Shown: positions 1 through 48,720 of the stretch, piece after piece
How the letters are laid out: every line of letters begins with the position of its first letter
Numbering within the stretch: position 1 is the first letter of the stretch
Source: Candidatus Neomarinimicrobiota bacterium
Lineage (GTDB): Bacteria; Fidelibacterota; Fidelibacteria; Fidelibacterales; Fidelibacteraceae
Assembly: GCA_021157965.1 (NCBI GenBank)
Contig: JAGGVO010000031.1
Coordinates: 1 to 48,720 of the forward strand
DNA length: 48,720 nt
Direction of reading: 5' to 3'
The notes under the pieces: generated by a model
What the model saw: the letters and a program-made list of their open reading frames with translations, nothing else
The model's database searches: none
What the model was told of the DNA's origin: nothing
Position numbers and translations under genes: made by a program

Positions 1-197
1 AAGGATCGGAAGCCATTTTTTACGTTGGATGTGGTGTCGGTCCCCACACCCAGTTCCGTTCCGAAAGTCCCGTTGAGCGGGTTCCAGAACGACGGGGAGA
101 GATCTTCAAACCCCGGATTTCCGATGATATTTTGCCCGTAAGACACGCCGCAAAAGATCAGGGAAATCGCAAGTAGTAACAGTGTCCCCTTTTTCAT
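1..197 (-). CDS. Exported protein, N-terminal fragment (runs off the window)
   Basis: Only the first 65 codons are inside the window and the rest lies beyond base 1. The reading begins MKKGTLLLLAISLIFCGVSYGQ, a clear Sec signal peptide with a likely cut after SYG, followed by NIIGNPGFEDLSPSFW. The 'NPGFE' start after the signal is common at the head of jelly-roll carbohydrate-binding modules (CBM4/9-like), which would fit the sugar locus next door. That domain call is an inference from one motif. A strong AGGAGGA lies just upstream. An ATG at 200 touches it, so the ATG at 197, four bases away, is the better start. It is the last visible gene of the leftward LacI/glycosidase run, 38 bases after the hydrolase stop. 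Confidence 0.7.
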   Translation of the reverse strand, partial: MKKGTLLLLAISLIFCGVSYGQNIIGNPGFEDLSPSFWNPLNGTFGTELGVGTDTTSNVKNGFRS

Positions 198-235
198 CAT
201 TCCTCCTTGTTTCTAGTTGACAACCAGTACATATT

Positions 236-2200
236 TTAATTCCCGGATATTTTCAGGGTACACACCCCTTTTCTCTGCAGCGTAAAGGAGATCTTGTCAG
301 GAGCTTCCTTTTGGCAGGGAAGGGATGATGCATCCTGTTTCCATTGGGGTACATTGACGGTAAGCCGTCCCTGGACCGTTTTCCAGGCATGATTGAAAAT
401 AACGATGAGATACTGGGATCCTTTTTTCCAGAATCCTGCTTCCAGGCCGTCTCCCTGCAACGTAAAAAAGGACGGGGAAGCCACGGATTCATAGATGGAC
501 CGGTAGATATTGCACAGCTGGTGTTTCCACTCATCCTGAAGGCTGGCCAGGGAAAGCATTTCGAGGGGAAAGGGACTAAACCAGACAGTCCCAATCCCGA
601 CGGAATGCCTGAGAAGAAAAGGAGAACGAAGGGCGTCTTCTGCTATGGAAATCCCCTCATGGTTTAGAACCGGGCAGACGCTGAATTCCGGTTCTGTATG
701 TTTCAGGGGAATTTGTATGGTATCTCCTGCATGAAAAGATCCCCAGTCTTTGGGGAAGGTGACCCGGGCCGTTTCCCGGGGGTAGAAGTCCGGTACGCCA
801 AATTTGCAGTCTGTATCCACACCGGCCAGGGTGTGCCAGTTTGGCACCCAGCTGTCGTTGGCAAAGCTGAAATACAGCGCGCCACCCTTTTGAATGTATG
901 ATTCCAGAGCCAGGCGTGTCCGCTTGGTCATAAATTTCATGCGTGGTATGATTAACAAAGGGATTTCTTCGGGATTGAGATTGAGGATGTGTGAATATTT
1001 CCCCTCATTTTCCAATTCCTGGGCCGGTTCAAAAACCATTTGGACATCCAGGTTTGCCCGTTTCAGGAGGGAGAAGGTTTCCAGATATAAATCATACCAT
1101 TGTTTGAATTCCGGTTGAAACTGAAAAGGATAGCTATAATAGTAATTGGAGGGGATGAAGAGACCTACGGGCTTTTGACAGGATATTTTTTGGTAAGGGA
1201 CAAGGTCTGAAAGCATTCTGGCAAATGCTGGAAACTCCCGGGCTGCCGGTTTCATTGAATTATCCTTGCGGATGATACCGAAATGTTCTTCAAAGGGGTG
1301 ATGGGAATAGGGGCGTTCATCCGTAAAATCAAAATCATTCAGACACCAGCTGAGAGTTCCGCCGGCATCATTGATCAGGGCGCTGTAAAAAACGGAACGG
1401 TAGTAAGCGGCCTGATTTGCTTCTGAACAGAGGGTAGTGGATGTGCCGAACTCCTCTACGATAACCGGTTTCCCCCATGGTTTGGCCATGGCAAGGCGGA
1501 AAGCAGTTGTAAATGTATGGTGCCAGGGACTCGTTCCCCGGGGATAATAATGTAACCCGGCAAAATCCTGATAAAGATTGAGTTTTCGAAGGTGATAAGC
1601 GGTTTCTTTGCCGATGATTTCCGGACTCCAGGCACCGTCTCCGATACTCACAGGCCGGTGGGGATCTATTTTTTTGATGGCTCCGATGATTTTTTTAGCC
1701 CAGATGGCGACGGCGTTTGGATCTGTTTCCTCAGCATAATTGGGCAGTTCGTTGGACAGCAGCCATGCACAAACGGATGAATAGGACTGACACTCACGGA
1801 CAAGGGTGCAGATATAGTTTTCAGTGATCTTGTATACTTCCGGATCACGGATGAAATTTTTTCCCTGACGCCAGGGAATATCCCAGTTTTCGCCGGACAT
1901 GTGACCGACAATAAAGGAGGGCATACAGGATATCTCATGATAATCACAAAGGCTCAGAAAATGTTTGAGCCGTTCCGTCATAAGAGGGATAACCGCCCCG
2001 GTTTCGTCCGTAAAATCCGGCATCATCAAAAAGGGACGAAAGCAGTTCATGCCCAGTTTCTTCATCCGGAGGATATCCTTTTCCAGGGCTTCCGGGTTCC
2101 ACCGGCTCCACATGTGAATAGCGGAATCTGTCGGCCAATAATTGATACCCAGTAAAAAGGGCAATGCTTTATCTTTGGTTTTAAAAATCGATTTGGCCAC
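236..2200 (-). CDS. Clan GH-A glycoside hydrolase (GH5/GH42-like), cytoplasmic
   Basis: A 654-residue retaining glycosidase. The first 330 residues form a (beta/alpha)8 barrel starting FLLGINYWP. The acid/base candidate is Glu151 in LLSNELPN and the nucleophile candidate is Glu250 in VIVEEFG, the usual clan-A pair. Residues about 350-500 (LLIIPRMKFMTKRTR, YIQKGGALYFSF) look like the GATase-like trimerisation domain of GH42, followed by a beta-rich tail. I see no signal peptide, so it probably acts on imported oligosaccharides. The start is a GTG preceded by GAGGGGAT. It lies 27 bases after a LacI regulator and is probably co-transcribed with it. The divergent GH130 phosphorylase suggests a beta-mannoside or related substrate. 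The exact family and linkage specificity are not resolved. Confidence 0.8.
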   Translation of the reverse strand: MAKSIFKTKDKALPFLLGINYWPTDSAIHMWSRWNPEALEKDILRMKKLGMNCFRPFLMMPDFTDETGAVIPLMTERLKHFLSLCDYHEISCMPSFIVGHMSGENWDIPWRQGKNFIRDPEVYKITENYICTLVRECQSYSSVCAWLLSNELPNYAEETDPNAVAIWAKKIIGAIKKIDPHRPVSIGDGAWSPEIIGKETAYHLRKLNLYQDFAGLHYYPRGTSPWHHTFTTAFRLAMAKPWGKPVIVEEFGTSTTLCSEANQAAYYRSVFYSALINDAGGTLSWCLNDFDFTDERPYSHHPFEEHFGIIRKDNSMKPAAREFPAFARMLSDLVPYQKISCQKPVGLFIPSNYYYSYPFQFQPEFKQWYDLYLETFSLLKRANLDVQMVFEPAQELENEGKYSHILNLNPEEIPLLIIPRMKFMTKRTRLALESYIQKGGALYFSFANDSWVPNWHTLAGVDTDCKFGVPDFYPRETARVTFPKDWGSFHAGDTIQIPLKHTEPEFSVCPVLNHEGISIAEDALRSPFLLRHSVGIGTVWFSPFPLEMLSLASLQDEWKHQLCNIYRSIYESVASPSFFTLQGDGLEAGFWKKGSQYLIVIFNHAWKTVQGRLTVNVPQWKQDASSLPCQKEAPDKISFTLQRKGVCTLKISGN

Positions 2201-2227
2201 AGACGGTATCCCCTCAATGTTTATGTT

Positions 2228-3247
2228 TTATTGACTGCTTTCCCGGAGAATCAAATCAACGGATATAGTCCGTGTTTGGGGCATGATGTTGGGATTATGT
2301 ATACGCTCATACAGCAATTTGTATGCTTCTTTTCCGATATCCAGTTTGGGTACGCTGACGGTGCTGAGTTTTGGAGAACTGAATTCGGCAGGGGGGATGT
2401 CGTCAAAACCGATGACGGCCACATCCCCGGGGATGGTTTTGCCCATGGACTGGATTCCGGAGAGGACTCCCAGGGCGGTGGTGTCGTTGCAACAGAAGAC
2501 ACCGTCTATTTCCGGCCGGGATTTAAGGAGTTTTTTAATGCCTTTTTCTCCGATGGTCCGGGATGTTTCCACATCTTCACAATAGCTGTAAGTCTCCAGA
2601 TAGGAATTGTTCAGAAGTCCATGTTTTTCCAGGGCATCCTTGTATCCCCGGTACCGCTCCTTAATGGAAGGGTGGATGAAGGTCCCCCCCACAAAGGAAA
2701 TATGCTTCCGGCCTTGTTCAATCAAAGATTCCACTGCCCGGAATGCCCCGTTGTAATTATCTATTTTGATGGTATTATAATTTTTTCCCGGGACTTCATA
2801 ATCAACGAGGACAAAGGGAATGGCGTGTTTATCCAGGTAGCGAATCAGTTCCAGGGGGACCCGTCCTGCCAGGGCTACGCCGTCCACATCGTTATACTGT
2901 AAAAAACGGGGGAGGTCTTGCCGGGGATCAAAATGATCGTTGACGGTGGTCAAAAGGATGTAGTAATCATTTTTCCGAGCGGCATACTCCATCCCGAGAA
3001 AAACCTGGCTGTAAAACATTTCCACTTCGGAAAAATGGCCTTCCCAGAGAATGTATCCGATGTTGCCCGTCTTCTGAGTTGCCAGTTTTCGGGCGGAATG
3101 GAGAGGTTTGTAATCCATTTCTTCAATGATGGATAAAATTCTTTCCCGGGTTTCATCCGCCACATATCCCCTGCGGTTCAGGACCAGTGAGACGGTGGAA
3201 ATGGATACACCGGCTTTTCTGGCAATGTCTTTAATTGTTGTTGCCAT
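2228..3247 (-). CDS. LacI-family transcriptional regulator
   Basis: A 339-residue regulator. The N-terminal helix-turn-helix reads TIKDIARKAGVSISTVSLVLN, with a hinge helix near HSARKLATQKTGNIGYIL, followed by a periplasmic-binding-protein-like sugar sensor domain (residues 60-335, with GVFCCNDTTALGVL and VIGFDDIPPAEFSSPKLSTV). It most likely represses this sugar locus and releases DNA when a sugar binds. Its own promoter carries an AAACGTTT palindrome over the predicted transcription start, so autoregulation is likely. The regulator is the first gene of a leftward unit with the glycosidase and the exported protein. The effector is unknown. Confidence 0.9.
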   Translation of the reverse strand: MATTIKDIARKAGVSISTVSLVLNRRGYVADETRERILSIIEEMDYKPLHSARKLATQKTGNIGYILWEGHFSEVEMFYSQVFLGMEYAARKNDYYILLTTVNDHFDPRQDLPRFLQYNDVDGVALAGRVPLELIRYLDKHAIPFVLVDYEVPGKNYNTIKIDNYNGAFRAVESLIEQGRKHISFVGGTFIHPSIKERYRGYKDALEKHGLLNNSYLETYSYCEDVETSRTIGEKGIKKLLKSRPEIDGVFCCNDTTALGVLSGIQSMGKTIPGDVAVIGFDDIPPAEFSSPKLSTVSVPKLDIGKEAYKLLYERIHNPNIMPQTRTISVDLILRESSQ

Positions 3248-3269
3248 GGATATCTCATTATTTTTATCG

Positions 3270-3277
3270 AAACGTTT
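3270..3277. promoter_or_regulatory. Candidate LacI-family operator (AAACGTTT)
   Basis: A perfect 8-bp palindrome with the central CG typical of LacI/CcpA-family operators, in the context CGAAACGTTTTAA. It sits two bases downstream of the predicted -10 of the leftward lacI promoter, over the expected transcription start. It is the only such palindrome I saw in the 103-base gap between lacI and the GH130 gene, so one site may serve both directions. Confidence 0.55.
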
Positions 3278-3278
3278 T

Positions 3279-3307
3279 AATTTATTTTATCATATTTTCC
3301 TTGTCAA
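3279..3307 (-). promoter_or_regulatory. Sigma-70-type promoter of the lacI-glycosidase unit
   Basis: Read on the minus strand: -35 TTGACA (plus-strand bases 3302-3307), a 17-base spacer, and -10 TAAATT (3279-3284). The -35 is perfect and the -10 has four of six consensus bases. The lacI start codon is 32 bases further on. Confidence 0.6.
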
Positions 3308-3350
3308 GCATTATATTATCCCTAGGGTAAAATGTTGAAAACGGCTTAAA

Positions 3351-4538
3351 TTGTGTACAAATGATAAACGATATGAAAAAGAAGGCAGGGATACGATAAA
3401 GCGGGGACATATTTTATCGGACAAAATTGTGTTATCACCTGTGGATATTGACCTGAACCGGTGTCCGATCCATGTGAAAACGGGACTTGAAACATTTATT
3501 CTGGGAGCCTTCAATCCGGGGATGACCCGTCTTGCCAATGGGAATCTCCTCCTCATGGTACGGGTGGCCGAAGCCATCCGGGAGCCCATAAAAGAGGGAC
3601 GTTTTCGTTTTATCCGCTGGTCGGCGCCGGACCGCTATGTCGTCGAAGAGCACCCTACGTATCAACTGGATACCAGCGATCCCCGGAAATTCCGATTTCT
3701 GGAATATGAGCACATCCATGTCTTCGGTCTGACATCCTTTTCCTGGCTTCTCCCCGTGGAACTGAGTCCGGACGGCCTGACGGTATTGAATATTCATTAT
3801 GACAAAATTATTGAGCCGGCTGCAACTTATCAGGAATATGGTATCGAAGACCCCCGGATAACAAAAATCGGTTCAGAATACTTTATGACCACCTGCTCTG
3901 TAAGTTCTGAGCGTCATTCAACCACCCTGTACCACTCATTTGACGGGCTCCATTACACGCTGAAGGGCATCATCATGGATCATCAGAACAAGGATATGGT
4001 CCTCTTTCCACAGAAAATCAACGGCACATATTATGCCCTGACGCGCCCCCTGGGGGAACTGTATTTTACAACCGGCTCCGAGGGAAATATTCTCCCCGGT
4101 CCCTCTATCAATTTGTCAGAATCGCCTGATTTATACCACTGGAAACCGGTGGAAAATGTATTCATTCCGGCCAGGCGGGACACTCTGATCTCGTACAAAC
4201 TGGGGGGAGGGGCTCCACCTCTGTTAACGGATCAGGGCTGGCTGTGTCTTTTTCACGGCGTTGAAAAATACGGCACCGTGGGAAAATACCGCACCTTCTA
4301 TGCCATCCTGGACCGCCATCATCCGGAAAAGATCATTACATTAAATGATAAATCGCCGGTCCTGGAATCCGATCCCTCTTTGACAGCCGTTCTTTCCGAC
4401 TGGATTTACCTGACCGATGTGGTTTTTACAACCGGTGTTGAAGAGGATGAAAACCGGCTCATTGTCGCTTCCGGTGAATTGGATCTGACCTGCCGGATTA
4501 CCCATCTGGACCGGTCTTTTTTTGAAAAAACGTGTTAA
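3351..4538 (+). CDS. GH130-family beta-glycoside phosphorylase (mannoside phosphorylase-like)
   Basis: A five-bladed propeller enzyme of family GH130, which cleaves beta-mannosyl linkages with phosphate to give a sugar 1-phosphate. Visible family features are LGAFNPGMTRLANGNLLLMVR near the start, the catalytic Asp in GIEDPRIT (about residue 168), the phosphate-pocket region CSVSSERHSTTLYHS, the KDMVLFP block and GGGAPPLLTDQGWLCLFHGV. There is no signal peptide, so it is cytoplasmic. The start is uncertain: the open frame can begin at TTG 3351, but no good Shine-Dalgarno precedes it, and the conserved region begins about 25 residues in. It is transcribed away from lacI and 24 bases ahead of an ABC ATPase. 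Mannose as the transferred sugar is the family expectation, not proven here. Confidence 0.85.
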   Translation: MCTNDKRYEKEGRDTIKRGHILSDKIVLSPVDIDLNRCPIHVKTGLETFILGAFNPGMTRLANGNLLLMVRVAEAIREPIKEGRFRFIRWSAPDRYVVEEHPTYQLDTSDPRKFRFLEYEHIHVFGLTSFSWLLPVELSPDGLTVLNIHYDKIIEPAATYQEYGIEDPRITKIGSEYFMTTCSVSSERHSTTLYHSFDGLHYTLKGIIMDHQNKDMVLFPQKINGTYYALTRPLGELYFTTGSEGNILPGPSINLSESPDLYHWKPVENVFIPARRDTLISYKLGGGAPPLLTDQGWLCLFHGVEKYGTVGKYRTFYAILDRHHPEKIITLNDKSPVLESDPSLTAVLSDWIYLTDVVFTTGVEEDENRLIVASGELDLTCRITHLDRSFFEKTC

Positions 4539-4562
4539 ACCGAAATAAGCAAAGGGTTTGCC

Positions 4563-5654
4563 ATGGCTCAGATTGTACTGAAAAACATCGACAAAACATT
4601 TGATGAACGCCGGAAAGTCATCGACAATTTAAATCTGACAATCCGAGACGGGGAATTTCTCGTTTTGGTCGGGCCGTCCGGATGCGGGAAAAGCACGACG
4701 CTCCGCCTGATTGCCGGTCTGGAATCGGCGACGGCAGGGGATATCTTTATTGGCGAGACCCTTGTGAATCATATTCCGCCGAAAGACCGGGACATCTCCA
4801 TGGTTTTTCAGAATTATGCCCTCTATCCCCACATGACGGTCCATGATAACATTGCGTTTGGACTGAAACTGAGAAAGTATCCGAAAGAAGAAATAGAACA
4901 ACGGGTTCAGGAAGCGGCGGATATCCTTGAAATTCATTCCCTTCTGAAAAGAAAACCCAAACAATTGTCCGGCGGACAGCGTCAGCGGGTAGCCCTGGGA
5001 CGGGCGATTGTGCGAAAACCCAAGGTTTTTCTCTTTGATGAACCCCTGTCCAACCTGGATGCCAAATTACGGGTCCAAATGCGGGCTGAAATCAAGAAAC
5101 TCCACCGGCAGCTGAAAATCACTATGGTCTACGTGACCCATGATCAGATTGAAGCCATGACCATGGGCGACCGGATCGCCATCATGAAGGACGGAATTAT
5201 CCACCAGCTTGACACCCCCATGGAAATCTATCAAAAACCGGCAGACCTTTTTGTCGCAGGCTTTATCGGGAGTCCCTCCATGAACTTCATACCTGCTGTG
5301 ATCACGGAAAACAAAACCCTTTATTCCAAAGATATGGACCTTGTCTTTGATTTTCCCGAATCCTGCAATGCGGTTTTGAAAAAGGAGGCACAAAAAGCGG
5401 TGATCGTCGGTATACGTCCCGAGCATCTGTACATAACGCCGCCGGACAAGAAGGCCGTACCCCTTCAGACCCGGCTGGACCTGATAGAGCCTTTGGGAAA
5501 TGAAACCATCCTCTATATGACCCGGAATGAAATCCGCCTGCACTGTATTACTGGGGCTTTTGATCCCCTTATGGAAGAACTGAGCCACATGGATCTCTAT
5601 CCGGATATGTCCAAAGCCCACCTTTTTGATGCAGAAACGGGAAAACGATTATAA
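4563..5654 (+). CDS. ABC transporter ATP-binding protein, MalK/UgpC/MsmX type
   Basis: A 363-residue sugar-importer ATPase. Walker A is GPSGCGKST (about residues 37-45), the Q-loop is VFQNYALYPHMTV, the signature LSGGQRQRVALGRAI, Walker B VFLFDEPLSNLD, and the switch His is in VTHDQIEAMT. The C-terminal 120 residues form the TOBE/MalK-type regulatory domain (VIVGIRPEHLYI). No permease or binding protein is in the window, so it may energise importers encoded elsewhere, as MsmX-like ATPases do. It follows the GH130 gene by 24 bases and is probably in one operon with it, which links import to intracellular phosphorolysis. Confidence 0.92.
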   Translation: MAQIVLKNIDKTFDERRKVIDNLNLTIRDGEFLVLVGPSGCGKSTTLRLIAGLESATAGDIFIGETLVNHIPPKDRDISMVFQNYALYPHMTVHDNIAFGLKLRKYPKEEIEQRVQEAADILEIHSLLKRKPKQLSGGQRQRVALGRAIVRKPKVFLFDEPLSNLDAKLRVQMRAEIKKLHRQLKITMVYVTHDQIEAMTMGDRIAIMKDGIIHQLDTPMEIYQKPADLFVAGFIGSPSMNFIPAVITENKTLYSKDMDLVFDFPESCNAVLKKEAQKAVIVGIRPEHLYITPPDKKAVPLQTRLDLIEPLGNETILYMTRNEIRLHCITGAFDPLMEELSHMDLYPDMSKAHLFDAETGKRL

Positions 5655-5852
5655 ATCCGCCCTTTTCTTAAGAAACGGACTTCTTTAAATTCATACACGT
5701 TGAAGCAGATAATCACAATTGATGAATCATGTGAACACCCGATCCGGGAATGCGATTGTTTTACCGGTGTTATTTTGTAACGGATAAACCGCCCCCTCCC
5801 ATTTTAACATAATCCGCCGGGTCATTCCGGTGGAGAAAAGGCAGCCTCGGCC

Positions 5853-8009
5853 ATGAAAGATCTGAATAAAAAAGCACTCTGGTCCACCCTTGCGATTTCC
5901 CTGGCGGTTTTTATCCTCATGTGCCTTTTCAGCCTTACGGATATTTACAGGGGCATGCGGTATGCCGTAACGGATTTCAAATGGCACCTTTTGTCGGAAA
6001 AAGAGGCTCCTGATACATCCTTCCTGATGATTGCCATTGATGATGCCTCTATCAGTTATTTTGCAGACCGGTACAATATCACCTGGCCCTGGCCCCGGCA
6101 GTTTTACGGAATTGTGTTGAATTACCTCCGGGAAGCCGGTGCCCAAACGGTGGTTTTCGACATGCATTTTTCTGAACCGGACCAGCAGCGGATAGAACTT
6201 TCTGCCGAAGCGTCGGACAGGGACTTTGGAGAAGCCATCGCCGCCTTTCCCCATGTGGTCATGGGAGCCATGCTGACCGATTCTCTCTATCGCCGGGGGA
6301 TTTTTGAAAGTGCCGGAAAGTTTCAGTTTGCCGGATCCGAAGCGCTGCGTCTTCCGGCTTATGGCGGAATCCGTTTTCCCATCCCGGTTTTGGCCCGGGG
6401 ACTCGAACGCATTGGCACAACCCATTTTATTACGGATTCGGACGGGATTTGTCGCCGTTTGCCCCTCATGGTTCGCGCAGGTAAAGAGATCTATCCCCAG
6501 CTGGGACTGGCAGCTTATCTGGAATCCTCAGGGGATTCTATTCTGTCCTACGATGCAGGAAAAAAGCGCTTAATAACGCGGAAAACATCCATTCCCCTTT
6601 CAGCACGCGGTGAATTCCCAATTTTCTGGTATGGCCCCGGTGGTGAATCAGGGGTTTACCGGTACGATTCCTTCCACGCGGTTTTTCTTTCTGCAATCCG
6701 TGCCCGGTCCGGTGCAGAGCCCATTATTCCTCCCGGGGACTATGCCAATAAAAAGATTATGATTTGTGCCTCTGCAGGGGGATTGCTGGATTTAAAACCC
6801 ACACCCTTTACATCCGTCCAACCATATCCCGGCGGTGAAATTCACCTCACCATCTGGCAAAACCTCACGGAAGGCGATGCACTGGTATCCTTTCCAGACT
6901 TGTGGGTAAAAGTTTTTACCCTTTGTTTTCTCCTGTTTCTTGCGTTTATCATTCTCAACCGTAAATTCAGCATATCGGTACTACTCGCTTTAGCCGGTGC
7001 CATGATTTTTGTTCTGATCTCCCTGGGAATTTTCAAGTATCAGCACATCGAAATGGATCTTCTCTTTCCGGTCCTGGGGATTTTACTGACAACCGGATCA
7101 TCGGCCATGTACCGGACCCTTACCGAAGGTCGGGCAAAACGACAAATCCGCTCCCTCTTTTCCCGATATCTCAGTTCGGATGTCATCAGCCTTTTAATGG
7201 AAAATCCCGAACGGGTCGATCTGGAAGGGTCGGAAGTGACCGGAACAGTCCTCTTTACCGATCTACAGGGCTTTACCACATATTCGGAACAAAAATCCCC
7301 AAAAGATGTGATCCGGGTTTTAAATAACTATTTTGAAACGATTTCATCCATTGTCCTGGATTTCGGGGGACTCCTGGATAAATACACAGGGGATGGGATC
7401 ATGGCCATCTTCGGGGCACCCATTCCCCGCTCCGATCATGCCAAGGCCGCTTGCGAGGTGATTTTGAAGTTTCGGGAAAAGAAAATCAATGACCTGATTC
7501 CCCTTCCGTCCGGAAACATTCTAACCCGGATCGGAATCAGCAGCGGCCCCATGGTGGTGGGGAACCTGGGCAGCGCCCGACGGATGGATTATACAGCCGT
7601 AGGTGATACGGTAAATTTGTCTGCCCGTCTCGAAGGGGTAAACAAATCCTATGGGACCACCAACATTATGAGCGAGTTCACATGGGAATACGTGAAAGAT
7701 GATTACATTTTCAGAGAATTGGATTACATCCGGGTTAAAGGGAAAAATCTGCCCATCCGGGTTTTCACGCTGATAGGGCGAAAAGGAGACCTTTCACCGG
7801 AGGAGCTTGAAATTGAAAGCATGTTTAAAGAAGCCATGCAGTGGTACCGGAAACGGAACTGGCGGAAAGCCATAACAGCTTTCCAGGAGATTCTCCGCCT
7901 GGACCCGGAGGATAAACCTTCGGCGGCTTTTGTGGATCGGTGCATGTTATTGAAGAAAAACCCGGACCTGGTGGATGAATCCGGTGTGTTTACTTTTAAA
8001 ACAAAGTAG
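5853..8009 (+). CDS. CHASE2-domain class III adenylate cyclase
   Basis: A 718-residue membrane signalling enzyme. Transmembrane segment 1 is at about residues 9-28. An extracytoplasmic CHASE2 sensor follows to about residue 340 (FLMIAIDDASISYF, WPWPRQFYG, VVFDMHFSEPD are typical). Three closely spaced transmembrane segments lie at about 345-425, then a class III cyclase domain at about 440-650. Metal-binding Asp residues lie in LFTDLQGFT (near 469) and GDGIMAIFG (near 513). The adenine-selecting Lys of DKYTGDG and Asp of RMDYTAVGD are both present, so ATP rather than GTP is the expected substrate. The C-terminal 60 residues look like a single TPR (AMQWYRKRNWRKAITAFQEILRLDP, split across the repeat). 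The gene is 8 bases ahead of an SH3-M48 peptidase and is probably co-transcribed with it. The sensed signal is unknown. Confidence 0.9.
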   Translation: MKDLNKKALWSTLAISLAVFILMCLFSLTDIYRGMRYAVTDFKWHLLSEKEAPDTSFLMIAIDDASISYFADRYNITWPWPRQFYGIVLNYLREAGAQTVVFDMHFSEPDQQRIELSAEASDRDFGEAIAAFPHVVMGAMLTDSLYRRGIFESAGKFQFAGSEALRLPAYGGIRFPIPVLARGLERIGTTHFITDSDGICRRLPLMVRAGKEIYPQLGLAAYLESSGDSILSYDAGKKRLITRKTSIPLSARGEFPIFWYGPGGESGVYRYDSFHAVFLSAIRARSGAEPIIPPGDYANKKIMICASAGGLLDLKPTPFTSVQPYPGGEIHLTIWQNLTEGDALVSFPDLWVKVFTLCFLLFLAFIILNRKFSISVLLALAGAMIFVLISLGIFKYQHIEMDLLFPVLGILLTTGSSAMYRTLTEGRAKRQIRSLFSRYLSSDVISLLMENPERVDLEGSEVTGTVLFTDLQGFTTYSEQKSPKDVIRVLNNYFETISSIVLDFGGLLDKYTGDGIMAIFGAPIPRSDHAKAACEVILKFREKKINDLIPLPSGNILTRIGISSGPMVVGNLGSARRMDYTAVGDTVNLSARLEGVNKSYGTTNIMSEFTWEYVKDDYIFRELDYIRVKGKNLPIRVFTLIGRKGDLSPEELEIESMFKEAMQWYRKRNWRKAITAFQEILRLDPEDKPSAAFVDRCMLLKKNPDLVDESGVFTFKTK

Positions 8010-8017
8010 AGGGGATT

Positions 8018-9232
8018 ATGAAAAAGAGTCTTGTTTTCATGATAGTGTGCGGATTTCTTTCCGGATTGTCCGCAGAAACCATTCAGCGCAGCAATGTTTC
8101 ACTCCGTGAAGGAGCCGGTGCCTTTTTCCCCGTTGTAAAAATTTTAAATAAAGGGGATGATGTCTCTGTCCAACAAAGCGGAGAGCTGTGGATTCAGGTG
8201 AGCACATCAGATCAGAAATCTGGTTGGGTTTCGGCCATGGCATTTGAAAGCGGAGCCGCATCCATTGATTATGGGGTGATGGCGGATGACTGGACTGACC
8301 GGAAGGCTTCCAAAACCATGGTGAATGCTGCCGTTAAAGGGTTTTTTGAAAATCAGTTTGAACGGGAGGGAATCCTGAATAAATCCGTTATGGACCAGCC
8401 GGTCCGGCGGACATTCAATCCGCAGGATTACCTGATATTTCGTGAAAACACTTATCACACACGCTGGTCTCCAAAGCGTTTCCGGCGCAAGTACCGCTTG
8501 AAACAGAACAAAGGATTTGTCATTGATGAAACACTCTTTGCCGTAAGTGCCTATACGGCCGGCAGGCTGACAGCTCCGGGACTCATCCGCGATACGCGTC
8601 TGACGGCCTATGTGAATCAAATCGCCCAACTGATTGTTGAGAATACGGAATTTTATGACCTTCCAGTGACCGTGCACATTGCTGATACCGACGAGATCTA
8701 TGCCAATGCACTGCCCATCGGGGTTATCGTCATTTCGAAGGGCATGCTCAAACAGATAGACAGCGAACACGAACTGGCATGTCTGATCGGGCATGAAATT
8801 GCCCATGTCACCCTGGGACACGGAGAGACGGAAATGGGGAAACGGAAAGTGAAATTCCGGGCTGAAGATGCTTTTGGCGAGCTGGATGAAGCCTTTGGTA
8901 CGGATACGAAAGAGATGGATGCTCTGGCAGATGAGATGTATGAACGGGCGATTAAAGGGCGTAAAGAAGAATATGAAGCCGAAGCGGATGTACAGGGAGC
9001 CATCTATGCCTACAGGGCAGGCTATGAACCGGACGGTATGCTTTCTCTGATGCGGAAACTTGAAACAAAAATTCCCCGGAATCCCGACCCCGATGATATC
9101 CGCCACTGGTTTCCCTACAGTTTTAGAAATCGCCTGAAACACCTGAGCGGTTTTATTGCGAAAGAATTAAAAACAAACGAGCACTATGTTAAAAATGAAA
9201 ACCGGTATCGGATGATCACCGCCGGATTATAA
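8018..9232 (+). CDS. Exported M48-family metallopeptidase with N-terminal SH3b domain
   Basis: A 404-residue protein. The signal peptide is at about residues 1-20 (KSLVFMIVCGFLSGLSAE). A bacterial SH3 domain covers residues 22-80 (NVSLREGAGAFFPVVKIL, GWVSAMAFES). The M48 zinc protease domain has HEIAH at about 259-263 and the third ligand Glu in EEYEAEADVQGA near 319. The family includes periplasmic quality-control proteases such as BepA/LoiP; SH3b domains often bind cell-wall peptides. The gene follows the cyclase by 8 bases. Its stop overlaps the convergent polyprenyl synthase by 6 bases. The C-terminal 60 residues have no recognisable domain. Confidence 0.9.
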   Translation: MKKSLVFMIVCGFLSGLSAETIQRSNVSLREGAGAFFPVVKILNKGDDVSVQQSGELWIQVSTSDQKSGWVSAMAFESGAASIDYGVMADDWTDRKASKTMVNAAVKGFFENQFEREGILNKSVMDQPVRRTFNPQDYLIFRENTYHTRWSPKRFRRKYRLKQNKGFVIDETLFAVSAYTAGRLTAPGLIRDTRLTAYVNQIAQLIVENTEFYDLPVTVHIADTDEIYANALPIGVIVISKGMLKQIDSEHELACLIGHEIAHVTLGHGETEMGKRKVKFRAEDAFGELDEAFGTDTKEMDALADEMYERAIKGRKEEYEAEADVQGAIYAYRAGYEPDGMLSLMRKLETKIPRNPDPDDIRHWFPYSFRNRLKHLSGFIAKELKTNEHYVKNENRYRMITAGL

Positions 9233-10201
9233 AATCCTGTTCAGCATCCGGTCGCACATATCCAGCATAAAAGACCGGATTTGAGGATTCACTAAGATAG
9301 CAAAACCTTCTTGGGCCCGGGTAGTCTTCTCCCGGGCCATTTTTTTTGCCCTGGAGATGATAGCCTCAGAGCGAAATCCGTTGTAGATGGTTTTGAATGT
9401 TTCCGGAGTCCGTTCCCGAGGGAGTGCGCCGACCTGTTCTTCATACAGCAGATAAGGCAGGGTCTTTTTGCCGGACAGAAAATCGGTACCTACCGGTTTT
9501 CCGGTGATATCTTCATCTCCCGTCACATCCAGAATATCGTCAATAAACTGAAAGGCTACACCCAGCATAAGTCCGGCTTCTCCCAAACGATGTTGATCCT
9601 CTTCTGTGGCTCCCGCCAGCATAGCCCCGGAAATGCAGGCGCTACGAAACATGACGGCGGTTTTACATTGGATAATATCCAGATATGTTGAAAAATCGAG
9701 TTCTTCAGGAGGGGTTGTTTCTTCCAGCAATTGGCCTTCTGCCATTTTACGAAGATCTGAAACATTTTTCCGGATCAGCTTTTCCGGTAAACCCGATGTG
9801 AGGGCATAAGCCTCCACAAAGAGGTAATCACCGGCAAGAACGGCAGAGGGAATGCCGTGAGAGGCATAAATGGTGGGAGCTCCGCGGCGTACCAGGGACT
9901 GGTCAATCAGGTCATCATGAATCAGAGTTGCCGTGTGAATGAGTTCCAGGGATGCCCCGGCCTTGTAGGCATCCCGGACAGCTTCTCCGGGGCCCTCCAT
10001 TCCACGGAAAACAGCCATTAACACAAGAGGCCGTATCCGTTTCCCTCCATTTCGAATCAAGGTTGCGATCATGGAATTCATGGGAGGATATGCTGATTGT
10101 CCCCGTTCCCGAATCAGGGCTTCAAACATGTCCAGATCCCTCTGCAAAACAGCCGGAAGGGAATTAGGACCGGGGAACGGTCTTCTCAGGGGATGTTTCA
10201 T
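9227..10201 (-). CDS. Trans-polyprenyl diphosphate synthase (IspB-like, long chain)
   Basis: A 324-residue isoprenyl chain elongase that adds IPP units to an allylic diphosphate in the cytosol. The first aspartate-rich motif is HDDLID and the second FQFIDDILD; GGKRIRP binds IPP. The stretch before the first motif is LELIHTATLIHDDLID, with small Ala/Thr at positions -5 and -4. This is as in octaprenyl-type synthases and unlike the aromatic residues of short-chain FPP/GGPP synthases. A quinone side chain is therefore the likeliest product. It is a single-gene unit, tail-to-tail with the M48 gene, with 168 bases of A/T-rich sequence upstream. Confidence 0.9.
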   Translation of the reverse strand: MKHPLRRPFPGPNSLPAVLQRDLDMFEALIRERGQSAYPPMNSMIATLIRNGGKRIRPLVLMAVFRGMEGPGEAVRDAYKAGASLELIHTATLIHDDLIDQSLVRRGAPTIYASHGIPSAVLAGDYLFVEAYALTSGLPEKLIRKNVSDLRKMAEGQLLEETTPPEELDFSTYLDIIQCKTAVMFRSACISGAMLAGATEEDQHRLGEAGLMLGVAFQFIDDILDVTGDEDITGKPVGTDFLSGKKTLPYLLYEEQVGALPRERTPETFKTIYNGFRSEAIISRAKKMAREKTTRAQEGFAILVNPQIRSFMLDMCDRMLNRIL

Positions 10202-10362
10202 ACTTTAAATTTATCAAATATACAGGGAGAAACAAACCGGAACTGAATGGGTTCATGAGTTCATGGGTTTCCCGATACGCTTTGCTTCAGGGACTGTCGC
10301 TTCGCTTTGGCACAGGTTTATGGATAAAAAATTGATTTATCAGATTATTTCAGGAGAAAGAC

Positions 10363-10395
10363 ATGATAAATGATTATATTTTTCACAGTATTTAA
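10363..10395 (+). CDS. Possible 10-residue leader peptide ahead of the S9 peptidase
   Basis: A very short frame, MINDYIFHSI, starts at an ATG seven bases after AGGAGA (a better ribosome site than that of the gene behind it) and stops 19 bases before the S9 peptidase ATG. It could be a leader that couples translation. It could also be chance, since ten codons carry no statistical weight. I see no attenuator-like hairpin between the two. Confidence 0.2.
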   Translation: MINDYIFHSI

Positions 10396-10414
10396 ACGAG
10401 ATAAGAGGCACAAA

Positions 10415-12526
10415 ATGAAAAAAGTATTCAAATTGAGTATTGTTTTCACAATGTTTATGATCACCCTTTCCTGTTCACAGAAAAGTATGGATCCTCCCGT
10501 TGCTCCGCGGATTGAAAAAAAGGTGGAAGCGTTCGGAGATATACGGGTGGATTATTACGACTGGCTGAAAGACAAACAGGATCCGAAAGTTATCCATTAT
10601 TTGGAGGCGGAAAACGCCTATGCAGACTTTATCCTGAAGGATACCCGGAAATTGCAGAAAAAACTGTACAGAGAAATGATCGGGCGGATGCAGGAAACGG
10701 ATATGTCCGTTCCTGTGAAACACGATGATTTCTATTATTACAGCCGGACGGAAAAGGGAAAGCAATACAGTATTTATTGCCGGAAAAAAGGGTCCTTGGA
10801 TCACAAAGAAGAGATCTATTTTGACGCAAACAAACAAGCGGCAGAAAGTGACTTTTATTCATTAGGACTTTTAAGTGTTTCTACCAATCATCAGATACTT
10901 GCCTTTTCTGAGGACAGGAATGGTTCGGAAGTCTACACGTTGCGTTTTAAGAATCTGGAAGACGGCTTCCTTTATCCTGAAGTCATCGACAGTGTTGCAG
11001 GTGGTGTATGGGCTGTAGATAATAAGACCTTCTTTTACTCGACAATTGATTATACCTACCGTCCATGGCGGGTTTACAGGCATGTTTTGGGAACACCCGC
11101 CTCGGAGGATGTTCTTGTGTATGAAGACCCGGATATGGCCTACTATGTGGATGTGGACCGTTCAAAGGACAGGCAGTACATTTTCATTACGTCCGCCAGC
11201 AAGATCACGACGGAAGTCCATTACCTGGAAACCCGTTATCCTGAAAAGGATTTTACCCTTTTTGCCCCCCGGGAGAAGGGAAGGGAATACAGCCTGGAAC
11301 ATCGTGACGGGTTTTTCTATATCCTGACAAACCAGGATGATCAGAAAAATTTTGTCATCCTCCGTCAGCCTGTTTCGGCGCCGGCTTTTACACAGACAGT
11401 CACGGTGTATGACCACAATCCGGATGTGAAAATTACCGGTTTGGACATGTTTAAGGATTATCTTGCGGTATACAGAACCGGCAATGCCCGGGCGATGATT
11501 GATGTGTACACCTTCGGGGATGAAAAAGCACACACCATTCACTTTCCGGAAAAAACGTATACAGCCCGGGGGACAGGCAATCCGGAATATGACTCAGGCG
11601 TTCTGAGAATTTACTATACATCCCTTCTCACACCCGAGACGATTTATGAATACAACATGGCAACCCGGGAACTGTCTCTGCTGAAACAAAAGGAAGTCCG
11701 CGGCGGCTGGGATTGTAATGATTACGAAACAGACCTTTTATGGGTTACAGCCAGTGACGGTGCGGAAATACCCGTTTCAATCCTCTATCTGAAAGGATTT
11801 AAAAAAGATGGGACTCAACCTCTTTTTCTCTATGGATACGGAGCTTACGGTATTGCCATGACCCCTTATTTTTCTTATGCCCGGTGGAGTCTTGTTGATC
11901 GTGGGTTTGCCTATGCCGTCGCCCATATCCGGGGGGGCGGAGCCAAAGGCGAATACTGGTATGAAGACGGCAAATGGCTGAAGAAAAAAAACACATTCAC
12001 CGATTTTATTGATGTGGCTGAATATCTTGTCCGGGAAGGCTATACGACTCCTGAAAAACTGGCAATAGCCGGCGGGAGTGCCGGAGGACTTTTAATGGGA
12101 GCCGTTGTCAATATGCGTCCGGATCTTTTTGGGGTTGTGGTGGCCAGTGTTCCCTTTGTGGATGTCCTCAACACCATGTCTGACCCCGATTTGCCCCTCA
12201 CCGTGACCGAATATGACGAATGGGGCAACCCGGGCATCGAGACATATTACCGCTACATTAAAAGTTATTGTCCATATACCAATGTAAAAGCACAGGAATA
12301 TCCTCCCATGATGATTACGGCCGGACTGAATGATCCCCGGGTTTCCTATGCCGAGCCGGCCAAATGGACAGCCAAACTCCGCGCCCTGAAAACAGACGAT
12401 AATCCCCTGATTCTGAGAACCAACATGGGAGCCGGACACGGTGGTGCATCAGGGCGGTATGATGCCTATAAGGAAATTGCAGAGGAATATGGATTTATAC
12501 TCGGAGTTTTGAGTGATAAACATTGA
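10415..12526 (+). CDS. Prolyl oligopeptidase family S9A serine peptidase, lipoprotein
   Basis: A 703-residue peptidase that cuts short peptides after proline or a related residue. I use the ATG at 10415 because AAGAGG precedes it and the reading then opens with a lipoprotein signal (MKKVFKLSIVF... ITLSC, acylated Cys at about residue 20). An upstream in-frame start would spoil the signal. The N-terminal propeller covers about 60-420 and the alpha/beta hydrolase domain the remainder. The catalytic triad is Ser in GGSAGGLL (about 554), Asp in LNDPRVSY (about 640) and His in GAGHGGASG (about 674). DWLKDKQDPKV is the S9A N-terminal hallmark. It is probably anchored in the outer or inner membrane facing the periplasm, for peptide scavenging. 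Confidence 0.93.
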   Translation: MKKVFKLSIVFTMFMITLSCSQKSMDPPVAPRIEKKVEAFGDIRVDYYDWLKDKQDPKVIHYLEAENAYADFILKDTRKLQKKLYREMIGRMQETDMSVPVKHDDFYYYSRTEKGKQYSIYCRKKGSLDHKEEIYFDANKQAAESDFYSLGLLSVSTNHQILAFSEDRNGSEVYTLRFKNLEDGFLYPEVIDSVAGGVWAVDNKTFFYSTIDYTYRPWRVYRHVLGTPASEDVLVYEDPDMAYYVDVDRSKDRQYIFITSASKITTEVHYLETRYPEKDFTLFAPREKGREYSLEHRDGFFYILTNQDDQKNFVILRQPVSAPAFTQTVTVYDHNPDVKITGLDMFKDYLAVYRTGNARAMIDVYTFGDEKAHTIHFPEKTYTARGTGNPEYDSGVLRIYYTSLLTPETIYEYNMATRELSLLKQKEVRGGWDCNDYETDLLWVTASDGAEIPVSILYLKGFKKDGTQPLFLYGYGAYGIAMTPYFSYARWSLVDRGFAYAVAHIRGGGAKGEYWYEDGKWLKKKNTFTDFIDVAEYLVREGYTTPEKLAIAGGSAGGLLMGAVVNMRPDLFGVVVASVPFVDVLNTMSDPDLPLTVTEYDEWGNPGIETYYRYIKSYCPYTNVKAQEYPPMMITAGLNDPRVSYAEPAKWTAKLRALKTDDNPLILRTNMGAGHGGASGRYDAYKEIAEEYGFILGVLSDKH

Positions 12527-12559
12527 GTTGCAGCCGAGATCTTTGAGTTTTTTAGGCTG

Positions 12560-12579
12560 AGCGTCTTCAGTCCGACGCT
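12560..12579. terminator. Weak stem-loop after the S9 peptidase
   Basis: A 6-bp stem AGCGTC/GACGCT with an 8-base loop, 33 bases after the peptidase stop. Only three T residues follow, so it is at best a weak terminator or RNA-stability hairpin. Confidence 0.25.
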
Positions 12580-12637
12580 TTGATGTGATCTGCCACGGAA
12601 GATAGAACGGACAGCACTTTCTAACACAAGGAAGAAA

Positions 12638-13654
12638 ATGAAAATATTGATTACCGGTACAGCCGGATTTATCGGATTTCACCTGACACGGCGCCTTCTG
12701 GCTGACGGACATGATATCACCGGTTTGGATAATCTGAACGAGTATTATGATATCAACCTGAAATATGCCCGTTTAAAGGAATTGGGAATCGACCTGTCAC
12801 CGGAACAAAAATCTTCCGAATCCTTTTCTGTTCAGACCGGAAAGCTACATTTCATCAGGGGTGATCTGACGGATAAAGAACCCCTCCTCTCCCTTTTCCG
12901 GGAGAAGTCTTTTGACTTGGTTGTCCATTTAGCTGCCCAGGCCGGAGTCCGGTACAGTCTGGATTATCCACAAACCTATGTGGACAGCAATGTGACGGGT
13001 TTTCTGAATATTCTGGAAGCCTGCCGGTACTATCCCGTATCTCATCTGATCTATGCCAGTTCATCCAGCGTTTATGGGTTAAATACAGATTTTCCCTATT
13101 CGGAAAATGACAGGACCGATAAACCGGCCAGCCTGTATGCCGCTACAAAAAAAGCGGATGAAATGCTGGCTCATACCTATAGTCATTTGTTTTCCATTCC
13201 CATAACCGGGCTCCGTTTTTTTACGGTATACGGACCCTGGGGACGGCCGGATATGGCCTTTTTTAAATTTACCGATGCCATTTTGCATCAAAAACCCATT
13301 GATGTGTACAACTACGGTAAAATGGCCCGTGATTTTACATATATCGACGATATTCTCGAGGGAATTCTCGGAGTAATGAAGGGGGAAGTTCCCCGGGGAA
13401 ATCCCCCATGTGGCCTCTTCAATATCGGTCTCGGAAATCCCGTAAATCTCATGGATTTTATCCGGGCCATTGAATCCGCCTGCGGGAAAAAGGCTGAGAT
13501 TCACTACCGGAAAATGCAGCCCGGGGATGTTTTAAAAACCCATGCAAACATATCTGCCCTTCAGAAAATTTGCGACTATCATCCTAAAACAGACATCCGC
13601 ACCGGGATGAAACACTTTGTGGAATGGTATAAAACCTATTACCGGTTGTCATAA
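12638..13654 (+). CDS. NAD-dependent nucleotide-sugar epimerase (UDP-glucuronate 4-epimerase-like)
   Basis: A 338-residue short-chain dehydrogenase/reductase of the extended family. The NAD-binding loop is GTAGFIGFH. The LDNLNEYYDINLKYARL segment is characteristic of UDP-glucuronate 4-epimerases (CapI/WbnF-like). The catalytic Ser is in YASSSSVYG and the Tyr/Lys pair in YAATKKADE. RFFTVYGPWGRPDMA binds the nucleotide sugar. It would make UDP-galacturonate for surface polysaccharide, but no glycosyltransferase lies nearby, so it is a stand-alone gene here. AAGGAAG precedes the ATG. Confidence 0.9.
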   Translation: MKILITGTAGFIGFHLTRRLLADGHDITGLDNLNEYYDINLKYARLKELGIDLSPEQKSSESFSVQTGKLHFIRGDLTDKEPLLSLFREKSFDLVVHLAAQAGVRYSLDYPQTYVDSNVTGFLNILEACRYYPVSHLIYASSSSVYGLNTDFPYSENDRTDKPASLYAATKKADEMLAHTYSHLFSIPITGLRFFTVYGPWGRPDMAFFKFTDAILHQKPIDVYNYGKMARDFTYIDDILEGILGVMKGEVPRGNPPCGLFNIGLGNPVNLMDFIRAIESACGKKAEIHYRKMQPGDVLKTHANISALQKICDYHPKTDIRTGMKHFVEWYKTYYRLS

Positions 13655-13694
13655 ACAGGGTTAAATAAGATAACCCGGAAGATAGTGAAATATC

Positions 13695-13844
13695 TCAGCG
13701 GGCCACAAATTTCGTATAAATGTAAAGGGATGCTGCAAAAATCAAAGCCAGTACAAAAGCCCTGATAATGCCTGCCTTTAAATCTTCGAAGTACCGGTTT
13801 TTTTCTTTTGTTTCGCCTGAATCCACGACTCGATGAAACCTCAT
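13695..13844 (-). CDS. Small single-pass membrane protein, 49 residues
   Basis: A short frame in an otherwise empty gap. Residues 1-23 are hydrophilic and charged (MRFHRVVDSGETKEKNRYF). Residues 27-44 form one transmembrane helix (IIRAFVLALIFAASLYIY). The tail is TKFVAR, giving a positive-charge pattern that would put one end in the cytoplasm. The amphipathic-then-hydrophobic layout is much more gene-like than random frames in this window. Against it, the Shine-Dalgarno is poor (AAAAAACA before ATG). It is downstream of and co-oriented with the CruF-like gene (82 bases away). I do not recognise the family. Confidence 0.45.
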   Translation of the reverse strand: MRFHRVVDSGETKEKNRYFEDLKAGIIRAFVLALIFAASLYIYTKFVAR

Positions 13845-13925
13845 TGTTTTTTATATTAGAATATACCGGGTTTAAGTTATAAAATTTGTGATATCAATCA
13901 ACTTTCAGGAAATAATATCCCGCTT

Positions 13926-14591
13926 TCAGACCAGGTTTACCAAAACAAAATAGAGAAACTGGGCAAAAAAGATATGCAGGGGAATCAACTGCCGATCTTT
14001 GACCGGCGGGAAATACCGGAGGAAGGGAAAAGAGAATATAAACCCAAAGGCAAACCATGCCACATAATTTTGCCAGGGGACAGTATAGTTCTGCCAGTAC
14101 CAGAATCCCAGCGCCCGGGCTGCCGGCTCCATCACACTGTCAAAACCTGTCATCAATAATGCGGCAAAAAGAGCTCTGAAAGGCCAGGCATATTGGGACA
14201 GGTACAGGTTTGCTAATTGGACGGTGCCAAAGACAAGGTTAAGCCAGCTGAGGCCGATCACGAGGGGAACGCCGAAAATTTTCGGGGAAAGGGCATCGGT
14301 ATAGGCATAATGCCCAAAGAAGACACCGGTTTTTTCGCCAACGATTTCCAGCACCATGGCAGTGATGAAAATTAAGCCTGTCCAAATGAAAAAAATATTC
14401 AGAAGAGATGTTTCCCTGTAGAGCGAGATAAAATAAATCAAATTCATGGAAAAAAGAAGGGCCAGGAGAGGGACGTACAGGATTTGACTGGTTTTATGAA
14501 AAAGGCCTGCCAAATGCCAAATACCCCCGAAAATCATGACAGTGTAAATGAGGATAATGAGTCCGTATGTTTGTAAAAATTGTTTCTTCAT
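13926..14591 (-). CDS. Carotenoid biosynthesis membrane protein, CruF/DUF422-like
   Basis: A 221-residue integral membrane protein with about seven hydrophobic helices. The diagnostic stretch is GEKTGVFFGHYAYTDALSP followed by KIFGVPLVIGLSWL, and later GFDSVMEPAARALGFWYW. These match the CruF / bisanhydrobacterioruberin hydratase family, which hydrates the end double bond of linear carotenoids. No phytoene synthase or desaturase lies in the window, so the substrate is uncertain. A good AGAGGAAG precedes the ATG. It may be co-transcribed with the 49-residue membrane protein that follows it. Confidence 0.75.
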   Translation of the reverse strand: MKKQFLQTYGLIILIYTVMIFGGIWHLAGLFHKTSQILYVPLLALLFSMNLIYFISLYRETSLLNIFFIWTGLIFITAMVLEIVGEKTGVFFGHYAYTDALSPKIFGVPLVIGLSWLNLVFGTVQLANLYLSQYAWPFRALFAALLMTGFDSVMEPAARALGFWYWQNYTVPWQNYVAWFAFGFIFSFPFLRYFPPVKDRQLIPLHIFFAQFLYFVLVNLV

Positions 14592-15036
14592 CTCTTGTCT
14601 TCCTCTTTTTTTACAACCCTGTCTTTCAAAACGATGATGCCTTTTTCACCAGCCGCAGAGAATCCATTTCTCCGGCATAAAGAGTTTTCTCCAACCTGAT
14701 TCCAAAGGTAAGAAAAAGTAACAGAACAAATAAGGTGTTTTATGTATATTTCTTGCCCTTCGTATTCCTTAGAGCACCGGTTTTAGGTATATGTTACGAA
14801 TCGGACCGGTTAAATTTAAAAAACGTAAAGATATTTTATGAAATAATGCTTATAATCCCCTACTGGTTAAGCAAACAGTTGGGAACAATCGCAAATTTCG
14901 GTGTGTACATACTTTTGTGCTTGACATGGAAATATCACTTTGGTAATATCTTGTCCGCACACATTTACCACGGCATGACATTCAATCAAAACGTGTATCA
15001 CCCATCAATCATTTAAAAAAATGAAGGATTTTTTCT
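14592..15036. other. 445-base gap between the CruF-like gene and rho
   Basis: A divergent intergenic region. It contains the near-consensus rho promoter at 14921-14949 and, after it, an approximately 80-base rho leader that is poor in G (CACACATTTACCACGG and CACCCATCAATC stretches). C-rich, G-poor RNA of this kind is the sort Rho binds, so feedback on rho through its own leader is plausible. I see no RNA gene or convincing small protein in the remainder. Confidence 0.5.
14921..14949 (+). promoter_or_regulatory. Near-consensus sigma-70 promoter for rho
   Basis: -35 TTGACA (14921-14926), a 17-base spacer, and -10 TAATAT (14944-14949), eleven of twelve consensus bases or close to it. The predicted start is near 14956, giving a leader of about 80 bases before the rho GTG. 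The six genes behind rho are closely packed, so this promoter could serve much of the block. Confidence 0.7.
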
Positions 15037-16326
15037 GTGAAAACAAATGAACAATCCGGCAATGCTGACAACAGGTCGTATTGCATATCAGAATTGCAGG
15101 AAAAGACCCTGAAACAATTGCAGAGTATTGCTGCCGATTTTGAAGTTCCCGGGGTTCAGAACATGAAAAAGATGGAATTGATTTTTAAAATTCTGGAAGC
15201 TCAGGCAGAGATCTCGGGAAATATTTTTGAAGAGGGAGTTCTGGAGATTCTTCCCGATGGATACGGATTTCTCCGGAGCAGCCGGTTTCATTATCTGAAC
15301 AGTCCGTATGATTTATATGTTTCACCCTCTCAGATCAAGCGGTTCGGTTTAAAAACGGGACACATTATCAGTGGGCAGGTTCGTCCGCCCAAGGACAATG
15401 AGCGCTTTTTTGCATTATTAAAGGTGGAATCCATTAACTTTGAAGATCCTGAAAAGGCCAAGATGACCCGGCCCTTCGGAACCCTGACGCCCTTGCATCC
15501 TGAAGAACGTCTGAGTCTGGAACGGAATCCCAAAGATTTCTCCACCCGGATTATCGATTTGTTATCGCCCATCGGAAAGGGTCAGCGCGGACTCATTGTC
15601 GCCCAGCCCAAGACAGGGAAGACCATTCTTTTGCAGAAAATCGCCAACAGCATTCTGGCCAACCATCCCGAAGCGATGTTGATTGTGCTTCTCATTGATG
15701 AACGCCCGGAGGAAGTGACGGATATGCAGCGGAATGTAGATGCTGAAGTGGTGAGTTCCACCTTTGACGAACCGCCGGAACGTCATGTTCAGGTGGCTGA
15801 AATGGTGTTACAGAAAGCCCGGCGCATGGTGGAATTCGGTCATGATGTGATCATTCTTCTGGATTCGATCACCCGCCTGGCCCGGGCCCACAATTCCGTG
15901 GTACCCCACTCCGGGAAAATCCTCTCCGGGGGTATTGACAGCAACGCGCTGCACCGGCCGAAACGCTTTTTCGGCGCCGCCCGGAATATTGAGGGAGGAG
16001 GCAGCCTGACCATCATTGCCACCGCCCTCATTGATACAGGAAGCCGGATGGACGATGTGATCTTTGAGGAATTCAAGGGAACCGGTAATATGGAACTGGT
16101 GCTGGATCGGCGTCTTAGCGACCGGCGGATTTTCCCGGCTATCGATATCAACCGGTCGGGAACCCGAAAAGAAGAACTCCTCATGTCCAAAGCCGAACTG
16201 GCCCGGGTCTGGATATTGAGAAAATTCCTCAATGAAATGAGTCCGGTGGAAGCCATGGAATTTCTCCTGGATAAGATGTCCGCTTCCCGGACCAATAAAG
16301 ACTTCCTGCGTAATATGAATTCCTGA
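15037..16326 (+). CDS. rho: Transcription termination factor Rho
   Basis: A 429-residue hexameric RNA-dependent ATPase that ends transcription. The N-terminal Rho_N helices cover about 15-60 ([19 protein letters not shown]). The cold-shock-like RNA-binding domain covers about 65-140 ([25 protein letters not shown]). The RecA-like motor follows: Walker A AQPKTGKT, the Q-loop region [14 protein letters not shown], and Walker [17 protein letters not shown]. It lacks the long acidic or basic N-terminal insert seen in many Bacteroidetes and Actinobacteria. The start is a GTG with GAAGGA upstream. The downstream Cas6-like gene begins 12 bases after its stop. Confidence 0.97.
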
Positions 16327-16338
16327 ACTGGATTTCTT

Positions 16339-17034
16339 ATGGAGTTGAAAGCTCATATTCTGACAGTAGACGAACCCTTTATGTCTGATGCCTATACCCT
16401 GCGGAACGCCGTTCTGGAAAAATATTCAGATTCGGATTTCTGCAGCTATATCGACGGTGAATTACGGAAAAAAGTTATCTATCCCCGCATTCATTTCACC
16501 ATTGTGGATAATAAGCCGGTTGTGGTCGGTATGAAAGAGGCTATGGACACAACAGATGCTTTTGTCGAACAACTGAAAACCATCCGGGTTAAAGGACATG
16601 AATGGACGGTAAAATCCGTGGAAACCATTCATGATCGCTCCTGTTTTGATAAAACGGGGACTTTGTTTATGTACCGTTTTTTAACGCCCTGGGTCGGACT
16701 CAACCGTCAGAATCTGGTCCGGTACAAGTATTTGTATGCAGCTGAACGGACGGCTTTTCTGAATAAAATGCTTTCTCAGAATATTGTATTTCTGATGAAG
16801 GAATTCGAATATTCCCCCCGTTTTAAAATATCCTGCCGCATTCGTATTAACGGGCTGAATCCCACTGTTCACCCGGAGATCGGCATGGGGTATTTTACGG
16901 GAGAATTTCAATCCAATGTCTATCTGCCTGAATATCTGGCCATGGGTTGCGGCATCAGCCGGGGGTTTGGAACCATTTCCTGTGTTGGAAAATCCCGTAA
17001 TCCCAGGTATAAACCGGAATCTTCAGCAGATTAA
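16339..17034 (+). CDS. cas6: Cas6-family (Cas6b-like) endoribonuclease, without a CRISPR locus
   Basis: A 231-residue protein with the layout of the Cas6b-type CRISPR RNA-processing nuclease. The N-terminal half has the pattern of a short strand, then LRNAVLEKY, then [21 protein letters not shown], matching the Cas6 'YPxIxYKIVDxxPxxxGI' core. A mid-region [12 protein letters not shown] follows. The C-terminal RNA-binding loop is [20 protein letters not shown] and then [10 protein letters not shown], matching 'GLGKxVSRGFGTI'. Cas6 normally cuts repeat RNA to make guide RNAs. Here there is no repeat array and no other cas gene in 48 kb; it sits 12 bases after rho and 47 before a UbiA gene. It may serve a distant array or have a different RNA target. 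No catalytic His can be assigned confidently from sequence alone. Confidence 0.75.
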
Positions 17035-17081
17035 AACGACTTTTTCTGACCTGAAAATATTGTCCAAAGGAGCGGGTGTTC

Positions 17082-17924
17082 ATGTCCCGATTAAAGGCAT
17101 ATATTGTTCTGGGAAGACCCATAAACCTTCTTCTCAGCATACTGACGGTATTGATGACTGCCTCATTTTTTGTCCCCTTTCCCCAGTGGGAAAAGGTGCT
17201 TTCCGCCCTGTTGACGGTGGTTTTACTCAACGCCGGCGGTAATGCCGTCAATGATCTGTATGACGAAGATATCGACCGAATTAACCGTCCCCGTCGTCCC
17301 CTGCCCTCCGGACAACTGTCCCGGAAAAATGTCCGCCATTATGCTGTCATAACTTTTACGATGGGGAATATATCCGCCCTTTATACCGGATGGATTCCCT
17401 TTGTCATTGCGGCTCTCATCACAACCCCCCTCATGATCGTTTACTCCGCCCGCTTTAAACGCAGACCCCTGACGGGAAACCTGATTATCGCGTTCATACT
17501 GGGACTCGTCTTTATTTTTTGCAGCCTGGTTTACGGTAATGTGAAACTTGGTATTACGCCAGCAGTGCTGGCCTTTTTTTATACCCTGATCCGGGAAATC
17601 ATCAAAGATCTGGAAGATATCAAAGGCGACAAGGCCGAAGGAGCCCGGACCCTGCCGGTGTGCATCGGGGAAAAGAAAACACGGATGATCACCTCTTTTC
17701 TATTGTTGTTTCTGGTCCTTGTGCTTCCCTTCCCGGTAAAATTTTCTTTTTACTCCAGTGCTTACCTGAAGCTGGTTCTGCCCCTGGTGGGACTTCCCCT
17801 GACGGGGATGGCAATCTATCTTCTTATCCCCCGTGAAAATTTCAGATACGGCTTCTTGTCTCAAATTTTGAAAATTGATATGTTTGCAGGTCTGGCAGCT
17901 ATATTTGCCGGTATTCATTTTTGA
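17082..17924 (+). CDS. UbiA-family prenyltransferase, DGGGP-synthase-like
   Basis: A 280-residue membrane enzyme with about eight transmembrane helices. The first Mg/diphosphate site is NAVNDLYDEDIDRINRP, followed by RRPLPSGQLS. The second is REIIKDLEDIKGDKAEGAR and then TLPVCIG. Both sites read closest to archaeal-type geranylgeranylglyceryl-phosphate geranylgeranyltransferase (DGGGP synthase), rather than MenA or 4-hydroxybenzoate UbiA. That enzyme attaches the second isoprenoid chain in ether-lipid synthesis. I use ATG 17082, nine bases after AGGAG, not GTG 17076. The neighbours (Cas6-like, dnaE) give no pathway clue. Specificity is inferred from motifs only; chlorophyll-type or protohaem prenyltransferases remain alternatives. 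Confidence 0.8.
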   Translation: MSRLKAYIVLGRPINLLLSILTVLMTASFFVPFPQWEKVLSALLTVVLLNAGGNAVNDLYDEDIDRINRPRRPLPSGQLSRKNVRHYAVITFTMGNISALYTGWIPFVIAALITTPLMIVYSARFKRRPLTGNLIIAFILGLVFIFCSLVYGNVKLGITPAVLAFFYTLIREIIKDLEDIKGDKAEGARTLPVCIGEKKTRMITSFLLLFLVLVLPFPVKFSFYSSAYLKLVLPLVGLPLTGMAIYLLIPRENFRYGFLSQILKIDMFAGLAAIFAGIHF

Positions 17925-17944
17925 ACAGGTTAACAGGATTCACT

Positions 17945-20900
17945 ATGCCCGGTTTTGTACATCTTCACACACACAGCGATTATAGTCTTCTCGATGGAGC
18001 CCAGAAAATTGAACGCCTGGTAAAACGGACGGTCGAATTGGGAATGTCGGCAGTTGCCCTGACAGACCATGGTGTTTTATACGGAGTCATTGAGTTTTAT
18101 AGTGCCTGTATGAAACACAAAATTAAACCCATTATCGGTTGTGAGGTTTATGTTGCTGTAGGATCCCGTTTTGACAGGAAAGCGACGCGGGGTGAAGGTT
18201 TCGGAAACAATCACCTGGTTTTGCTGGCCATGAACAATACCGGTTATAAAAATCTGGTGAAACTGGTCTCTCTGGGATTTACGGAAGGCTTTTATTATCG
18301 CCCCCGGGTGGACATGGAGCTTTTGAAAAAATACAATGATGGCTTGATTGCCACGTCAGCCTGCCTGAAAGGAAGAGTTGCGGAACTCGCGGTAAAGCAC
18401 AGCTATGAAGCGGCAAAGGAAGCGGCCCTTGAATATGCGAAAATTTTTCCTGACCGCTTTTATCTGGAGATTCAACGACACGGTATTGAAGAAGAAACCC
18501 TGGCCAACGAATCTCTGATTCGTATTCACCGGGAAACCGGCCTGCCTCTTGTATGTGCCAATGATGCCCACTACAATAAAAAAGAAGAAGCGGAATCTCA
18601 CGATATTCTATTGTGTATTGGAACCGGGAAGCAGTTTAATGACCCCAACCGCATGAAATACAAAGGGGACAGTTTTTATCTTAAGTCCCCGGAAGAGATG
18701 GCGGAACTCTTTCGGGATATTCCCGAAGCCCTTGAAAACACCGTTAAAATTGCCGAAAGATGTGATGTAAAATTAAAGTTTGGGGAATATCACATGCCCA
18801 ATTTCCCCATCCCGGACGATGTCCCGGGAAAAGATCCGGCTGTTTATCTCAAACGCCTGAGCGAAGAGGGGCTTCGGAAAAAGTTTTCCGACGGACATAT
18901 CCCGGAGGACTATCAAAAACGCCTGGATTACGAATTGGATGTGATCAACTCCATGAAATTCCCCGGGTATTTTCTGATCACCCAGGATTTTATGCGCTAT
19001 GCCCGTGAACATGATATTCCCGTAGGTCCGGGAAGAGGATCGGCTGCCGGCAGTCTGGTGGCTTATTCTCTGGGCATTACCAATATTGATCCCCTGAAAT
19101 ATGACCTGCTTTTTGAGCGTTTTTTAAATCCCCGCCGTGTGAATATGCCCGATATCGATACGGATTTTTGTTATGAACGCCGGGGTGAAATCATTGAATA
19201 TATCCGTCAGCGCTATGGCACCTCAAGCGTTTCCCAGATTATCACCTTTGGTACCCTGAAAGCCAAAGGACTGGTCCGGGATATTGCCCGTGTTTTGGGG
19301 ATGACCTATGCCGAAGGGGACCGGATTGCCAAGTTGATACCCGATGATTTAGGCATGACGCTGGAAAAAGCAGAAGAGCTTTCGGAGGATATCCGGAACC
19401 TTCTGAAAAGTGACAACCGGTACCAGATTCTCTGGCGTCATGCCAAAGTTTTACAGGGGATGAACCGCCACTTTGGCGTCCATGCCGCAGGTGTGGTGAT
19501 TGCCCCCGGCGATTTAACAGATTACAACATTCCCGTGGCCGTGAACAACAATGGCGAACTGATCACACAGTATGATATGAAATCTGTGGAAAAGGCCGGG
19601 GTGATCAAGATGGATTTCCTGGGGCTCCGGACTTTGACGGTAATCTATCATGCCACCCGGATGATTAAAGCCAGAGGGATTGGCCTGGATATCAATTCCA
19701 TCCCTCTGGATGACAAAGAGACGCTCCGTTTATTCAGTGAGGGACAGACACACGGCATTTTTCAGTTTGAATCGGGAGGCATGCGGGAATATCTGCGGAA
19801 GCTCAAACCCTCTCACATCAACGATTTGATTGCCATGAATGCCCTCTACCGGCCGGGTCCCATTGAAAATATCCCCGCTTTTATATCCCGAAAAAACGGA
19901 ATTGAAAAAGTGTCTTATCTGCACCCTCTTTTGAAACCCATCCTCAAAGATACCTACGGGATTATTGTCTACCAGGAACAGGTGATGCAGATTGCTTCGG
20001 AAATCGGCGGGTTTGACCTGGGAGATGCCGATTTGCTCCGCCGGGCTATGGGAAAGAAGAAGATGGATATCATGAAGGAAAAACGTATCCAGTTCATTCA
20101 GGGTGCCAAAGAACGGAAAGTCCCGGAGAAAATCGCCAATGATATCTATGATCTTCTCATCAAATTCGCTGAATACGGTTTCAATAAAAGTCACAGTGTA
20201 GCTTATGCCCATGTGGCATATCAAACGGCATATCTGAAAGCCCACTATCCGGCAGAGTTTATGGCCGCTTCCCTGACCAGTGAACGGACAAATATTAAGC
20301 GGGTGGTGGAATTGATTAATGAAGTCCATAAACTGGGTATTGAGTTAATTCCACCGGATGTGAATTTTTCCGAGACCCTTTTCACCACGAAAGACAATGC
20401 TATTGTTTACGGTTTGAACGCCATTAAAAATGTTGGTGAAAAGGTGTCGGATGCCATTGTAGACGCGCGAAAAGAGGGTGGCCCCTTCAAAACCATTTTT
20501 GATTTAACCTGCCGGGTGGATCCGAAGGTACTGAACCGGAAGGCTCTGGAAAGCCTGATCTATGCAGGTGCTTTGGACTCTCTGGAGGGGAACCGGGCTC
20601 AGAAAATGAATGCCGTGGATCTTTCCCTTACCTATGGTCAGCGTTATCAGGAGGAGAAAAATAATTCGCAGGTGAATCTGTTTGGTGAAATGGCACAGCA
20701 GGTGGTTTTAACCGAACCTCCCCTGGAAAATATTCCGGAATGGAATGTCTCTTTCCAGCTTGAGCGGGAAAAAGAGCACATCGGTTTTTACCTGAGCGGC
20801 CATCCCCTTGAGGATTTCCGGGATGAAATTGAAGCGGTGAGCAATATTGACCTGATCCGGGATGACACGCGAAAGCCCCCGGAGATTATCAAAGCCGGAG

Positions 20901-21391
20901 GAATCATTAAAAGCCGGAATATTCGATACAACAAACAGAACAACCCCTGGGCCATCTTAAAACTGGAAACATTGACAGAGGACATCACGGTCATTGCATT
21001 TCATAAAAGTTATATGACGCATAAAGATCTGATTGAAGAAAATAAAAAGGTCTTTGTGACGGGGAAATTGTCTGAACGGGATCGTGACCGGGATGAGATT
21101 TCCATTATCATGGATACGCTTGAGCCCATAGAACATATCCGGGATGTCCAGCTGAAACAAATCCACCTGAGGATGAAGAATGAAACGGCGGAGGATGTTT
21201 CTATACTGAATAATTTGAAATCCCTTTTCAACCGGTATCCGGGAAAATTGCAGATTTTTTTTCATATTGTATGCAGTGATCAGAAAGAGAAAGTGATTCA
21301 TGTACAAAATATCCGGGCGAATGCTTCAGGGGAATTGCTGGATAAACTCCGGGAGATGTTGGGTAAACCCAATGTGTGGTTGATGGCATGA
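17945..21391 (+). CDS. dnaE: DNA polymerase III alpha subunit
   Basis: The replicative polymerase, 1148 residues, typical DnaE length. The PHP domain starts HLHTHSDYSLLDGA (residues 4-17). The catalytic palm carries GPGRGSAAGSLVAYSLGIT (about 360-378) and PDIDTDF (Asp near 403 and 405), with the third Asp in KMDFLGLRTL. The helix-hairpin-helix region holds VYGLNAIKNVGEKV. The C-terminal OB-fold reads AGGIIKSRNIRYNKQNNPWA, and a tau-binding tail follows. I start at ATG 17945, since the conserved PHP motif begins three residues later; the TTG at 17921 adds nothing conserved. Its last codons overlap dtd as ATGA, indicating coupled translation. Confidence 0.97.
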   Translation: MPGFVHLHTHSDYSLLDGAQKIERLVKRTVELGMSAVALTDHGVLYGVIEFYSACMKHKIKPIIGCEVYVAVGSRFDRKATRGEGFGNNHLVLLAMNNTGYKNLVKLVSLGFTEGFYYRPRVDMELLKKYNDGLIATSACLKGRVAELAVKHSYEAAKEAALEYAKIFPDRFYLEIQRHGIEEETLANESLIRIHRETGLPLVCANDAHYNKKEEAESHDILLCIGTGKQFNDPNRMKYKGDSFYLKSPEEMAELFRDIPEALENTVKIAERCDVKLKFGEYHMPNFPIPDDVPGKDPAVYLKRLSEEGLRKKFSDGHIPEDYQKRLDYELDVINSMKFPGYFLITQDFMRYAREHDIPVGPGRGSAAGSLVAYSLGITNIDPLKYDLLFERFLNPRRVNMPDIDTDFCYERRGEIIEYIRQRYGTSSVSQIITFGTLKAKGLVRDIARVLGMTYAEGDRIAKLIPDDLGMTLEKAEELSEDIRNLLKSDNRYQILWRHAKVLQGMNRHFGVHAAGVVIAPGDLTDYNIPVAVNNNGELITQYDMKSVEKAGVIKMDFLGLRTLTVIYHATRMIKARGIGLDINSIPLDDKETLRLFSEGQTHGIFQFESGGMREYLRKLKPSHINDLIAMNALYRPGPIENIPAFISRKNGIEKVSYLHPLLKPILKDTYGIIVYQEQVMQIASEIGGFDLGDADLLRRAMGKKKMDIMKEKRIQFIQGAKERKVPEKIANDIYDLLIKFAEYGFNKSHSVAYAHVAYQTAYLKAHYPAEFMAASLTSERTNIKRVVELINEVHKLGIELIPPDVNFSETLFTTKDNAIVYGLNAIKNVGEKVSDAIVDARKEGGPFKTIFDLTCRVDPKVLNRKALESLIYAGALDSLEGNRAQKMNAVDLSLTYGQRYQEEKNNSQVNLFGEMAQQVVLTEPPLENIPEWNVSFQLEREKEHIGFYLSGHPLEDFRDEIEAVSNIDLIRDDTRKPPEIIKAGGIIKSRNIRYNKQNNPWAILKLETLTEDITVIAFHKSYMTHKDLIEENKKVFVTGKLSERDRDRDEISIIMDTLEPIEHIRDVQLKQIHLRMKNETAEDVSILNNLKSLFNRYPGKLQIFFHIVCSDQKEKVIHVQNIRANASGELLDKLREMLGKPNVWLMA

Positions 21392-21855
21392 TTGCAGTAT
21401 TACAGCGTGTCAGCAGTGCATCGGTTACCGTCGACCGTGAAGAAAAAGGTCGGATCGGCACCGGTTTGATGATTCTTCTGGGTGTTATGGCGGAAGATCA
21501 GAAAAGAGATGCCGATTACCTGGCGGAAAAAATTTCAAGATTCAGAATTTTTGCAGATGATGAAAATCGGATGAACCGGGATATCCTTGAGATAGGGGGA
21601 GCATGCCTGGTGGTTTCTCAATTCACCCTTTGTGCAGACTGGTTGAAAGGGCGACGGCCCGGATTTACAAAAGCGGCACCGCCCGAAAAAGGTGAGGAAC
21701 TCTACGAATATTTCTGTGAACGTCTCCGGATGACCGGGATCCCGGTGAAAACGGGATGCTTTGGGGCGATGATGTCTGTCTCTCTGGTGAATGAAGGTCC
21801 CGTTACTTTTATTCTTGATAGCGAGAGGAAATTTCAGCCCCGCATAAACAAATAA
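21388..21855 (+). CDS. dtd: D-aminoacyl-tRNA deacylase
   Basis: A 155-residue dimeric proofreading enzyme that hydrolyses D-aminoacyl-tRNA (and glycyl-tRNA-Ala) in the cytosol. The family signatures are MIAVLQRVSSASVTVD at the start, SQFTLCADWLKGRRPGF holding the SQxT active-site motif, and GCFGAMMSVSLVNEGPVTF holding the second, GP-containing, cross-subunit motif. The common 'YADTRKG' segment reads CADWLKG here, a mild divergence. It starts in the ATGA overlap with the dnaE stop. Confidence 0.95.
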   Translation: MIAVLQRVSSASVTVDREEKGRIGTGLMILLGVMAEDQKRDADYLAEKISRFRIFADDENRMNRDILEIGGACLVVSQFTLCADWLKGRRPGFTKAAPPEKGEELYEYFCERLRMTGIPVKTGCFGAMMSVSLVNEGPVTFILDSERKFQPRINK

Positions 21856-21905
21856 ATATTATAATATGTTCTTTGAAAAAGGTTTCTGTTGTTCTAATTT
21901 AGGAT

Positions 21906-22619
21906 ATGAAACAGAAATCCGAATATTTAAAAGACCGTTCCACCGCACTGCATTTCTGGCCGGAAGAAGAACGTCCCCGGGAGAAACTGGAAAAATACGG
22001 AGCAGATTCCCTGAGTGATGCGGAATTGATTGCCATTTTGATTCGATCCGGCATACCGACCCTGAACGCCGTGGATTTATCCCGGAAAATCCTGCAGGAA
22101 AACGGGGGAATTGCCGGCCTGGGACGGATGTCTGCAAAATCCCTTCAGCATATCAAAGGTATGGGACCGGCGAAGGTGATGACCCTCATTGCCGCTTTTC
22201 AGCTTGGAGCGCGATTTGCCGCAACGGAAGCGTTGAGCAATCAACCTCAGATGACGAATCCGCGGAATGTCGCCATGCGGTTCGGGCCGCCCCTTCGCCT
22301 TCTGAATTATGAGATTTTTAAAGTGATTCTTCTGAACAGCCATAACCGTATTATCCGGGACATTGTGATCAGCCGGGGGCATCTGAATGCTTCAGTTGTT
22401 CATGCCCGGGAGATCTTTAAGGTTGCCATTGATTACCTGGCGGCGGCAGTGATTCTCATGCACAACCATCCCAGTGGAAATCCCGAACCAAGCCGGGAAG
22501 ATATTGAAATTACCCGAAAAATTGTAGAATCCGGAAAAATTATTGGGATTCCTGTTCTGGATCATATTATAATTGCTGACAGGGATTTCACCAGTTTTGC
22601 GGACAGACAATTGATTTGA
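21906..22619 (+). CDS. radC: RadC-family JAB/MPN domain protein
   Basis: A 237-residue protein of the RadC family. The N-terminal helix-hairpin-helix (about 20-85) reads REKLEKYGADSLSDAELIAILI and LQHIKGMGPAKVM, spread over two helices. The C-terminal JAB metalloprotease-like domain has the zinc site HNHPSGNPEPSRED (about 184-197) and LDHIIIADRDFTSFAD. Despite the historic name, a DNA repair role is doubtful and its biochemistry is unsettled. It lies 50 bases after dtd. Shine-Dalgarno AGGA is close to the ATG. Confidence 0.93.
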   Translation: MKQKSEYLKDRSTALHFWPEEERPREKLEKYGADSLSDAELIAILIRSGIPTLNAVDLSRKILQENGGIAGLGRMSAKSLQHIKGMGPAKVMTLIAAFQLGARFAATEALSNQPQMTNPRNVAMRFGPPLRLLNYEIFKVILLNSHNRIIRDIVISRGHLNASVVHAREIFKVAIDYLAAAVILMHNHPSGNPEPSREDIEITRKIVESGKIIGIPVLDHIIIADRDFTSFADRQLI

Positions 22620-22629
22620 GAGGGAGAAT

Positions 22630-22743
22630 GTGAAAGATGGGGAGATGAACGGTGCAACTTGCAACGAATGGGAAAAAATGGTCCCGGATTTCAGGCCGGT
22701 GACCGGGGAACAAAGGAGGATCGATGCATACATACATGGATAG
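22630..22743 (+). CDS. Possible 37-residue zinc-finger-like small protein
   Basis: A short frame from GTG 22630 (preceded by GAGAGGGAGA) or ATG 22645. It ends in a TAG that overlaps the start of the TPR-like gene by 20 bases. The reading ATCNEWEKMVPDFRPVTGEQ then RRIDAYIHG resembles the first half of anti-sigma/zf-HC2 domains (C-x-E-x6-P-x-F ... E-x-x-RID-x-Y). The second half with the paired cysteines is missing. It could be a remnant, a real minimal protein or chance. It fills nearly all of the 104-base gap after radC. Confidence 0.25.
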   Translation: MKDGEMNGATCNEWEKMVPDFRPVTGEQRRIDAYIHG

Positions 22744-23785
22744 AATTCACGAGATATACAAATCCGTGGGCCATTTTCTGGAAAAGGGTCTGGCCGATCA
22801 GGGGCTGAATCTTATTAAACATGTTACGGCGGATATTCGGGATCATGTGGTCATCCGCTACCTGAACGGAGTATGCCAGCAGGAATCGGGGGCTTCTGAG
22901 ATGGCTGAGTATTATTTCCGGAATGTTATTCATGAGGATCCCGGGTTTGTGTCCGCGGCGGAAGCCCTGCTGTACATGCGGGACAATATGCTTTCGGACG
23001 GGGAAAAGGCCTATCTTTGTGAACTTATCGGAATGATAAAACCGGAAACGGCGTCCCTGAAGGAAATACGAAAAAGTCTGGCTGAAATCACACCTGAACC
23101 CCTTAAACTGCATGAAAAACCGGAAGAAGTGTCCCGGATTCTCCACTCCCACTCCAGCACAGACCAAAAGGAACGGGAAAAGCAGCCCGAACCATCGAAA
23201 GAAGATCCCATACTTCATACAATCACATTGGAAAAAACAAAATCCGTTTCGGATAGCACCCGGACATCCCCGGAAGATATGCCTGCCCGGGAGGAATCCT
23301 CCTATCTGGGGGATATCCTTGTCGATTTGAAGAAAAAAGTATCTGAAAAAGAAACACGCAAACCGGAAATGCCGCAAAAGGATGAAGAAAAAGAATCGGC
23401 TCTGGATATTCACCTGTCTCCTGAGGAAGAAGCGGAAATTGAACGGGAAGAAAAGCTGGAAGAGAGGGAATTGCTGGCTGATTCGGAAGAGGCTTCCAAG
23501 TTAAAAGATTTGTTGAAGACCCTCCATGAACGGAAACATCGGGATATTGAGGATCAAAGACCCGAGAACCTTGCAGAAACGTCAAATGAGGAGAACCGGG
23601 AAATGTCCGGGCCTTTTGACACGCTGACCATGGCAAGGGTTTATTTTAAACAGGGTGCTTATTCATCGGCTTTGCGGATTTTGGGACTCCTCAAAAAGAG
23701 CACTTCGGATGAAAAAAAATTAAAGGAAATTGAATCCCTAATGAATAAAGTCCGGGAGAAAATCGAATCCGAAAAAGCAGAATAA
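22724..23785 (+). CDS. TPR-like protein with long acidic linker, function unknown
   Basis: A 353-residue protein without a signal peptide. Residues 1-85 look like two helical TPR-type repeats (YKSVGHFLEKGLADQGLNLI, MAEYYFRNVIHEDPGFVSAA). Residues about 110-285 are a charged, Lys/Glu-rich, probably disordered linker that includes LSPEEEAEIEREEKLEEREL. The last 55 residues form another TPR-like hairpin (MARVYFKQGAYSSALRILGL). This architecture is common in scaffolding proteins of FCB bacteria, but I cannot name a family. The start at 22724 is fixed by a strong AAGGAGG. The HAD gene begins 2 bases after its stop. Confidence 0.8.
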   Translation: MHTYMDRIHEIYKSVGHFLEKGLADQGLNLIKHVTADIRDHVVIRYLNGVCQQESGASEMAEYYFRNVIHEDPGFVSAAEALLYMRDNMLSDGEKAYLCELIGMIKPETASLKEIRKSLAEITPEPLKLHEKPEEVSRILHSHSSTDQKEREKQPEPSKEDPILHTITLEKTKSVSDSTRTSPEDMPAREESSYLGDILVDLKKKVSEKETRKPEMPQKDEEKESALDIHLSPEEEAEIEREEKLEERELLADSEEASKLKDLLKTLHERKHRDIEDQRPENLAETSNEENREMSGPFDTLTMARVYFKQGAYSSALRILGLLKKSTSDEKKLKEIESLMNKVREKIESEKAE

Positions 23786-23787
23786 CA

Positions 23788-24402
23788 ATGCCCGACATCA
23801 AAAATCTTGTCCTGGATCTTGGTAATGTAGTTGTAGATGTGGATTATCCCCGCTTTTGTCTGAAAGTGGGTATTGATGAAAAAGCTTTCGAGGCTTTTTA
23901 CGACTCGCCATTTTTCAGGGGTTTTGAAATCGGAAAGAAGACTCGGGAGGATTATTTTCGCGCTTTGGAAAAGTACACCGGATTTCCTGCTGACAGGCGG
24001 AATGAGTTAGAAAGGCAAATTCATACGGCTTTTCCCCTTCGTTTACGAACTTGGGGGATGATTCATTTTTTAAAGCAGCACATGCCTGTCTATCTTTTAT
24101 CCAATACCAATGTGGTGGATTTTGAAAACATCGATGCCCATGTCGGATTAAGAAAAGCCTTTCATAAAGTCTACCTTTCTTATGAACAAAAGCGGAGCAA
24201 ACCGGATCCTGAAACCTATCGCCACGCTGCCCGGGTATTGGGTATTCATCCGGAAGAAACCCTTTTTTGCGACGATCGGCAGGACAATATCGAAGGTGTA
24301 CGCCAGGCAGGCTGGCAGGGATATCAGGTGGAAAGCGAAGGGTCTTTTTTAACATTTCTCACAAAAACCCTGGAGCTGAATCATGGAGGATTGAGATGGT
24401 AA
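23788..24402 (+). CDS. HAD-family hydrolase, YihX-like sugar-phosphate phosphatase
   Basis: A 204-residue HAD subfamily IA phosphatase. Motif I is LDLGNVVVDVD, the GNVxVDxD variant seen in YihX-type alpha-glucose-1-phosphate phosphatases. Motif II is LSNTN. Motif III Lys is in QKRSKPDPETY, and motif IV is LFCDDRQDNIEGVRQAGW. The helical cap lies at about 15-85. It starts two bases after the TPR-like gene and overlaps the next gene by 7 bases, so it belongs to a tight operon. The natural substrate cannot be read from sequence. Confidence 0.88.
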   Translation: MPDIKNLVLDLGNVVVDVDYPRFCLKVGIDEKAFEAFYDSPFFRGFEIGKKTREDYFRALEKYTGFPADRRNELERQIHTAFPLRLRTWGMIHFLKQHMPVYLLSNTNVVDFENIDAHVGLRKAFHKVYLSYEQKRSKPDPETYRHAARVLGIHPEETLFCDDRQDNIEGVRQAGWQGYQVESEGSFLTFLTKTLELNHGGLRW

Positions 24403-25097
24403 TTATGACCCCCCGGACTCCCCGGACAAAATCCAATGTGTGGATTCCTCTGTTGTTAGGACTCCTGCTCTCGGTGTTTTATTTTTATCATGGGCGCATG
24501 AGTACGTATGAGCGTTTTTTCAGTAATAATACCATAACAGCTCCGCTGCTGTCAGTTTATTATCAATGGCTTTCGGCTGTTTTAATCTTTTTTATTATCC
24601 CTTCCCTCACCTGGACCGGCGTTATGGGTTACCACATAAAGGAAATGGGATTTCGGTTAGGGGATTGGAAAAAGGGACTTCTTGCCCTGGGGATTGGTCT
24701 TCCCCTTATGTTGCTTTATGCCTTTGGTGCTTCTCAAATGTATGAGTTCCAGGATATATATCCGCTGTATAAATATATCGGCATGGAAAGTATCTGGGTG
24801 ATTCTCCGCTATTATCTCACGGCATTTCTTTTTTATTTTTCTTATGAAGCCTTTATCCGGGGATTTATTTTTCATGCTATGAAGGATGAATTGGGTGTTC
24901 TCGGAGCCATTCTGATTGCCGCCCTTGTCGGCGCACCGGTCTACATCGGAACCTCTGAAATGGAAGGTATCATGTCCATTATCCTCCACCTGACCTTTGG
25001 TGTAGTGGCCTGGAAAACCCGCTCTTTTCTCTATTCGGCCATACTGGGATGGGTCTGGCTTGTGGCTGTGGATTGGTTCATTATTTTGGGCATTTGA
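24396..25097 (+). CDS. CPBP/Abi-type membrane protein with altered active site
   Basis: A 233-residue protein with six to seven transmembrane helices and the CPBP (type II CAAX prenyl endopeptidase-like) fold. The motif normally EExxxR reads YEAFIRGFIFHAM. The second Glu and the Arg are kept, but the first catalytic Glu is Tyr. The second motif region reads IILHLTFGVVAWKTRSF and keeps its His. The protease may be inactive or use different chemistry. The start is ATG 24396, five bases after GGAGGA and overlapping the HAD stop by 7 bases; an ATG at 24405 is an alternative. It is the last gene of the rho-led block. Confidence 0.75.
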   Translation: MVIMTPRTPRTKSNVWIPLLLGLLLSVFYFYHGRMSTYERFFSNNTITAPLLSVYYQWLSAVLIFFIIPSLTWTGVMGYHIKEMGFRLGDWKKGLLALGIGLPLMLLYAFGASQMYEFQDIYPLYKYIGMESIWVILRYYLTAFLFYFSYEAFIRGFIFHAMKDELGVLGAILIAALVGAPVYIGTSEMEGIMSIILHLTFGVVAWKTRSFLYSAILGWVWLVAVDWFIILGI

Positions 25098-25131
25098 ATC
25101 CAGGAAACTCCAAATTTTTATGTAATGTGCT

Positions 25132-25148
25132 ATAAAACACGGTTTTAT
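25132..25148. repeat. Inverted repeat ATAAAAC-acg-GTTTTAT upstream of the PqqD-like operon
   Basis: Perfect 7-bp arms with a 3-base spacer, extended outwards by GCTA/TAGC with a two-base bulge, in the A/T-rich 154-base gap before the PqqD-like gene. A run of eight T follows about 18 bases later. It could be the operator of the downstream operon or a weak terminator for the CPBP gene; its position fits either. Confidence 0.4.
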
Positions 25149-25251
25149 TTAGCATTATGAGTTAATTTTTTTTAAATGATTAAAAAAGTGTAAAATCATT
25201 ATGCTCTCTCGGGCATTCTATAGATAAAATTAATCTTCCGGAGGACTTCCC

Positions 25252-25506
25252 ATGAAATTGAAGAAAAATATTGCTGTCAGCGAAACAGGATTTATTTTTG
25301 ATCCGACAAGCGGAGATTCCTATACCCTGAATCCGATTGGAATGGAAATCGTAACCTTTTTGAAGGAAGGACTGGACCCGGAAGTCATTTCCGGCAGGAT
25401 TCTGGAAAAATACGATGTGGAAAAAGGAGTTCTGGAACGGTATCTCTACGATTTCTTTGGACAGCTAAAACAATATCAACTGATTGAAGAGGATGATGAA
25501 AGCTGA
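25252..25506 (+). CDS. PqqD-like small protein (RRE/winged-helix fold) with acidic tail
   Basis: An 84-residue protein with the PqqD-family pattern: an initial strand pair MKLKKNIAVSETGFIFDPTSG, then DSYTLNPIGMEIVTFLKEG, then an Ile/Leu-rich helix pair LERYLYDFFGQLKQYQLI. PqqD and related RRE domains bind peptides and present them to modifying enzymes. The last residues, EEDDES, form an acidic tail beyond the fold. There is no radical-SAM gene nearby; instead an ATP-grasp ligase overlaps its stop by 14 bases. A strong GGAGGACTTCCC precedes the ATG. It could be a peptide chaperone or itself the carrier on which an amino acid is loaded. It is the first gene of a six-gene operon. Confidence 0.8.
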   Translation: MKLKKNIAVSETGFIFDPTSGDSYTLNPIGMEIVTFLKEGLDPEVISGRILEKYDVEKGVLERYLYDFFGQLKQYQLIEEDDES

Positions 25507-26539
25507 AATTACTATTGCGGTCTCCGGACTGAATAATGTTGACAGTCCGGGTCCCGGAATTCCTGTCGTTCGCGGTATCCGGGATTCTGAATATTTTGAG
25601 CCCCGGATTGTGGGACTGGTTTATGAAAATCTGGAACCCGGAGCCTACATGCATGACCACGTGGATAAAAGCTACAAAGTGCCCTATCCGTCCGAAGGAA
25701 GCGGAGTGCTTATGGAACGGATTCGGGATATTCATGCTAAAGAATCCATAGATGTGCTCATTCCCAATTTCGATTCGGAGCTTTATGCCTTTATGAAATC
25801 AGAACCGGAACTGAAGCGGCTTGGCATTCATACTTTTTTACCCACACTGCAACAATTTGAAGAGCGACATAAGTCAAACCTGCCTGAATTTGGTGAAAAA
25901 TACAAGGTAAAGGTCCCTGAAAGCCGGGCTATAACGAGTATTCAAGAGATTAAAGAACTGGAAGAGGATTATGAATACCCCATGGTAATCAAGGGGAAGT
26001 TTTATGATGCATTCATTGCCTACTCATTTGAACAGGCTCAAATTTATTTCAATAAAATTGCATCCAAATGGGGATTGCCCATCGTTGTCCAGCAGTATAT
26101 CCGTGGCACCGAAGTGAATGTAGTTGCATTGGGAGACGGCCGGGGTAATACTGTCGGAGCTGTCCCCATGAAAAAGCAGTACATCACCGATAAGGGAAAA
26201 GCCTGGGGCGGGATAACCCTGGATGATCCCAAAATGTTAGACCTGACCCGCCACATTATCGGACAAACCAAATGGAGAGGCGGGATGGAACTGGAGCTTA
26301 TCCGGACCGATAAAAAGGAGCTGTATCTGATTGAAATCAATCCCCGCCTTCCTGCCTGGGTATATCTTGCCGTAGGAGCCGGACAGAACCTGCCCGAAGC
26401 CCTGGTCAAACTGGCACTGGGATATCCTGTTGAAACCTTTACGGCATACACCGTGGGCATCCTTTTTATCCGGTACTCGTATGATATGATCTGCTCTCTG
26501 CAAGATTTTCAGTCACTCACCACCCGGGGGGAGTTATAG
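25493..26539 (+). CDS. ATP-grasp ligase (CPSase/D-Ala-ligase-like)
   Basis: A 348-residue carboxylate-amine ligase that activates a carboxylate as an acyl phosphate. The N-terminal domain (1-115) opens EITIAVSGLNNVDSPGPGIP. The ATP-grasp fold has the lysine strand YPMVIKGKFYDAFIAYS, the hinge VVQQYIRGTEVNVVALGDG, the Mg-binding ELELIRTDKKELYLIEINPR (Glu and Asn of the E-x-N pair) and LPAWVYLAVGAG. The fold belongs with CPSase-like and amino-acid ligases; substrates are not deducible. The start at ATG 25493 (or 25496) lies inside the PqqD-like gene, so translation is coupled. It precedes a fold-III decarboxylase by 43 bases. The ATP-grasp plus decarboxylase pair recalls BtrJ/BtrK of butirosin synthesis, where an amino acid on a carrier protein is decarboxylated. 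Confidence 0.88.
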   Translation: MMKAEITIAVSGLNNVDSPGPGIPVVRGIRDSEYFEPRIVGLVYENLEPGAYMHDHVDKSYKVPYPSEGSGVLMERIRDIHAKESIDVLIPNFDSELYAFMKSEPELKRLGIHTFLPTLQQFEERHKSNLPEFGEKYKVKVPESRAITSIQEIKELEEDYEYPMVIKGKFYDAFIAYSFEQAQIYFNKIASKWGLPIVVQQYIRGTEVNVVALGDGRGNTVGAVPMKKQYITDKGKAWGGITLDDPKMLDLTRHIIGQTKWRGGMELELIRTDKKELYLIEINPRLPAWVYLAVGAGQNLPEALVKLALGYPVETFTAYTVGILFIRYSYDMICSLQDFQSLTTRGEL

Positions 26540-26582
26540 AAGGCGGGGAGAACCCGCAACCCAAATAAGGACTTGAAATAAA

Positions 26583-27947
26583 ATGATGAAAGATGAAAAA
26601 ATGAAAAAAATACCCTTTGAAAGACCGCTGATTCAAAAAATTAATGCAGGACTTCCAAGTAAATACGGCATGGTCCGGCGACCGGAACCTATCGAGGAGA
26701 TAGAAGGGATTTCTGTTGAATCTCTCCTGAAAGAATATGGCTCTCCACTCTTTGTTTTGTCTGAAAAGGTGCTTCGGAAGACATATAAAGAGGCATACAG
26801 GGCTTTTTCCTCGCGCTATCCCAAAGTTCGGTTTGCCTGGTCCTACAAAACAAATTATTTGAATGCCGTGTGCAAAATATTTCACCAGGAGGGCTCCTGG
26901 GCTGAAGTGGTTTCCGGATTTGAATACGATAAGGCTCTGATCAATGGAGTCCCCGGTTCAAAAATCATTTTTAACGGTCCCTATAAATCCCGGGAAGACC
27001 TGAAAAAGGCGATTGAGAATAACTCATTGATCCATATTGATCATTTTGATGAACTTTATGAACTCCTGGAGCTTGCCAAGGTTCTTGAAAAACGCCCCCA
27101 AGTGGCAATCCGGGTGAATATGGATACAGGAATATATCCCCAGTGGGACCGTTTCGGGTTTAATTATGAAAACGGAGAAGCCTGGGATGCCCTGAACCGG
27201 ATCATGATCAGTAAGCAAATAGATCTTTTGGGACTTCATACACATATCGGGACATATATGATGACGGTTCAGGCATACGAAAAGGCAGCCTTAAAACTGG
27301 CAGATCTGGCTATCGGAATTGAAAGGAAATACAAGCACACGATTAAATATATCGACATGGGTGGTGGATTTGCTTCTAAAAACACCCTGAAAGGGGCCTA
27401 TTATCCCGGCAGTGATACGGCACCCTCATTTGATGATTTTGCCGAAGCCATTGTTTCAGCCCTGATGAGATCGGAATTCAAACCGGATCATTTACCACTG
27501 CTTATTCTGGAAACCGGTCGGGCCCTGGTGGATGATGCAGGCTGGCTGGCAGGAACTGTGGTTGCCAACAAACGCCTGGCCGATGGCCGCCGGGCCACCA
27601 TTATCGATGCGGGTGTGAACCTCCTTTTTACATCATTCTGGTATGAACACGATATCCGTCCGGCAAAACACCTTTCCGAACAAACGGAAGACACTACAAT
27701 CTATGGCCCCCTCTGCATGAATATTGATGTTATCCGGGATCATATCCAGTTCCCCCTTCTGAAAAAAGGAGACCCTTATGTTATCCGGAGGATTGGAGCA
27801 TATAATAATACTCAATGGCTTCAGTTTATTACACTTCGTCCCCGGGTGATTTTGATTGATACACAAGGGAAAACCCATATTATCCGAGATAAGGAAACAC
27901 TCGAAACCCTGAACCGATGCGAGCATCTTCCGGATCACCTGACCTGA
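26583..27947 (+). CDS. Fold-III PLP-dependent decarboxylase (LysA/ornithine decarboxylase-like)
   Basis: A 454-residue alanine-racemase-fold enzyme. The PLP lysine is in FAWSYKTNYL (about residue 88). HTHIGT is the HxHIGS motif, DMGGGF binds the phosphate, ETGRALV replaces the usual EPGR, and GPLCMNIDVI carries the catalytic Cys/Asp of the partner subunit. It therefore has what is needed for amino-acid decarboxylation. The TGR for PGR change and a roughly 45-residue N-terminal extension set it apart from standard diaminopimelate decarboxylase, and no other lysine gene is near. Its position between an ATP-grasp ligase and a transporter/peptidase fusion suggests a modified or carrier-bound substrate, not free diaminopimelate. 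Confidence 0.88.
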   Translation: MMKDEKMKKIPFERPLIQKINAGLPSKYGMVRRPEPIEEIEGISVESLLKEYGSPLFVLSEKVLRKTYKEAYRAFSSRYPKVRFAWSYKTNYLNAVCKIFHQEGSWAEVVSGFEYDKALINGVPGSKIIFNGPYKSREDLKKAIENNSLIHIDHFDELYELLELAKVLEKRPQVAIRVNMDTGIYPQWDRFGFNYENGEAWDALNRIMISKQIDLLGLHTHIGTYMMTVQAYEKAALKLADLAIGIERKYKHTIKYIDMGGGFASKNTLKGAYYPGSDTAPSFDDFAEAIVSALMRSEFKPDHLPLLILETGRALVDDAGWLAGTVVANKRLADGRRATIIDAGVNLLFTSFWYEHDIRPAKHLSEQTEDTTIYGPLCMNIDVIRDHIQFPLLKKGDPYVIRRIGAYNNTQWLQFITLRPRVILIDTQGKTHIIRDKETLETLNRCEHLPDHLT

Positions 27948-27961
27948 AAAAGGAACTGCTT

Positions 27962-30142
27962 ATGAAACGTGAGTTCGATTTTAAAGGCAGTCTGCTAAAC
28001 AGCTATTCGCAAATTTTCTTTTCCGATAACCGTTTGTTTGCCGGCATTTTGATCATTGTGACCTTTGTGGATTTCTATACCGGTCTTTTTGGGCTTTTGG
28101 CGGTCCTTACAACAACTCTCCTGGCCCGCTACCTTGGATTTCATCCCTTCAAAATTCACCAGGGGTATTATGGGTTTAATTCCCTGTTGGTTGGTCTTGG
28201 GCTGGGTATTTTTTTTCAACCGGGCCCTTTGCTGGTTCTGATTGTCATTTTAGCATCGATCCTCACCCTTTTTATTGCCGTAAGCTGTGAAGGCATCATC
28301 GGCAAGTATGCCCTTCCCTACCTGAGCATTCCCTTTGTTGTGTCTATGTGGATTTTGACTCTGGCTTCCCGTGAATTTCAGGCTCTGGGATTGAATGAGC
28401 GGGGGATCTATACATTAAATGACTTGTACATCATGGGTGGTAGTTCCCTGGTACAAATGTATGACTGGTGGAATCAACTGGCAATCCATCCCTCGGTGCG
28501 TGCCTATTTTCTTTCTCTGGGAGCGATTCTCTTTCAATACAATATGCTTACAGGTATCCTGGTGGCTGTTGGACTGCTTATTTATTCCCGAATTGCCTTT
28601 ACCTTGTCCCTGCTTGGTTTTTATACGGCATACTTTTTTTATCTGCTCATCGGAGCACCCTTTTCCGAGGTGAGTTACAGCTATATTGGTTTCAACTATA
28701 TTCTGACGGCCATTGCCACTGGAGGATATTTTATTATCCCGAATAAAAATTCCTACCTGTGGGCTGTGCTGGTTATACCTCTGGTGGCGGTTCTGACGAT
28801 TGGATTTTCCCGTATTCTCGCGGTATTCTACCTGCCGGTCTATTCGCTGCCCTTTAATGTGTTGTCCCTCCTTTTTCTGTATGTTTTGAAATTTAGGGTG
28901 GATAACAGGGCAAAACTGACACCGGTGCTGGTTCAGGAAAATACTCCGGAGAAAAATCTCTACTCATACCTGAATTTTATGGAACGTTTTGGAAAAGAGA
29001 GCACAGTTCCAATTCACCTGCCTTTTTACGGTGAATGGATCGTTACCCAGGGACACGACGGCGAATACACACATAAAGACCGGTGGCGCCATGCCTGGGA
29101 TTTCGAAATTGCCGATGAGACAGGGAAAGCCTGGAAAAATTCCGGGGATTTTCGCGAGGATTATTTTTGCTATGATAAAACCATCATTGCACCGGCTGAT
29201 GGTACGGTTGAAGCCGTGGTGAATGATGTCCCGGATAATACCATCGGGGAACGAAACCTGGAACAGAACTGGGGAAATACAATCGTTATCAAACATGAGA
29301 AGGACCTGTTTACGAAATTGAGCCACCTGAAACCCGGTTCTATCCAAGTGAAACCCGGCGATAAGGTCCGGAAAGGAGATGTGCTGGCCCGCTGTGGAAA
29401 TTCTGGAAATTCCCCTTATCCCCACCTCCATTTTCAGGTCCAGCGGACGCCTTATATCGGTTCTGAGACTCTCGATTACCCCATTAGTAATTATATGCTC
29501 CGCCGGGACGAGGAATTTATCCTTCAAACTTATACCATCCCCCGGAAAGAGGACCGTATTTCTGCAGTTCAGGTGAATTCAGCCCTTAAAAAAGCTTTTC
29601 ATTTTATTCCCGGGGAAAAAATCCGCTTTACCCTGCAAGGCTCTTCCGAAGCTCTGATATGGGATGTAAAAATCAATGAATTTCTCAATAAATATATAGA
29701 ATGCCGGAAAACCGGCTCGAAAGCCTGGTTTAAAACCGATGATACCATGTTTTATTTTACTCATTTCGAAGGAGAGCGGGATTCCCTTCTGTATCACTTT
29801 TTTTGTGCGGCATACCGGGTTTGTTTCGGGTATTACAAGGGGCTTGTGATTGAAGATTCTTTTCCACTGAACATGGTGTTTTCTAAAAATAATCTCATTT
29901 TTCAGGATTTTGCTGCACCCTTTTTCCGCTATAAGAAGGGTAGATACACACTTACCTATACCAGCCAGGAAGAAACCCTCTCAGATACACGACTTCTCCT
30001 TGAATCTGCAGTGACCACCTATTCTTTTGGGAAAATCCGGTCACACATAAGCTATTCCTGTAATATTGATAACGGAGGAATGAAGGAGTTTGCAATTCAC
30101 CAGGAATCTTTAACCCGGAAGGTATCATGCGCTACAGAATAA
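27962..30142 (+). CDS. Urea-transporter-fold membrane protein fused to M23 peptidase
   Basis: A 726-residue two-part protein. Residues about 10-320 hold roughly ten transmembrane helices with the urea-transporter (SLC14/UT) pattern: LLNSYSQIFFSDNRLFAGI at the start, GFNSLLVGLGLGIFF (the UT pore-loop type GxNxxLVG), and a second repeat GFNYILTAIATGGYFI. Residues about 355-500 form an M23/LytM domain with zinc ligands in WRHAWDFEI (HxxxD) and PHLHFQV (HxH). The remaining 220 residues are beta-rich and unassigned. UT channels carry urea or small amides; M23 enzymes cut peptide crosslinks. I start at ATG 27962, eight bases after AAAAGGAA. The stop overlaps the next gene by 16 bases. Confidence 0.85.
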   Translation: MKREFDFKGSLLNSYSQIFFSDNRLFAGILIIVTFVDFYTGLFGLLAVLTTTLLARYLGFHPFKIHQGYYGFNSLLVGLGLGIFFQPGPLLVLIVILASILTLFIAVSCEGIIGKYALPYLSIPFVVSMWILTLASREFQALGLNERGIYTLNDLYIMGGSSLVQMYDWWNQLAIHPSVRAYFLSLGAILFQYNMLTGILVAVGLLIYSRIAFTLSLLGFYTAYFFYLLIGAPFSEVSYSYIGFNYILTAIATGGYFIIPNKNSYLWAVLVIPLVAVLTIGFSRILAVFYLPVYSLPFNVLSLLFLYVLKFRVDNRAKLTPVLVQENTPEKNLYSYLNFMERFGKESTVPIHLPFYGEWIVTQGHDGEYTHKDRWRHAWDFEIADETGKAWKNSGDFREDYFCYDKTIIAPADGTVEAVVNDVPDNTIGERNLEQNWGNTIVIKHEKDLFTKLSHLKPGSIQVKPGDKVRKGDVLARCGNSGNSPYPHLHFQVQRTPYIGSETLDYPISNYMLRRDEEFILQTYTIPRKEDRISAVQVNSALKKAFHFIPGEKIRFTLQGSSEALIWDVKINEFLNKYIECRKTGSKAWFKTDDTMFYFTHFEGERDSLLYHFFCAAYRVCFGYYKGLVIEDSFPLNMVFSKNNLIFQDFAAPFFRYKKGRYTLTYTSQEETLSDTRLLLESAVTTYSFGKIRSHISYSCNIDNGGMKEFAIHQESLTRKVSCATE

Positions 30143-31452
30143 TCGGGATAATCTATCTGATATGTGCTATCACTCTCTTTGCCCGGGAGCCTTTTCTCAA
30201 TACACTGACCGTGGAACAGGAAACGGCCCGATATGCTCTGAGCGGTAACTGGGATGCCGTGATCAGAACAGGTAAAACAGCCCTGGCACAAGGGATTGAT
30301 TTTTATAATCTCCGGTACAGAATGGGCATTGCCTATTACCATCTGGGGAATTATCATGCGGCGGCACGGCATTTCTACAGGGCATACCGGATCAATGACA
30401 CAGAACCTCTCTTGAAGGAGTACCTTTACTGGGCATACCGGTATGCCGGCCATGAAGCTGATGCACGGGTCCTTGCTGCCGGATTTACACAGGAACTGAA
30501 AAGAAAAGCAGGCGTTCCGGACCAGTACCCGGGGGATTACCTGAGCATCTCTTTTAACGCCGGTTTCCCTGTCGACAAATCGTTTACAGACAGTTATGTC
30601 AATGATACCGGCTTGGCTGTCAACGGATCCCAGTTTTTGTCCAAAACACTAAACTATGCAGATGTGGGAATTCAAAAAAGTCTTTCACCGCGTCTGTCTG
30701 CCTATGTAAGCTATGCCCGCTTAAAGAAAACATCTTATCTGTATGCTCAGGAAAACGGATATGCCGTGGTTAAACCCGACTATGAAACAAATCTGAATCA
30801 GGTCTATATATCCGGGACATACCACGTAATTCGGGGGACAGATTTGACAATCGGAGCCCATTTTATCAACATTTTTTATCAAAGGGACCGTTATGTGTTT
30901 GACGGTTTGGAAGGGCGGATTGTCACCGATGAAATATCAGATAATGACAAGCTGGTGCTTATGTCTGTCCGGCACCGTTTCCCCTATGTGACAACCGGCA
31001 TCACCTCGATTTTCAGCAACCTGAATCAAAAAGATCAGGTGCAGGGAGATTTACAACTTACATTTTATCCTCTTGGGAATCTCAATCTCTATGGAGGATG
31101 TATCCTGACATACCTCCACCAGAATTCCGGTGAAAATACGGTAATCACCGAACTGCTTCTTGGAGGTAAACTTCTGCCGGTGTTGTGGGCTGAGGCGATA
31201 TATTCCACCGGTGATTTGCACAATGCATCCCGGTATCAGGGCTACGTTGTGTATAACGGGATGGATGTTATCACCCGGCGCATCGGCGGGCGATGGATCA
31301 TTCCTGTCTCTGAAGATTTGACGGTCCGCCTGAATTATGCCTACCAGAAACATGAAAGTTCTTTTCATCCTGAAAATACCGGCCTGACTGAAACAAACCG
31401 GATTCACTATAAAAGTCATTCCATAACGGGAGCACTGCAATGGAATTTTTAA
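30127..31452 (+). CDS. TPR plus outer-membrane beta-barrel protein (YaiO-like)
   Basis: A 441-residue exported protein. The signal peptide is at about 1-19 (YRIIGIIYLICAITLFA). Two to three TPR-like helix pairs cover about 28-120 (YNLRYRMGIAYYHLGNYHAA and what follows). The remaining 300 residues alternate in a strand pattern (LSAYVSYARLKKTSYLYA, TDLTIGAHFINIFYQ, LTVRLNYAYQKHESSF) and end in ITGALQWNF, a C-terminal aromatic Phe as needed for BAM-assembled barrels. This TPR-then-barrel layout is that of the YaiO family. It overlaps the transporter/peptidase by 16 bases and the next gene by 13. It probably gives this system an outer-membrane port or anchor. Confidence 0.8.
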   Translation: MRYRIIGIIYLICAITLFAREPFLNTLTVEQETARYALSGNWDAVIRTGKTALAQGIDFYNLRYRMGIAYYHLGNYHAAARHFYRAYRINDTEPLLKEYLYWAYRYAGHEADARVLAAGFTQELKRKAGVPDQYPGDYLSISFNAGFPVDKSFTDSYVNDTGLAVNGSQFLSKTLNYADVGIQKSLSPRLSAYVSYARLKKTSYLYAQENGYAVVKPDYETNLNQVYISGTYHVIRGTDLTIGAHFINIFYQRDRYVFDGLEGRIVTDEISDNDKLVLMSVRHRFPYVTTGITSIFSNLNQKDQVQGDLQLTFYPLGNLNLYGGCILTYLHQNSGENTVITELLLGGKLLPVLWAEAIYSTGDLHNASRYQGYVVYNGMDVITRRIGGRWIIPVSEDLTVRLNYAYQKHESSFHPENTGLTETNRIHYKSHSITGALQWNF

Positions 31453-32060
31453 AACATCGTTACATAAAATTTATGGTCCTGTCCCTTGTATGCTGGGGAA
31501 TTCTGTATGCTCAGGATGAGGTGATAAAAGCCTTTGAAACGAGCTATACACAGGAGAAAGAGGGTGATTATCAACATGCTGCTGAAGCATTAATGGCAGT
31601 ATATAATGAAGATTCCTATGAGATAAACCTCCGCCTGGGTTGGCTGTATTATCTTGACGGGAAAATGGATAAATCCGAAACATATTACCGGAATGCAGTG
31701 AAACTCCGTCCCTATGCCATAGAGCCACGCTTAGGGCTGGCATATCCCCTGTCTTCCCAGGGGAAATGGGTGGAAATTGAAGAGATGTATCTGGATATTC
31801 TTGAAATGGATCCCCGGAATTCTATGGTCAATTACCGGATGGGTCTCATTTGTTACAACCGGGGAGAGTATGAAAAGGCAGATCGTTATCTGGAAAAAGT
31901 ATTAAATCTGTATCCCTTTGATTATGATACCCTTCTGCTGACAGCCTGGACAAAACTCCGTCTTCAAAAATACAGGGAAGCTGAAATATTGTTCCATAAA
32001 ACACTCATGGCCAGCCCCGGTGATTCATCTGCACTCGAAGGACTGGCCATGCTTCCTTAA
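31440..32060 (+). CDS. Exported TPR-repeat protein
   Basis: A 206-residue protein with an N-terminal signal or anchor (FMVLSLVCWGILYAQ, cut likely after the Ala or Gln near residue 25) and then five TPR motifs back to back: YTQEKEGDYQHAAEALMAVY, LGWLYYLDGKMDKSETYYRN, LSSQGKWVEIEEMYLDIL, MGLICYNRGEYEKADRYLEK and WTKLRLQKYREAEILFHKTL. It probably acts as a periplasmic scaffold. It overlaps the barrel gene by 13 bases and is the last gene of the PqqD-like operon. No specific partner can be named beyond its neighbours. Confidence 0.85.
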   Translation: MEFLKHRYIKFMVLSLVCWGILYAQDEVIKAFETSYTQEKEGDYQHAAEALMAVYNEDSYEINLRLGWLYYLDGKMDKSETYYRNAVKLRPYAIEPRLGLAYPLSSQGKWVEIEEMYLDILEMDPRNSMVNYRMGLICYNRGEYEKADRYLEKVLNLYPFDYDTLLLTAWTKLRLQKYREAEILFHKTLMASPGDSSALEGLAMLP

Positions 32061-32062
32061 TC

Positions 32063-32081
32063 AAAGGAAGTTTCCCTTTTT
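32063..32081. terminator. Weak intrinsic terminator between convergent operons
   Basis: AAAGG/CCTTT arms with a 7-base loop running into TTTTT, three bases after the TPR gene stop and in the 50-base gap between the converging operons. The stem is short and A/T-rich, so termination would be inefficient alone. Confidence 0.35.
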
Positions 32082-32110
32082 ATGTAAATTTTTTCAAGCT
32101 ATCGGCAACA

Positions 32111-33034
32111 CTATTTTATCCAACCCAACTCCCAGGGAATTGTTCCCTCCGGGGATTCAAAATGTTCCGGATGGAGCAGATAGGCCAGTTTCTGTGTGGC
32201 GACCACCTGCCGGGGACCGAAGTGTTTCATCAGAGCTGAGTCGTAGTAAAGAACACGGCTTCGGGTAACGGCATTTGTTTGGTCATATCCGGGGCGGGTA
32301 TATATTTCTATCAAGGGGGTAATGCCTTTCCAGCCTCCCAGTTCGGCATCAAGCCAGATAGGGGAGAGGATGATATCGGGATTTTTCTCAACGACGAGAT
32401 CATTGGATGTTCTGAACACTCCCACAGCCGTATCGCCAAATACATTTACACCCCCGGCGGCCTGAATCATATCGTGAAGGGGCGACTCACTGCCAAAGGT
32501 CCAGGGTCCCATGTGATTGATTTCCATATACACTTTTACCGGTTCCAGTTTTGAACTCGCGGCACGGATTCGGTCCATATCTGCTTTCATGTGTGCCACC
32601 ATATTTTCGGCACTTTTTGCGTTTTTCGTCACTTCACCGATTTTTAAGATACAGTCGTACACATCCTCCAAGCGGTTTGGTTCGAAATGATACACGGTGT
32701 AACCCATTGCCCTCAGGCTGTCTGCAATCTTCCGCTGCATGTTGGTATCCGTAAAAATCAAATCGGGACCGATGGAATCAATCCGGGTAAAATTGATGTT
32801 GATAAAATCTCCCACCACCTTCACCCGGCCGGCTTCTTTATCTTTCATCACCTGATCGGGGAAAAAGCAGAAACTTGTAGCCCCCAGGACCTGATTGCCG
32901 GCTCCGATTTCATATATGATTTCCGTCATGGTGGAAGAGCAACTGACAATTGTAGGTTTTTCTGTCTGCTTGCAGGCAGTGAGTGAAATGGCGAGTATGA
33001 TTAAAACAAGGATATAATGTTTGAAGAGTTTCAT
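32111..33034 (-). CDS. BtuF/FepB-type ABC substrate-binding lipoprotein
   Basis: A 307-residue class III binding protein of the type serving cobalamin, haem or siderophore importers. The lipoprotein signal ends in ISLTAC (acylated Cys at residue 21). The BtuF-like opening is PTIVSCSSTMTEIIYEIGAG, followed by VVGDFININFTRIDSIGPDLIF, the long linker helix, and ESPLHDMIQAAGGVNVFGD. No permease or ATPase follows in the window. It is the last gene of the leftward run that includes two BtuB-like receptors, which favours a corrinoid ligand. It lies 12 bases after the EamA transporter. Confidence 0.88.
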   Translation of the reverse strand: MKLFKHYILVLIILAISLTACKQTEKPTIVSCSSTMTEIIYEIGAGNQVLGATSFCFFPDQVMKDKEAGRVKVVGDFININFTRIDSIGPDLIFTDTNMQRKIADSLRAMGYTVYHFEPNRLEDVYDCILKIGEVTKNAKSAENMVAHMKADMDRIRAASSKLEPVKVYMEINHMGPWTFGSESPLHDMIQAAGGVNVFGDTAVGVFRTSNDLVVEKNPDIILSPIWLDAELGGWKGITPLIEIYTRPGYDQTNAVTRSRVLYYDSALMKHFGPRQVVATQKLAYLLHPEHFESPEGTIPWELGWIK

Positions 33035-33046
33035 CAGGATCTCCTT

Positions 33047-33958
33047 TTATTTCAGATTGGCCAGAATAACGGCAAGAATTCCAAAGCCGATGGTAAAATA
33101 CCAGGCGGTGGTCCGTTTTTCACCAAAGAAGAAAACCGAGGCCAGAGTTCCGGCCAATATGGTGATCATGCCGTTGATAGTGAAAACAAAAGCGGCCGGA
33201 TAGGGCGCGCACAGACTCAGCAAAAAGAGTCCGGCAATGGACCCTACACCGCCCATGAGTCCCAGCCGGATTAAAGCACTTGTGCTTTCCGGTTTTATCT
33301 TTTGAAAAGAGACAACGGCACCGCAGACGAGGGCCATCATGGCATAGAGGATAAAATAGATATTCGGCAGGTATTTCCCCAGGTAGCTGACAACATCACC
33401 GGGAACCATCCGGCTGCCCAGATCCCGAATGGTGAGGAAAACAATACTGTTGCTGAGCAGGATGACGATAAGCATTAATCCATACAGAATTTTATCCTTT
33501 AAAGCGGTTTCCTTCCCTTCTCCGCTTCCTTCATTTTCCAGATTGGAGGCGGCCATCACACAAAGAAGGCCGGAAATCAATGCCAGGGCCTGAAAGAGAT
33601 GGATAGCTTCCTGATAAACCACCGCGGCGTAGATAATCACAACCAAAAAATTCAGATTCAGTGCGCACCATACAGGAGACAGGGGACCCCGTTTCAAACT
33701 GGATTTTGTCAATTCCATGGCTACGATTTGCCCCAGTGCATTAATCAGGGCCAAACCGTAGATGAAAAGAGGAATTTCTTTCATCAGCCCCCAATCCATC
33801 TGCACACCGAAAAAGATCATCCCGCAAAGTCCTATACTTGTAGCAATGTGCAAAGGAACCACATTTTTTGATTGTCCCAAGCGGAAGGCTATCCCAATCA
33901 GGGAGAGGCTCAGGCCGGAGGCGGCAGCCAATACAAATCCCATGAGACTTATTTCCAT
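33047..33958 (-). CDS. EamA/DMT-superfamily transporter
   Basis: A 303-residue protein with ten predicted transmembrane helices in two EamA-like halves (LSLIGIAFRLGQSKNVVPLH, NFLVVIIYAAVVYQEAIHL; then GAVVSFQKIKPESTS, AAFVFTINGMITILAGTLAS and SVFFFGEKRTTAWYFTIGF). Drug/metabolite transporters of this kind export or import small metabolites such as amino acids, nucleobases or purines. It sits between adenosine deaminase (27 bases upstream) and the BtuF-like gene (12 bases downstream). Its cargo may therefore be a product or precursor of that pathway, but nothing in the sequence identifies it. Confidence 0.82.
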   Translation of the reverse strand: MEISLMGFVLAAASGLSLSLIGIAFRLGQSKNVVPLHIATSIGLCGMIFFGVQMDWGLMKEIPLFIYGLALINALGQIVAMELTKSSLKRGPLSPVWCALNLNFLVVIIYAAVVYQEAIHLFQALALISGLLCVMAASNLENEGSGEGKETALKDKILYGLMLIVILLSNSIVFLTIRDLGSRMVPGDVVSYLGKYLPNIYFILYAMMALVCGAVVSFQKIKPESTSALIRLGLMGGVGSIAGLFLLSLCAPYPAAFVFTINGMITILAGTLASVFFFGEKRTTAWYFTIGFGILAVILANLK

Positions 33959-33985
33959 GGCGAATCCTTTCAGTAAATCGTTTAT

Positions 33986-35002
33986 TTATGTCAGTTTATT
34001 CCAAAAGTTATTAATGCTTTTTTGAAGCCTTGTTTTGATATTCGGTGCGAAAAAGGATGCTTTCAGTGCATAACGGGTCAGGCGCTCCAGATCATCCGCC
34101 CGAAAGCCATATTCCTGGCAGATGAAATGAAATTCCTCTGTCAGTGTCTGGTTGAACATGGTCGGATCATCGGAGTTGATGGTTATCAGGAGCCCTTCAT
34201 CATAAAAGGTCTTTACGGGATGCTCCCGGGCGTTTTTCACAACCCGCGTTTTCAGATTACTTGTGGGACATATTTCCAGGGGAATTTGACGATCCCTGAG
34301 AATTTTCATCAGTTCCCTGTTTTGAATGGCCGTGATTCCATGACCGATTCTTTCTGTATTCAGGCGGGAAACGGCATCCCAGATGGAATAAGGGCCTTCT
34401 GTTTCTCCGGCATGCACTACGGTATGATATCCTTTTGATCGGGCAATCCGGAAGACATCCTCAAAGCGAAAAGCAGGAAAGTGAGTTTCATCCCCTCCCA
34501 GGCCAATACCACAGATGCGGTCTTTATAAGGATCCAGTTGTTTTAACCGTTTTACAGCCCTCTCATGGCCGTGATTGCGCACAATGTCGGCAATCAGATT
34601 GACGGAAATGCCAAAATCTTTTTCAGCCGTTTCTTTTCCGTCAAGGGTCGCCTCGATGATGGCTTCCGCCCCGGGGCCCCACGCATCAAAATCCCAGGGA
34701 GAAAAAAAGGCTTCCAGAGCAATTACATTCTGTTTGGTCAGGGCTTCAATGGCATGATATGCGGACTCCCGGAAATCATCTGCTGTGCGGAAATACCGGT
34801 TTTTCCAGATCCAGGCCCGGATAAAATGATCAAAATCATGAAAGAAAAATTGTTGCCTGAGGGTGTTGATATCCCGGATATCCGATTCAGGTTCGTACTT
34901 TTGAATTCGGTCCAGGAGAAATTCCAGGGTAAAGGCTCCCTCAAGATGGCAATGAAGCTCGATTTTCGGCATATCCCGGATAATGTGATTCAGATTTTTC
35001 AT
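33986..35002 (-). CDS. add: Adenosine deaminase family protein
   Basis: A 338-residue zinc amidohydrolase that converts adenosine (or 5'-deoxyadenosine/adenine) to the inosine form. It carries HCHLEGA (metal His pair), HAGETEGPYS (metal His and the catalytic HAGE), ERIGHG, ICPTSN and INSDDPTMF (the Asp pair). The start is ATG 35002: the conserved MPKIELHCHLEGA lies about ten residues in, and the frame open upstream of it falls inside nupC. It begins one base after the nupC stop, so the two are translationally linked. With ahcY and nupC it forms a SAH-to-adenosine-to-inosine route. Confidence 0.93.
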   Translation of the reverse strand: MKNLNHIIRDMPKIELHCHLEGAFTLEFLLDRIQKYEPESDIRDINTLRQQFFFHDFDHFIRAWIWKNRYFRTADDFRESAYHAIEALTKQNVIALEAFFSPWDFDAWGPGAEAIIEATLDGKETAEKDFGISVNLIADIVRNHGHERAVKRLKQLDPYKDRICGIGLGGDETHFPAFRFEDVFRIARSKGYHTVVHAGETEGPYSIWDAVSRLNTERIGHGITAIQNRELMKILRDRQIPLEICPTSNLKTRVVKNAREHPVKTFYDEGLLITINSDDPTMFNQTLTEEFHFICQEYGFRADDLERLTRYALKASFFAPNIKTRLQKSINNFWNKLT

Positions 35003-35003
35003 T

Positions 35004-36302
35004 TTATGGCATGAGGATGGTTCCGCCGCTGTAAAAGAGTCCTGCAATGGATGCGGTTAACAGATTTGCGAAGGTTGCCCCTAAAAGAGCCTTGAAACCC
35101 AGGCGGCTGATATCTTTAATCCTCTCAGGAACCAGGGCGCTGATACCGCCGACAAAGATGGCTATGGATGCCACATGGGCAAAGCCGGTGAGGGCATAGG
35201 TGGTGATGACGATAGAACGGGGTGATTGCACGGCTCCTGACTGAATCAGGGTTGAGAGATTTTGAAAAGCCGTGACTTCAGACAGGATAAGTCGCTGACC
35301 AATAATGGGCGACAGGGTTGCCACATCGTTGACGGGGATGCCGATGATAAAGGTCAGAGGATAAAAGAGATATCCCAAAAATCCTTCCAGGCTCCAGTTG
35401 ATATGTGTCCCCAGCAAATTGTTTACGGGCGAACCCGCAAAACCAATGATCACATTCACCAGCTCTACAAGTCCCAGAAATGCGATGAGCATGGAGACAA
35501 TGCCTACAACCAGTTTCACACCCGAATTGGCACCGTTGATGACTGCGGCAAACAGATTAGGATCTTTTTCATAGTGGGGCCGGATGTTTTGTCCAAGGGT
35601 TACAGGGGATCCGTCCTCCGGAAGGAGGATTTTTGAGATTACAATGGCAGCGGGTGCATTCATGATGGATGCAGAGACCAGGTGTCCGGCAATGGTGGGG
35701 AATTCCCCCTTCAGTATAAAAGTATACACCGCCAACATGCTGGAGGCAATAGTGGCCATGCCGCAGGTGAGTATGGTGTTCAGTTCCGAGCGGGTCATTT
35801 TACTCAGATAGGGTTTTATAACGAGGGCTGATTCAATACCCACAAAGATATTTGAGGCAGCGCTGCAGGATTCGGCGCCGCTGATTCTCATGAGTTTTGT
35901 AAAGGCATAGGAAAACCATTGAATGATTCGGTTCATGATGCCCAGATGGTACAGAATGGCAACGAGTGCGGCAAAAAAAATGATGGTGGGGAGAGCCTGA
36001 AAGGCCAGGAAATATCCGAGGGAACTTTCTCCCGATTCACTGACAGTTCCCGGACCCAAGGCCAGTCTGCCAAAAACAAAGTAGGAACCGGCTGTCGCAG
36101 TCTCGAGAACCTTGATTACAATTTTGTTGATAACCATGAAAAAGCGCGTTCCAACGGGGATAACGAAAACAAAAAGCGCAAATAGAAGTTGTAATCCCAG
36201 TCCCCAGGATACAACTCGCCAGCTCACCTGCTTTTTATTTGCCGATAAAAGCCAGGCAAGTCCGATCAGAATAAAGATTCCGAAAAAGCTGGTTAGTCTC
36301 AT
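35004..36302 (-). CDS. nupC: Concentrative nucleoside transporter (CNT/NupC)
   Basis: A 432-residue inner-membrane symporter that brings nucleosides in with Na+ or H+. The family segments are FLAFQALPTIIFFAALVAIL and YHLGIMNRIIQWFSYAF, GAESCSAASNIFVGIESALVIKPYL (the nucleoside/sodium-binding core), SASIMNAPAAIVISKILLPE, GVKLVVGIVSMLIAFLGLVE and TYALTGFAHVASIAIFVGGI. It lies 19 bases after ahcY and 1 base before the adenosine deaminase. It probably imports adenosine or related nucleosides for the same pathway. Confidence 0.94.
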   Translation of the reverse strand: MRLTSFFGIFILIGLAWLLSANKKQVSWRVVSWGLGLQLLFALFVFVIPVGTRFFMVINKIVIKVLETATAGSYFVFGRLALGPGTVSESGESSLGYFLAFQALPTIIFFAALVAILYHLGIMNRIIQWFSYAFTKLMRISGAESCSAASNIFVGIESALVIKPYLSKMTRSELNTILTCGMATIASSMLAVYTFILKGEFPTIAGHLVSASIMNAPAAIVISKILLPEDGSPVTLGQNIRPHYEKDPNLFAAVINGANSGVKLVVGIVSMLIAFLGLVELVNVIIGFAGSPVNNLLGTHINWSLEGFLGYLFYPLTFIIGIPVNDVATLSPIIGQRLILSEVTAFQNLSTLIQSGAVQSPRSIVITTYALTGFAHVASIAIFVGGISALVPERIKDISRLGFKALLGATFANLLTASIAGLFYSGGTILMP

Positions 36303-36321
36303 AGTGATCTCTCAATTTGTG

Positions 36322-37536
36322 TTAATCATTTCTGATTATTTCATCCAAAAAAACCCCGTCTGCAAGCAGTCGTTCTCTGACCACCAGTTCGTCGATCTCC
36401 CGGGGGACGGGATAATATCCCGGTTTCAGCTCGGGGTGGGATAAAACATAGTTCAGGGATGCCAGCTGAAGGCTGAAACTCAAATCCAGAATTTCTACGG
36501 GATGTCCCAGCCCGCCGGCAATATTGATGATTCCGCCCTGTGCCAATAGGTAAAGGGAGCGGTTTGAATTGATCCGGTATTCTTCAATTTCATTTCGGAC
36601 TTTGACCGGTTCTCCTGCAATTTTTTTCAGTCCGGGCACGTCAATTTCGTAGTTGAAATGACCGGCATTGGCCAGAAATGCACCGTCTTTCATGACCATA
36701 AAATGTTCAGGACGGATAATGTTTTCCTCGCCGGTTGTCGTAATAAAAATATCGCCTTCCCGGGCAGCATCCAGCATGGGCATCACCCGGCATCCATCCA
36801 TCCGGGCTTCCAGTGCTTTCCAGGGATCGATTTCCGTGATAATCACATCGGCACCCATACCGGCGGCAATGTTGGCAATCCCCCGGCCACACCAGCCGTA
36901 TCCGGCTACAACTACGGTTTTCCCCGAAATGGTCATGTTGGTCAGATGGGCTATGGCAGTCCAGGTGGATTGTCCGGTCCCGTACCGGTTGTCAAAAAGG
37001 TACTTACTGAGGGCATCGTTAATCCCTAAGGAGGGATATTTTAATATCCCTTTTGCAGCCATACGCCTTGCACGGTTTACTCCGGTGGTTGTTTCCTCAC
37101 AAATACCGGCAAGATTGACCGCATAATCGGGGTGTTCATGGAGATAATTGCAGATATCTCCTCCGTCATCTACCACCGCATGAGGTTTGGCGGAAGTGAT
37201 AGCATCGATATAGGACCAGTATTCTTTTTCCGAGGCGCCGTGTTTGGCAAAAACGTGAATGTTGTCTTTCGCCAGTGCGGCACATACATCATCTTTGGTA
37301 GACAGAGGATTGCTGCTGGTAATCCATACATCGGCCCCCAGGCGGCGGATTTTCCGGGCCAGATAGGCTGTTTTTGCTTCAAGATGAATGCACAAGGCAA
37401 TCCGTTTTCCCCGAAATGTACCTTCCTGATCAAATTTTTCAGCAAGACGGTTGACAACTTTCATCCATTTAGAAACCCAGTCGATGTTCTGCTGTCCTGA
37501 TTCAGCCAGTGAGATGTCGCGAATACTGTATTTCAT
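36322..37536 (-). CDS. ahcY: S-adenosylhomocysteine hydrolase, short thermophile/archaeal type
   Basis: A 404-residue NAD-dependent enzyme that splits S-adenosylhomocysteine into homocysteine and adenosine. It carries LCIHLEAKTAYLARKI, DDGGDI, EETTTGVNRARRM, FDNRYGTGQSTW and the NAD loop VVAGYGWCGRGIA, then ATGHFNxEI-type ANAGHFNYEIDV. The FDNRYGTGQSTW form and the absence of the roughly 40-residue insert place it with Thermotoga/archaeal enzymes. Some relatives of this branch prefer S-inosylhomocysteine, so the substrate is open. ATG 37536 is preceded by AAGGATCGGG. A strong terminator lies just upstream, leaving only about 30 bases for a promoter. Confidence 0.94.
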   Translation of the reverse strand: MKYSIRDISLAESGQQNIDWVSKWMKVVNRLAEKFDQEGTFRGKRIALCIHLEAKTAYLARKIRRLGADVWITSSNPLSTKDDVCAALAKDNIHVFAKHGASEKEYWSYIDAITSAKPHAVVDDGGDICNYLHEHPDYAVNLAGICEETTTGVNRARRMAAKGILKYPSLGINDALSKYLFDNRYGTGQSTWTAIAHLTNMTISGKTVVVAGYGWCGRGIANIAAGMGADVIITEIDPWKALEARMDGCRVMPMLDAAREGDIFITTTGEENIIRPEHFMVMKDGAFLANAGHFNYEIDVPGLKKIAGEPVKVRNEIEEYRINSNRSLYLLAQGGIINIAGGLGHPVEILDLSFSLQLASLNYVLSHPELKPGYYPVPREIDELVVRERLLADGVFLDEIIRND

Positions 37537-37564
37537 ACCCGATCCTTTCCTGTCCATAAAAACT

Positions 37565-37596
37565 CAAAAAAGGCGGGGGAAATCTTCCCCCCGCCT
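37565..37596 (-). terminator. Strong intrinsic terminator between the BtuG-like gene and ahcY
   Basis: On the minus strand, a G/C-rich stem with arms AGGCGGGGG and CCCCCGCCT and a short loop runs straight into TTTTTT. It lies 10 bases after the BtuG-like stop and about 29 bases before the ahcY ATG. It should end or strongly reduce transcription from the corrinoid genes into ahcY. Confidence 0.85.
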
Positions 37597-37605
37597 GGCA
37601 TCTGA

Positions 37606-38625
37606 TTAATAGATACGTTGTGCAAGACTCATGGGACTGTCGCCTACATTGTAGGTTTTAAGGACAGTTCCACTGCTGTTGACTTTAACCACCTGGTCAT
37701 CGTCCCATACACTGACCCAGACATAGCCTTCCGTATCTACGAGGATACCGGATCCGCCTTTGCCCAGAAACATGTCTTCCGGGTCATTCAAAATGGAATA
37801 ATCGGTAGTGCTGTATACCATACATCCCATACCCCATACACTCAGATAAGCCAGTTCATTGACGAGATCTGTGGCTATCATACCGGGAGCTCCACCGATT
37901 TCAACGGTTTCAACTACCGTATCCGTTGCCGGGTCAATTACACTGACAACACCGGGATTGGCACCATAATCACCGGTGCATGACACATGAAGCTTTCCGT
38001 CGGAAGCAATAGCAATCGACTGGGGATTGGTTCCCACGTCGATGGTTTTAATCACTTCGCCATTGGTGGCATTTACCACGGTGACCGTTCCCTGCTCATA
38101 GGGTTGATCCCAGCTGACATAGCCGGTATTGGATACGTAGATTTTATCGCCGCTGATGGCGATACCGGTGGCTCCTGTTCCGGCAGTCGTCGCCGTCACA
38201 ACAGTTTTTTCCTGCATATCCACTTTCAACACCTCATTGGACATGGAACAGGTCACGAAGGCATAGCGATCATCATAGATAGCCATGTTCATGGGATTTT
38301 TCCCGTCTCCCAAAGCAATCGGTGTTTCGGCTTCCCAGGTGTCCACATCGAAAATCATGATATTGTTAGAACCGGAGTTCACACAATAGAGTTTTTCATC
38401 ATGGTAGACAAGCTGGTTTGGCCAGGTTCCCACGGTTGCCACATTGTTATATACCGTATCTGCCTCCAGATCGATGACTGATATGCTGGTGGCGGCAGAA
38501 TTCAGTACATAAATGGCACTGGATGTCTCAGGTGTGTCCGACCCGGTCGGATCATCCTCACATCCCCAAAAGCCAAAGGCTGTAAAGAGAACAGCCACAC
38601 ACAATACCCATACTTTTTGATTCAT
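37606..38625 (-). CDS. YncE/BtuG-like seven-bladed beta-propeller lipoprotein
   Basis: A 339-residue protein. The lipoprotein signal is FTAFGFWGC (Cys near residue 21), followed by a Thr/Ser/Glu-rich linker and then seven roughly 40-residue propeller repeats. Each repeat has the YncE pattern 'V-x-N-x-x-x-x-x-IxVID...T...T-x-x-x-G-x-x-P': AIYVLNSAATSISVIDLEAD, LYCVNSGSNNIMIFDVDTWE, IYVSNTGYVSWDQPYEQGT and LHVSCTGDYGANPGVVSVID. In Bacteroides, BtuG is a surface propeller lipoprotein that captures cobalamin and hands it to BtuB. This protein lies 22 bases after two BtuB-like receptors, so the same role is inferred. ATG 38625 is fixed by AAGGAGG. An intrinsic terminator follows its stop. Confidence 0.82.
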   Translation of the reverse strand: MNQKVWVLCVAVLFTAFGFWGCEDDPTGSDTPETSSAIYVLNSAATSISVIDLEADTVYNNVATVGTWPNQLVYHDEKLYCVNSGSNNIMIFDVDTWEAETPIALGDGKNPMNMAIYDDRYAFVTCSMSNEVLKVDMQEKTVVTATTAGTGATGIAISGDKIYVSNTGYVSWDQPYEQGTVTVVNATNGEVIKTIDVGTNPQSIAIASDGKLHVSCTGDYGANPGVVSVIDPATDTVVETVEIGGAPGMIATDLVNELAYLSVWGMGCMVYSTTDYSILNDPEDMFLGKGGSGILVDTEGYVWVSVWDDDQVVKVNSSGTVLKTYNVGDSPMSLAQRIY

Positions 38626-38647
38626 CCGAACCTCCTTTTTCATGGTA

Positions 38648-40846
38648 TTATCTTTTCTCAACTGTGAATGAAACCCCCCATTCCCTTCCGGGAACCGGCA
38701 TATTTTTAATGACGCTGTATTCGGTATTGAAAAGGTTTTTCAGCTGTGCATTCACCTTAAGACAGATGGTTTTGAACGGCATCTGATATCCGAAACTGAT
38801 GTGGGATAGATTGTATGGATCCAAAGAATTATTCCAGACGTTTGTGACGTCGGTATATCGTCGGCTCACATACTGGTAGCTGTATGTCCCGTGAAAGTGG
38901 CGTATGCGTGCCGTCAGTGAGACATTCACCGTATGTTTCGGGCGGTAAACCAGGATTTTTTTATATTCTGCCGGGGCCTGTTGATTGGTGTTCCGGGCAT
39001 CCATGAACGTGTAGTTGGCCTGAAATGTCAGATTATTTTTCACCGGACTGAATTTGAGGCTGTTTTCCAGTCCCCGGATCCGGGCGCTTTGGACATTTTC
39101 GGGCATCCACAAACCGGCTTTTTCCTGCCAGATGATCATGTCGCTCAGGTAATTTTCAAAGTATGTGGATTCAAGGTAAAAGCCGTTCAGGAATGGGTAT
39201 TGAAGACGGATGCCCATATCCCAGTCCACGCCGTTTTCCGGACTCAAATCAGGGTTTCCTTTGGCCCATGCATCTTCCGGCCAGTATAAATCATTGAATG
39301 TCGGTGCCCGGTAACTGAGTCCGGTATTCATTTTCAGGGATGTAAGCCATCTTTCACCCCAATTGAAAACCAGGCCGATTTTCGGGGATAGACGGTTTGG
39401 ATAATCGGAGTTCCAGTCGTACCGGAGAGAGGGGACAAGAGCAAGTTTTTTCATCCCAAAAATATGGACAGGCAACTGGTTTTCACTGACGGTAAAAAGA
39501 TAAGCAGAGGTGCGAACCCTTTTGTCTGATGTCTGGTGATTCTGCATGTAATCCATCCTTATACCGCTTCCGTAGGTGAGAGTGCTCCAATCCTCCAGGA
39601 TACTGCGTATCTGAATTTCACTGCCGCCGGTGCGGGTTGTAAAGCGGGAATCGACTTTCTGAAGAGACTCGTCGTTGAAGTAGCGGCTCCATGAGTCGTA
39701 GTAATAGTTTTGCCACCGCAGTTCATGAATGCATGAAAAAATTTTACTGCTCAGCAGTATATTGGCCTGATTTTGCTTGTCCCATATCCGGGCACGGTAA
39801 TAATACGGTTCAATAGTACCCGGAGCACCTCGTTCTGATTTATGGTGGCGAAGGGTAAATTCCAGATGGCGTGCAAAAAGGCCCTGCCCAAGAGATGTGG
39901 CGGCACGGCCGTGTAAATCGATGGATTCTATATCCGCATTCTCGCGCGTTCTTTCCTGTCCATAATTATCCGTGAAGGTAAAATCACCTTCCGAAAGGAG
40001 ATATTTCCCTGAAGCATCCAGATCCCAATGTTTGATTTTGGCATCCACCGTGGATTCAAGGGAAAACGTTCCGAAAGAAGCACCGGTTGTTTTTACGGAG
40101 CTATGCCATCCTGTTTTTTCCTGTTTATCTGACCGGGTGATAATATTCACAACACCTCCGATGGCATCGGCCCCATATAACGCGGAGTTGCTTCCCCTGA
40201 CCACTTCAATCTTTTTCACCCCTTCCAGAGAAAGGGTGCTCAGATCCACTTCCCCTGTCTGGGGATTATTGATGCGCTGACCATCCAGCAACACCACGAC
40301 CTGACCTGAAGTAGAACCCCGGAGAGAGATGGTTTTGATGTTTCCCAATCCCCCCTGGTCTTTGATAAATACGCCCTGGATGTTTTGGAGGATTTCCCCC
40401 AGGTTCCGGGCATTTTGAAATTCCGGTGCATCCATATCCAGCACATTCACCGAAGCGGGGACATCCGTCACAAGTGTGGGACCGCGGGTGGAGGTAACCG
40501 TAATACTCTGATCATACTCGAGAACCGTCGGGCGCATAAAAATATCCAGTGTTACAGTTTCGCCGTCAGAAATGCTGACATTTTTAATTTCCTGTGTTTC
40601 AAACCCGATCATCCTGAAGATAACCGTATATTCTCCGGGAGGGACGTCAAAGATACAGTAATTTCCGTCACTGTCTGACGCGGCACCCAAAGGAATTCTT
40701 TTTAGGTAGACATTCACGGCTGCCAGTGGTGCTCCGCTTTCATGACACCGAATCGTACCACAAATCCGGCCCTGTTCATTCCCCGCCAGGAGAACGGGCA
40801 GGAAAAGAAGGATGGAAAGCAACAGAGGCCGGATCTTGTGTAGCAT
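38648..40846 (-). CDS. TonB-dependent receptor with carboxypeptidase-regulatory-like head
   Basis: A 732-residue outer-membrane receptor. The signal peptide is LLLSILLFLPVLLAGN. A CarboxypepD_reg-like domain (about 20-105) reads GRICGTIRCHESGAPLAAVN and SDSDGNYCIFDVPPGEYTV, a feature frequent in FCB receptors. The plug (about 115-235) carries RGSTSGQVVVLLDGQRINNP and SALYGADAIGGVVNIITR. The 22-stranded barrel follows (NTGLSYRAPTFNDLYWPEDA is BtuB-like). It ends VSFTVEKR, not in an aromatic residue, which is unusual for a barrel. ATG 40846 has a weak Shine-Dalgarno; a TTG at 40882 would overlap the upstream receptor. It follows that receptor by 19 bases. Confidence 0.88.
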   Translation of the reverse strand: MLHKIRPLLLSILLFLPVLLAGNEQGRICGTIRCHESGAPLAAVNVYLKRIPLGAASDSDGNYCIFDVPPGEYTVIFRMIGFETQEIKNVSISDGETVTLDIFMRPTVLEYDQSITVTSTRGPTLVTDVPASVNVLDMDAPEFQNARNLGEILQNIQGVFIKDQGGLGNIKTISLRGSTSGQVVVLLDGQRINNPQTGEVDLSTLSLEGVKKIEVVRGSNSALYGADAIGGVVNIITRSDKQEKTGWHSSVKTTGASFGTFSLESTVDAKIKHWDLDASGKYLLSEGDFTFTDNYGQERTRENADIESIDLHGRAATSLGQGLFARHLEFTLRHHKSERGAPGTIEPYYYRARIWDKQNQANILLSSKIFSCIHELRWQNYYYDSWSRYFNDESLQKVDSRFTTRTGGSEIQIRSILEDWSTLTYGSGIRMDYMQNHQTSDKRVRTSAYLFTVSENQLPVHIFGMKKLALVPSLRYDWNSDYPNRLSPKIGLVFNWGERWLTSLKMNTGLSYRAPTFNDLYWPEDAWAKGNPDLSPENGVDWDMGIRLQYPFLNGFYLESTYFENYLSDMIIWQEKAGLWMPENVQSARIRGLENSLKFSPVKNNLTFQANYTFMDARNTNQQAPAEYKKILVYRPKHTVNVSLTARIRHFHGTYSYQYVSRRYTDVTNVWNNSLDPYNLSHISFGYQMPFKTICLKVNAQLKNLFNTEYSVIKNMPVPGREWGVSFTVEKR

Positions 40847-40865
40847 GATAATATCTAAGGTTTGT

Positions 40866-42740
40866 TTAAAAATTAGCACCAAGAGTCACTTTATACATTC
40901 TGCCGGGTTCGGCCGTACCACGGACCCTCATGTAATCTTCGTCCGTCAGGTTTGTTACCTCCAGGGTGGATGCCCACTGGATTTTCATTAGTGAAAAACG
41001 GTAAGAAATATTCGAGTCGCAGGTTGTCACCTTGGGCAGCCAAAGGGTGTTGGCCGGGTTTGTGTAGCGCAGGCCGAGATAATGGACTATGAAATTCCAT
41101 TCCAGCCCTTTAAAACGGATAGTACTGGTAACATCCAATTTATTCTTCGGGCGGTATGTAATATATTTGTTGTGCCGGTTCGGATCCGGGCCCTTGTCCA
41201 GGGCCTTCATGTATGTGTATTCGGCATTGAGGACCACGCTGTTGTTAAAAAGATTCAGCGTTCCGGATGTTTCAACACCCCGGGTGCTTGTCTCGGAGAT
41301 GTTTTTGGGAGTCCACAAATTATCCATAAAAGGATCCTGTGCCCATAAAATCAGGTTGTCGATTTCATTCCGGAAGTAATTGGCGGAGAGGGACACTCCG
41401 TTAATACCGGCTGTTAAACCGATATCGTAATTAAAACCGTCTTCCGGCAGAAGATTGGGGTTTCCCACGGCAAAAGCGTCCCGGGGCCAATACAAATCGT
41501 TGAATGAGGGGGCTTTGTAGGATTTTGCGATATGGGAAACGAGGGCCAGGTTCACTGTTCCGTGGTGGGCGGCCGACAGGCTAAATCTGGGACTCAGGGC
41601 ATTTTCAAAGTCGGATGTGGCATCATAGCGAAGAGCAACCGAACTCTCAAGTTGTGAAATGAATCCTTTCAAGGGGAGTGTTCCGGTGAAAGAAGTATGA
41701 GCGCTGTGGGTGTTTCGGGTTTTTTTACCCACATCGGTACTTTCAATCCGGTCGTTCCGGTAGGAGTATCCGTAACTCACATTGAGATACTCTCCTATTG
41801 TCCCGCCCTGCTGGAGTTCAAGTCCCATGGCATAATTGTTATGATCGCTGTGTGTGCCTCCTCCCATGGCATCAGGGTCATCGAATTTGGTTTCATAATC
41901 CAGAAAATAACTCTGGGCTTTTAGATTGAAATCTTTAAACAGAACGGCTTGATCGTATGTTAGGTTGTATGATTTGTTATCGAAGCGAAGCCGGGCATTG
42001 GGGGTGGGATTGTCAATCATACCGGGCGTTCCGTTATCTGCATTGTACCAGTTGGTGGAAAGGCTGAGGTTTTTTCCTTCAGCCAGACGGTACCCGGCCT
42101 TGGCAAAAATGTTGTAAGAAGATTGCTCGTTGTTTTTCAGGATTTTTTCATTGCCGTAATAATCGGTAAAGGGAAAATTCCCGTCCCAAAGATCCCGTTG
42201 CAACGAAACAAAGGTATTCAGGCGGTTTTTGTTGTAGGAGTGGTTGATATTGTATGTCTGCCGGTTGTAGGAACCGTAGGAAATCTGAAATCCGCAATTC
42301 ATGGGTTTAACCGATTTCGATTCTGTTTTCGTTGTGATAAGGATGACGCCTCCCACAGCATCGGCACCGTATTGGGCGGAACGGCCGCCACGGAGGAGTT
42401 CGATTTTCTCGATGTTGGTGATGGGAAGACTGGCCACATTGACACCCACCGAACCCGGTGTATTCAGGCGCTGGCCATCCATGACCACCACGACTTTGGA
42501 GGCGCTGACATCCCGGAGTGAAATTTCTCCGGAAGAGTTTACGGATACCCCGGAAATGGTTTGAAGTGCATCTCCGACATTGTCACAATTGTGTTTTTGA
42601 AAATCCTCTTTCGTTAAAACCACTTCCGATGTGGATTTTGAAGGTTTTTCCTCTTCATTTTGAGCATCCTGAGCCCATGCAAGGCCGGCGAGAAGCGTAA
42701 ATATGAGGAAAACAAGGATTAAGATTTTAAACAGTTTCAT
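40866..42740 (-). CDS. BtuB-like TonB-dependent receptor
   Basis: A 624-residue outer-membrane receptor, about the length of E. coli BtuB. The signal peptide is FLIFTLLAGLAWAQ. The plug carries VVVVMDGQRLNTPGSVGVN and RSAQYGADAVGGVILITT. The barrel holds SYKAPSFNDLYWPRDAFAVG, a BtuB/CirA-type signature near the extracellular face, and the C-terminal strand ends YKVTLGANF with the required Phe. The plug and the FNDLYWP segment are shared with the neighbouring receptor, suggesting duplication. The ligand is probably a corrinoid, from the BtuG-like and CblS-like neighbours; haem or siderophore remains possible. A strong GGAGAATTTTC precedes the ATG. Confidence 0.88.
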   Translation of the reverse strand: MKLFKILILVFLIFTLLAGLAWAQDAQNEEEKPSKSTSEVVLTKEDFQKHNCDNVGDALQTISGVSVNSSGEISLRDVSASKVVVVMDGQRLNTPGSVGVNVASLPITNIEKIELLRGGRSAQYGADAVGGVILITTKTESKSVKPMNCGFQISYGSYNRQTYNINHSYNKNRLNTFVSLQRDLWDGNFPFTDYYGNEKILKNNEQSSYNIFAKAGYRLAEGKNLSLSTNWYNADNGTPGMIDNPTPNARLRFDNKSYNLTYDQAVLFKDFNLKAQSYFLDYETKFDDPDAMGGGTHSDHNNYAMGLELQQGGTIGEYLNVSYGYSYRNDRIESTDVGKKTRNTHSAHTSFTGTLPLKGFISQLESSVALRYDATSDFENALSPRFSLSAAHHGTVNLALVSHIAKSYKAPSFNDLYWPRDAFAVGNPNLLPEDGFNYDIGLTAGINGVSLSANYFRNEIDNLILWAQDPFMDNLWTPKNISETSTRGVETSGTLNLFNNSVVLNAEYTYMKALDKGPDPNRHNKYITYRPKNKLDVTSTIRFKGLEWNFIVHYLGLRYTNPANTLWLPKVTTCDSNISYRFSLMKIQWASTLEVTNLTDEDYMRVRGTAEPGRMYKVTLGANF

Positions 42741-42760
42741 GAAAATTCTCCTTTTCCAGA

Positions 42761-43756
42761 TTACTCTTGTATGATTTCAGATAATTTTTCTGCATAATTG
42801 TCAAAATCAATATCATTTACTTCGGATAACTGGTTGATCCAGGCATCGGGGAACGAATCCACTCCCTTCAGGCTTCCGCAAACAGCACCGGTTATGGCTC
42901 CGATGGTATCACAGTCCCCGCCGAGGTTTGCCGCCGCAAGAACGGCTTCCACCGGATTCCCGTTTACCAGCTTGGCCAACGCCAGGCATGTGGGGACCGT
43001 TTCGGAAATTTGCACACCCGCACCGATGATTTCATACAGATCCCTGCGGGCTTCTTCCAGAGATTTGGCGGTATTGATGATTCCCAAAGCCAGTTTCAAC
43101 CGTTTTGAAATCGAAGCGCTGTACCAGTCCACCCCCCGGGTCATTCCCATATCAATGGCTTCATAAACCGCCGGAAGGATAGTTGACAGATCGCTTTCAC
43201 CCATGATGCCTTTTCCGATAGCCACGGCAATGCCCGAGGCACCGGCGATGGCAATGTTTGTATTATGGGTGGGAATGCAGGCTTTTTCCACGGCATCCAC
43301 CGTACGTTCCACATCCCCTTTTCCGTAAATACCTACGGCGGCAATTCGCATGACAGCCCCGTTTGTGTCCCCTGCACTGCCTGCTTCATACACCGATTTG
43401 CCGTTCCGGATGGCGTAAAGTGCCCTGAGGGAACTGGGACCGATCAGCATGCTGTCAAAAGCGCCGATCTTTTCGGCCCATGTAATCAGCCGCTTTCCGA
43501 TATCCTCGGGGTCCACTTTTCCGTTGGCAATGATGGAATCGGCAATGAGCAGAGTTTGCTGAGTGTCGTCCGTGATTTCTGCTGCTTTTAAGCCCTTGTG
43601 AATGACGTGTTCCTCCGGAGCCGGCAGAAAGGTCCGGATTTTTCCGAAGACTTTCTGAATGGTTTTCGGGCTCATCATGGATGAAGGCATCCCCATGGCA
43701 TCTCCGGCTGCCACGCCGACCAGACAGCCTTTGATGCGTTTTTGTATTTCGTTCAT
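42761..43756 (-). CDS. ADP-ribosylglycohydrolase-family protein
   Basis: A 331-residue protein of the ARH/DraG family, which cleaves alpha-N-glycosidic bonds of ribosyl groups with two metal ions. It carries GCLVGVAAGDAMGMPSS, EITDDTQQTLLIADS (metal Asp pair), SAGDTNGAVMRIAAVGIY and GGDCDTIGAITGAVCGS (second metal site). I start at ATG 43756, which follows AAAGGAAAACAG; a GTG at 43771 overlaps the stop of the upstream gene. It lies 20 bases before the BtuB-like receptor. E. coli YegU is the same family, next to GntR regulator YegW, a similar pairing. Here the substrate may be a nucleoside such as alpha-ribazole. Confidence 0.88.
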   Translation of the reverse strand: MNEIQKRIKGCLVGVAAGDAMGMPSSMMSPKTIQKVFGKIRTFLPAPEEHVIHKGLKAAEITDDTQQTLLIADSIIANGKVDPEDIGKRLITWAEKIGAFDSMLIGPSSLRALYAIRNGKSVYEAGSAGDTNGAVMRIAAVGIYGKGDVERTVDAVEKACIPTHNTNIAIAGASGIAVAIGKGIMGESDLSTILPAVYEAIDMGMTRGVDWYSASISKRLKLALGIINTAKSLEEARRDLYEIIGAGVQISETVPTCLALAKLVNGNPVEAVLAAANLGGDCDTIGAITGAVCGSLKGVDSFPDAWINQLSEVNDIDFDNYAEKLSEIIQE

Positions 43757-43767
43757 CTGTTTTCCTT

Positions 43768-44583
43768 TCACTTTCCCGGCTTTACGGTGCCAATTTTATA
43801 TACAGGAGAAACAATGTGTTTATGAAGGTTTTTGAAGGACTCTGACGTCATGGATGCAATGACACAGGTCGAAGGTCCGCCTGATTTTTTCAAATCAAGA
43901 GGGGATACCACTGTTTCAGCCGTAAATCCGGCGGAACGGACCATTTGTTCCATTTCAAATCCTGCTCCATGGGAGCCGACAGGCAGAATATCATGAATCC
44001 CCTTCAGAGATTGAATCGTCAAGAGATCTTTTGATGCCAGAATCTCCGGGTCATTGACCCGTACCGTATCGGTAGGCGCTGATTTAGGCAGCCCGATACA
44101 GACGATGGAATCACCGATTTGTGTGGTGCCGGGACGGAAATCCGCTTCATGAACCAGCCCGATAACACAGGTTCCCACGCCGGTCATATTCGTGGGGACA
44201 TTATCCTCTGTGCTGCCGGAAATGTGAAAATCCTTTCCAAATCCTGCCGATTCAATTTCTTCACGGACACCCCGAAGAATTTCTTTTCCCACATCATCCA
44301 TGGGAAGGGTGAGCATGTCATAGGCGGCCAGGGGGATGGCACCGGAAGCCAAAACTTCCAGGAGGGGGACCCGAATGGCAAAGCGTCCCAGATCATAAGG
44401 GGGACAGGATACCGTATCGCCGGGGCGCGGACCGATGCCGCCGTCTGAATCCACGGCTACAATCAGGGAATAACCATCCTGCAGCTCAATTTTACTTAAA
44501 TCGCGGACTGCCCGGATCCGGGATAAGTTGCTGCCCTGTTTCCGTAGCGCCTGATATAAATCTGCCAAGAGAAAAGATGTCAT
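43768..44583 (-). CDS. AIR-synthase/ThiL-related kinase, CblS (alpha-ribazole kinase)-like
   Basis: A 271-residue ATP-binding protein of the PurM/ThiL/SelD fold. The nucleotide/metal site is in LIVAVDSDGGIGPRPGDTV, followed by PPYDLGRFAIRVPLLEVLAS and, later, FHISGSTEDNVPTNMTGVGT. A short C-terminal AIRS_C half carries GSHGAGFEMEQM. The closest functional relative I can argue for is CblS, which phosphorylates alpha-ribazole to feed nucleotide-loop assembly of cobalamin. This rests on the fold plus the BtuB/BtuG context, not on a decisive residue. It overlaps the GntR gene by 4 bases (ATGA) and ends just before the ADP-ribosylglycohydrolase. Confidence 0.72.
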   Translation of the reverse strand: MTSFLLADLYQALRKQGSNLSRIRAVRDLSKIELQDGYSLIVAVDSDGGIGPRPGDTVSCPPYDLGRFAIRVPLLEVLASGAIPLAAYDMLTLPMDDVGKEILRGVREEIESAGFGKDFHISGSTEDNVPTNMTGVGTCVIGLVHEADFRPGTTQIGDSIVCIGLPKSAPTDTVRVNDPEILASKDLLTIQSLKGIHDILPVGSHGAGFEMEQMVRSAGFTAETVVSPLDLKKSGGPSTCVIASMTSESFKNLHKHIVSPVYKIGTVKPGK

Positions 44584-45347
44584 GATGATTCCTGGTTGTT
44601 TCCTTTTTTCAGGATTTCCACGTAAAACTTACCTTTGTCTCCCCGGAGGATTGTTTTAACAAATTCAATCACATCGCCGGTATCAATTTTTGTAATCCTT
44701 TCCAGGAGAAAGACCGGATCCCCGGGCTTGATTTTTAATAAATCCGCTTCGTAGGGAGTCGCTTTGACAGCCTGCAGGGTTTCATGGGCATCCACGATAT
44801 TTAATCCGTATTCATTTTTTATGGTCATGAACATGGAGTGCTCTTCTATATCCTTGTCAATGAGTCCCGGGACCAGTTGTACCGGCAGGTAAGATGTTTG
44901 AAGAGCGATGGGGTAATCATTTACATATCGGAGTCGTTGGATACTGTAAAACCGGGTATTTTCATCGGCATTCAACATTTTTGAAATCAATTTATGGGCC
45001 TGAATTTCGTCAGCACAGATCAGTTTGCTGCGGATCTTTTTATTCATACCGATCATTTCGGCGGAAAAACTGAGGGAGGCCACAATGCTGTACGTAATGG
45101 ATTTATTGGCGACAAAAGTTCCTTTACCCTGTATGCGGTATGCCAGTCCCCGGTTCACCAGATTTTTGATGGCCCGCTGGATTGTGGCACGACTGAGACC
45201 CAGATACTCTTTCAGTTCGTTTTCCGAAGGAAGCTTCTGATCCGGTTTGTAGAAGCCTTGTTCGATGAGATTTTCCAGGACTTCCTGAAGCTGGTAGTAG
45301 TATGGAACAATACTGGATTTATCAATTTTGCCCAAAAGTTCGTTCAT
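44580..45347 (-). CDS. GntR/HutC-family regulator with UTRA domain
   Basis: A 255-residue regulator. The winged helix-turn-helix covers residues 13-80 (PYYYQLQEVLENLIEQG, KLPSENELKEYLGLSRATIQ, then YRIQGKGTFV). A UTRA ligand-binding domain covers about 95-245 (FYSIQRLRYVNDYPIALQTS, ATPYEADLLKIKPGDPVFLL). HutC-type regulators release DNA on binding a small metabolite. It probably controls the operon it sits in, through the TTGTCCG repeats at the promoter upstream of the phosphoesterase gene. AAGGAG before its ATG overlaps the phosphoesterase stop. Confidence 0.92.
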   Translation of the reverse strand: MNELLGKIDKSSIVPYYYQLQEVLENLIEQGFYKPDQKLPSENELKEYLGLSRATIQRAIKNLVNRGLAYRIQGKGTFVANKSITYSIVASLSFSAEMIGMNKKIRSKLICADEIQAHKLISKMLNADENTRFYSIQRLRYVNDYPIALQTSYLPVQLVPGLIDKDIEEHSMFMTIKNEYGLNIVDAHETLQAVKATPYEADLLKIKPGDPVFLLERITKIDTGDVIEFVKTILRGDKGKFYVEILKKGNNQESS

Positions 45348-45357
45348 AGAACGCTCC

Positions 45358-46701
45358 TTAATCGAATGTAAAATCTATGGTTTTTCGGATAAACCGGGTT
45401 CGGTTATCGACAAAAGATACTGTAATTTTCACAGAAATATTTTCTTTTTTTTCAAAATAATCCCGGCGTGTTATTCCTTCCCAAAGGGGAGGTGGAGTAA
45501 ACCATTGGCCCGTATTGGAATAATTTGCCCAGCCGATACGTTCCCCGGGATCAAGGGTCACGGGAGGTATGGTATCCGGACTGTTAATCCAGTGTGATTC
45601 TTCAAAGTCCCGGGGATTCGTATCAATGGAAAGATGGATGGGCACATCAATGGGATTGGCGAGGGATGCCAGGCGGATAATAACCTTTTCCGGTGATCCG
45701 GCCGGTGTGTGAATTAAATTTCTGTCCTGATACAGATTGTCCAGCATGCAGGAAAGGGCCTGGATGCGGTCCATGGATCGCCGGGGCGTCAGTTCCAGAA
45801 GGGTGTCGCCGGGAACATCCACCAGGCGGATATCTTCAACCCCTTCGGGAGTAAGTTTCATCAGCCCCACCATAGAGCTTCCTCCTGAATGAGCGTCAGA
45901 ATCTTTCAGGGCACCACCGGTTGCACCCATCACCAGATAGCGGATGCCGTCAATTTCTCCATCATCCTGATCATAATGATAATGTCCGGCAATGACGGCT
46001 TTCACTTTGTATTGTTTTAGAACATCATGCACACGTGACCAGTTGGACCAAACATACCAGTTGGGATGGTGGACCAGGACAACCATGGCTTTTGACGATT
46101 TGTGTGTTTCAAGATCTCTTTTGAGCCACTCCAGTTGAGTATCTGTGATCTGGTTGAGGAAAATGGATCCCCACCGGGGGTCTGTATGGAGGTTTTCCAT
46201 ACTGTAAAGGCTGATAAAATGGTATCCGTTCAGGGTGTATGAATAGTAGGGGAGGGAATCAAGGGGAAGGGACGTTTTTTGACTCAGGGATAAAAACCAG
46301 GTTTCCCGGCTGCGGTCGCCGGAAAGGGGTTGATATCCGGGAGGAACCACATCGTGATCGCCGAGAGCCACAAGCCAGGGAAGGCCCGTACCTTCCATAA
46401 TCCCGCTTGCCCGGTTGAACAAGGTTTCATAGTCTTCAAATGTGTTCACATCGCGGGCACTTTCCACCATATCTCCCACATGGAGGAGGATATTGGGGTG
46501 ATAGTCCGCAAGCATGGCTACACCTTTTTCCATGATATCAAAAGCCTCGTCCGAATCATAGGCGCCGAACTGGTCACCAACAATCCCGATTAAAAGGGAA
46601 TCCTTATCAGGTGCGCAGGCTGATAAAAAAATGAGGAAGAAGGCCAATAGAAACACAGAGATTGTTGAAAGAACGGCCCTTTTTGCACTGTTTAGTCTCA
46701 T
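45358..46701 (-). CDS. Exported calcineurin-like phosphoesterase lipoprotein
   Basis: A 447-residue protein. The lipoprotein signal ends FFLIFLSACAP (Cys near residue 28). The metallophosphoesterase domain (about 35-290) has the standard metal ligands: IGIVGDQFGAYDSD, ILLHVGDMVES, VALGDHDVV (GNHD in most), LVHHPNWY and IAGHYHYDQ. The C-terminal 130 residues are beta-rich (HLSIDTNPRDFEESHW, TLDPGERIGWANYS). I choose ATG 46701 over an upstream extension because it opens directly with the signal and lies just downstream of a good promoter. It would act outside the cytoplasm, possibly releasing nucleosides from phosphorylated precursors. It is the first gene of the GntR-controlled run. Confidence 0.88.
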   Translation of the reverse strand: MRLNSAKRAVLSTISVFLLAFFLIFLSACAPDKDSLLIGIVGDQFGAYDSDEAFDIMEKGVAMLADYHPNILLHVGDMVESARDVNTFEDYETLFNRASGIMEGTGLPWLVALGDHDVVPPGYQPLSGDRSRETWFLSLSQKTSLPLDSLPYYSYTLNGYHFISLYSMENLHTDPRWGSIFLNQITDTQLEWLKRDLETHKSSKAMVVLVHHPNWYVWSNWSRVHDVLKQYKVKAVIAGHYHYDQDDGEIDGIRYLVMGATGGALKDSDAHSGGSSMVGLMKLTPEGVEDIRLVDVPGDTLLELTPRRSMDRIQALSCMLDNLYQDRNLIHTPAGSPEKVIIRLASLANPIDVPIHLSIDTNPRDFEESHWINSPDTIPPVTLDPGERIGWANYSNTGQWFTPPPLWEGITRRDYFEKKENISVKITVSFVDNRTRFIRKTIDFTFD

Positions 46702-46706
46702 AATAT

Positions 46707-46734
46707 TTGTCCGAATGATAGGTTGTCCGTACAA
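46707..46734. promoter_or_regulatory. Candidate GntR operator: two TTGTCCG repeats
   Basis: TTGTCCG occurs twice in direct orientation, at 46707-46713 and 46723-46729. The second copy belongs to the imperfect palindrome TTGTCCGTACAA (46723-46734). It covers the predicted transcription start of the phosphoesterase-GntR operon, the usual place for a repressor of the HutC type. The link to the GntR protein is positional inference. Confidence 0.5.
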
Positions 46735-46737
46735 GTT

Positions 46738-46766
46738 AATGTAGAGACTCCTTTTTATCTTGTCAA
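46738..46766 (-). promoter_or_regulatory. Sigma-70 promoter of the corrinoid-related operon
   Basis: On the minus strand: -35 TTGACA (plus-strand 46761-46766), a 17-base spacer and -10 TACATT (46738-46743). It lies 37 bases upstream of the phosphoesterase ATG. It is the only good promoter I found for the seven genes down to the terminator at 37565. Confidence 0.65.
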
Positions 46767-47279
46767 TATTTAATTGAGTGATAAATGATGAATTGCATTT
46801 AATAATTATGAATCGGGTTCTGTGGAAGATCGACACATGAAATGATGAGATATGTATTATCATCATATCTTTGAGGATCGGGTTTGAAAATGGAGAGTCT
46901 TTGAAACTACCCAATCAATTATTTTTGGGAAGTTAGCATCTCGATATGGCCGTGTGTGATGGGAGTTGGGGAAGTGCTCTGAATTGTCTGTGAGGAGTTT
47001 GGATATTGGTGTGGTTATCCTTTGGACAAGGGAAAAAGGGGAAAGCCGAAAGTTAAGACCTTTGAGATGGTCCTGTAGCTGTCTTTAGAGGGCAGGATAT
47101 CCCGATTTTTAAGGGAGGAGTATAGATTCCCATAACAATATATTAATAATACTATAATCTTGCTTTTGCGTGACAGCGAGGTTATTTTATCCTCGGGGGT
47201 TTGTTGATATAGGGAAAATTATATATAGTAATCCCACCCTCGCTTTTCTCTCGCTTCTTTATGATAAAAAAGAAAAATC
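46767..47279. other. 513-base non-coding stretch between divergent operons
   Basis: No frame of useful length is present. The plus strand from about 46800 to 47130 is rich in G and A and poor in C (for example GGACAAGGGAAAAAGGGGAA), unlike the genes around it. From 47176 the plus strand has GCGAGG, which can pair with CCTCG at 47191 or with CCTCGC at 47238-47243, two mutually exclusive hairpins. I see no tRNA, rRNA or riboswitch consensus, including the cobalamin box. It may be a small RNA or decayed sequence. Confidence 0.4.
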
Positions 47280-47309
47280 TTGTAAAGTTAGTTAATGATA
47301 ACTAACTTT
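47280..47309 (+). promoter_or_regulatory. Promoter and TetR operator of the tetR operon
   Basis: A 26-base inverted repeat (47284-47309) has perfect 11-bp arms AAAGTTAGTTA and TAACTAACTTT around a 4-base centre. It lies between and over a -35 TTGTAA (47280-47285) and a -10 TAACTT (47303-47308) with 17-base spacing, so a bound TetR dimer would block RNA polymerase. A near copy occurs upstream of the MMPL gene at 48265. Confidence 0.8.
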
Positions 47310-47330
47310 CTGAAAAGATGGAGGTGAATC

Positions 47331-47552
47331 ATGCTGAAGCTGGTGACAAAATTGAGAATTATTTTCCTGATTGCATTGATAATAACATCTATTCCCCTGG
47401 TCATTACTTATTGGACTGGTACGGAAATCCGAAATCCCCTGATTATCCATCTGCATGTGTATATCGGTATTCTCTTCACGCTCATGGCAATTGCCAATAT
47501 GGTCCTGATGAAACAGGAGAAGGGAAATTCCATGAAAGGAATTGCTGAATGA
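47331..47552 (+). CDS. Small two-helix membrane protein in the tetR operon
   Basis: A 73-residue protein with two transmembrane helices (about 8-28, LRIIFLIALIITSIPLVI; and 40-60, IHLHVYIGILFTLMAIANMV) and a short Lys-rich tail. GGAGGTGA precedes the ATG. Its last bases overlap the tetR start as ATGA. I do not recognise a family. The position ahead of tetR and an MMPL exporter suggests a membrane-stress or efflux accessory role. Confidence 0.75.
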   Translation: MLKLVTKLRIIFLIALIITSIPLVITYWTGTEIRNPLIIHLHVYIGILFTLMAIANMVLMKQEKGNSMKGIAE

Positions 47553-48139
47553 AAACAGACAGGCAAAAAGAGATTATTAATGTTTCACTTGAACTCTTAT
47601 CAGACTATGGAATTCAGGGACTTACAATAAAAAATCTTTCTAAGAAAATCGGTATTACAGAACCGGCTATTTATCGTCATTTTGACAATAAGGTGGAAAT
47701 TCTCTCGGCGTTACTGGATTTTTTCCGGCAGAACAACGAATCTTTCTTTGAAAAAGAAGTTGAAGACTCAATACCCGCCCCGGATAAAATTAAAAATATA
47801 TTCATGAATCACTTCCGGGTTTTCTCGGAAAATTCATCACTTGTCTCCGTGATTTTTGCCGAGGAACTCTTTCGCAATGAAGCCTCTCTGTCCGACAAAG
47901 TTCGTGATATCATGAACTATACCAGTACTGTGATTCAAAATATCCTGGAAGAAGGACAACGGTCCGGCACCATCCGATCGGATGTCTCTTCCGAACACCT
48001 GGTTGTTATGATTTTGGGCGCTCTCCGCCTCTTTGTAAAAAAATGGCAACTATCCGGTCAGCATTTCAATCTGACCGAAGAAGGTGTAAATATCACGTCA
48101 ACACTGATTCAACTGATAACTCCTGCCAAAACTCAATGA
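47549..48139 (+). CDS. TetR-family transcriptional regulator
   Basis: A 196-residue repressor. The N-terminal helix-turn-helix (about 8-55) reads EIINVSLELLSDYGIQGLTI then KNLSKKIGITEPAIYRHFDN and KVEILSALLDFF. The C-terminal ligand domain (60-190) is helical and diverse. The matching inverted repeats upstream of its own operon and of the MMPL gene are its likely targets, giving autoregulation plus control of an exporter. The inducer is unknown. Confidence 0.92.
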   Translation: MKTDRQKEIINVSLELLSDYGIQGLTIKNLSKKIGITEPAIYRHFDNKVEILSALLDFFRQNNESFFEKEVEDSIPAPDKIKNIFMNHFRVFSENSSLVSVIFAEELFRNEASLSDKVRDIMNYTSTVIQNILEEGQRSGTIRSDVSSEHLVVMILGALRLFVKKWQLSGQHFNLTEEGVNITSTLIQLITPAKTQ

Positions 48140-48255
48140 AAAACAAACAATATATTATAACAGATAAAACCGGTTACCACAGACCACCTCTTTTTTTCAG
48201 ACTTCTCCTGATCCTGCTTAACCTGAAAAACAGAGTTTTCTTTATTCGCCTTTTT

Positions 48256-48288
48256 TTGTCCGATAAGTTAGTTAGTATTAACAAACAA
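48256..48288 (+). promoter_or_regulatory. Promoter and second TetR operator, upstream of the MMPL gene
   Basis: AAGTTAGTTA (48265-48274), a 4-base centre and TAACAAACAA (48279-48288). The left arm is identical to that of the tetR operator and the right arm differs at three of ten bases. The matching promoter is -35 TTGTCC (48256-48261), a 17-base spacer and -10 TAACAA (48279-48284), in the same geometry as at tetR. The MMPL ATG is 11 bases on, so the leader is almost absent. Confidence 0.7.
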
Positions 48289-48298
48289 TGAGGAAGTT

Positions 48299-48720
48299 AT
48301 GAAACGATCACCCCTTAAAACCAAACTCTATGCAGGACTTATTCTGTTAGTCATTGTTGCCGTTACAGTTTTTTTCATACAACAGATCCGCCAGAAATCC
48401 CGAATGGAAACCAATCTGGACAAGTACATGCCCAAAAACCATCCCGCTTTTGTTTACAGCGATCAGGCGGAAGAGTGGTTCAATATTAAAGACGGCATTC
48501 TGATTGCCATCGAAAATCCCGATGGCATCTACAATTCCGTCACTCTGGAAAAAATTAAGGATATCTCCCGAAAACTCCAGAAAATGCCGGAATTCGATGA
48601 TAATGATGTCACTTCACTCTATACGGTGGATAATATTGAAGGCACAGAGTACGGACTTGAAGTGAATGCTTTTTATTCCCGGGCCCCCAAAGATGCCGAA
48701 GCTCTGGATGAACTCCGGCA
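48299..48720 (+). CDS. MMPL/RND-family exporter, N-terminal fragment
   Basis: The first 140 codons of a gene that leaves the window. The reading has one N-terminal transmembrane helix (LYAGLILLVIVAVTVFFI) and then the periplasmic head typical of MMPL proteins: METNLDKYMPKNHPAFVYSD, ILIAIENPDGIYNSVTLEKI and FDDNDVTSLYTVDNIEG. These exporters move lipids, hopanoids or drugs across the inner membrane using proton flow. AGGAAG precedes the ATG. It is under the TetR operator just upstream. The remaining helices lie beyond base 48720. Confidence 0.85.
   Translation, partial: MKRSPLKTKLYAGLILLVIVAVTVFFIQQIRQKSRMETNLDKYMPKNHPAFVYSDQAEEWFNIKDGILIAIENPDGIYNSVTLEKIKDISRKLQKMPEFDDNDVTSLYTVDNIEGTEYGLEVNAFYSRAPKDAEALDELR

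Follow-up and report, generated by a model that had tools for sequence, protein, structure and literature searches.

Comparison of gene neighbourhoods shows that six genes at 25252-32060 of the window (the whole 48,720-nucleotide stretch of DNA analysed here) form one functional unit. They encode a PqqD-like protein, an ATP-grasp ligase, a PLP decarboxylase, a urea-transporter-type (UT) channel fused to an M23 metallopeptidase, an outer-membrane TPR-barrel and a TPR protein. We propose, with a probability of roughly 0.35, that this cassette is a dedicated pathway in which a small amide/amine conjugate would be made in the cytosol and moved to the cell surface. The cassette looks like an overlooked, testable pathway, because it is conserved across many Bacteroidetes-like bacteria, yet no description of the gene combination was found in open-licence papers. 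This agrees with the preliminary description of the region, which matched it to no described pathway.

Organization and conservation of the cassette

The six genes are tightly packed on the + strand, and all six ORFs are present where the preliminary description placed them. The 154-base gap upstream (25098..25251, + strand), also reported there, contains no operon ORF and is the probable promoter region. The PqqD and ATP-grasp genes overlap by 14 bases, the ATP-grasp and decarboxylase genes are separated by 43 bases, and the decarboxylase and UT-M23 genes by 14 bases. In addition, UT-M23 overlaps the TPR-barrel gene by 16 bases, and the latter overlaps the TPR gene by 13 bases. Here the start of UT-M23 is taken as ATG 27962, which is common to its relatives; ATG 27917 further 5' would give an overlap. 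By ORF coordinates, the earlier count of four junctions out of five overlapping or within 15 bases, with a fifth of 43 bases, is correct.

The same gene order is found in ~80 loci from Bacteroidota, Ignavibacteria-like bacteria and Balneolota. The five successive junctions lie on the same strand in 71/71, 73/73, 63/63, 51/51 and 50/50 pairs, and since they hold in all pairs, the arrangement is far beyond chance. Among loci on contigs long enough, the PqqD gene adjoins the ATP-grasp gene in 92/92, and the decarboxylase is present in 81/83, UT in 72/75, M23 in 67/69, the barrel in 61/69 (with a related shorter barrel in four more) and the TPR protein, which adjoins the barrel in 50/50 pairs, in 58/62. 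The preliminary description had asked whether the six genes lie apart in all related genomes; in the neighbourhood check, their adjacency and order recur. Moreover, a survey of 245 genomes from the phylum to which the window belongs found the ATP-grasp enzyme in 18, and UT-M23 in precisely these 18 and no others; one of them has a broken ATP-grasp ORF.

The operon is split in three genomes, in which the decarboxylase and UT-M23 genes, when searched for again, are retained but dispersed. Gene loss was therefore rejected for three apparently gene-poor loci, whose decarboxylase and UT-M23 are found elsewhere in those genomes. An apparent fusion of the ATP-grasp and decarboxylase genes at another locus is artefactual, caused by a stretch of N. 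Comparison of the loci shows that two sub-units hold together when the operon breaks, one composed of PqqD and the ATP-grasp enzyme, the other of UT-M23, the barrel and the TPR protein.

UT-M23, used as the cassette marker, is present in 15 of 148 sampled Bacteroidota genomes (~1/10), and cultured carriers include Algoriphagus, Cyclobacterium, Rhodonellum, Labilibaculum and Ancylomarina. Bacteroidota are the probable source of the window's copy, and the cassette seems to move between phyla as a block; the phylogeny used is a quick ATP-grasp tree only, whose deep branches are tentative. Cohesion over such great distances, together with the apparent block transfer, suggests that the cassette should give a real benefit. 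None of the six genes has a PADLOC match to anti-phage defence.

The PqqD-like protein, the ligase and the decarboxylase

Gene 1 (25252..25506, + strand) encodes a PqqD/RRE-like winged-helix protein of 84 aa (Pfam PqqD, E 2.4e-9, 37.8 bits versus a cut-off of 23.4). Among solved structures, it is closest to TbiB1 and TfuB1, which are RREs of lasso-peptide systems (TbiB1, E 5e-11). Across 98 family sequences, C-termini included, the PqqD-core residues alone are conserved, and no carrier-type attachment residue (a conserved Ser, Lys or C-terminal acidic/Glu) was found. Nor was any conserved precursor peptide or small ORF found within 1.5 kb of the cassette at ~100 loci. Both results speak against the earlier suggestion that an amino acid is loaded onto this small protein. 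Small ORFs that cluster around the cassette were rejected as genes, being antisense shadows of larger ones.

Gene 2 (25493..26539, ATG 25493, + strand) encodes a 348-aa ATP-grasp ligase of the CPSase/PylC-like branch, whose nearest solved relative is the large chain of carbamoyl-phosphate synthase. The TDKGKAW and E-x-NPR motifs are invariant in its family. The best matches of the enzyme are ATPgrasp_Ter (Pfam, 2.9e-10), ATP-grasp_3 and carbamoyl-phosphate synthase, and not the microviridin-type (RimK/MvdD) ligases of graspetides.

These features bear on a RiPP pathway, in which PqqD would bind the leader of a precursor encoded at another site, the ATP-grasp enzyme would modify this precursor and M23 would cleave off the leader. 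The kinship of PqqD with lasso-peptide RREs is in line with this reading, as is the fact that no other protein accompanies the ATP-grasp enzyme so strictly (92/92), which resembles the strict pairing of PqqD-like proteins with modifying enzymes in the PqqD/RRE systems for PQQ and lasso peptides. However, the cassette has a different enzyme set from those systems, without radical SAM enzyme, cyclase or precursor peptide, no conserved small ORF lies close to it, and the ligase falls outside the RimK/graspetide branch. In addition, a peptide would be too large for the UT pore, and a survey of graspetide loci names no UT or M23 partner (PMC8939145). We thus regard a RiPP pathway as unlikely.

Gene 3 (26583..27947, + strand) encodes a 454-aa PLP decarboxylase of the alanine-racemase fold (Pfam Orn/DAP/Arg decarboxylase, 9.6e-31), in whose family the PLP catalytic residues are conserved. 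Its closest solved relative is the N-citrylornithine decarboxylase 7kh2 (E 2.9e-81), followed by DAP decarboxylase, and it is FigC/FslC-like with an altered substrate pocket. LysA is marked by an Arg on a 3-10 helix that binds the distal carboxylate and by an acidic residue beside the catalytic Cys, whereas FigC/FslC carries Met355 beside Cys354 and has the citryl group served by His357 and Arg387 (PMC7857480). In the alignment, T330, Y331, M355, H357 and R387 of FigC correspond to W353, Y354, M379, I381 and Q411 of gene 3 (PMC7857480). The aligned helix, TSFWYEH, has no Arg, and C378 is followed by Met379, which departs from LysA. The Met is shared with FigC, but the His357 and Arg387 positions are Ile/Val and Gln in cassette decarboxylases, and the NCBIfam FslC score of gene 3 is 240 versus a cut-off of 500. 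With these replacements, the acid, the Arg and the citrate-binding residues are all absent. Having lost the residues that serve DAP, basic amino acids and citrate, the enzyme probably acts on a substrate with a bulky, uncharged side chain, rather than on the DAP-decarboxylase-like substrate put forward earlier. A separate LysA-like gene is present in the window's genome.

The kinship with FigC raises the question of a metallophore, for which the ATP-grasp enzyme would replace the NIS synthetase that acts in rhizoferrin synthesis, decarboxylation of the conjugate would fall to the FigC-like enzyme and the exported product would bind metal. The cassette does resemble rhizoferrin and staphyloferrin B synthesis (FigA-FigC, SbnH), where a ligase-made amino-acid conjugate is decarboxylated by an alanine-racemase-fold PLP enzyme, and in gene 3, as in FigC, the position next to the catalytic Cys is taken by Met instead of an acidic residue. 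Moreover, an AraC-type regulator lies just 5' of the PqqD gene in 25 of ~100 loci; its N-terminal segment is Cys-rich and looks by eye like an HMA domain of the metal-binding kind, while Pfam supports only its HTH. A DUF2202 gene is nearby in ~10 loci. Against this, the cassette ligase is of the ATP-grasp and not the IucA/IucC type, the latter being found in 0/9 cassette genomes with control genomes positive. The citrate-binding His357 and Arg387 are replaced, no siderophore receptor or reductase is conserved alongside the cassette, a siderophore would by far exceed the width of the UT pore, and PqqD, UT-M23 and the TPR-barrel are additions to those systems. A metallophore pathway is accordingly rather unlikely.

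BtrJ is an ATP-grasp enzyme, and butirosin side-chain synthesis (BtrI, BtrJ, BtrK) likewise combines such a ligase, a homologous PLP decarboxylase and a small protein. In similar carrier chemistry, the small protein would be charged with an amino acid by the ATP-grasp enzyme, and the PLP enzyme would decarboxylate this amino acid in the bound state. BtrK acts on a carrier-bound amino acid (7ru7 and 2j66 are among the solved relatives of gene 3), and a substrate held on a tether would fit well into the enlarged neutral pocket. The cassette protein, however, is PqqD-like and lacks the carrier-type residues, and butirosin synthesis has no such transport genes; we consider this chemistry very improbable here.

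The UT-M23 fusion and the outer-membrane barrel

Gene 4 (27962..30142, + strand) encodes a UT-type channel with 10 TM, followed by an M23 metallopeptidase and C-terminal beta domains (Pfam UT 2.5e-63, Peptidase_M23 4e-16). To our knowledge, it is the first UT channel with a fused peptidase. The UT part of the AF2 model (pLDDT 89.5) superposes on dvUT with a TM score of 0.84, indicating a whole UT fold as in dvUT and UT-B, and the Phe slots F27/F190 and Leu247 are kept. The pore sites differ: Gln24 is mostly retained among Bacteroidota-type copies, but Glu187 of the So site is Ala in 57/58 of them and Ser/Asn/Val in a distant UT-M23 group. UT-A2 likewise varies at this site, where it has Gln (PMC4357013). 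A urease-alpha search of nine cassette genomes gave no match in seven and only 25-28-bit partial matches in two. As judged from the Glu187 replacement and the lack of a clear urease in the genomes searched, a simple urea channel role is doubtful.

The M23 residues H370, D379, H454, H487 and H489 (numbered from Lys-2), which include the zinc and catalytic residues, are invariant in 58/58 Bacteroidota-type copies. In the UT channel, K+R is 9.5 on the side of the termini versus 3.2 on the other, and D+E is 3.1 versus 7.4. Both termini of UT-B are inside (PMC5700210), and gene 4 has no hydrophobic segment after TM10. The charge rule and the homology with dvUT/UT-B thus predict a cytosolic M23 domain. 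An apparent split between UT and M23 at one locus coincides with seven consecutive T; it was kept out of the topology evidence, since it is probably a frameshift.

The predicted location makes cell-wall cutting unlikely, contrary to the preliminary description, which had M23 cleaving wall cross-links. If M23 were periplasmic, it could cut peptidoglycan while the remaining genes recycle or modify wall fragments. The intact catalytic residues would allow this, signal peptides are present on the closest free-standing M23 relatives, and DAP, the substrate of relatives of gene 3, is a wall component. The charge distribution and the dvUT/UT-B orientation (PMC5700210) nevertheless suggest a cytosolic M23, and gene 3 lacks the DAP-binding residues; wall remodelling is quite improbable. 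Given its secreted relatives, a cytosolic M23 would be unusual.

Gene 5 (30127..31452, + strand) encodes an outer-membrane protein composed of N-terminal TPR helices and a ~14-strand beta-barrel (AF2 model, pLDDT 92.7). Pfam supports the PqqD, ATP-grasp, decarboxylase, UT plus M23 and TPR calls of the preliminary description, but its YaiO call for this gene does not hold: no YaiO model appears among the NCBIfam matches of 49 gene-5 family members. Foldseek matches the barrel to FadL, OmpG, CymA and BcsC, and the combined fold resembles TPR-barrel exporters (BcsC, PgaA), in which periplasmic TPR precede an outer-membrane barrel. Unlike in those systems, the barrel has ~14 strands, the TPR region is shorter and the cassette has no polysaccharide synthase. 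OmpG/FadL-like barrels can also import solutes, a point against an export direction. Gene 6 (31440..32060, + strand) encodes a 206-aa TPR protein (Pfam TPR_2, 1.5e-15) with an apparent signal peptide, judged by eye, and is putatively periplasmic.

The proposed pathway

In the pathway that we favour, the PqqD domain would hold or position the substrate while the ATP-grasp ligase joins a carboxylate to an amine. The PLP enzyme would then strip the alpha-carboxylate from an amino acid with a large uncharged side chain, probably the ligated product; alternatively, the ligase may use an amine made by the PLP enzyme. One difficulty is that UT pores pass urea-sized solutes only, so export would need a cleavage by M23, without which the main product could not leave. 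Predicted to lie at the cytosolic face of the channel, M23 would hydrolyse the conjugate and set free a small uncharged fragment right at the pore entrance. The UT pore would take this fragment across the inner membrane and the TPR-barrel would let it out, with gene 6 as a periplasmic adaptor. The overall logic fits the earlier scheme of cytosolic enzymes followed by an inner-membrane and an outer-membrane port. More tentatively, the cassette may represent a hitherto undescribed FCB-wide envelope-spanning pathway with the UT channel turned into a 'processing port', whose fused cytosolic M23 finishes the product of the PqqD-assisted ligase and the decarboxylase before the small molecule exits via the TPR-barrel.

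The opposite direction is possible, though we find it less convincing: the TPR-barrel would admit a peptide-like compound, a small amide would pass the UT pore and be hydrolysed at once by cytosolic M23, and the decarboxylase and ligase would process the products. A hydrolase fused on the cytosolic face of the channel suits such trapping, the UT family works through passive diffusion, and FadL, OmpG and CymA, to which the barrel is nearest, are uptake or diffusion pores. However, a ligase that consumes ATP and is partnered by PqqD fits synthesis better than catabolism, the periplasmic TPR and TPR-barrel resemble exporters, and the conserved cassette contains no SusC/D or TonB gene.

If the proposed pathway is correct, environmental bacteria of an abundant group would possess a small-molecule pathway that is new, and its peptidase would be a rare case of a cytosolic M23 enzyme.

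Conservation and origin of the operon

The operon (25252-32060, plus strand) is composed of six rightward open reading frames, whose positions and spacing agree with the preliminary description. Pfam and NCBIfam models matched the families named there (PqqD, ATP-grasp, Orn/DAP/Arg-type PLP decarboxylase, UT with M23, and TPR); gene 5, labeled YaiO, matched no YaiO model. Immediately 5' of the operon, and at this place only in the genus, lies a CPBP-type intramembrane protease (24288-25094) resembling archaeomyxosortase MrtA (NCBIfam 1.1e-11, under the cut-off).

The arrangement recurs elsewhere. Named genomes were scanned for relatives of the ATP-grasp enzyme, and at least 585 were found; the 80 top-ranking ones come almost entirely from Bacteroidota, the others among them from Balneolota, Ignavibacteriota, Kapabacteria, and Chlorobiota. 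Across these 80 loci the genes recur in one order (PqqD, ATP-grasp, decarboxylase, UT-M23, barrel, TPR), with every junction on the same strand (71/71, 73/73, 63/63, 51/51, and 50/50, in order). With thirteen further loci added, some more distant, and tblastn included, contigs of sufficient length carry beside ATP-grasp the PqqD gene in 92/92 cases, decarboxylase in 81/83, UT in 72/75, M23 in 67/69, barrel in 61/69, and TPR in 58/62. Four loci scored without the barrel possess a shorter barrel instead, whose family matches the gene-5 barrel when profiles are compared (probability 94, with a lenient pairwise E of 1e-7); HMM search also bridges the two.

The six genes form one unit with sub-units. 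Three genomes with a dispersed operon nonetheless retain the genes for the decarboxylase and UT-M23 (47-67% identity); PqqD and ATP-grasp remain adjacent, joined by the decarboxylase in one, and UT-M23, barrel, and TPR remain together in two of the three.

The window genome belongs to Marinisomatota (Fidelibacterota); in the named collection, contigs of its genus are labeled Candidatus Neomarinimicrobiota/Marinimicrobia. Within the phylum, 18 of 245 genomes carry full UT-M23, six from this genus and 12 from seven other families. UT-M23 was also detected in 15 of 148 Bacteroidota genomes. The ATP-grasp family is found in 17 of those 18 phylum genomes and in no others of the 245; the eighteenth (G004) harbors the gene as a broken reading frame. 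The cassette genes adjoin in the phylum loci examined, except one (L043) with UT-M23 inverted.

In a quick ATP-grasp tree, with SH-aLRT as the only support measure, the genus is nested in a clade of 25 rows (97) that also includes Cyclobacteriaceae and Balneolota, and ten other Marinisomatota sequences form a separate long branch (100). The simplest reading is that the whole cassette would have been transferred from Bacteroidota. A contig labeled Victivallaceae (Lentisphaerota; L088), whose ATP-grasp nests among Bacteroidales, is probably misbinned.

PqqD protein, ligase, and decarboxylase

The enzyme classes of the cassette are clear and their catalytic residues conserved. Gene 1 encodes an ordinary PqqD/RRE domain, nearest to lasso-peptide RREs; across 98 sequences only PqqD-core residues are conserved and the C-terminus is variable. 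No conserved precursor-like small ORF was found close to the cassette. The ligase falls in the carbamoyl-phosphate-synthase/PylC-like branch, and its ATP-grasp motifs are invariant.

The nearest solved relative of the decarboxylase is the N-citrylornithine decarboxylase FigC (7kh2, E 2.9e-81), followed by DAP decarboxylases (1.2e-64). Its PLP residues are kept, and a distant LysA-like gene occurs separately in the same organism. Substrate-contacting FigC residues (PMC7857480, section 8; chain Cys373 is the paper's Cys354, an offset of 19, with five positions checked on the alignment) T327, T330, Y331, C354, M355, H357, and R387 correspond to T350, W353, Y354, C378, M379, I381, and Q411. Among these, W353, Y354, C378, M379, and Q411 show no variation in 14 sequences. 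The DAPDC Arg, the acidic residue of ornithine/arginine decarboxylases, and the citrate-holding basic residues are all missing from this enzyme, which suggests a substrate with a large, uncharged side chain.

UT-M23 fusion and outer-membrane barrel

Gene 4 starts, in common with its relatives, at ATG 27962, and residues are counted from Lys-2. Its UT part aligns with the urea channel dvUT over the full length (E 7e-47), and the model superposes with a TM of 0.84. The dvUT pore residues F27, F190, and L247 (sites named after PMC4357013) are retained, but at the E187 position 57 of 58 Bacteroidota-type copies have Ala and the distant group has Ser, Asn, or Val. A search of nine carrier genomes gave no clear urease, so urea is unlikely to be the sole permeant.

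Per protein, the loops on the face where both termini lie (57 residues) hold 9.5 K+R and 3.1 D+E, and those on the opposite face (82 residues) 3.2 and 7.4; the distant group has the same pattern. Both termini of UT-B are inside (PMC5700210), and no extra hydrophobic segment precedes or follows M23. Taken together, these features predict a cytosolic M23 domain. Its catalytic set is complete. This prediction is in tension with the signal peptides on stand-alone relatives of the domain. Two such proteins (loci L048:5958-6950 and L049:3318-4283, locus coordinates) share 43-46% identity with the fused domain and possibly represent its source.

The gene 5 model shows TPR helices followed by a barrel of ~14 strands (pLDDT 92.7, high confidence), with Foldseek matches of modest TM to FadL, OmpG, CymA, and BcsC-type barrels.

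Neighboring genes and proposed role

In 25 loci, an AraC regulator with a short, CC-containing N-terminal segment lies 5' of the PqqD gene, oriented either way (L067:9005-9577, L100:8813-9406, and ~23 further loci), and may be the sensor of the cassette. Pfam matched its HTH_18; metal sensing by the N-terminal segment is suggested by eye, with no such Pfam match. A DUF2202 gene adjoins the regulator near the cassette in ~10 loci (e.g. L063:8279-8926, L079:8860-9594). A siderophore pathway is the obvious reading of this context, but IucA/IucC enzymes are absent from all nine carrier genomes.

Outside the conserved cassette, the window's minus strand encodes a BtuF/heme/siderophore-class periplasmic binding protein (32111-33034), convergent with the operon, and, further on, two ORFs resembling TonB-dependent receptors (38648-42740). 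A secreted ~140-aa protein of unassigned family, with an invariant C-x4-C-x2-C...H pattern (CTLDYCYWCKxNGFH), is encoded ahead of the cassette in distant Marinisomatota (L041:13356-13793, L046:13054-13476, L038:13537-13959). Another secreted protein, with an initial EW motif and in some cases a type IX-like sorting tail, is encoded close to the cassette in loci of Marinisomatota and of Ignavibacteria-like bacteria (L041:14768-15820, L044:14500-15471, L133:4917-5759, L135:2856-3695).

We propose that a product would be synthesized in the cytosol, processed by M23 at the UT channel mouth, and exported via UT and then the barrel; we give export a probability of roughly 0.35, and consider uptake by the cassette instead somewhat less likely. 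None of the family libraries searched names the unit, and, in line with the preliminary description, systems known to us or found in open-licence papers match the cassette in at most two or three of its six components. We rate the cassette as categorically new in composition, assembled from known domain families.
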